DNA from: a virus
Strand: one strand, 5' to 3'
Virus record (IMG/VR): IMGVR_UViG_3300023177_000010
Coordinates: 1-30,348 of that record
DNA: 30,348 bases
In this document: piece by piece, positions 1 through 30,348 of the stretch
Numbering within the stretch: the stretch's first letter is position 1
How the letters are laid out: each line of letters begins with the position of its first letter
Position numbers and translations under genes: made by a program
The notes under the pieces: generated by a model
What the model was told of the DNA's origin: nothing
What the model saw: only the letters and a program-made list of their open reading frames with translations
Databases searched by the model: none

Positions 1-113
1 GTTCTTCGCCCCAGTCCCCTCCTGAAACCCTGAAAATCTGATTTCTGGAAATCTGAAATCTGGAAATCTGAAAAAGGAGAATTGTGGACCTGGTGGACGA
101 GATTGGCGGGGAA
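1..113. other. Left flank, probably host DNA
   Basis: No complete gene is visible. Bases 31-75 hold an imperfect short tandem repeat built on tctggaaatctgaaa. A Shine-Dalgarno-like aaaggag (73-79) precedes a GTG at 84-86 that opens a short frame running into the phage end. This could be the start of an interrupted host gene, but too little is present to identify it. Confidence 0.4.
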
Positions 114-122
114 TGAATATAA

Positions 123-168
123 CCGCGCAAACAGTTCGTGAAATTTTTGCAGATAGTTCGTGAAATTT
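123..168 (+). repeat. Left-end transposase-binding site pair (attL side)
   Basis: The 14-mer agttcgtgaaattt occurs at 133-146 and again at 155-168, exactly 22 bp apart. The 22-bp step matches the length of a MuA recognition site. Inverted relatives occur at the right end (30032-30055 and 30167-30190). The arrangement is that of L1/L2 sites next to a Mu-family terminus; transposase binding is inferred. Confidence 0.65.
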
Positions 169-231
169 AACGCCATTTAAACCGGCGGTAAACGGCGGCC
201 TAATGTGGCGTAATTACACACCTATACATCA

Positions 232-753
232 TCACCAAACCACCGCTTGCACTTCAGCAATCGTCACACCTTCACGGCGTACCAAATCCTTCTTATCTTG
301 CAAACGCTGGAATGCCGCGCCCCCCTGCATGAGCATGACGAGATACAGACCGCTCAAGTCAGCAAGCGTGAACGGTACTTTCGTATTATCCTCTGCCAAC
401 CAGTAAAAGCCTGGATTGGTCGCTCCGTAAATCCCGAACCCGGTCGTTGCCTTTAATAGCAGTTCCTGGCTCGTCCGGTCAGCCTGAAATGTTGCCGTGA
501 CTCCTGCTGCAGTTATGAACTCTACGCTTGTCTGCATTGCAGAGGAATAGGCTTCTTCGAGTTCGGCGATTTTGCCCGCCATCACATCAGAAAGCGACGG
601 CGGAGGGTTGATAATTGAGACATACTCTTGCTCAGTAATCGCCGTCAACGTCACTCCGTTGGCGTCCGCGATCTCATCGACCACAACCTGCTCTGTCGTA
701 GCCTCAAATGCCCACGGGGTGCCGTGCTGATCCAAATAGTATTCCATACTCAT
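232..753 (-). CDS. DUF4376-like tail fibre-associated protein
   Basis: This 173-residue protein is the last gene of the tail operon. The start at 753 is chosen because its ATG overlaps the stop of the upstream fibre gene as ATGA. The C-terminal two thirds (about residue 55 onward) has the look of the DUF4376 family found next to phage tail fibres. It has a charged helix, a beta-rich middle with a Gly-Phe-Tyr-Trp-Leu stretch, an acidic loop ending in VPFTLADLSGLY, and a terminal amphipathic helix rich in Gln, Lys and Arg. Such proteins are thought to act in fibre assembly or as small tail-tip components; the precise role is unknown. Its position next to the left terminus is the usual place for host-range genes in Mu-like phages. 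Confidence 0.6.
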   Translation of the reverse strand: MSMEYYLDQHGTPWAFEATTEQVVVDEIADANGVTLTAITEQEYVSIINPPPSLSDVMAGKIAELEEAYSSAMQTSVEFITAAGVTATFQADRTSQELLLKATTGFGIYGATNPGFYWLAEDNTKVPFTLADLSGLYLVMLMQGGAAFQRLQDKKDLVRREGVTIAEVQAVVW

Positions 754-1598
754 AGGTAGTACTCCCATACATAACTTTTCGTGATGCCTGACGTGGACAT
801 ATTCCAAGAGCCATTTGGCTGTATCGGTACCGTAATCGACCCTATAACCTGTCCAGTTATATCGATATAGGAAACCGTTTTTGTTCCTATAGAGTCAACT
901 AACGTAAGCATTGCCACCCCAGCGCCAGTGTCATACCACCCAAGAATGAGCAGCATAAGGCGCTTTGTCGTGTTTGTGTAGGTCGTCCCGAAATTTCGGG
1001 ACGACGTGACATTTTGGACACCCCCCAGCGCCGACTCGGCGATCCGCTGAAGGATTGACCCGCGAAGCAGCCAGTATGATCCGCCCCATACTGCAACGCA
1101 CTCCTCCATCCCACGAATCGTCAGACTTGTCGCGACACCGTTCCCGCTATCGATCTGATTTGCAGAGTATCCCGTGATCGTCGCCGATCCCGTAGTGGTT
1201 ATTTTTGAGATGTTCACCGTGCTGCCGGCTGGCAGGTCGGTAGTATTTGGAAGCGTCACAGTCTGAGCCCCGGCAAGGCCCAAATGCACATGTTTGCCTA
1301 CGTCGGCATGAGTGAGTGTCACTGTTGCCGACGACGAAACGATAACTCCGGTATGGTTCCCTATCGTCGCAAGTTTGGCAAATGTGCCCGCCAAATAGGT
1401 GACCATATCGGCGCGTATCTCCGCAAGGTCAAGGAGCGTCGTCGCATTGTCATAACAGTCCTGCCAGACATTCCACATCCACGTTGCGAAGGCTGGCCAC
1501 TTATTGGCCCATGCCTGCATCTTTGCGTTGAAGTTGGACTCTATCCTGTTTTGTGGCACGTCAGAGGCCGACATATCCGCGGGGCCTGTTACTCTCAT
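750..1598 (-). CDS. Tail fibre/spike-like protein
   Basis: This 282-residue protein is coupled to both neighbours by ATGA overlaps. The N-terminal 80 residues are helical and Trp-rich (AWANKWPAFATWMWNVW), which may form the tail-attachment part. The middle and C-terminal parts are Thr/Ser/Gly/Val-rich with alternating hydrophobic residues, as in beta-helical or beta-sandwich fibre tips. One stretch (AGAQTVTLPNTTDLPAGSTV) resembles repeats common in phage fibre and bacterial adhesin-like proteins. It follows the tape measure and a tail tip gene, so a receptor-binding role is inferred. No enzymatic motif was seen. Confidence 0.6.
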   Translation of the reverse strand: MRVTGPADMSASDVPQNRIESNFNAKMQAWANKWPAFATWMWNVWQDCYDNATTLLDLAEIRADMVTYLAGTFAKLATIGNHTGVIVSSSATVTLTHADVGKHVHLGLAGAQTVTLPNTTDLPAGSTVNISKITTTGSATITGYSANQIDSGNGVATSLTIRGMEECVAVWGGSYWLLRGSILQRIAESALGGVQNVTSSRNFGTTYTNTTKRLMLLILGWYDTGAGVAMLTLVDSIGTKTVSYIDITGQVIGSITVPIQPNGSWNMSTSGITKSYVWEYYL

Positions 1599-2497
1599 GC
1601 GATCTCCTGCACTTTTAATCTCACCGTAGAATAATGATAATAATCCACAACTGCCTTAAATTGGACTTTCCAGCCAAGAATTACGGACGGCAGCAAGTTC
1701 ATCCCGTCAAGCCCGATCCACAGACACGGTATCCCGGTCAGCCTCTCCATAAGGGCGAATCGGGCGTTTACGAACTCGCTTGGCACCTCAATATTCGCAT
1801 CCATGACGTTTGACGTCTCACGGGCGACAAGGCTTGTCACCCCGTAAACGTCAGTCTCGATTGTTGAGTAGTCTTTCTGCTCGATCTCAAGCCCGCGCGT
1901 GGTCGCCCCGATCGTTGTCATCTGTCCGGACACCAAAGCCCCAACGGACACCTCACTGCCGGTAATTGTGACTGTCACTGTCGCAAAAGCATAAGGCGGA
2001 AGCCCCGAAAAAATTACTTTCGGGATCGGAGCGAGGCCCCCGAAGCACCACTCAAAGAATGATTGAGGATTCGATGCGTCCATCGTCAACGTGTTCGCAT
2101 ATACCTGCCCGTCAACAGGATCGGTCATCTGTATCGATACCGTCGATCCAGTCGCCGCATATACTGCGACCGTATCGATAATACGACCATAAGCCATAAC
2201 CACCGTCATCGACGATACCGCCGTGGTCTTGGTTGATTTGGAGTAGTCAAACATTGCCCACCGGTTGGTCGGGCGGATATTTTCCCACCGGTCGGGGTCA
2301 GTCTCTGGTGGCGTCGTACTCGTAACAGCTACCTTCGCAACATAAACGCTGTGAGTACCTACCCGGTGAACAAAACTGCCTGCCGTGTAAGCTTGTCCAC
2401 TCACCCATGCACCGGTCGAATCCTCCGCAACAGAGGATGACACAAGCATCGCATCCGTCACATCGATGGGTTCAATGACGTTATACTGTGCAATCAT
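1595..2497 (-). CDS. Tail tip / distal tail protein with chitin-binding-like insert
   Basis: This is a 300-residue protein. The start at 2497 is chosen because the ATG overlaps the tape measure stop as ATGA and begins MIAQYNVIEP; an upstream in-frame ATG would add 12 odd residues. Residues about 31-75 contain WVSGQAYTAGSFV, then a YVAKV strand and a TDPDRWENI end. This is the spacing of small carbohydrate-binding modules (CBM5/12 type) often found on phage tails. The remainder is beta-rich with a LWIGLDG segment near the end. The gene directly follows the tape measure, where siphovirus-type Mu-like phages encode distal tail/hub proteins. The specific hub role is inferred. Confidence 0.55.
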   Translation of the reverse strand: MIAQYNVIEPIDVTDAMLVSSSVAEDSTGAWVSGQAYTAGSFVHRVGTHSVYVAKVAVTSTTPPETDPDRWENIRPTNRWAMFDYSKSTKTTAVSSMTVVMAYGRIIDTVAVYAATGSTVSIQMTDPVDGQVYANTLTMDASNPQSFFEWCFGGLAPIPKVIFSGLPPYAFATVTVTITGSEVSVGALVSGQMTTIGATTRGLEIEQKDYSTIETDVYGVTSLVARETSNVMDANIEVPSEFVNARFALMERLTGIPCLWIGLDGMNLLPSVILGWKVQFKAVVDYYHYSTVRLKVQEIA

Positions 2498-5400
2498 ACG
2501 ACAGCCTCCGTCTTTAGTCCGCGGGTTTCCCACCTGTCGTAATGGGCTTCAAGGTCGAGCACTCGCTTGATAAGCGTTTCTCCGATGATGCGATTCTCCT
2601 CCCGGAGTTTTTCGAGCTGGGCGACTACCTGGCGGTTATCGAGCATCGCCTTACTGTCATCATGAGAGATCACGCGGCCCGGAGAAGTGTGCATCAGTTC
2701 CCAACCACGCTCGCCGACGATCTTGAAGCCCGAATCCATCGAGCCGCCATCGGCGTAACCGGGAACCCCCGCAAGCGCGAGCGCGTAATCGGTACGTGAC
2801 CGGTACGACGACGCCAAAAGCGTCGGTGTGTAGCCAGAGACGCCAGCCATTTCGAAAGACTGCGCAAGCGCGGTGATCATCGGTGATAGCTGATCCATCA
2901 CACTCGTTGCCGTCGCGAGGTAGCCCGCCATCGAGGACGCGGTGAAGGTTCCCGACTGCATCGCCGTAGTCATCTCTTGCAGCACCGGAGCCAGCAGCTC
3001 CATTGCCACGTCGTTGACAAACTGCGAAACCGCCATCGAGCGAATTGACGTCTTTATCGCCGCGTCGTACTGGCCGACGAGAGCCTCGCCAGCCTGCGCC
3101 GCCGAGTTGTTGTCTATTGCATCGAGGATTGTCTGAGCGATAGAGTCAGCAGACACTCCCGTCACGGTCTTAGTCACTTGCGCCCAGTACGCCTCCGTCA
3201 CGCCACCAAGATCGCCGACAGTAGCGATAGTGTACTCCAGTAGCGTTTTTGCGCTCTGGATGTCGCGGAGCGTCGCCGGAGTCATGTACTCCGACAAGGT
3301 CTGCCCCGCAGTGTCCATAACAGCGAGGTAATCCATCAGGTCCTGCATGCCTTGCTCAGCACGTTCCCCAAGCAGGCGCGCCCCTGCTGGTTTGCCCGCG
3401 ATGGCTCCCATGCCAGTGTACCCAACCGTAGCGTCATAAGTCCATCCAGCCCCCTGCAAAAGCCTCAGCGACTCCGTACCTCCAGAGAGTGCAGACTGCA
3501 CCATCTGGTCATACCCGGATCGGCGAGCACTATCATGCTGCGCCTTGCCCTGCTTATCGCCACCAAGGATCGAAGTTGTAAGACCTACCACCCCACCGAT
3601 CACCGCACCCCACGGGCCTGCGATCGTTGCACCCGCCGCAGCCATAGACGCTGCGCTCGAAATTGCGTTGCCGACCGATCCGCCGACCGCCTGCCCGACG
3701 CCCGACACAATGGCCGCGTACCCGCCAATCTGATTTGCGACGATCTGGTCGGGAGTCATCTGTGACGTGTCAACACTAAGCATCGATAGTCCGTTGCCGA
3801 CGCTGGAAAAAGCGCCACCAATCCGACCGCCGAGAATGTTCCCCGCTGAAGTCAAAGCCTCAGCGGCATCACCGAGCTTGTTGACGGTCTTCGTTGCATT
3901 GAGGCCCGTCGCATCGCCCGCCTGTTGAACTCCCACGTTTAAGAACTGAGACTGAGCCTCTTCAAAGGCATAAGTCTCATACATCTTCTTCTCGACGGCG
4001 AGATACTGAGTCATATCGATGGCACCAGCCTTGAGAAGCGAGTTTATTGCCTTGCGCCCTTCGGCCTCCTCTTTCATAAGCTGGATTTGTCCAGGGAACT
4101 CTTCCGTGTACTTCGCGTACCACTCGACCGCCTTCGCCAGCTCCAACGCTTCGCTCTGAGCCGCAGCGGAAAGTTCATCAGTCTGCTTTGAAGCGCGTCC
4201 GACCGCCGCTGAGTGCGCCGTATGCGCCTCCGTCGATTTCAAGACCGCCGCCGAATTATCTTTATGAGCGTTTCCGTCGTAATAGTCCGACATGCGCGGA
4301 TTATCGACAAGACCGTAAAGCTGCTCAACGGTGCGCCGAGGTGTTTGCTGTGCGTCAATCTTTTGGAGCAGCTTATTCCAGCTGTTTTCTTTATCAAGCG
4401 ACTCCAACCATTTATCGCCCTTATCTGCCAGGTCCCAAAGTTTTACAGCCCACCCGAAAGCCTGCTGAATCGACTGCCCGACCTGAATCCACCGCCGCTC
4501 CGAGTCGTTTGCGGCGTTGACCATCGCTACGCCAGCCGCATCAGCATCTTCCGCTATACCGATAAAAAGACCCTTGACACCCGACAGGACATCTTTGTAC
4601 GCTTCAGTCTCGATGATGGCCTCTCCAACCTTCTGCTTTGCCATCTCGAACGCCTGCGCGGTCTGACCTTTAAGCCGGTCGGCGGATCCGCCCATCTGCC
4701 GGAACGCCTCATCCGCCGCGCCCGCGTTGTCGGCCATTGCGGCAAGGTCAGCAGCGTAGGTCTGTGCTCCAGTCGAGAGCAGCGGCATGATCGCCCGCAG
4801 CGCCTCTTCGCGCTGTATCAGCCGGTTGATCGGTTGGCCAGTGCGCTCGGACGCCTGTTCGAGGAGCTGCAAAGCGCCCGTCAAGCCGTGGCCGGACTTG
4901 ATCAGGTTATCGCTCGATATGCCCGCAGCAGCAAGCGCCCTGGCAAGATCAGTCGATGGTTTGGACAGCTCCATAATCGCCGCACTGACCGACGTCACCG
5001 CGATGGCGGTAGACTGCCCTTGCAGGGTTAGCGTTGCCACCGACGCGCCGACCTCATCGAGGGACACCCCCGCTGGAGCCGCCACCGCCGTAAGCTGTCC
5101 AAGATGCTGAGCCAGCTCTGGAATAGTCGTTACGCCCTTTCCGACGATGGTAAAGAGATCATCGCTCACCGACGCCGCGTCACCGGCGCTTTTCCCGTAA
5201 GCGTTGAGGATCGCCGTGACGACCTTGCCCGTCTCGCCAACATCAGCCACTCCACCGACAGCCAACCGCGACGCCGCATCAAGCACCATCGCAGATTGAG
5301 CCGCGTCGGCAAAGCCAGACGATACGATGTCATACTTGGCTTTGGCAAGCGAGTCAAACGACTGTCCGGTCGTTATAGCCAGGCGGCCAAGCTCGTCGCT

Positions 5401-5706
5401 CATGTCGCGCACCTGCCCTTTGGACAGGCCACCCATGAGCGTGCCGATTTCGAGCACCTTGCGTTCAGCCTTCGCCGCCGCGTCCGCCGCATCCAGCAGC
5501 GCCGCACCGAGGGCCGTGGCCGCAGCTACACCCGCCGTGGCCAGCGCCGCCGTCGCTACCGGGCCGATGCCCGCGAGCGTGGTGTTGACGCGGCCCCCGG
5601 CCTCTTCGACGGCGTTCAGATCACCGGCGAACTGGCGCACAGGCAACGCCGAGGCGTCGCCCTTAAAGAGCACCTGCACCAGTAAATCCTTGCCGCCACT
5701 ACTCAT
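2494..5706 (-). CDS. Tail tape measure protein
   Basis: At 1070 residues this is the largest gene of the window, placed directly after the tail chaperone pair. The N-terminal part (about residues 90-370) has the features of the phage minor tail / TP901 tape measure core: KYDIVSSGF, then a long Ala/Gly/Leu helix region with GVTTIPELAQHLGQ and AGVSLDEVGASVATLTLQG. A helical central part follows. A hydrophobic Ala/Gly-rich stretch (roughly residues 645-705) could be the segment inserted into the host membrane during DNA ejection. The protein sets tail length by acting as a ruler inside the tube. The start ATG overlaps the stop of the frameshifted chaperone extension by ATGA. Confidence 0.9.
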   Translation of the reverse strand: MSSGGKDLLVQVLFKGDASALPVRQFAGDLNAVEEAGGRVNTTLAGIGPVATAALATAGVAAATALGAALLDAADAAAKAERKVLEIGTLMGGLSKGQVRDMSDELGRLAITTGQSFDSLAKAKYDIVSSGFADAAQSAMVLDAASRLAVGGVADVGETGKVVTAILNAYGKSAGDAASVSDDLFTIVGKGVTTIPELAQHLGQLTAVAAPAGVSLDEVGASVATLTLQGQSTAIAVTSVSAAIMELSKPSTDLARALAAAGISSDNLIKSGHGLTGALQLLEQASERTGQPINRLIQREEALRAIMPLLSTGAQTYAADLAAMADNAGAADEAFRQMGGSADRLKGQTAQAFEMAKQKVGEAIIETEAYKDVLSGVKGLFIGIAEDADAAGVAMVNAANDSERRWIQVGQSIQQAFGWAVKLWDLADKGDKWLESLDKENSWNKLLQKIDAQQTPRRTVEQLYGLVDNPRMSDYYDGNAHKDNSAAVLKSTEAHTAHSAAVGRASKQTDELSAAAQSEALELAKAVEWYAKYTEEFPGQIQLMKEEAEGRKAINSLLKAGAIDMTQYLAVEKKMYETYAFEEAQSQFLNVGVQQAGDATGLNATKTVNKLGDAAEALTSAGNILGGRIGGAFSSVGNGLSMLSVDTSQMTPDQIVANQIGGYAAIVSGVGQAVGGSVGNAISSAASMAAAGATIAGPWGAVIGGVVGLTTSILGGDKQGKAQHDSARRSGYDQMVQSALSGGTESLRLLQGAGWTYDATVGYTGMGAIAGKPAGARLLGERAEQGMQDLMDYLAVMDTAGQTLSEYMTPATLRDIQSAKTLLEYTIATVGDLGGVTEAYWAQVTKTVTGVSADSIAQTILDAIDNNSAAQAGEALVGQYDAAIKTSIRSMAVSQFVNDVAMELLAPVLQEMTTAMQSGTFTASSMAGYLATATSVMDQLSPMITALAQSFEMAGVSGYTPTLLASSYRSRTDYALALAGVPGYADGGSMDSGFKIVGERGWELMHTSPGRVISHDDSKAMLDNRQVVAQLEKLREENRIIGETLIKRVLDLEAHYDRWETRGLKTEAVV

Positions 5707-5933
5707 TTCGGTTTTTCTCCGAGGTTATACTTTCTGCGGATCACCGTGTCGTACAAATCGGCGTCCTCATACATCAGATTCCACTCCTGCCACTCCCATC
5801 GATCCGAGTAGTCAGCCCACCAGTGGAGGTACTCGTCGTGATCGATAGCCTGCCGCGCCGCCGCGACGCTCCCGTGCCCTAACTCGCGTGCGAGGAAGAA
5901 CCAGAACCGGAGGGCAAGGTCTCCGGAGAGGCG
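5703..5933 (-). CDS. Tail assembly chaperone, -1 frameshift extension (gpGT-type C-terminus)
   Basis: This open frame has no start of its own. It begins where a -1 slip at heptamer A AAA AAC (5939-5933) leaves the ribosome, reads CGC CTC TCC GGA GAC, and ends at a TGA (5705-5703) overlapping the tape measure ATG. It encodes 76 residues, including LRFWFFLARELGHGS and YLHWWADYSDRWEWQEWN, rich in Trp and aromatic residues as in the T domain of tail chaperones. A slip would give a fusion of about 195 residues from start 6289. Known siphoviruses use the same scheme: the short form coats, and the long form recruits, the tape measure protein. Confidence 0.7.
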   Translation of the reverse strand, partial: RLSGDLALRFWFFLARELGHGSVAAARQAIDHDEYLHWWADYSDRWEWQEWNLMYEDADLYDTVIRRKYNLGEKPK

Positions 5934-6289
5934 TTTTTTGCATCATCGACCGTGTAGGGCGACGTGGCCATCTCGTTCGAGAGCCTGACGAAGAAATCTG
6001 CGCATGGCCAGCCGACCATCTCCTCGACAGCCTCATTCTCGCTTTCGGGGTCGGGCCCGAACAGCCGACGACCATCTTTACCAAGCGACTTGGTGACAAA
6101 TAGGGCGATGCAGGAACGCAGAGCCGAAGCGTTTGGCCCAACAATCCCGATCGCGTGCTCCTGATCGGCGACGCTGGTCGTCTTGAAAAAGACCGTTCTC
6201 CCGCCGAGCGCGTCGGGAAGTTTGAAGGAGCGCTTCGGAGAGACCGAAACACTCGCCTTGAGCTGATCAAAAAAAGGAGAATTTGCCAT
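5879..6289 (-). CDS. Tail assembly chaperone, short form (gpG-type)
   Basis: This 136-residue protein lies between the tail tube and tape measure genes, the fixed position of tail chaperones. Residues 1-115 form a compact sequence (SFKLPDALGGRTVFFKT, EEMVGWPCADFFVRLSNEM). The last 17 residues after the slippery site are low complexity (SGSGSSS), typical of a zero-frame tail that is not selected for function. A slippery heptamer at codons 117-119 connects it to the -1 frame. No strong Shine-Dalgarno is visible before the ATG. A terminator hairpin lies upstream (6325-6363), so expression may depend on read-through or on a local promoter. Confidence 0.75.
   Translation of the reverse strand: MANSPFFDQLKASVSVSPKRSFKLPDALGGRTVFFKTTSVADQEHAIGIVGPNASALRSCIALFVTKSLGKDGRRLFGPDPESENEAVEEMVGWPCADFFVRLSNEMATSPYTVDDAKNASPETLPSGSGSSSHAS
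5907..5939 (-). promoter_or_regulatory. Programmed -1 ribosomal frameshift signal (tail chaperone)
   Basis: Slippery heptamer A AAA AAC at 5939-5933 is in the correct phase (codons GCA AAA AAC). A 6-bp perfect stem CCGGAG/CTCCGG (5926-5921 with 5912-5907, 8-nt loop) starts 6 nt downstream. The -1 frame then stays open to the tape measure gene. Confidence 0.75.
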
Positions 6290-6324
6290 TGATTTACTGA
6301 CGTTAAATGGTTGTTAAACGAATG

Positions 6325-6363
6325 CAAAAAAAGGCGCGGTTCCGGTGTGAGCCGCGCCTTTTT
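6325..6363. terminator. Rho-independent terminator, potentially bidirectional
   Basis: The inverted repeat aaaggcgcgg...ccgcgccttt lies between the tail tube and tail chaperone genes, with A-rich sequence on one side and T-rich on the other. Placed after the tail tube gene, it may allow more transcript for the abundant tube protein than for the downstream genes. Confidence 0.75.
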
Positions 6364-6369
6364 GGTGTA

Positions 6370-6801
6370 TCAAGGCACCGTCCCGGGCGTTGGTTCCGCC
6401 GCCCAGAGCAGCTTATACTGCTTTTTACGGGCCTTTGACGTGTTCCCGGTGCTTCCCGTAGACCCCGACGTCAACACGTAGATATCCCCGGTCTTTTGAG
6501 GGTTCCCCGTGACCTTTCCGTAGGGGTAATAGATGGCCCCGGTGATTTTCGCCTTAGACGTCTTTGCAGTATCAAGCGCAACCTGCCCGTTTGTATCGGT
6601 GCTGTCAATCTCCACTTCAAGGGTCATTGCCCGACCCGACTGAGGCGGGCCAACGGTGAGCAAGACCGGAGCTGAATCCGATAACGCGTCCGAGTATCTC
6701 GGTACGTTTTCCGGATCGTCTTCAATCAGAGACGTAATCCCCTTAACGTAGTTCGTCGTCCCAAAATAGAGGGCGGCGACATTTGTTGTCTGTACTGCCA
6801 T
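6370..6801 (-). CDS. Tail tube protein
   Basis: This is a 143-residue protein. The start at 6801 is supported by an aaaggag Shine-Dalgarno and by overlap with the upstream stop as TAATG. The sequence has an acidic loop (IEDDPENVPRYSDALSD), a strand TLEVEIDSTDTNGQVALDTA and a Gly/Ser/Thr-rich C-terminal part, the usual make-up of small siphovirus tube proteins. It is followed by a terminator and then by the frameshifted chaperones and tape measure gene. The call rests mainly on this gene order, size and composition. Confidence 0.65.
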   Translation of the reverse strand: MAVQTTNVAALYFGTTNYVKGITSLIEDDPENVPRYSDALSDSAPVLLTVGPPQSGRAMTLEVEIDSTDTNGQVALDTAKTSKAKITGAIYYPYGKVTGNPQKTGDIYVLTSGSTGSTGNTSKARKKQYKLLWAAEPTPGTVP

Positions 6802-6995
6802 TATTTCATCTCCTTTTCGATTTCTGATTTGCGTTTCCACCCCTGTCTCAGCAGTTCCTTCGCCACCCATTCGACGGTAGGTAGCTCTTCACCTGTCCCA
6901 GGGTGGATCAAGGTGATATACTTTTCCTCCACTACCTCGGCGGTGGCGACAAGTTCGGACATCCCGTCCGAGCGGTCAGATTGCGTTTTCGGCAT
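6801..6995 (-). CDS. Small charged protein between gp37 and the tail tube
   Basis: This 64-residue product is not assigned to a family. The start at 6995 has aagga five bases upstream and overlaps the end of the gp37-like gene by 20 bases. An alternative start at 6962 (MSELVATAEV) would avoid the overlap. The core, KYITLIHPGTGEELPTVEWV, followed by a Lys/Glu-rich helix, looks like a small folded protein. It sits where Mu encodes gp38, so a minor tail-related role is possible. Confidence 0.55.
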   Translation of the reverse strand: MPKTQSDRSDGMSELVATAEVVEEKYITLIHPGTGEELPTVEWVAKELLRQGWKRKSEIEKEMK

Positions 6996-7923
6996 AGCCA
7001 TCCTTGCATTTATAGGCGACTTCGTAGGTCGCCACGGTTTCTGTGTAATCAATCACTCCGCCGGTCACGTACCGGCTCGATACCGGCCCGACGGTCAACG
7101 AACGAGCGAGGCCGCCAAAGATCAATCCATCAGCGATTCCATCGACGAAGAGCCGCCTTTCGACCTCCGCCAGAAGCGAGCTGGCTTCGGGTGCGTGGTC
7201 GTCGCGCGTGGCGATCTTGACCGTCAGCGTCGCGACGCGCATTGTCGCACCGAGGCTGTCGTCGTCTGGAGAAAGCCCCTCGTCGCCCAGGGAAAAAACG
7301 ATTTCCGGCATTTCGTCCGCGATCAGCGCCAGCTCCGACCCGACGCCAACAAAGACCTCATAGATCTGGAGAAGGTCAGACACCGCCGTCAAGAGTTGCT
7401 CGCGGACGTGCGTTTCGTCGGCAACTGGAAGCGGGAGATACGTCCAGCGCTGAACCGGGACGGTGACAAGCAGACCGTACTGCCAAACCTCCTCGCCGAA
7501 CTCACTGAGGAGTGTCTCCTCGCCAAGCTCGCACATACCAACCGCGCCGGCAGGGGTGAAAAACCGGAGATGGTCTGCGGCGATACTGAGCGTCTCATAG
7601 ACGCCCGTCGCCTGCGAAGCGGGGTACAGCTCGCGGGAGAGCACCAGTACCTCAAAGAGCATCCGCGAATCCTCGACCGCGCGGCCACGCCCCCGGCGAA
7701 CCTGCTGGCGCTTCTGACCCATGTAGCGCACAAGCACCGCGCCCTCGCTGGAGAGGCGGTTGATCTCAGTCTCAGTCACCTTCGACGGGTACGCCTCGAC
7801 CGGCAGCGGCACCGGCGTATCAACGCCGCCCCGCTTGCGGACGACGACGAGGTCGTCAGCACCAGCAACCGGGGCAGAAAGCCGCGCAATCAGCGCATCG
7901 GAGATGTCGGTAATGAGGCTCAT
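6976..7923 (-). CDS. Gp37-like (DUF1834) protein with a C-terminal tail-terminator-like domain
   Basis: This 315-residue protein has two parts. Residues 1-150 resemble Mu gp37/DUF1834 (MSLITDISDALIARLSAP start, then a strand-rich domain). Residues about 165-310 look like a tail terminator/tail completion protein: a helix VREQLLTAVSDLLQ, strands ATMRVATLTVKIATRDDH, a helix SSLLAEVERRLF, and final strands with YEVAYKC. The function would be closing the tail tube and joining it to the head. This copy is intact. The first 247 bases of the gene are repeated at 9600-9846, where they start the methyltransferase fusion. Confidence 0.7.
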   Translation of the reverse strand: MSLITDISDALIARLSAPVAGADDLVVVRKRGGVDTPVPLPVEAYPSKVTETEINRLSSEGAVLVRYMGQKRQQVRRGRGRAVEDSRMLFEVLVLSRELYPASQATGVYETLSIAADHLRFFTPAGAVGMCELGEETLLSEFGEEVWQYGLLVTVPVQRWTYLPLPVADETHVREQLLTAVSDLLQIYEVFVGVGSELALIADEMPEIVFSLGDEGLSPDDDSLGATMRVATLTVKIATRDDHAPEASSLLAEVERRLFVDGIADGLIFGGLARSLTVGPVSSRYVTGGVIDYTETVATYEVAYKCKDGYAENAI

Positions 7924-8385
7924 ACTGGCTTACTTGCTCTCCAGCGTCTTGATAAGGCCCGCACGAGCATCGTCATCCATGCCGTACACCGCAAGCATCG
8001 CCTCATCGGTGAGGTCTTCCCCGGAGGCGTGCGCTGCCGAGATCATCGTCGAGACCGTCCGCACCGGCAGGAGCGCCTCCGTGGCGCTTATCGTCTCAGT
8101 AACAATCGTATCAATTATATCCGTCCCCGCCATGGAGCGAGGCACGCCAGCCGCCCCGGCAGGGCGCCCCACAGGTACCCCGAGGTCAGCCCCGGCAAGG
8201 TCGAGCAACAGGCGCGCTTTATCCGTCGCCATCAACACAGTTTTACCCGTGTCCATGCCGATCGTTCCAGCTTTAACCGACCCACCTGCCTTAATTCTCG
8301 CGCTGGAATTGCCAGCTATGGCGTAAGCCAGCCGGTCGCGCCCCGTCATTGGCTTTTCAATACGCATAGCAGAACAGCCGGAAAG
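7677..8385. repeat. 709-bp direct repeat, copy 1
   Basis: The sequence from ccgcgcggccacg to ccggaaag recurs at 9600-10308 with a constant offset of 1923 bp, and I found no difference between the copies. It contains the 5' part of the gp37-like gene (7923-7677), the 6-bp gap, and the 3' part of the lipoprotein gene reading (8385-7930). Confidence 0.97.
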
Positions 8386-9846
8386 TTCGAACTCGTCCGG
8401 GTTCCGGACGCGGTAGCGGACCTCATTCTCGGTTTCCTCCCAGACGGCTTCTGCCCGCAGGCTGTCCTCTGTGGACGCCTTGGCGGACCGCTCCGCGCCC
8501 TCGGCTCTGCGGCAGATGAACAGACGTTCCTTGGCGTGGGCCGCCTCGCCGTGCCGGGATGTGATGGCGTAATGGTGATCGTGGGAGCGCATCGACGAAT
8601 CCCGTCCCAGGGAGGCGATGATCCGTCGCATTTCCGATTCGTTCGGATAGGCATGGTCCCGGTAGGAAATGAGCCAGTGCGGGAAGTGCTTGGCATTGCC
8701 GAGGAAGGACTCGAAGAACTCCGCGGCGTTGGCGCGGGTCACGGTCTTGTGGTCGGTCTCGTAGTGTTTGGTCTTGGAGTCTTCGACAAGGGTCAGCCCC
8801 TCCCAATAGGTCATCAGTCCTTCCACGAAGTGGTAGGATTTCTCGTAATTGGTGGTCGAAAACTTCGTGGCGTAAGGCGGATCGAAATAGGCGAGGTCGG
8901 CCTTGGCCTCCGGCAGGAAGTCGTTGATGTCCTTGCGGGATGCCTTGCACGCCTTGCCGTTGTCGAAAACGAGGGCGTTGATGCGGGCCACGTTCTTGCG
9001 CAGCCGCTCCTTGAATTCCTCCGGGGTGTCCTCGCGCTTGCCGTAGCGGGTCGACGACGAGAAATGCCCGAAGCCGCCCTTGTTGCCGGACATGCAGGTC
9101 TTGCCCAGGGCGAAGAGAGCGATGTCTTTCTTGAAACCCGAGAGTTTGTCGATGTTCGACCGGATCGTGTCGATCAGGCCGTGGACGCCCTTGGCGAAGA
9201 AGATGCCCTTGAAGTTGTCCCGGACGAAGGTTCCGGCCTTCGCGTTGTCCGCGAGCAGCGCCTCCAGGTCCTCATCGGAGAGACGCACCTTGTCGTTCTC
9301 GATGATCGCCCGGGCCGCGTGGTGGCAGTAGCGCAGCCGGTCGTTGGCCAGGACCCGCAGGCCCTTGGTCTTGTACATGTAGGCCACGACCGCCGAACCA
9401 GAGAAGGCGTCGGCCGCGGATTCCACCCCCTCCGGCGTGTGTTTCCAAATCCAGTCGACCAGCTTCTGCTTCGAGCCGATGTAGTTGGTGATGTATTTAG
9501 GCCGCTCTTCCGGCGACGGCTCCTCGGCAGCCGCCTCGGCCTGGGCCTCGAGCGCCTCGAAGTCCAGGTCCAGGGCGGCGTCCGTTTCGAGGAGGAACGC
9601 CGCGCGGCCACGCCCCCGGCGAACCTGCTGGCGCTTCTGACCCATGTAGCGCACAAGCACCGCGCCCTCGCTGGAGAGGCGGTTGATCTCAGTCTCAGTC
9701 ACCTTCGACGGGTACGCCTCGACCGGCAGCGGCACCGGCGTATCAACGCCGCCCCGCTTGCGGACGACGACGAGGTCGTCAGCACCAGCAACCGGGGCAG
9801 AAAGCCGCGCAATCAGCGCATCGGAGATGTCGGTAATGAGGCTCAT
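7930..9846 (-). CDS. Tripartite fusion: gp37 N-terminus + D12 adenine-N6 DNA methyltransferase + lipoprotein C-terminus
   Basis: The frame is 638 residues without a stop. Residues 1-82 equal the start of the gp37-like protein. Residues 83-487 are foreign: an acidic linker, then an alpha-class (D12, Dam-type) methyltransferase with motif X (NYIGSKQKL), motif I (D146-AFSGS, AdoMet binding) and catalytic DPPY (D322-325). Residues 488-638 equal the C-terminal 151 residues of the phage lipoprotein from its LSGC onward. The expected reaction is AdoMet-dependent N6-methylation of adenine in DNA. The foreign part has no start or stop of its own, so it is an internal piece of a longer gene. Its codons look more GC3-rich than its neighbours. 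Activity is uncertain, and an assembly artefact must be excluded. Confidence 0.75.
   Translation of the reverse strand: MSLITDISDALIARLSAPVAGADDLVVVRKRGGVDTPVPLPVEAYPSKVTETEINRLSSEGAVLVRYMGQKRQQVRRGRGRAAFLLETDAALDLDFEALEAQAEAAAEEPSPEERPKYITNYIGSKQKLVDWIWKHTPEGVESAADAFSGSAVVAYMYKTKGLRVLANDRLRYCHHAARAIIENDKVRLSDEDLEALLADNAKAGTFVRDNFKGIFFAKGVHGLIDTIRSNIDKLSGFKKDIALFALGKTCMSGNKGGFGHFSSSTRYGKREDTPEEFKERLRKNVARINALVFDNGKACKASRKDINDFLPEAKADLAYFDPPYATKFSTTNYEKSYHFVEGLMTYWEGLTLVEDSKTKHYETDHKTVTRANAAEFFESFLGNAKHFPHWLISYRDHAYPNESEMRRIIASLGRDSSMRSHDHHYAITSRHGEAAHAKERLFICRRAEGAERSAKASTEDSLRAEAVWEETENEVRYRVRNPDEFELSGCSAMRIEKPMTGRDRLAYAIAGNSSARIKAGGSVKAGTIGMDTGKTVLMATDKARLLLDLAGADLGVPVGRPAGAAGVPRSMAGTDIIDTIVTETISATEALLPVRTVSTMISAAHASGEDLTDEAMLAVYGMDDDARAGLIKTLESK
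8386..9599 (-). mobile_element. Foreign 1214-bp insert carrying the methyltransferase domain
   Basis: This unique segment lies between the two 709-bp repeats. Insert plus one repeat equals 1923 bp, a multiple of three, which keeps the frame. No terminal inverted repeats, transposase or integrase were seen in it. The R-M-R structure is what a single homologous crossover of a circle carrying R and M would leave. Confidence 0.65.
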
Positions 9847-10308
9847 ACTGGCTTACTTGCTCTCCAGCGTCTTGATAAGGCCCGCACGAGCATCGTCATC
9901 CATGCCGTACACCGCAAGCATCGCCTCATCGGTGAGGTCTTCCCCGGAGGCGTGCGCTGCCGAGATCATCGTCGAGACCGTCCGCACCGGCAGGAGCGCC
10001 TCCGTGGCGCTTATCGTCTCAGTAACAATCGTATCAATTATATCCGTCCCCGCCATGGAGCGAGGCACGCCAGCCGCCCCGGCAGGGCGCCCCACAGGTA
10101 CCCCGAGGTCAGCCCCGGCAAGGTCGAGCAACAGGCGCGCTTTATCCGTCGCCATCAACACAGTTTTACCCGTGTCCATGCCGATCGTTCCAGCTTTAAC
10201 CGACCCACCTGCCTTAATTCTCGCGCTGGAATTGCCAGCTATGGCGTAAGCCAGCCGGTCGCGCCCCGTCATTGGCTTTTCAATACGCATAGCAGAACAG
10301 CCGGAAAG
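9600..10308. repeat. 709-bp direct repeat, copy 2
   Basis: Second copy of the repeat at 7677-8385. Here it supplies the 3' end of the intact lipoprotein gene and the 5' end (start codon 9846) of the methyltransferase fusion. Confidence 0.97.
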
Positions 10309-10380
10309 CAACGACAAAATCGCTATTATCCAAGGCGTGATCAGCGCAGCCATTAATAACTGCTTAAAAGTTTTGTTCAT
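9853..10380 (-). CDS. Phage lipoprotein, possible outer-membrane lysis component
   Basis: This is a 175-residue protein. The start at 10380 is chosen because its ATG overlaps the holin stop as ATGA. The N-terminus is a lipoprotein signal: MNKTFKQLL, a hydrophobic core (MAALITPWIIAILS) and lipobox LLSGC with Cys28 as the lipidated residue. The mature part is Ala/Gly-rich and ends in helices. Placed directly after a holin-like gene, an o-spanin-type role in disrupting the outer membrane is plausible, but the mature part is longer than typical o-spanins. It lacks a clear motif, so a virion-associated lipoprotein is the alternative. This is the intact copy; its last 151 residues are repeated in the fusion. 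Confidence 0.65.
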   Translation of the reverse strand: MNKTFKQLLMAALITPWIIAILSLLSGCSAMRIEKPMTGRDRLAYAIAGNSSARIKAGGSVKAGTIGMDTGKTVLMATDKARLLLDLAGADLGVPVGRPAGAAGVPRSMAGTDIIDTIVTETISATEALLPVRTVSTMISAAHASGEDLTDEAMLAVYGMDDDARAGLIKTLESK

Positions 10381-10778
10381 CGCGACATCTGTTTTGTATC
10401 CGTTCCTTTCACCTTGTCGAAACTCCTCATGCCGCCGATACCGAGCAGTGCGAAAAGCATTGTATTGAGCACCTCGATGTTGAGCGACGGCGGTAGTGCG
10501 CCCTGCATGTGCAAAAACGCCCACACCCACGTCACTATCGGATAGAGCACCACCTGCCAGAAAAGGCCGATAACGCATACCCAGATAGCGGCAGGTCGAG
10601 CGCCAGCCACGAACGAACTCGGGTGCTGCGCCTCAGCAAGGTTCGTCCTGAGTTGCGTCAGCAGAGGCTCCATTTCGAGCGCCGCCTTTTGCAGACGATC
10701 CTCGTCCGAGCTTTTGAACCGGCTGACGATGTCGCCGATGCTATCAACTATTCCGCCGATTACTGGCAAACCCGTCAT
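10377..10778 (-). CDS. Holin-like membrane protein (3TM family)
   Basis: This 133-residue protein has an amphipathic N-terminal part (DRLQKAALEMEPLLTQLRTNLAEAQHPSSFVAGARPAAIW) leading into hydrophobic segments (ICV/IGLFWQVVLYPIVTWVWAFLHM, and a second near LNTMLFALLGIGGM). The layout, with SSFVAGARPAAIW before the first membrane segment, matches the 3TM phage holin family found in gene transfer agents and Mu-like phages. It would make inner-membrane lesions that start lysis. It overlaps the gp36-like gene upstream and the lipoprotein downstream, forming a compact lysis pair inside the structural operon. Confidence 0.75.
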   Translation of the reverse strand: MTGLPVIGGIVDSIGDIVSRFKSSDEDRLQKAALEMEPLLTQLRTNLAEAQHPSSFVAGARPAAIWVCVIGLFWQVVLYPIVTWVWAFLHMQGALPPSLNIEVLNTMLFALLGIGGMRSFDKVKGTDTKQMSR

Positions 10779-11203
10779 AAGTCAAGATTCATAAAATTGC
10801 TTCCGAAGCGCTCATCCTCGCTCGATACCGACACTCCGGCATTGTCACCGGCGGCCCGCTCGATGCCCGGCAAACCGAGGCTTTCGGCGGTGAGCTTTTC
10901 GAGGCTACGCATCGTTGCCTTGTACATCTCTCGCACATCATCGCGGACAGTGCCGCGCCGGGCATACAGCCAATACTTGGTCAGCGGGAGCACCAGCGCC
11001 TTGACCGATGGAACCGACGCGAGCGGCAGGGTGTAGTACTGCGCCGCGTACCGCTCGACCTCAGCGATAGCTTGCGCCTCAGCCTTGGCGAGCACATCGG
11101 TATCGATCTCACCCGTGCGGAAATCGTCCGTCAGCTCAGTCAAAGCCTGCCCGGACATCATCGCCAAGAAGTCGTCAACCGTGGTGTAGATCAAATTAGC
11201 CAT
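10775..11203 (-). CDS. gp36-like protein (DUF1320), head-tail joining
   Basis: This 142-residue protein starts MANLIYTTVDDFLAMM, with helices KAEAQAIAEVERYAAQYY and a central LVLPLTKYWLYARR segment. These are hallmarks of DUF1320 (Mu gp36), a head completion/adaptor-type protein found between capsid and tail genes. It lies downstream of the capsid gene and overlaps the holin gene by 4 bases. Confidence 0.8.
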   Translation of the reverse strand: MANLIYTTVDDFLAMMSGQALTELTDDFRTGEIDTDVLAKAEAQAIAEVERYAAQYYTLPLASVPSVKALVLPLTKYWLYARRGTVRDDVREMYKATMRSLEKLTAESLGLPGIERAAGDNAGVSVSSEDERFGSNFMNLDL

Positions 11204-11325
11204 TGGATGCCGCGCCCTCGATAGTGTTCAAACCTGTAAAAAACCTGTACAAAACCACCTAACTCCCCTTATCGCGTCCCTTTGCCCGTCTCGCCATCCT
11301 GATCGTCGATTGTGGGCGTTTTCCT

Positions 11326-11345
11326 GAGGGGGGAAGCCCCCCCTC
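11326..11345. terminator. GC-rich hairpin after the capsid gene
   Basis: The inverted repeat gagggggg-aag-ccccccctc lies between capsid and gp36. There is no T-tract on the - strand side, so it may act as a weak attenuator or mRNA-stability element rather than a true terminator. No gene was recognised in the surrounding 11204-11371 interval. Confidence 0.4.
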
Positions 11346-11371
11346 CAGATAGGCCTGATCGGTGTACTGCA

Positions 11372-12340
11372 TCAGATACGGATACCCTTGAGCTGAGCGA
11401 CGCAACGCTTCGAGAGCGCTGCCATATCCATCTGCAACTGAGGCATCACCTGGTAAAAATTACCCACCTGCTTCATCGGGTACACGAACAGACCAGAATT
11501 TGTGGTCATACAGGTCAAACCCGCCTTCTCGCGGGACCTCACAGCGAACACGCTCGTGCAGTCCGTAGAGGTACCGACCGTCTCGGTGAACGGGATAATG
11601 CGGGTGCCGTCATAGTTCCGGCTGGTCGGAACTATTGGAGTCCCATTGTAGTCACCGACCTTTGCGCCCCAATCGTTGAGAGACACGGTGCACAACCCTT
11701 TTGCCACAGAACTCAATCGAGTCAAAAGCGCGTTATCCATCAGGATGTAATCAGCACCACCATCGACCGAATCGATTAACTGATCGAGATACTCGATAAA
11801 CTTCTGTTGGCTGAGCGTAGCCGCGTTGTCGCTACCGAGGACGATCTGATGACCGTTTGTCCCGGACGAAATCACCCGCGTCGAGTCACCGGCCGTGACC
11901 TGGTCGGCGATAATTTTCCTGATTCCGTTGAACTGGTTGGCAGTTGCGGAGGTGTCGTTGAGGATCTTGTACATCAGGTTCCGGCCTGCGTTTTCAGCCC
12001 AGCTTTTCAACTGGCGACTGAACTCGCTTGCGATCCCTGCCGCCGCAGCCGCCACATTGCCGAAATAGCGATCCTCATAAGCGACGTCAAGCTGTATCGT
12101 CTTGCCAATAATCTTGAGGGTAAAGGTGCCGTATGCCGGAGCAAGCGTTGCGCTACCAAACGCAGACCCGAGTGCGCGGTTTTCGAAAGTCCCATCAACA
12201 TCAGCGCCATACGGCTCGGTCGTGCCGTTTCCAGGCTCCTTGAAAAAGTGGAGGTAAGACAGCGCGGGGCAGTATTTGAACAGCTCTGCAACGACCATTG
12301 TCGTCAGCTCATCGCTGGCAGACGCCTTGTTTAAAAGCAT
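11372..12340 (-). CDS. Major capsid protein
   Basis: This 322-residue protein is directly downstream of the protease/scaffold gene, the fixed position of the Mu-type capsid gene. An acceptable Shine-Dalgarno (ccggag) precedes the ATG. The sequence is consistent with an HK97-fold shell protein: a loop GADVDGTFENRALG, a long helix AGIASEFSRQLKSWAENAGRNLMYKIL (in two parts), the strand-turn GGADYILMDNALLTRL, and a C-terminal strand VYPMKQVGNFYQVMPQLQ. The DYILMDNALLTRL segment is typical of the A domain. Expected to be the most abundant virion protein. Confidence 0.85.
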   Translation of the reverse strand: MLLNKASASDELTTMVVAELFKYCPALSYLHFFKEPGNGTTEPYGADVDGTFENRALGSAFGSATLAPAYGTFTLKIIGKTIQLDVAYEDRYFGNVAAAAAGIASEFSRQLKSWAENAGRNLMYKILNDTSATANQFNGIRKIIADQVTAGDSTRVISSGTNGHQIVLGSDNAATLSQQKFIEYLDQLIDSVDGGADYILMDNALLTRLSSVAKGLCTVSLNDWGAKVGDYNGTPIVPTSRNYDGTRIIPFTETVGTSTDCTSVFAVRSREKAGLTCMTTNSGLFVYPMKQVGNFYQVMPQLQMDMAALSKRCVAQLKGIRI

Positions 12341-12369
12341 AAGAATCTCCGGAAAGTGTTGGTATAATT

Positions 12370-13512
12370 TTATTTGCGCACTGCGACATACTGAGCCACC
12401 AGAGTCTCAGTCGCCAAGTCAGTCTCACCCTCTGTCGCGCCCTCCGTCGCGCCGAAGCCTTTGCCTTTGACGGCGACTTCTCCGAGCGCCACTTTTTCGG
12501 GCAGGGCGGCGATAATGCGCTTGATCTCGTTGTAGCTGGAGCGCTCCTGCGTGGTGCCGTCGGCAGCGCTGAAAGCGCGCGGCTTGGCGGTGTACAGGTC
12601 GAGCAGGATACCCTCGAAGATGTCGCGCTCTTTACCGAGGCGCGTCGCGTTGGCATCGCAGAAGGCTTTGACCTCGCGGGCCAGCTCTTCGGCTTGCTGG
12701 TCGGAAAGCTTTCTGGCGAGCGCCTCTTTGTCGGTCTTGAGCGTGGCGTTTTCACTCTCCAGCTCATCTGCCCGCGCGGCTCTCGCCTGCAAGGCTGCAA
12801 GTTCATCTGGTTTCATCTCATCATGGTTTTGTTCAGAAAATCCGGTTGCGAGCTGTACGTCACCGGTCGGCACTGGTTGGTCTTCGGGAAGATCGCTCTT
12901 GAGATTGTCGATCTGGTACTGCGGCATCCGTTTATTAGCTTCCTCGACGCCCTTGTCGGCAATCAAATTGTCGCGCAGGGTTTGCAGCCAGTCGCCGAGC
13001 TGACGGAAGCGCCAGCCGACTTCCCAGCGGAACTCGGAACCGAACGCCCGTTCGAGCGGCTTGCCAAGCTCGTCGAAGCCGAAAGCGATACCCTGCTCAT
13101 CGTCCGCGCCGAAGGCCGTCCCCAGCTCCACGGCGGGGTTCGAGAGAAAAGCGATGTGCTCGATAAAGTCTTCGCCGGGCGGCAAAAGGATGGACACCTT
13201 GTCCACCCCCTGATTCTTCATCGCGGACTTGAGGTCCTCCGCGAAGCGGAGGGGTTTGATCGACAGCGTTTTCGGCTGTCCGGGTGTCTCGCTCAGTTCG
13301 AGGCTATCGCGGTCGGCGTAGCCGATGAGCGGCAGGTTATCGCTTGGATGGCGGCCACCGACGCCGAGCACCAGCGGTATCTCTTTCGGCGACTTGTCCT
13401 TTGTCGCAGAAAAGACGCGCTCGATCAGCTCATCGCTGACGACGGGCACATGCTTGTTTTTTGTGGCACCGGTCTTGAAAATCTTGAACCGGTCAAACGG
13501 CGGCTTCGGCAT
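12370..13512 (-). CDS. Mu I-like prohead protease with C-terminal scaffold
   Basis: This 380-residue protein has two halves. Residues 1-220 form the protease-like domain of the Mu-like prophage I family (GVGGRHPSDNLPLIGYADRD, IEHIAFLSNPAVELGTAFGADDE). Residues about 230-310 are strongly coiled-coil (DELAALQARAARADELESEN and following), as expected for a scaffold released by processing, as Mu gpI/gpZ. It is the first gene of the capsid-tail operon and transcribed divergently from the portal/terminase operon. No clear Shine-Dalgarno precedes the start. Confidence 0.8.
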   Translation of the reverse strand: MPKPPFDRFKIFKTGATKNKHVPVVSDELIERVFSATKDKSPKEIPLVLGVGGRHPSDNLPLIGYADRDSLELSETPGQPKTLSIKPLRFAEDLKSAMKNQGVDKVSILLPPGEDFIEHIAFLSNPAVELGTAFGADDEQGIAFGFDELGKPLERAFGSEFRWEVGWRFRQLGDWLQTLRDNLIADKGVEEANKRMPQYQIDNLKSDLPEDQPVPTGDVQLATGFSEQNHDEMKPDELAALQARAARADELESENATLKTDKEALARKLSDQQAEELAREVKAFCDANATRLGKERDIFEGILLDLYTAKPRAFSAADGTTQERSSYNEIKRIIAALPEKVALGEVAVKGKGFGATEGATEGETDLATETLVAQYVAVRK

Positions 13513-13666
13513 ACTGGAAAATCTGTGTTCAAAGCTTGGTCAAATCGGGCACTTTGCCCTTCGATATGCCAGTATGATAACACCGTATTTCCGGCCCCGT
13601 AAATGAATCTGGTTCGGCGATAACCATTCGTTTTACAGTGAGTTGTAGAGCAATTAACTTTCGGAA
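13513..13666. promoter_or_regulatory. Divergent late promoter region
   Basis: This 154-bp gap separates two divergent structural operons. It contains a perfect inverted repeat gggca-ctt-tgccc (13547-13559). A + strand -10-like TATGAT (13573-13578) has no good -35 at the right distance. Promoters lacking a -35 with a nearby dyad are typical of Mor/C-activated Mu promoters; activator dependence is inferred. Confidence 0.45.
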
Positions 13667-14188
13667 ATGAAAGGCGCACCACGGCGCTTGACTCGCAACC
13701 AAACCCCCGCAGTAATGCCAGACTTGACCGCCGTCGTTACGACTGTTACCAAAGACCCCGGCTTTTTCAAGACCGCTATTGATATCACCAGCATCCTCGG
13801 CATTTTCGCCATTGTGCTCTTCAGCCTGCTTGTGGTCTGCGCCGTGCTCTTCTGGCTTGGCAAGTCCTATATGGCGGGCGAACAAGAGAAATGGACAGCC
13901 TACATCAGGGGCGAAAACGAGAAGTGGACGGCCAGAGAGCTGCATACCTCGACCGTTTACAAGGATATGATTGCCCAGGTCTCCTCATCCCGAGACAAAG
14001 ACATGCAGCTCCTCAGCGCCGCGCTCGAAGACAACCGCGACCAGACCGACCTTATGCGAGCCGTAATCGAGCGGCAAAAAACGAGCGACCGAAACCAGAC
14101 GGCAATCTTCGACAAGCTCTCAAAAATCCTCGAAGACCGCTGCCGCAACCACATCAACTGCAACACCGCAAAAGCAAAAGCCTCATGA
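13667..14188 (+). CDS. Membrane-anchored coiled-coil protein (i-spanin-like)
   Basis: This 173-residue protein is the first gene of the + strand head operon. One hydrophobic segment (about residues 40-66: ITSILGIFAIVLFSLLVVCA) is followed by a charged helical region (residues 70-160). This is a type II membrane anchor plus coiled coil, the topology of Rz-like i-spanins. A later start at 13715 (MPDLTAVV) is possible; neither start has a strong ribosome site. Its partner could be the lipoprotein at 9853-10380, but that gene is in another operon, so the pairing is speculative. Confidence 0.5.
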   Translation: MKGAPRRLTRNQTPAVMPDLTAVVTTVTKDPGFFKTAIDITSILGIFAIVLFSLLVVCAVLFWLGKSYMAGEQEKWTAYIRGENEKWTARELHTSTVYKDMIAQVSSSRDKDMQLLSAALEDNRDQTDLMRAVIERQKTSDRNQTAIFDKLSKILEDRCRNHINCNTAKAKAS

Positions 14189-14436
14189 GCAAGGAAGCAC
14201 GTGCCGTCGCAAAGGACGAACTCGAAAAGTTGAGCCAGAAAATCCGCACGCTCCGGGCGCAAGCGCAGGGCCAGCGGACGCTGATCGAAATCCGTAACGC
14301 GGGCGGCCTGACCGACCCCTTTAGCGTCGATACAGCCGCACTCCTTCAAGCGGCGCAGGACTACCACGCCATCGTGACCGAGGCGAAGCAGGCGCAAAAT
14401 GACGCTGACGCCCTCCACGAAAGCCTTTACGGATAA
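14185..14436 (+). CDS. Small helical protein upstream of the small terminase
   Basis: This 83-residue protein starts at an ATG overlapping the previous stop (ATGA) and its stop overlaps the next start (TAATG), so it is translationally coupled on both sides. It is mostly helical and charged (EARAVAKDELEKLSQKIRTLRAQ, AAQDYHAIVTEAKQAQNDAD, shown in part). Mu-like phages often encode a small coiled-coil protein (gp26-like) here; the function is unknown. Confidence 0.6.
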   Translation: MSKEARAVAKDELEKLSQKIRTLRAQAQGQRTLIEIRNAGGLTDPFSVDTAALLQAAQDYHAIVTEAKQAQNDADALHESLYG

Positions 14437-14879
14437 TGGCCAAGCGAGACCAATTATATCCGGTCGCTCGGCAGCTTTTTATGGAGCGCCACACCTTCGA
14501 GCAGATGGAGACCCACTTTAAGCAAGCCGGAACCCCGGTCAGTGAGCGTCAGCTCCGCGAGTGGGCGAAGGACGGCAAGTGGGCCGAACAGCGCGAGAAC
14601 ATCGAGGAGATACAGGCCAAGAGCAGCGAGAAGCTGCATAAGGTCATGGACAAGCTCCTCGACCGCATCATCAAGGTGCTCGACGAAGACGGCGAACCGA
14701 ACCCGGCCCTGCTGAACTTCGTGAAAAGCGTCGCACCCGGCCTCGTCCGCTTGCAGGAGTACGAAGAGGCCGCCGCGCCATCGGGTAGCGACCCGGATAA
14801 AACCGCCGCCGCCGAGCGCCTTGAGGCCGCCAGCGACGAAATCGCGAAGACCCTCGCGCAACTTGGCCTGCTCCGCTGA
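14436..14879 (+). CDS. Small terminase subunit (DUF1804/gp27-like)
   Basis: This 147-residue protein has an N-terminal helix-turn-helix (residues 8-45, TFEQMETHFKQAGTPVSERQ followed by LREWAKDGKWAEQR), then a helical oligomerisation region (ENIEEIQAKSSEKLHKVMDK). This is the DUF1804 architecture of Mu-like small terminases, which bind the packaging site and hand DNA to the large subunit. It is coupled by overlap to the large terminase gene (TGATG). Confidence 0.8.
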   Translation: MAKRDQLYPVARQLFMERHTFEQMETHFKQAGTPVSERQLREWAKDGKWAEQRENIEEIQAKSSEKLHKVMDKLLDRIIKVLDEDGEPNPALLNFVKSVAPGLVRLQEYEEAAAPSGSDPDKTAAAERLEAASDEIAKTLAQLGLLR

Positions 14880-16459
14880 TGCCAACCGAATCCCGACATC
14901 CCGACGAGTTCTCGCAGTACACGAAGCTGCCGATGGAGAAAATCTTTCTCCCGTTTCAGCTCGACGTCATTCAAGACCGTCACATCGCCGACCTGATCCA
15001 AAAAGGCAGGCAGGAGGGTATTTCGTGGGCGCTCGCAGAGAAAGCGCGCGAAATCACCGGAATTGAGGGACGCTGGGACACGTTTGTCGGAACCAAGACC
15101 AAGCTCCTCGCCAAGCAGTTTATCCAGGACACAGCGGCATGGGCCAAGCTCTTCCGCCTCATCAAAAGCGTCCCGGACGCGATATACGAGGACGAGACCG
15201 TCACCGAAAACGCCGAGACGGGCGAAAAAGAGGCCGTCAGCACCTACCACGTCAAATTCCCGAACCGGCGCGAAGTGACTGCGCTTTCGAGCAACCCGGA
15301 CGCCTGGCGCGGATGGCGCGGGTATAAAATCGCCGACGAGTTCGCTCTGCACAAGCAGCAGGCGGACGTGCTCGACGCGCTCTTGCCGAGCCGCATGTGG
15401 CGTCAGCCGATCACGATCTGCTCGACGCACAAAGGTAAAACCTCCGAGTTCAACAAGCTCATCATCAAGTACAAAAAGGGCTTGCTCGGCGACGACTGGA
15501 ACCTCCATACTATCCCGATCACTCGGGCGGTCGATGAGGGAATGCTCGAAAAGATTTATAAAAAGCCGTTCAGCGCCGAAGAGCGGGCTGAGTGGTTGCG
15601 CCAGAAAGAGCAGGAGGAGGGTATCCGGCGTTGGAATCAGGAGTACATGTGCATCCCGGAGGATGAGGAAGGCAGCTTCTTCATCTACGACCAGATCGTG
15701 CAGTGCGAGTACGACGACGCCCTGTGGTTCCCGTTCGATGGCGTCAAGAAGTTCAAAGGCAGCGGCGAAGAGCAGGAGGCGCTCGCGTACTTCCGCAAGG
15801 TCGCGCAGCACGCCCACCAGCACGCCGTCGGAGAGCTATACATCGGCGAGGACGTGGGCCGCGATGTCAACTACACCGTCATCTGCCTGCTCGAAAATCT
15901 CGCAGGAATCCGCTTCGTCCGCGCCATCGTGGCGCTTGACGGGATGCGCTTCCAGGTGCAGCAGGACTGCGTGAGCGAGTGGATCAAGCTTCCGAAGCAC
16001 CGCCGGACGTGCATCGATAATCGCGGCATCGGTCGCGAGACCTCGGAGCGCCTGCAAGAGCGCCACGGCTCCTACGCCGTCGAGCGCATTGACGCGAGCC
16101 TCAAGCTCAAAGAGATTTTCGCCTATGCCGTGCTGCGGCTGATGCTCGACAAGATGCTCCGCTACCCTGCAGACGACACGATCCGCGACGACTTCCACTC
16201 GATCCGCAAAGAGAAAACCGACGCCGGGAACATCAGGTATGTCGCCGGAAAGAACGAAACCGACGAGAACAGTCACGGCGACTTTTACACTGCCATCGCG
16301 CTCGCTGTCCACGCCGCAGAAGGCGCGACAGGGAGCATGGACGACATCATCGAGCAGACGAATCGACCGCTCCCGCAGGAGCAGCCGAGCGGCTTGCTCT
16401 CCGCGCTCGGCAGCCTCGCGGGCGACATCATCAACAGCTTTAGCCAGTACCGCCAATGA
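14879..16459 (+). CDS. Large terminase subunit (Mu gp28-like)
   Basis: This 526-residue packaging motor has an N-terminal ATPase. LPFQLDVIQD is followed by the atypical Walker A of this family (KGRQEGISWA, about residues 42-51) and a Walker B region KIADEFAL (about 150-157). The C-terminal nuclease is RNase H-like, with the first catalytic aspartate in YIGEDVGRD (about 321-329) and a second acidic patch in RRTCIDNRGIGRETSE. The order small terminase, large terminase, portal with 1-4 base overlaps is the Mu gp27-gp28-gp29 arrangement. In Mu-like phages headful packaging starts at the integrated left end. Confidence 0.9.
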   Translation: MPTESRHPDEFSQYTKLPMEKIFLPFQLDVIQDRHIADLIQKGRQEGISWALAEKAREITGIEGRWDTFVGTKTKLLAKQFIQDTAAWAKLFRLIKSVPDAIYEDETVTENAETGEKEAVSTYHVKFPNRREVTALSSNPDAWRGWRGYKIADEFALHKQQADVLDALLPSRMWRQPITICSTHKGKTSEFNKLIIKYKKGLLGDDWNLHTIPITRAVDEGMLEKIYKKPFSAEERAEWLRQKEQEEGIRRWNQEYMCIPEDEEGSFFIYDQIVQCEYDDALWFPFDGVKKFKGSGEEQEALAYFRKVAQHAHQHAVGELYIGEDVGRDVNYTVICLLENLAGIRFVRAIVALDGMRFQVQQDCVSEWIKLPKHRRTCIDNRGIGRETSERLQERHGSYAVERIDASLKLKEIFAYAVLRLMLDKMLRYPADDTIRDDFHSIRKEKTDAGNIRYVAGKNETDENSHGDFYTAIALAVHAAEGATGSMDDIIEQTNRPLPQEQPSGLLSALGSLAGDIINSFSQYRQ

Positions 16460-17766
16460 TCCTCGATAAAAACGGGAACCCGATCCTCTCCACGCTTCCG
16501 GGCGCGAGCGAAATCGCCACGAGGCAGCTCGTCGAGGGGCTGATGAATGCCACGGCGCAGCTCACCAATCCGAGCAAAACGCTCACGACCATCTCGAAGG
16601 CAATCACCGCTTTCGACCAGGTGCGCCGCCAGCCGGACGTGGCCGCCGCGTCGCTGAACTACAAGTCGGGCATCGCTGCGCTGATCCCCGACCTGAGCCA
16701 GAGCACCACGCAGGGCGCGCGCGCCGAGTTTCTGCAAGGCGTGCTCAACACGCTCGACCTGCCGCGCATCATCGGCGGCATCGTCTCGGCGCGGGAGTAC
16801 GGGTACGCCGTGCTCGAAGTGGTGTGGGGCAAGGTGGATAAATGGATACTGCCGATCCGAATTGAGGAAAAGCCGCGCGAATGGTTCTTTTTCGACCAGG
16901 GCAACCGGCTCCGCCTGCGCAAGCAGGGCGTCGCCGATGGAGTACTTTGCGGTGGCGACGACCCGGAGAGCGAGTACCCGCGCAGCTTCCTGCTCATTCA
17001 GCACGAGGCGAGCTACCTCAACCCCTACGGCGTCGGCCTGCTCGACACGCTCTACTGGTACGTCATGGGGTTGTACTCGAATTTCGAGTGGCTCCTGCGC
17101 TTCATCGAGCGCTTCGGCCACGACTTCATCATTGGAAAGGTGCCGTCGAGCGCCGACCAGAAATTCCAGGATGCGACGCTTTCCGCCTTGATGGTGCTGC
17201 GCAACCGTGCCGCCGCCGTTTTCAAGGAGGGGACGCAGATCGAGTTCGTTGAGAACAAAGGCCGCAGCTCATCGAGCGACACCTACATCGCCTTTGAGAA
17301 GCTCGTCGTCGGCAAGATCAACAAACTTTATCTCGGAACCGAACTCCTCGACAAGAACGACGCTTCGGGCGCGCGTGCCAGCTCGCAGACCGGCGCGGAC
17401 ATCCGCGACGACGCGCTCGCGGTCGGTAAATCGCTCGTCGAGCACGGCTTCAACACGATCCTGCGCTGGATCAGCGAGGTCAACACCTTGCCCGGCAGCG
17501 ACGCGGAGGTGATCCGCTTTGTGCTCACCAAGCCTGCTGAGACGACCAAAGAGCAGGCAGAGATCGATCAAATCTACGCGACGGCTGGCGACTTCACCAT
17601 CTCCGAGCAGCTCCTGCTTCGGCGCGGCTACGAAAAGGACGACTTTATCCCGAAGCAACCCGTCACCAACGCGACCGGCACGGGCTTTGCGGCCACGTCA
17701 AGCGGCTACGGGGAAGGGCTTGACGGGCTACTCAACGCAGTGGAGGCCGCAAAAAAAAAGCCCTGA
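16456..17766 (+). CDS. Portal protein (DUF935, Mu gp29-like)
   Basis: This is a 436-residue protein. The DUF935 signature is clear: a helical stem region (QVRRQPDVAAASLNYKSGIA), REYGYAVLEVVW, YGVGLLDTLYWYVMGLYSNF, WLLRFIERFGHDFIIGK and KLYLGTELLDKNDASGARAS. It forms the dodecameric portal through which DNA is packaged. The start overlaps the terminase stop by ATGA. The last codons run into nine A residues and then CCC TGA. This A-run is a potential -1 frameshift site that would join the portal to the MuF protein. Confidence 0.9.
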   Translation: MILDKNGNPILSTLPGASEIATRQLVEGLMNATAQLTNPSKTLTTISKAITAFDQVRRQPDVAAASLNYKSGIAALIPDLSQSTTQGARAEFLQGVLNTLDLPRIIGGIVSAREYGYAVLEVVWGKVDKWILPIRIEEKPREWFFFDQGNRLRLRKQGVADGVLCGGDDPESEYPRSFLLIQHEASYLNPYGVGLLDTLYWYVMGLYSNFEWLLRFIERFGHDFIIGKVPSSADQKFQDATLSALMVLRNRAAAVFKEGTQIEFVENKGRSSSSDTYIAFEKLVVGKINKLYLGTELLDKNDASGARASSQTGADIRDDALAVGKSLVEHGFNTILRWISEVNTLPGSDAEVIRFVLTKPAETTKEQAEIDQIYATAGDFTISEQLLLRRGYEKDDFIPKQPVTNATGTGFAATSSGYGEGLDGLLNAVEAAKKKP

Positions 17767-17793
17767 CGGCGAGCGCTGAAGAGCTGCTCGCCG
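17741..17793 (+). promoter_or_regulatory. Probable dnaX-like -1 frameshift signal joining portal and MuF
   Basis: There are three elements in the dnaX order. An SD-like TGGAGG (17741-17746) lies 7 nt before heptamer A AAA AAG (17754-17760, in phase with portal codons AAA AAA AAG). A strong stem-loop starts 6 nt downstream: 17767-17774 pairs with 17786-17793, with an inner gct/agc stem and GAAG loop. The -1 frame enters directly into the MuF reading frame. Confidence 0.65.
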
Positions 17794-18635
17794 CCGCCCC
17801 CGATCCGGATTTTATCGACGCCTGGAGCACGACCCTTGAACAGGCCTTGAACGCCGAGTGGCGCAAAGGCTACGCCGACAAAGCCGCAGAGATGGCGGAC
17901 ATCGAGCGCGAGGAGGCGAGTCAGGGATTCGCCGCCGATCCGGAGCTGAAAATTCCGACAAGCTGGGGCAACGCGGACGCCGCCAAGTTCCACAAATTCA
18001 AAGGTTTCGTTTCAGCGCTCATCACCGATCAGGAGCTTGCCGACGAAGTGAGCGCAAGCCTCACGGACACGCTGGCGCAGGGCATAGGCTTCCAGAAGTG
18101 GAAAAAGACGCTCGACAAGACCTTCGACCGCCTCGGCTACACCAAGCTGTCGAACTTCCATGCCGAGACGATCTTCCGCACCGAAACGAGCATGGCATAC
18201 GGGGCCGGGAGCTATGCCAAGCAGGCCGAAATGGCAGACAGCTTTCCGTACTGGGAGTACAGCACGGCGCACGACGAGCGTGTTCGCGACAGCCACCGCG
18301 TGCTCGACGGCAAAATCTTCCCGGCGACGAACCGGGAGTTTTACCCGCCGCTCGGCTTCCGGTGCCGATGCCGCGCGATTTCGGTCAGCGCCCGACGCGC
18401 CAAGCGCCTCGGCATCACCGGGCCGAGCAAGATCACGCCGGAGATGCGCGCCAACCTCGGGAACGCCGAGTTCCTCGGCAACAAGATCAAGAGCTTTGAG
18501 GACTACCTGACCGAGCAGCTCAAAACCCTCAGCCCCGACCGCGTCGCGATGATCACCGATAAGCTCGCGGAGCTGCTGAAATCGAAACCTGAACCGATAA
18601 CGCCAACAAACCAAACAGGAGGAACAACGCCATGA
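17760..18635 (+). CDS. MuF minor head protein (Mu gp30-like), probably made by frameshift from the portal
   Basis: The C-terminal half carries the Mu F-like head morphogenesis domain: FHAETIFRTETSMAYGAGSY, DERVRDSHRVLDG and the family-typical PPLGFRCRCRA. The frame is open from 17724 but has no ATG until 17892. The first common alternative start is TTG at 17847 without a ribosome site. The peptide before it (SAEELLAAAPDPDFIDAWST) reads like genuine protein. I therefore place its beginning at the -1 slip point (17760), giving 291 residues fused to the portal (about 726 in all). MuF proteins act in head morphogenesis and may be injected. If no frameshift occurs, the protein starts at 17847 or 17892. 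Confidence 0.75.
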   Translation, partial: ALTASAEELLAAAPDPDFIDAWSTTLEQALNAEWRKGYADKAAEMADIEREEASQGFAADPELKIPTSWGNADAAKFHKFKGFVSALITDQELADEVSASLTDTLAQGIGFQKWKKTLDKTFDRLGYTKLSNFHAETIFRTETSMAYGAGSYAKQAEMADSFPYWEYSTAHDERVRDSHRVLDGKIFPATNREFYPPLGFRCRCRAISVSARRAKRLGITGPSKITPEMRANLGNAEFLGNKIKSFEDYLTEQLKTLSPDRVAMITDKLAELLKSKPEPITPTNQTGGTTP

Positions 18636-18853
18636 GACACTGCGATCTTTGCGGCACCGTCGAAGCTGACAGCAACCGCGCCACACATCTGACGCTATGC
18701 AAGATCACCGGTACCAGCGAAGTGCTTTTTGTCTGCGCCGACTGCCTGCGCGACATCTTCACCGCGCCAAAAACCTGCGGCGAGTGCAAACTTTTCCCCG
18801 GTGGCTGCGACGGCTACGTCCACCCCAACAACCCCGCACCATGCGGCAAATGA
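18632..18853 (+). CDS. Small Cys-rich, probably zinc-binding protein
   Basis: This 73-residue protein has a strong ggagg site before the ATG, which overlaps the MuF stop. Cysteines come in pairs, CDLC (4-7), CADC (35-38), CGEC (49-52), plus single Cys residues, suggesting two zinc sites. The family was not recognised. It sits inside the head operon between MuF and gpG, where Com-like zinc-finger proteins are found in Mu relatives, but a regulatory role is only a guess. Confidence 0.6.
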   Translation: MRHCDLCGTVEADSNRATHLTLCKITGTSEVLFVCADCLRDIFTAPKTCGECKLFPGGCDGYVHPNNPAPCGK

Positions 18854-18866
18854 CGAGGGATAAACT

Positions 18867-19073
18867 ATGTACACGCCACACCTTCCCGATACCGGTCGGC
18901 TTTCGATCCCTATCGCGGCACATCGGCCCGACGATGGTTATGCCCTGATCTTCTGCTCGCGCGGCACGACGTACTGCTTCCGCGACGACCTCGCGCGTAA
19001 GCTGACCAAAAAAGGCTGGAGCCTTGCGCCAGAGCCGACGAATGATATCCAAAAGGACGATCTCCCTTTTTAA
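18867..19073 (+). CDS. Small hypothetical protein
   Basis: This 68-residue product is preceded by gaggg eight bases before the ATG. The C-terminal half (GWSLAPEPTNDIQKDDLPF) follows a strand-helix beginning (GYALIFCSRGTTYCFRDDLA). No family was recognised. The 95 bases after it (19074-19168) show no gene; they are AT-rich with caaac repeats. Confidence 0.5.
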   Translation: MYTPHLPDTGRLSIPIAAHRPDDGYALIFCSRGTTYCFRDDLARKLTKKGWSLAPEPTNDIQKDDLPF

Positions 19074-19168
19074 CAATCAAACAACCGTCAAACAAATAAA
19101 ACGCGGCAACGCAACTGCTTAGGTATAACAAAACCCGTAACATCCTCCACGCGACTAAATAAAACCCC

Positions 19169-19909
19169 ATGACCCCCAAACTCTACACCCGCCGCGACAC
19201 GCCGACGCCGCGCACAACAATCATCTCCTCGCGCCTGATGGTGCTCCGGCAGCATGAGGAGCAGATGCAGATGCTCCTGCACAGAAAGCCGCAGACCGCT
19301 GCCCGCGTGGCGCAGGCCACCGAGGAGGCTCGCAAGCTCATCCGCGTGGCGACCACCGAGGAGATCGGCGCGGCGATCCGCGAGGTCGAGGATAGCTTCG
19401 GGCGCTATTATCTGCATGTCACGCAATCAGGGAAAAAGCCAGTCAATCCAGCTGACGAGATTTTCGACCTGCTCAAAAGCCTTCGCATCACCGCCGGTGA
19501 GCTGGAGGAGTGGACGCGGACGGTCAAAAAGACCAGCTTTCCACTCGGCACCGGCCACGCTTGGCAGCCGCTACCGAACCTGCCGGAAGCCAACACCATC
19601 GTCAACCGCGTGCTTGCGGACATTAAGCCAGAAAAAGCGCAGGCATCGGCCTATCTCGCTGTCAAAATCACGCCTCTGACCGATGCGGAGATCATGGAGG
19701 CCATCGCCCTCGACTTTTTCGACGATCTCCCGCAGTCCGGGAAAATCGAGGCGTGGCGCATGATCCCGCCGCCCGTGCAAAAAGCGATCCGCCTGCGCAT
19801 CGGCACCGACGCCACGCCGGACGCAAAGTGGGCCGCCGTCCGCGACTATCACCTCGAAACCATCCGCCTCGCCGCCGCCGAGGCCAACGCCAAACGGCAA
19901 GCATCATGA
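19169..19909 (+). CDS. Hypothetical head-module protein
   Basis: This 246-residue, mostly helical protein was not recognised. The ATG has no clear Shine-Dalgarno; a later start at 19238 (MVLRQHEEQM) is possible. Features include a charged helix (QHEEQMQMLLHRKPQTAARV), VEDSFGRYYLHV in the middle, and an Ala/Glu-rich C-terminal helix. Its ATGA overlap with the gpG-like gene shows they are co-translated. No lysozyme or nuclease motif was found. Confidence 0.55.
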   Translation: MTPKLYTRRDTPTPRTTIISSRLMVLRQHEEQMQMLLHRKPQTAARVAQATEEARKLIRVATTEEIGAAIREVEDSFGRYYLHVTQSGKKPVNPADEIFDLLKSLRITAGELEEWTRTVKKTSFPLGTGHAWQPLPNLPEANTIVNRVLADIKPEKAQASAYLAVKITPLTDAEIMEAIALDFFDDLPQSGKIEAWRMIPPPVQKAIRLRIGTDATPDAKWAAVRDYHLETIRLAAAEANAKRQAS

Positions 19910-20370
19910 GCGCCACACCGGACTTCATCCACCTCACCTTTCGCGGCCTGCGCGAAGCCGTCAAGTATGTCGAGGACTACCCGAAGCGCGTCCAGCGCGC
20001 CCTCAAAGACCCGGCCACGCTCCGCGAAGTCGGCCAGGTGCTCGTCAGCGACTCCGTGCGGCACTTCGGCGAGGGCGGAAAGCCGAAATGGGCACCGCTC
20101 AAAGCCAGCACCATCGCGGCCAAGCTGAAACGCTACAAAAAGGCGTCAGCGCCGATGGTCGCCACCGGCCAGCTCCGCCAGAGCCTCGATTACGACGTCA
20201 AAAGCGGCGCGCTCTACCTCACCAGCGCGGCACATCTCAAGTATCACCAGTGGCCGGACGGGCGATCCGGTAAACTCCCGATGCGCCCCGTCTTGCCGAA
20301 CGACCTTTCGCAGTGGCCGGAGACCGAGCAGGAGGTCAAGGAGATAGTCATCGAGCGCCTACCGAAGTAG
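19906..20370 (+). CDS. Phage virion morphogenesis protein (Mu gpG-like)
   Basis: This 154-residue protein matches the family's typical length and pattern: a helix VKYVEDYPKRVQRALKD, LVSDSVRHFGEGGKPKWAPL, a KKASAPMVATGQLRQSLDY segment and LKYHQWPDG near the end. The motif of a short Trp-Xaa-Pro-Leu turn followed by LxATGxLxxS is characteristic of the family, which acts in tail completion or head-tail joining. The start at 19906 overlaps the previous stop by ATGA. Confidence 0.85.
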   Translation: MSATPDFIHLTFRGLREAVKYVEDYPKRVQRALKDPATLREVGQVLVSDSVRHFGEGGKPKWAPLKASTIAAKLKRYKKASAPMVATGQLRQSLDYDVKSGALYLTSAAHLKYHQWPDGRSGKLPMRPVLPNDLSQWPETEQEVKEIVIERLPK

Positions 20371-20436
20371 CCTGTTTTGGAAAAGTCGCCGCATTTACTT
20401 TAATTGTACCATATCCAAGCATCAGACCAAACGGAT

Positions 20437-20880
20437 ATGCCCAGAATCGCGACCGAAAACGAGTTTCTGAGTTGGATCGCAAAACACCACGGGAAAACGA
20501 AGGCGATGGCCTTCTGGGAGCGGTTTTCCGGCGAACCGAATCTGTATATCCCGAAATACCGCGAACAATCACTCGACCAGCTCGACCTCTTTACATCAAA
20601 CCCCCTGCAAGCCCTCCCCGGCGAGGCGCTGCAATGGATCGCCGCGCACATCAGCCACGAGGCCGCGCTCGATTTCTGGCGAGCTTTTGATAAGCTCCCC
20701 ACCTACATCCCGGTCTATCGCCCGGAAATCGACCCGCTCACCGATCGCATTGCCGAGCTTGACCTGCAAGGCCTGAGCACCCGCGAAATCGCCCGCGCCA
20801 CCGGCACGCACATCCGCGTCGTCCAGGGCAGGCTCTCCGGGAAAACCAAGCGCAAGCAACACCTCCGACTCCCAGCGTAA
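20437..20880 (+). CDS. Mor-like transcription activator with duplicated N-terminal unit
   Basis: This is a 147-residue protein. The C-terminus (about 107-133) is a helix-turn-helix (LSTREIARATGTHIRVVQGR). It is preceded by the strand motif YIP followed by charged residues, as in the Mor/C activators of Mu-like phages. The YIP unit occurs twice: residues 11-42 (LSWIA...FWERF...LYIPKYR) and 65-95 (LQWIA...FWRAF...TYIPVYR). It would activate middle or late promoters. Its place at the end of the + strand head operon rather than in the early operon is unusual. A Mor call is likely but not proven. Confidence 0.6.
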   Translation: MPRIATENEFLSWIAKHHGKTKAMAFWERFSGEPNLYIPKYREQSLDQLDLFTSNPLQALPGEALQWIAAHISHEAALDFWRAFDKLPTYIPVYRPEIDPLTDRIAELDLQGLSTREIARATGTHIRVVQGRLSGKTKRKQHLRLPA

Positions 20881-20884
20881 AAGC

Positions 20885-20913
20885 AAAAAGCCCGGCGATT
20901 AACCGGGCTTTTT
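20885..20913. terminator. Bidirectional terminator between convergent operons
   Basis: Perfect stem aaaaagcccgg / ccgggcttttt (20885-20895 with 20903-20913, 7-base loop), T-tracts on both strands. It lies between the + strand head operon and the end of the - strand early operon. Confidence 0.92.
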
Positions 20914-20935
20914 ACAGTTCTTGGACGATCTAAAA

Positions 20936-21331
20936 TCAGCGGATGAACTCCAGCTCGATCAACTGCCAGTTTCCCCGGTCAACCTGCAAAACTCTCCCCG
21001 CGTACTGCGTCCTGATTCTCACCCCGAACGGGTTCAGCGCCTCGACCCACGAGGTGATAAAATAGCGTTGTCCCTCCTTCCGGACAATCGTTCCGCGCTC
21101 ATCACGGTCGTAGGGGTTCGGAAACTCCGCCGAAGACGGCGACTTGAGCCGCCCTTTCACAAAACGCTGCATCATAAACAATGCATCAATCGAGTTGTCC
21201 TGATCATACACCGCGATAGCCTGCACCGCCTGCGGTTCATCTTTCGGTTTCTCGATGTTCGCCACCGCAATCACGCCCGCGACGCCCATCAACCCCCACA
21301 CCCACCAAGGCGTTTTATACGTTGCCGCCAT
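20936..21331 (-). CDS. Small membrane-anchored protein
   Basis: This 131-residue protein is the last gene of the early operon. The start at the second of two adjacent ATG codons (21331) gives the best distance from aggaggg; 21334 is the alternative. A single N-terminal hydrophobic segment (WWVWGLMGVAGVIAVA) is followed by a soluble domain with LKSPSSAEFPNPYD and strands ending YAGRVLQVDRGNWQLIELEF. A stretch like LKSPSSAEFP occurs in small lipoprotein/membrane proteins of unknown role in phages and bacteria. The function is not assigned. Confidence 0.6.
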   Translation of the reverse strand: MAATYKTPWWVWGLMGVAGVIAVANIEKPKDEPQAVQAIAVYDQDNSIDALFMMQRFVKGRLKSPSSAEFPNPYDRDERGTIVRKEGQRYFITSWVEALNPFGVRIRTQYAGRVLQVDRGNWQLIELEFIR

Positions 21332-21370
21332 CATCCCCTCCTGTTTTTTTGTGTTGTGATACCAGAGCCA

Positions 21371-21583
21371 CTACCGATCAACCCCGCTTTGCGCAAGGTC
21401 TCGCAGCTCTTCGCTAAGCAGAAGGAGCTGTTCAAGCGACAGGGACATCCTAAAATTTCCACTATCTGCGTCAGCTATAACAACTTCCGACCCAACTTTC
21501 CGGACAAAAAATATCTCGCGGAATTCGAGACTATCCAGCATTTGATATTTTTTCGGTGGCTGTGCGCACACCAGCTTAATCAA
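21371..21583 (-). CDS. Small early hypothetical protein
   Basis: This 70-residue product has a start overlapping the stop of the upstream small gene by ATGA. It alternates strands (FREIFFVRKVGSEVVIADA) with a Leu-rich C-terminal helix (LSLEQLLLLSEELRDLAQ). No family was recognised. It is part of a run of short early genes, typical of host-takeover or semi-essential early functions in Mu-like phages. Confidence 0.55.
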   Translation of the reverse strand: MIKLVCAQPPKKYQMLDSLEFREIFFVRKVGSEVVIADADSGNFRMSLSLEQLLLLSEELRDLAQSGVDR

Positions 21584-21768
21584 TGATGCCCATCATCCCC
21601 TCCATTATCAACCACCGGATACGTAACACGATTTGCGATAAGCACCGCAAGAGCATCAAGCTCATCGGGCGTGATGTTGCTACTATCGATGACGCAAAAA
21701 CCTCCATAAGATAAATCATAATAGCCGTGCGATTTATCAAGCACCGCGATAGCCTTATCGATAGTCAT
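21580..21768 (-). CDS. Small early hypothetical protein
   Basis: This 62-residue product is preceded by a strong aggaggg site. It is mostly a helical N-terminus (TIDKAIAVLDKSHGYYDL) and a second helix PDELDALAVLIANRV, ending in an Asp/His-rich tail. No family was recognised. It overlaps both neighbours. Confidence 0.6.
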   Translation of the reverse strand: MTIDKAIAVLDKSHGYYDLSYGGFCVIDSSNITPDELDALAVLIANRVTYPVVDNGGDDGHH

Positions 21769-21997
21769 CTCCCCTCCTGTTGAGAGTTATTGAAAATCCC
21801 TGCGCGGCTGAAGCACAAGTCTCACTCTCCGAACAAAACAAATGCACCAAACGACCAATGATACACACGCTCTCAGAGAGGCGCTGCATCCTCGCTTTCG
21901 CGATAGTCTTCGCCTCCTCAGCCGTCATCTCGCCACTCTCCAGGCGCTGCATCTCGCGCTTAAACTGAAAATAACGCCTGTGCGCTGCGTTCATCAT
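21755..21997 (-). CDS. Small early hypothetical protein
   Basis: This 80-residue product starts at 21997 (or at the adjacent ATG, 21994), after agggagggg. The N-terminal half is a basic helix (RRYFQFKREMQRLESGEMTA) followed by AKTIAKARMQRLSES, then a short Cys-containing segment. The pattern is of a small coiled-coil or nucleic-acid-associated protein. The family is unknown. Confidence 0.55.
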   Translation of the reverse strand: MMNAAHRRYFQFKREMQRLESGEMTAEEAKTIAKARMQRLSESVCIIGRLVHLFCSESETCASAAQGFSITLNRRGDDYR

Positions 21998-22046
21998 CCC
22001 CTCCCTGATTTTGAGTTGGAAAATCCTGTAAAACCAATGTACAAAA

Positions 22047-22493
22047 TCACCTCTTTTTCCCAGCCTCCTGCCGCGCCATCGCCTCCAGCGCGAGCTTGAT
22101 CTTGCCAACTTCCTCCTTCGTGATCCACTCAATCCGCGCAATCTCGAAGCGCTTGTGCAGCCACTCCTCGAACGCCGTGATCGCCTTCGCCCGCGTCGTC
22201 TGCCTGGTAACATTCAGCCAGAGCCCATCAAAAAGCATGTAGAGCTGCGAGCACGTCGCCCACTCCGCCGCCCGGCCATCAAGCCTGCAATACGGCTCCT
22301 TCGTCCACCGCGACCGCGACCGCACCGCAGGCTGCCCGGCCAGCTCGCGCAACCGCGCCACCGCCTCGCGATACTGCGCCGGCGACAACTCTTTGCTCGA
22401 CTCCACGCCCCACCCGGACAGAAAAGCCCGATACGCCCCCTCATCCATCCCCGCCCGGCTTTTCAGCACATGTATTTCAGAATAACTGCTCAT
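22047..22493 (-). CDS. GemA-like regulatory protein (Mu gp16, DUF1018)
   Basis: This 148-residue protein has the gp16/GemA family pattern: IHVLKSRAGMDEGAYRAFL near the N-terminus, ELSPAQYREAVARLRELAG, then the Trp-rich middle (AEWATCSQLYMLFDGLW) and a C-terminal LHKRFEIARIEWITKEEVGK segment. In Mu, GemA modulates host gene expression and DNA topology. The start at 22493 is chosen because its ATG overlaps the stop of the small Cys-rich gene upstream (ATGA). It is followed by the run of short early genes. Confidence 0.85.
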   Translation of the reverse strand: MSSYSEIHVLKSRAGMDEGAYRAFLSGWGVESSKELSPAQYREAVARLRELAGQPAVRSRSRWTKEPYCRLDGRAAEWATCSQLYMLFDGLWLNVTRQTTRAKAITAFEEWLHKRFEIARIEWITKEEVGKIKLALEAMARQEAGKKR

Positions 22494-22666
22494 GGTCGCT
22501 GTCTTTTGCACGTCTTTTTTTGCACCGGAAACCACAGGCCAAGCAGACAAAACCGGTAGATTTTGTCGCGGTACTCATCATAATCCCATTCATAGTATTT
22601 GCACTCACGGCAACACGCCGGAATATCTCGTGATCTTTCAGTATCCATCACCACGCATCGATCCAA
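22490..22666 (-). CDS. Small Cys-rich protein with TTG start
   Basis: This 58-residue frame was read directly from the sequence. The TTG start (22666) has aggggag six bases upstream; an in-frame ATG at 22648 is the alternative. The stop overlaps the GemA start as ATGA, strong evidence that it is translated. It contains ACCRECKYYEWDYDEYRDK, then FCLLGLW and a final KKTCKRQRP. The Cys-Cys-Xaa2-Cys ... Cys ... Cys spacing suggests one zinc site. The family is unknown. Confidence 0.65.
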   Translation of the reverse strand: MDRCVVMDTERSRDIPACCRECKYYEWDYDEYRDKIYRFCLLGLWFPVQKKTCKRQRP

Positions 22667-22684
22667 AATTAACTCCCCTGTTCC

Positions 22685-22702
22685 GCCCGGAAGCTGCCGG
22701 GC
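22685..22702. other. GC-rich hairpin in an intergenic gap
   Basis: A six-base stem gcccgg/ccgggc with a six-base loop lies in the 139-bp gap 22667-22805 between the AP2 gene and the small Cys-rich gene. There is no T-tract on the - strand, so it is not a standard terminator for the early operon. Nothing else was seen in the gap. Confidence 0.35.
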
Positions 22703-22805
22703 CTTTGGTCGGGGAGAATCACCAGCTTATGTACAAGCAGTCCATCAGACACGGTAGCCAACCAGTCAACTTACTACCAGGATGTGGCGAGCATCCCGCA
22801 AAGCA

Positions 22806-23387
22806 TCAATCTAAACCGCCAAGCAGCCGCCGCGCTTCATCGCGCATGGCGGGCTGCATGTCCGCCAAGAGCACCTCGCCGGTGTTCGTCAGATACTCGA
22901 GCTGCGCCATCACCCCACCAAGCAGCCGCCCAAGCATACGGCGATGTGATCCCATGATAATCGTCCGGCGTTCCGTTTTCCCTTGCTCGATCACCATCGC
23001 CGCATCACGCAGCATCCACCTGAGCCGATCAACTGCTGCACGGCGCTCTTGGGTCTTCGGCGCGAGGTGCGTTTTGCCCTGATACCCCGGCTTTCCCGCG
23101 ATCTCAGACATCACAACAGAGGGGCCCCTTTCGTTATGATGCTGCATTTCAAACTGCTTCCTCGCTGCGATCGCCTCGTTTTTGGTGTCATAAAGCCCAT
23201 GAGCGACCTGCTTTTGACCGATGTGCAGGTAAGCCCGGTAACACTGATACTTTTCCGAATAGGTCACCCCTCGCGGCAAAAACTCCGGCTCAAACAGCGT
23301 CACCTTCCGGTCATCACGACGCACAGGCGCCACATCGCGGAACTCAACCTTCTTTGTAAGTAACCCCTTCGGCTTACGCTTTCCCAT
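22806..23387 (-). CDS. AP2-domain DNA-binding protein
   Basis: This 193-residue protein has a good aggaggg site before its ATG. Residues about 39-80 form an AP2/integrase-type DNA-binding domain: RGVTYSEKYQCYRAYLHIG, then GLYDTKNEAIAARKQFE, the three-strand plus helix pattern seen in phage HNH homing nucleases and AP2 proteins. The C-terminal 90 residues are helical (RRAAVDRLRWMLRDAAMVIE) without a nuclease motif. This is therefore an AP2 protein without an attached HNH, perhaps a regulator. The separate HNH gene at 24741 carries no AP2 domain. Confidence 0.65.
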   Translation of the reverse strand: MGKRKPKGLLTKKVEFRDVAPVRRDDRKVTLFEPEFLPRGVTYSEKYQCYRAYLHIGQKQVAHGLYDTKNEAIAARKQFEMQHHNERGPSVVMSEIAGKPGYQGKTHLAPKTQERRAAVDRLRWMLRDAAMVIEQGKTERRTIIMGSHRRMLGRLLGGVMAQLEYLTNTGEVLLADMQPAMRDEARRLLGGLD

Positions 23388-23595
23388 GTCTCGATCCCTC
23401 CTTATCCGTGTAAAACACCAGTTTCACCATCCTGATATCGCTGCTTTTCAGCCCCATGCGGGCATACTGCAGCACCACCTTCACCGCCTCCGCCACCTCA
23501 TCGAGCGCCGCATTCAGTTGCGCAACCACCGCACGCAACTGCACCGACCCAACAGACTCACCCGGCTCCGCCGCCGCCATTGATACAACCCTCAT
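23374..23595 (-). CDS. Small early helical protein
   Basis: This 73-residue product starts after caggaggg. It has a long hydrophobic/charged helix (VQLRAVVAQLNAALDEVAEA) followed by SSDIRMVKLVFYTDKEG. It may be a coiled-coil oligomer. The family is unknown. It overlaps the AP2 gene start by 14 bases. Confidence 0.55.
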   Translation of the reverse strand: MRVVSMAAAEPGESVGSVQLRAVVAQLNAALDEVAEAVKVVLQYARMGLKSSDIRMVKLVFYTDKEGSRHGKA

Positions 23596-23822
23596 GATAC
23601 CCTCCTGTAGATTTTGCCCTGTTGCTCAAGCCACCGTCCCGCCATCCACAACCGGCGAGCCACCTCCTGCAACCGGCAGGCGACCCACTGCATGGCGTCC
23701 CCGATCGGCAGCATCATCAGTCCCCAGACTTCCGCCAGCACCGGCCCGATCAGCCACAATACCGCCACAAACCCAACCGCAATAGCGGCCAGTAACCCAT
23801 AGATCATATCCATGTTCACCAT
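23592..23822 (-). CDS. Small early membrane protein
   Basis: This 76-residue product starts after aaggaggg with a seven-base spacer. The N-terminal half is one long hydrophobic region (IYGLLAAIAVGFVAVLWLIG plus PVLAEVWGLMML), possibly a hairpin of two membrane segments. The C-terminal half is basic (RRLWMAGRWLEQQGKIYRR). The function is unknown; an early membrane protein might act in exclusion. Confidence 0.6.
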   Translation of the reverse strand: MVNMDMIYGLLAAIAVGFVAVLWLIGPVLAEVWGLMMLPIGDAMQWVACRLQEVARRLWMAGRWLEQQGKIYRRVS

Positions 23823-24004
23823 AACCGGCCCTCCTTCATATCCTCGACAACGACAGAATACATCGTCCTGCCTGCGATTACCAGCAGCTCATCGACCAGC
23901 CAACGAATCTCCCGGACAAACCCGTCCCCCTCTGGCACGATCGAATCCAGCCGCACAGCGACCAGATTCATCCGCCTGATCAGCACCTTTATCTCCTCAC
24001 TCAT
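23816..24004 (-). CDS. Small early hypothetical protein
   Basis: This 62-residue product has a start overlapping the stop of the upstream gene by ATGA. It is helical (SEEIKVLIRRMNLVAVRLDS, then WLVDELLVIAGRTMYSVVVE). The family is unknown. Confidence 0.55.
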   Translation of the reverse strand: MSEEIKVLIRRMNLVAVRLDSIVPEGDGFVREIRWLVDELLVIAGRTMYSVVVEDMKEGRLW

Positions 24005-24201
24005 GACGCCCTCCGCTTAGTATCCTGCCCATCATCGAGCAGCGTTGTATCGATAATCCGAACCACCAGCTCCACCGTCTGCTGACGCACCAACGCATCA
24101 GCAATCAGGCGCTGAGCCTCCTTGCAATCCACCGGGAACCGGAACAGGACTTCGTCCACCAGGTCGCGGACTGTCTGCGTCAACCGATCATTCAGCCTCA
24201 T
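24001..24201 (-). CDS. Small early hypothetical protein
   Basis: This 66-residue product is preceded by aaaggaggg. It is helical and charged (RLTQTVRDLVDEVLFRFPVD, then AQRLIADALVRQQTVELVVR). The family is unknown. It overlaps the small membrane protein gene upstream by 14 bases. Confidence 0.55.
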   Translation of the reverse strand: MRLNDRLTQTVRDLVDEVLFRFPVDCKEAQRLIADALVRQQTVELVVRIIDTTLLDDGQDTKRRAS

Positions 24202-24310
24202 CGCTCCCTCCTTTGTTGTTTTTTAAGCCGAGAACTCCAACACAGTACCACGCGGCAAACGCCGCACCGAGGGTCACAGCAAGCGCAACCCCAACCACAT
24301 GATCGATCAT
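24188..24310 (-). CDS. Very small single-span membrane protein
   Basis: This 40-residue frame was read directly. The ATG overlaps the stop of the upstream gene (ATGA) and gggagg lies seven bases before it. The product has one hydrophobic span (VVGVALAVTLGAAFAAWYCV) and a short polar tail (KNNKGGSDEAE). Its last 14 bases overlap the next gene, whose ribosome site lies inside this frame, so the two are translationally linked. Confidence 0.6.
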   Translation of the reverse strand: MIDHVVGVALAVTLGAAFAAWYCVGVLGLKNNKGGSDEAE

Positions 24311-24744
24311 GACACACCTCCCATCGATTCAGCTATCCCGCAGCGTGATAACGTGTGCTCATCCTCAACGCGGGCGACTTCGTGCCGCACCGCCGCAGCA
24401 AGCATCATCGCATGGACGGCGATGGCTACCAGATGCTGATACCCGTCACCAACCTTCAGCGCGCCATCATTAACAAGCAGCGGAGACCTGAGCAGCAACG
24501 AAAAGTGCCGCTGCAACCCCTCGCCTATTATCGCTTGCACCTGGGACTGGGGACTATTCGATACCCATTGTTTCCATTTCGCAGCAGGCTCGCCCGCCGC
24601 CTCGGCAGCCTTGACGATATCCTCCTCCATCTGCAGGAGAAACACCTCATCCAGCGCCTGATCCGCGTCGCCTGCAAGCGCAAACGGGCACTTGTCTGTG
24701 TCGGCATACTGGCAGCAAGTGCAATTCTCATCACAAGAGATCAT
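24307..24744 (-). CDS. Early hypothetical protein with Cys-rich N-terminus
   Basis: This 145-residue product has a strong aaggagggg site. The N-terminus has CDENCTCCQYADTDKC, a possible zinc or metal site. The rest is helical, including QMEEDIVKAAEAAGEPAAKW and LVAIAVHAMMLAAAVRHEVA. The second half resembles small phage proteins with a hydrophobic Ala-rich helix, but no family was assigned. It overlaps the HNH gene by 4 bases. Confidence 0.55.
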   Translation of the reverse strand: MISCDENCTCCQYADTDKCPFALAGDADQALDEVFLLQMEEDIVKAAEAAGEPAAKWKQWVSNSPQSQVQAIIGEGLQRHFSLLLRSPLLVNDGALKVGDGYQHLVAIAVHAMMLAAAVRHEVARVEDEHTLSRCGIAESMGGVS

Positions 24745-25571
24745 ATCCCCCTCCTTCGGTTATGTTCGTTTTTGATGACTACAGTCCTGCTCCCGTCCGG
24801 GCGGCGCGATCCAGTATCGCAGTGCCCAAAGTGCGGCTCATAGCCATGCACCTTTGCCGACGCCTTTCGGTGCATCACCCCGTTGTGGTCGATCAGCGTC
24901 ATCCGCCCATCTCCCTGCTTCAGCTCAAGCTCACAAGGCATCTTGTTCCCTCGCTCCGTGCGGACAAAGTGTATCTGCTTCCCGCATTTTGGGCAGACCA
25001 CATGCGGCCCATACCCGTCCAGCATCGTCACCGGCGCCGTGAGCGTATTCATCTCTTCGACTTTCGAGAACCATGTATCACGATGCTTCCGAAGCTCGCT
25101 CTCGGAAAACTTACGTCCTCTTGGATGCTGATCGTTGTAGTGTTCAACCTCCGCGTGGCAATCAAAACAGAGGGGAATGCAGTTCTCAAAGCTGTCGTCT
25201 CCCCCCTTGGAAACAGGCCGAATGTGATGCGTCTCGATCCTGACGCCACAGAACTTGTGGCAGATGCAACAGCAGCGTCCCGCAGCGACAAGGGCCAAAT
25301 CGACGACATCTTTTGGGAAGCTCATCGCTTTGAGTTTTTCCGCCCTGATCCCATATCTACGGACTCGCCTCGATTTCCTTGCGTTTTTCGGTATTGGAGC
25401 TGCTCCGTTCTCACGCTCCCACGCCGAGCGGGCAGCATCGTACCGCTTGCCACAGCACTCCTGGCATACCGTCTCGTTCTCCCCAACGATCACACCATAA
25501 TCCCAAGACACCATCATTGTCACCGGACTCGCCGTCAACTTCCGGCAATCCCTGCATATCTCTCTGCTCAT
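24741..25571 (-). CDS. HNH endonuclease-like protein with zinc-binding Cys pairs
   Basis: This 276-residue protein contains an HNH core at about residues 100-147: zinc ligands CCICHKFC (101-108), HH at 115-116 (ETHHIRPVSKGG), Asn130 (SFENCIPLC) and His139 in FDCHAEVEH. Additional pairs are CRDC (6-9) and CQEC (36-39) at the N-terminus and CPKCGKQIHF after the HNH. It would cut DNA in a metal-dependent way. In an early operon it may be a homing-type enzyme or help in anti-host functions; the role is not determined. It overlaps the B gene by 4 bases. Confidence 0.75.
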   Translation of the reverse strand: MSREICRDCRKLTASPVTMMVSWDYGVIVGENETVCQECCGKRYDAARSAWERENGAAPIPKNARKSRRVRRYGIRAEKLKAMSFPKDVVDLALVAAGRCCCICHKFCGVRIETHHIRPVSKGGDDSFENCIPLCFDCHAEVEHYNDQHPRGRKFSESELRKHRDTWFSKVEEMNTLTAPVTMLDGYGPHVVCPKCGKQIHFVRTERGNKMPCELELKQGDGRMTLIDHNGVMHRKASAKVHGYEPHFGHCDTGSRRPDGSRTVVIKNEHNRRRGI

Positions 25572-26590
25572 CGCATCACCCCCTTTCGCTTCTTTTCAGC
25601 CACGATGGTGCGGAAAAGCTCCGCGCTGATCGGCTGGCTGGTCTCGATGCTGCGCTGAAGCAGGCCGTGGAAGAACTTTCCGCCCTTGCGGAACTCGGAA
25701 TCGAAGGTCTTCACGAACTCCTCGACCAAGTCATCCGGAGCGCTCCCGATCTGCGCCGAAATCAGCGCTGAAAAGTCGTGCCGCTTCTGCGCGTCGCTCA
25801 GAACGACCTCCATCACCGCATCGACTCGGCTCCAGATGTAGGCGTACTCCCTCACGCCGCTGCGCAAGCGCTGCAAAAACTCCGGCGTCCCGATCAGCAC
25901 GAGGCCCAGCTCGTCGTCGAGGTCTTCGCGGATACCGCGAATCAGGCCCACAAAGCGCATCGGCAGGAACTCCACCTCGTCAAAAATGAAGGCCATGCGC
26001 CGCGCGCCGACCTTGAGCTTAATGTCTTCGGCAATGGCTACGTTCGACCCAGTCGTCCGCGCCCCGACAAGGCTCGCTAGCTCGCGCACCGCGTCCCGCG
26101 TGGTCATGCCCTCCATCGCGCGGAGGTAGATCAGCGACGAATAGCGGGCCTTGTACTCCCTCGTGCAGCGTGACTTGCCCATGCCGGGCCGCGCCACCAC
26201 AATATTGAGATCGCCGCGCGCGTGGGCGGTGCTGATGGCCCGGTTGATCGTCTGCGCCATAACCGTCTGTGCGAACCGCTCGAAGCGGCGTTTCTGCGGT
26301 ACTGCCAGCGACGACCGTTTTTCTTCAAGCTCGACGGCCTCGGCGCGGCTGTCGAGCCATGCCTGCACAGCCTCCTCGATTGGCCCCCACTCGCCGGTGT
26401 ACGTGCCGTTCAGCCAGTCGCCCAGCGCGGAGTGCGCCAGAGATTCGCGCCCGGCAGCCTTACGGATCATCTCCGCCAGCGGGCGCAGACCGAGCCTTTC
26501 GCCTGTCCTGATTTCCTGCACCGCCGCCTGCAACCGCGCCGTGTTCGGCGTCGCTTTCGCGTTTGGCGATTCTTTGTTAACTTGTGTCAT
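25568..26590 (-). CDS. MuB-like transposition ATPase
   Basis: This 340-residue protein has an N-terminal helix-turn-helix-like region (about 34-63, LGLRPLAEMIRKAAGRESLA) and an AAA+ domain. Walker A is ARPGMGKSR (133-141) and Walker B FIFDEVEFL (201-209). A GTPEFLQRL sensor-type strand is present. MuB binds target DNA, stimulates the transposase and directs target immunity. It lies downstream of the A gene as in Mu, but separated by two small genes and a hairpin. No obvious Shine-Dalgarno precedes the ATG. Confidence 0.92.
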   Translation of the reverse strand: MTQVNKESPNAKATPNTARLQAAVQEIRTGERLGLRPLAEMIRKAAGRESLAHSALGDWLNGTYTGEWGPIEEAVQAWLDSRAEAVELEEKRSSLAVPQKRRFERFAQTVMAQTINRAISTAHARGDLNIVVARPGMGKSRCTREYKARYSSLIYLRAMEGMTTRDAVRELASLVGARTTGSNVAIAEDIKLKVGARRMAFIFDEVEFLPMRFVGLIRGIREDLDDELGLVLIGTPEFLQRLRSGVREYAYIWSRVDAVMEVVLSDAQKRHDFSALISAQIGSAPDDLVEEFVKTFDSEFRKGGKFFHGLLQRSIETSQPISAELFRTIVAEKKRKGVMR

Positions 26591-26616
26591 TGATGTGTTC
26601 TTTTGATGGTTACAAG

Positions 26617-26655
26617 AGCCTGCCGGAGGTTGCCCCCTCCAGGCAGGTTTTTTTT
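26617..26655 (+). terminator. Hairpin plus T8 tract facing + direction, antisense to the A-B operon
   Basis: Stem cctgcc-ggagg / cctcc-a-ggcagg is followed by eight T residues on the + strand. On the - strand the A-tract precedes the hairpin, so it would stop antisense rather than operon transcripts. Confidence 0.6.
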
Positions 26656-26788
26656 ATCGCAGCACCGCCGCGAACGTCGAGAAAATCCTGTCCTGCCAGC
26701 ACGCCAGCTCCCTCACAACGTTCGGCGGGAGGCCAACGAAAGAGATCACGCCGGTCAACCAGACCAGCAGCAGCGAAACCGCCGCCAT
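26654..26788 (-). CDS. Small membrane protein between A and B genes
   Basis: This 44-residue frame was read directly. It starts MAAVSLLLVWLTGVISFVGL, one membrane span, then a short soluble tail with VRELACWQDRIFSTFAAVLR. It has no ribosome site directly before its ATG. An aaggagg site 23 bases upstream serves an 18-codon overlapping frame (26811-26755), which could couple translation. The function is unknown. Confidence 0.4.
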   Translation of the reverse strand: MAAVSLLLVWLTGVISFVGLPPNVVRELACWQDRIFSTFAAVLR

Positions 26789-26803
26789 AAACGAATCAAG
26801 CTT

Positions 26804-26983
26804 TTAAGCATCGCGAGCCTCCTTTTTGTGATTGCATTTCCAGTCAATCGATCCAGTGTTTAGTACAATCTGCTCTTTGCAAAACGGGCAGCGGTGGATA
26901 CGGTAATGAGTGTCAATGATGTAGTGTATTCGGCAGAAGGGGCACTCAACCTCCGCCGCAGTGAAAAGCCTGAAGAACGCCAT
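26804..26983 (-). CDS. Small zinc-ribbon protein
   Basis: This 59-residue frame was read directly, with caggag before the ATG and 23 bp downstream of the transposase gene. Two CPFC knuckles (residues 14-17 and 32-35) 14 residues apart form a classic zinc ribbon, followed by a third Cys and His (KCNHKK). Small zinc ribbons of this kind occur in Mu-like phages (Com-like) as RNA- or DNA-binding regulators; this exact role is inferred. Confidence 0.65.
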   Translation of the reverse strand: MAFFRLFTAAEVECPFCRIHYIIDTHYRIHRCPFCKEQIVLNTGSIDWKCNHKKEARDA

Positions 26984-27006
26984 TTCCGCTCCTGTTTTTC
27001 AGTTGT

Positions 27007-29142
27007 TCAAAAAGCATCCGGGTCGAAATCCTGCTCCTCCTCTGGCATATCGCCACCAGAAAAGTCGAACGAGGTGTCGAAATCATTCACGTCATCCGTG
27101 CCGGTGCACTTTCGCTCGGCGGGCACGCGCATCGATCCGTTTTCGAGCTGCTTGCTGCCGAGTCCCTTGCGCATCAGGATGTCGAGGCCAGACGCCCCGC
27201 CGTCTGTCTTGATGGCCGCACGGATCATCTTGCCCTGCTCGCGCGTCTTTCCGATCACATCGGCAACGCGGGCGCGCTCCTCGTCAGACTCGGCAAGGCC
27301 GTTCGTTCGGAAGTAGTCCATCGACGCCGCGCCAAGATACTCGTGCGTTTCAGAGCTGAAGAACCACGCCAAGCGCGGGTTTTCGGTGTCGCGGCGGCTG
27401 TACACCCTGCGTCCGTTACCCTGCCAGGCATACATCCAGTCGGCCCAGTACATCGCTTTGTAGCCGATAACCTTCGAGACGACCGCGTCCTCGAATCCGT
27501 TTTTCGCAATCAGGCGCGGCTTGCTCATCTCTCCGGCGATGCGGTAAATCACCTCCGGATCGACCTGTTGGCGCTCCTCTCCGAACTTCTCGAAAATCTC
27601 GTCAGGACTCATATCATCGATGTCTGCCTCCTTGTGGCGCATCTTCCTGCTGTTCATCACGGACACGTAAGCGTCGAGCAGCATCGCCATATCCTCGTAG
27701 TGGAGCACGTTCCCGCTTTTAATGACCGCGGCCAGCTCCTCCACGCGATCAACCGATGTCGATCCGGTATATCCGACGTGCAAGACCTTTTCAAACCGCT
27801 CATGCCACTTTTTGAAAATTCTCTCGATGATTTTCGTTTTTGCATTGTACGGGATAGCAAAAAGTGGACGCCTGACGCCGGTCATGCCAAGAATTGAGCC
27901 GAGATACAGCTCGCTGTATTGAACGCGGATTTTACGGATCTGACCGCTGAAGTCTTTCGACCGGAAATCCTTGCCGTTGTCTAGGTACACCGTATCCGGG
28001 ACGCCGTAGATCATCACCGCAGCTATATAGACCAGCTTGATGTCCTCGGTGCTCGGTTCGCGCATATTGAGGGAGTAGTAGAGTACTTTCCATGACCGCA
28101 TATCGGCGACCGCGGTCACCCAGAATCGACGCACCGCGAAACCGCCACCATCAGGGACGCGAACCGCCAAATCAAGTTGCATATGATCAAAAACCCAGCA
28201 CGCGCCAGCCGGAACGCCGCTCATGTCGCGGTCGGCGTGGTTCCCGTACTTCCGGTCAAAGGCGGCCTGTCCAAATCGGGCATAATAGACCGCTCCGGGG
28301 CCTGAGACACCGAATTCTCGTTCGAGTTGATCTTGAATTGCCCTGGTAAACGTGGCGCATGACGGCAAAAGGTCTTCTGAGTACCCCCGGTGTTTGGCCT
28401 CTTCGCGCACCATCTCGTAGCATTCCTGCTGAGTCGGGCCTTTCGGCTGGAGCCAGTTTCGGCGGAACGTCGCGAAAAGGTGCTCGCGGATGCCATCTGG
28501 AAGCGACGAAATCGCTCGATGCTGGCCGCGATTCTGCCCATAATTCCCGAAAAACGCCGAATAGCCATCGGTTTCGAGCGCTCGGCGCATCTCATAGACC
28601 GTTTTCACCGAGAGCTTCGCGTGCTCGGAGGCTGAGTTCCACTCGGCAATCATCTTGCGGAGCTTCGTCCCGGTCGGGAGGCTGCGCGACTCGAAATAAC
28701 CGACGGCGAAAAAGAAGGGATAGTACTTGTCGAACTTGCGCTTGTTGTAGATCGGCGCTTCGAGATAGAGCGCTTGAAGCTCCGAAAGATCAAGCGGATC
28801 GGAGTGCAAAACCGGCAGATTTTCGATAGAATCGAGCGCCGAAAGCTTCGATTTTCGATACTTCATCTGAGCCGTTTCCGGGAGTGATGAGAGAGCGATT
28901 TCGAGGCGCTGACCACCAATTCCTGTAACTGTTCTGGTGGTGTATTTTTTCGCCGAGCAAGCCTTTTGAATCGCTCTAACAGAAACGCATCTGAGGTTCG
29001 CACTCTCTTGGACAGACAGCCAAACCTCTTTTTCTGCTAACCCATTGTCACAAAAAGACTTTTGCGAAGTGCGAACCGTTTTTTTATGGTTCGCACTTAA
29101 GTTCGCGCTTAGGTTCGCACTCTTTTTACTAACCGGACGCAT
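27007..29142 (-). CDS. MuA-like DDE transposase
   Basis: This is a 711-residue protein. The N-terminal part contains a winged-helix type DNA-binding region (EVWLSVQESANLRCVSVRAI, about 39-58) and further helical DNA-binding domains. The catalytic core has Asp319 (VFDHMQLD), Asp388 (VYLDNGKDF) and Glu440 (KTKIIERIFKKWHE), with spacings close to those of Mu A (269, 336, 392). The C-terminal region is acidic near the end (SFDFSGGDMPEEEQDFDPDAF in part), the likely B- or ClpX-contacting tail. It catalyses strand nicking and transfer at the phage ends. Residues 7-27 include SANLSANLSANHKK, encoded by a cluster of GTTCGCAC repeats. Confidence 0.95.
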   Translation of the reverse strand: MRPVSKKSANLSANLSANHKKTVRTSQKSFCDNGLAEKEVWLSVQESANLRCVSVRAIQKACSAKKYTTRTVTGIGGQRLEIALSSLPETAQMKYRKSKLSALDSIENLPVLHSDPLDLSELQALYLEAPIYNKRKFDKYYPFFFAVGYFESRSLPTGTKLRKMIAEWNSASEHAKLSVKTVYEMRRALETDGYSAFFGNYGQNRGQHRAISSLPDGIREHLFATFRRNWLQPKGPTQQECYEMVREEAKHRGYSEDLLPSCATFTRAIQDQLEREFGVSGPGAVYYARFGQAAFDRKYGNHADRDMSGVPAGACWVFDHMQLDLAVRVPDGGGFAVRRFWVTAVADMRSWKVLYYSLNMREPSTEDIKLVYIAAVMIYGVPDTVYLDNGKDFRSKDFSGQIRKIRVQYSELYLGSILGMTGVRRPLFAIPYNAKTKIIERIFKKWHERFEKVLHVGYTGSTSVDRVEELAAVIKSGNVLHYEDMAMLLDAYVSVMNSRKMRHKEADIDDMSPDEIFEKFGEERQQVDPEVIYRIAGEMSKPRLIAKNGFEDAVVSKVIGYKAMYWADWMYAWQGNGRRVYSRRDTENPRLAWFFSSETHEYLGAASMDYFRTNGLAESDEERARVADVIGKTREQGKMIRAAIKTDGGASGLDILMRKGLGSKQLENGSMRVPAERKCTGTDDVNDFDTSFDFSGGDMPEEEQDFDPDAF
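28995..29121. repeat. Cluster of five GGTTCGCACT-type repeats in the 5' end of the transposase gene
   Basis: Copies are at 28995-29004, 29068-29077 (inverted), 29088-29097, 29100-29109 (variant agttcgcgct) and 29112-29121. The inverted pair 29068-29097 forms a 10-bp stem with a 10-base A/T-rich centre. Possible uses are an operator or enhancer-like transposase site; neither is shown. Confidence 0.6.
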
Positions 29143-29144
29143 GG

Positions 29145-29393
29145 TCAGCTTGCTTTTGCGGTTGCCTCTTCAATAACTTTTGCCCTTTCATCACGCTCAG
29201 CCTTGACTTGGAGAAATACCTCCTTATCGCGGTTAAACGCCTCTGAGTACGCAACATTTGTGTAGACGACTGGCTGAACCTTCCCGACTCGCCTGGCAAC
29301 CTCGGCATAAATCCCGAAATACTTCCCCTTTTTTGTTTCCATCGACCGCAAAAGCGCTTTGAATGGGGTGAGATTTTTATCCGCTTTTTCCAT
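29145..29393 (-). CDS. Small early regulator (Ner/Cro-like position)
   Basis: This 82-residue product is the first gene of the early operon. It includes YFGIYAEVARRVGKVQPVVY, a helix-turn-helix-like segment (about residues 25-45), then a charged helix (KEVFLQVKAERDERAKVIEE). Mu and D108 encode Ner at this place, a negative regulator of the early and repressor promoters. The sequence itself is not clearly Ner, so the call rests on position and the helix-turn-helix-like segment. Confidence 0.5.
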   Translation of the reverse strand: MEKADKNLTPFKALLRSMETKKGKYFGIYAEVARRVGKVQPVVYTNVAYSEAFNRDKEVFLQVKAERDERAKVIEEATAKAS

Positions 29394-29435
29394 TTTCGGT
29401 TATTTTTTATCTTAATACATAACCAAAACAATACT

Positions 29436-29464
29436 AATATAATCAAGTTGATTATAAAAATCAA
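29436..29464 (-). promoter_or_regulatory. Early promoter, sigma-70 type
   Basis: On the - strand, -35 TTGATT (29464-29459), a 17-base spacer, then -10 TATATT (29441-29436). An operator palindrome (29441-29453) fills the spacer and touches the -10. The start of the first early gene is about 35 bases downstream of the expected start point. Confidence 0.75.
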
Positions 29465-29488
29465 TCACAAAATCACTCAAATTGATTA
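29441..29488. promoter_or_regulatory. Operator region for the phage repressor
   Basis: A perfect palindrome aatcaagttgatt (29441-29453) and a related actcaaattgatt (29476-29488, covering the repressor TTG start) have centres 35 bp apart. A half-site aatcaa at 29459 lies between them. Repressor binding is inferred from the dyads and their overlap with the early promoter. Confidence 0.65.
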
Positions 29489-30003
29489 AATACGCCGACA
29501 TAGCCAATCGACTACAGGCGTTTCGAGAAGCAAAGCAGTGGTCAAAGACTGTGATGGCTGAGGCGTGTGGCGTGCATCCGCAGAATATCAACCGATATTT
29601 AGAAGGAAAATCTGATCCAAGTCGGGTAATAATCAAGTTGATTGACTTCGGATTAGACCCTGATTGGGCAAGAACTGGCCGTGGTCAAATGATGCGGGGA
29701 GAACAGCCGGAAAACGGGCGTCGAACGGATGTAAAACAGGTGGTCGAGGAGGGAAAAACGCCGTACAATGCGGTTTACGACGGCAACCGGATGATGATGG
29801 ACGTGATCGGAAGCAGAATGACGCCTGATGGCTCGTGCATTGCCGAGGGCGACCATATTATTATAGACAAGAGCGTGGAGCCGCGAGAAGGGGATTACGT
29901 GCTGGCAAAAGTCGGCGACGCTCCGGGAATCATCGCCTGGACGCCGGACGCGCCGCAAAAGCCGCTCGGCGTCATCATCAAGCTCACCCGCGAGTACCGG
30001 TAA
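29482..30003 (+). CDS. Phage repressor: helix-turn-helix plus degenerate S24/LexA-like domain
   Basis: This 173-residue protein is divergent from the early operon. Residues 8-42 form a helix-turn-helix (WSKTVMAEACGVHPQNINRY). The C-terminal half has the S24 peptidase fold pattern (MMDVIGSRMTPDG, EGDHIIIDKSVEPREGDYVL). In the family the catalytic Ser lies in G-[DN]-S-M. Here the sequence is G110-S-R-M, with Arg at that place, and no Lys is seen at the expected later position. RecA-driven self-cleavage is therefore doubtful. The TTG start (29482) is the only start available upstream of the helix-turn-helix, because a stop lies at 29455. A second operator-like palindrome (29631-29643) lies inside the gene. 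Confidence 0.85.
   Translation: MIKYADIANRLQAFREAKQWSKTVMAEACGVHPQNINRYLEGKSDPSRVIIKLIDFGLDPDWARTGRGQMMRGEQPENGRRTDVKQVVEEGKTPYNAVYDGNRMMMDVIGSRMTPDGSCIAEGDHIIIDKSVEPREGDYVLAKVGDAPGIIAWTPDAPQKPLGVIIKLTREYR
29631..29643. promoter_or_regulatory. Intragenic operator-like palindrome
   Basis: aatcaagttgatt is identical to the palindrome at 29441-29453 and lies exactly 190 bp away inside the repressor gene. A looping or auxiliary operator is possible. Confidence 0.5.
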
Positions 30004-30031
30004 CCGGAAAAACGCCGGAAGTTTGAGGCGA

Positions 30032-30190
30032 AAATTTCACCAACCATCTGCAAAAAACGGAAAAATCCAGAAGAAAACCGGATGCTTCGTGAAAACCGTA
30101 ATAGACAAAAAAACACCCGCAAACCCGCACCACAAAAGACTTTCTCTCTTTTTTTCTTTTTCTAATCAATTTCACAAACTTCCGCTTTGC
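30032..30190 (-). repeat. Right-end transposase-binding sites (attR side)
   Basis: Site 30032-30055 (aaatttcaccaaccatctgc onward) matches the inverse of left site 145-168 at 22 of 24 bases. Outer site 30167-30190 (caatttcacaaact core) matches the inverse of left core 133-146 at 12 of 14. They are 135 bp apart, unlike the 22 bp at the left, which gives the asymmetry typical of Mu ends. No gene was found in 30004-30198. A weaker inverted copy (cttcgtgaaaa) is at 30085. Confidence 0.65.
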
Positions 30191-30201
30191 TTATAACAGG
30201 G

Positions 30202-30348
30202 CGGAACAGTGAAGGTGTGGCAGTGCACAGTTTTTCGAGTCTGATGACCGAAATGGGTACGCTTTGCCGGAACCGTTGCAAACTGAAATTTGATCAAGAC
30301 AGCCCTGAATTCGAACAGGATACCAAACCGACGATGTTACAGGCAAAA
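30202..30348 (+). CDS. Partial host frame, IS transposase-like C-terminal part
   Basis: The frame is open from the phage end to the end of the window, with an internal ATG at 30244. It encodes VAVHSFSSLMTEMGTLCRNR, then KLKFDQDSPEFEQDTKPTMLQAK (in two parts). The pattern LxxLGTLCRN...F...TKPTxLQ recalls the C-termini of some IS transposases (IS1634-type), from memory only. If so, the prophage sits in or beside an IS element. The gene start is not visible. Confidence 0.35.

Follow-up and report, generated by a model that had tools for sequence, protein, structure and literature searches.

Nine adenines at the portal-MuF junction of two groups of Mu-like phages: a candidate site of programmed slippage

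The portal-MuF junction

The window, by which we mean the whole 30,348-nucleotide stretch of DNA analyzed here (positions 1 to 30,348 of IMG/VR record IMGVR_UViG_3300023177_000010), belongs to a Mu-like phage and encodes a Mu-transposase-like HTH domain on its minus strand. The features around its portal and MuF genes are collected in Table 1. Both the portal and the MuF profile matches exceed the curated cut-off, and these matches (PF06074 and PF04233), together with the reading of the frames, bear out the first-pass annotation in placing MuF in the -1 frame of the portal gene. The portal C-terminus reads VEAAKKKP followed by the stop codon, and a protein continued from residue 435 into the 291 residues of the MuF part would have 726 residues, in agreement with the length of about 726 first estimated. 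Elsewhere in the window, a 638-aa minus-strand ORF (7930-9846) with a D12-class adenine methyltransferase domain has as its neighbor a Gp37-like ORF (6976-7923).

Table 1. Features at and around the portal-MuF junction of the window
Feature	Position	Strand	Basis or remark
Terminase large subunit	14879..16459	+	PF17289/PF03237; adjoins the portal gene on its upstream side
Portal gene (Mu gp29 / Portal_Mu), 436 aa, zero frame	16456..17766	+	PF06074, E 5.7e-54; PHROG 113 portal
TGA closing the MuF frame upstream of the putative slip site	17721..17723	+	Frame reading
SD-like TGGAGG	17741..17746	+	7 nt ahead of the A AAA AAG heptamer
A9, putative slippage run (codons GCA AAA AAA AAG)	17751..17759	+	Sequence, relatives; conserved element
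Heptamer A AAA AAG, portal frame	17754..17760	+	Sequence; G at 17760
MuF (Mu gp30 / Phage_Mu_F), -1 frame, begins ALTASAEELL	17760..18635	+	PF04233, E 3.5e-22; open frame
Portal stop TGA	17764..17766	+	Sequence; 4 nt past A9
Stem-loop, 8-bp arms 17767-17774 / 17786-17793	17767..17793	+	Folding; onset 6 nt past the G

At the junction itself, two long frames meet at a slippery site and the downstream frame has no start of its own. MuF had been described as lacking an ATG here, and the first ATG, GTG or TTG in its frame is indeed the TTG at 17847, with none in the 87 nt past A9. The window has no A/T run longer than this A9. The TGGAGG, the A AAA AAG heptamer within an A9G run and the 8-bp GC stem beginning 6 nt downstream, on which the first-pass annotation had built its proposal of a dnaX-like cassette, are all present. 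The stem-loop gains three inner base pairs past a bulge, has a predicted energy of -22.3 kcal/mol (z -2.5) and falls in the lowest 0.4% among the 38-nt windows of portal-MuF.

Conservation of the run in two phage families

Scans of viral contigs and genomes yielded clade relatives of the window with 44-79% portal identity; among the genomes of the order of G001 that were searched, the portal was found in 7 of 98, and the genome loci among the clade relatives include three titled Chlorobiaceae and one titled Chlorobium. We assign the window's phage to the Mu-like phages of green sulfur bacteria and its clade to the phages of Chlorobiaceae. All 18 distinct junctions of the clade carry the run with MuF in the -1 frame (17 have A9 and one has A10), and the run is found in both phase 2 and phase 0. 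A strong stem is limited to the pair formed by the window and L009, the pair L022 and L023, and L065, where it lies in the lowest 0.1-0.4% of windows; the stem is unremarkable at the other 11 junctions tested, and GGAGG occurs in the window, L009, L022 and L023 only. Where the stem is present, its inner pairs covary between lineages, with the pairing read by hand. Conservation in relatives, which had been suggested as a check on both elements, was thus found for the run at every clade junction and for a strong stem in these five sequences only.

Relatives with a normal MuF start at this junction had been named in advance as the finding that would speak against a fusion by frameshift, and such a start is absent from 17 of the 18 clade junctions. 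The exception is L022, which has an ATG overlapping the portal stop and has nevertheless kept A9. In L010, L011, L012 and L023, a TAA stands against the run or just before it in the MuF frame, so that this frame opens at the run itself. The MuF residues encoded right past the run (LTxSxxxLL...DFIxAW) are conserved among relatives whose MuF proteins are 48-53% identical, in keeping with the earlier statement that protein-like sequence reaches up to the slip point. L029, of the same clade, has its portal and MuF fused in frame with A10 at the equivalent place. In the portal tree, the run-bearing clade, L065 and L029 are split by a fully supported branch from the relatives with a separately started MuF, and distant Mu-like phages in which MuF starts with ATG have no A9 at the junction. 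Two loci, L022 (6282-6296) and L164 (at the portal end), combine the run with an ATG or a GTG, respectively, that lies over the portal stop in the MuF frame, and these phages possibly have two routes to MuF at once.

The second family is that of the cultured Rhodobacter phage RcapMu, whose junction reads CTA CAA AAA AAA GCC TGA with MuF in the -1 frame (L015, portal end near 4192-4203). A viral-contig scan with the RcapMu portal gave 80 loci, from which identical junctions were then removed. Among the 44 distinct out-of-frame junctions, 41 have A9, two have A8 and one has A10, and the run lies in phase 0 in 30 of them, in phase 2 in 11 and in phase 1 in three. Ten further distinct junctions are in-frame portal-MuF fusions of 915-970 aa, and every one of these has exactly A9. 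They are mirror images of the out-of-frame genes: in nine of the ten, reading in the -1 frame, equivalent to A10, would end at a stop 5-11 nt downstream of the run; the tenth, L154, has its nearby stop in the +1 frame instead, 4 nt past the run. The run is absent from all five genes of this family in which MuF has an ATGA or GTGA start. A9 is also read in the phage records RcWaterboi, RR1-B and EBPR siphovirus 4. The tree of the family calls for at least three changes between the fused and unfused states on well-supported branches. Sister pair L151/L152 has the same run in the same phase and a frame altered by downstream differences, and in L148/L143 the frame is altered by upstream differences, so by sequence comparison the frame switches in these sister pairs arise through changes outside the run. 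As a separate matter, RcapMu (L015) and L125 read A8, and the close relatives of RcapMu, L119 and L107, read A9; its frame suggests that the A8 of L125 is miscalled or a recent variant.

The site appears to have been kept across divergent relatives beyond what coding needs, with synonymous positions conserved and A/T runs confined to the junction. In 520 kb of RcapMu-family sequence (65 loci), the A/T runs of at least eight are two A8, 55 A9 and one A10, and all 58 of them lie at the portal-MuF junction, although such counts come from related sequences that share ancestry within each family and are statistically non-independent. In 192 kb from the window's clade, the run is at every junction, and the other runs of nine are two T9 and three A9, the latter in stretches that appear to be non-coding. 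The extra A9 in L009, L010 and L024 was considered as a second slip site and set aside, as it lies in apparently non-coding DNA ~3 kb downstream. The tripeptide KKK is spelled (AAA)3 in 36 of 37 cases, as against a 30% share of AAA among Lys codons; the GTA that is usual for Val ahead of the run in phase 2 makes up 4.4% of Val codons; and in the window's clade the Leu ahead of the run is TTA or CTA in 12 of 12 cases, against a usage of 1-16% among Leu codons. On this codon choice, A9 as a by-product of encoding Lys was rejected.

Proposed slippage and its alternatives

From these features, all of them read directly from the genomes, we infer that A9 is probably a programmed slippage site that yields both portal and portal-MuF. 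Unslipped reading would give the 436-aa portal alone, ending 4 nt past A9; the gain of one A, with the polymerase writing A10, or a step back of one base by the ribosome would give the 726-residue portal-MuF. In the in-frame fused relatives, slippage at A9 would instead yield the portal alone. RNA polymerase slippage on A9 would be the mechanism common to the family, to which the SD-like element, the A AAA AAG heptamer and the stem-loop perhaps add -1 ribosomal frameshifting in the window's lineage, and we regard this division of labor as probable. The length of the run is kept near nine (A9 at 41 of 44 junctions in one family and 17 of 18 in the other) and its codon phase is free. The presence of A9 in all phases, with G or C next and with either product templated, favors transcriptional slippage as the shared mechanism, and so does the constant element itself, which is exactly nine A's in any phase, as in Thermus dnaX.

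The most substantial rival is a purely ribosomal -1 frameshift like that of E. coli dnaX, taking place on A AAA AAG and stimulated by SD and stem. In its favor, all three elements occur in the window and in L009 and some of them in L022 and L023, the stems stand out from nearly all other windows, and inner pairs covary by hand reading. The dnaX gene of Chlorobium phaeobacteroides has, moreover, been put forward (PMC5009743) as a ribosomal case with stimulators like those of E. coli and as a candidate for reversed frameshifting. Across the family as a whole, however, such stimulators are not conserved, as most relatives have neither the stem nor a strong SD. Seven bases in a fixed phase would be enough for the heptamer, yet nine A's are kept; in phase 0, AAG in the last of the three Lys codons would be all that it demands, yet AAA stands there in 36 of 37; and many RcapMu-family sites have only A AAA AAA or A AAA AAC. 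A second Lys tRNA (CUU) in Chlorobiales may also weaken slipping on AAG, an argument made in PMC5009743; in a Lys-tRNA pattern search the CTT anticodon alone was confirmed, and the TTT matches were due to chance (L077 and L078 are without a tRNA). We consider a purely ribosomal mechanism unlikely on this evidence. It is nonetheless the case that the SD, the A AAA AAG and the covarying stem of the window's lineage fit ribosomal frameshifting and count against our preferred reading, as do the A8 read in RcapMu and the separate MuF start that the ATG of L022 and the GTG of L164 may allow. The dnaX-like cassette of the first-pass annotation is present in the window but is not supported as a general mechanism, its stimulators being present in few lineages; a programmed frame transition that would yield portal and portal-MuF is supported, the site being conserved across two families.

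Other readings dispense with slippage altogether. MuF might be reinitiated at a CTG or other near-start codon over the portal stop, with A9 incidental, and a CTG does overlap the TGA in most members, as the ATG and GTG do in L022 and L164; but the codon is CTA in L063, L133, L139 and L170, and GTA or ATA in many RcapMu-family members, none of these being a start codon, and A9, its synonymous conservation and its presence in in-frame fusions would be left unexplained, for which reasons CTG reinitiation was rejected as very improbable. It is harder still to believe that MuF starts at TTG 17847 or ATG 17892 and that the open stretch upstream is noise. Both codons are in the MuF frame, but the conserved LTxSxxxLL...DFIxAW lies ahead of them, and in several relatives the 400 nt past the junction contain no start codon at all. 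Homopolymers are error-prone in sequencing and assembly, and the A8 in RcapMu and L125 could be taken as signs of such error, the true gene then being a plain fusion or normally started. Dozens of independent assemblies agree on the length and have a stop directly behind the run, and A9 is kept by relatives as divergent as those of the window's clade and likewise by RcWaterboi, RR1-B and EBPR siphovirus 4; an artifact was rejected on these many independent assemblies as having a negligible chance of being correct.

Possible mixed portal rings and related systems

Portals are rings of twelve subunits, and MuF-type minor head proteins are low-copy partners that bind the portal. With plain and MuF-bearing subunits made from one gene pair, mixed portal rings would form; if slippage occurred at a fixed rate, a few subunits per ring would bear MuF, and the amount of MuF in each head would be set by that rate. 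In its fullest form, our reading is that two distant Mu-like groups, the phages of Chlorobiaceae and a group around Rhodobacter and Rhizobium phages, build such mixed rings by polymerase slippage on exactly A9, that MuF is borne by a defined share of the subunits, in many members along with a C-terminal toxin-like domain, and that the templating of the short or the long form can switch because slippage supplies the other; toward this composite picture we lean with some reserve. If it is true, the covalent attachment of MuF to some of the portal subunits through slippage would directly answer what sets its copy number. The idea can be tested in the cultured phages RcapMu, RcWaterboi and RR1-B, and the mirror-image fusions that keep A9 constitute an unusually clean natural experiment on programmed slippage versus chance. 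In some relatives, MuF ends in a C-terminal toxin-like domain, either ART (L029:3453-6062) or a PBECR2 nuclease (L145:4001-6880 and L122:5383-6960), which would be tethered to the portal by slippage. The MuF of the window has no such domain, and the ~150 extra C-terminal MuF residues of L063 and L027 gave no Pfam match. In annotations of these phages MuF is broken or given a wrong start, and any toxin-like domain at its C-terminus would be misread as belonging to a free protein.

The slippage mechanism itself is known from dnaX. Nine is a slippage-prone run length in many bacteria (PMC1088944), and Thermus thermophilus dnaX undergoes transcriptional slippage on A9 (PMC1088944, PMC5009743). As in the phages, exactly nine A's give two product lengths there, and the phage genes fused in frame are built as in Thermus, the template encoding the long form and a shifted reading meeting a stop shortly past the run; the phage genes differ in being portal-MuF and in that most members template the short form, slippage leading to the long one. 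E. coli dnaX shares the SD-like element, A AAA AAG and stem with the window and L009, but its shift leads to the short product and that of the phages to the long one, and the stimulators are not kept across the phage family. In the five readable genomes of eight Chlorobiales examined for dnaX (L067, L069, L070, L073 and L074), an A9 or A10 is followed shortly by a zero-frame stop, with a -1 continuation, so that tau would need a shift. This gene belongs to the same host group and, like that of the phages, gives the short form by standard reading and the long form by a shift, although it is unrelated and has no strong stem past the run in the five genomes. By analogy, the host group seems to be used to such a signal.

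Ribosomal frameshifts are known in other phage structural genes, e.g., those of tail assembly chaperones, the T3/T7 coat, and the Listeria PSA capsid and tail shaft (PMC5009743). They resemble portal-MuF in that a fraction of a structural protein gets a C-terminal extension; they differ in being ribosomal and in other genes, none of them portal-MuF. In the virion proteome of two Mu-like roseophages, separate ORFs are listed for gp29 and the F protein, and no remark is made on this (PMC5488378). In the open-license literature we found no description of a portal with a frameshift, slippage or MuF fusion. The earlier statement that no portal-MuF example had been described was nearly right in that no paper was found; the use of slippage at portal-MuF appears to have been prefigured only by an annotator's note in the GenBank record of RcapMu (NC_016165), in which the submitters remark that a frameshift might let the portal gene be read through and that MuF is without a good ribosome site. 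The junction in question is homologous to that of the window, with MuF in -1; the note, although it raises a possible frameshift and the lack of such a site, calls the shift +1, concerns one record, and names neither a slippage run nor a family. The same record notes a further potential -1 frameshift in RcapMu35, just upstream of the portal (L015:2767).
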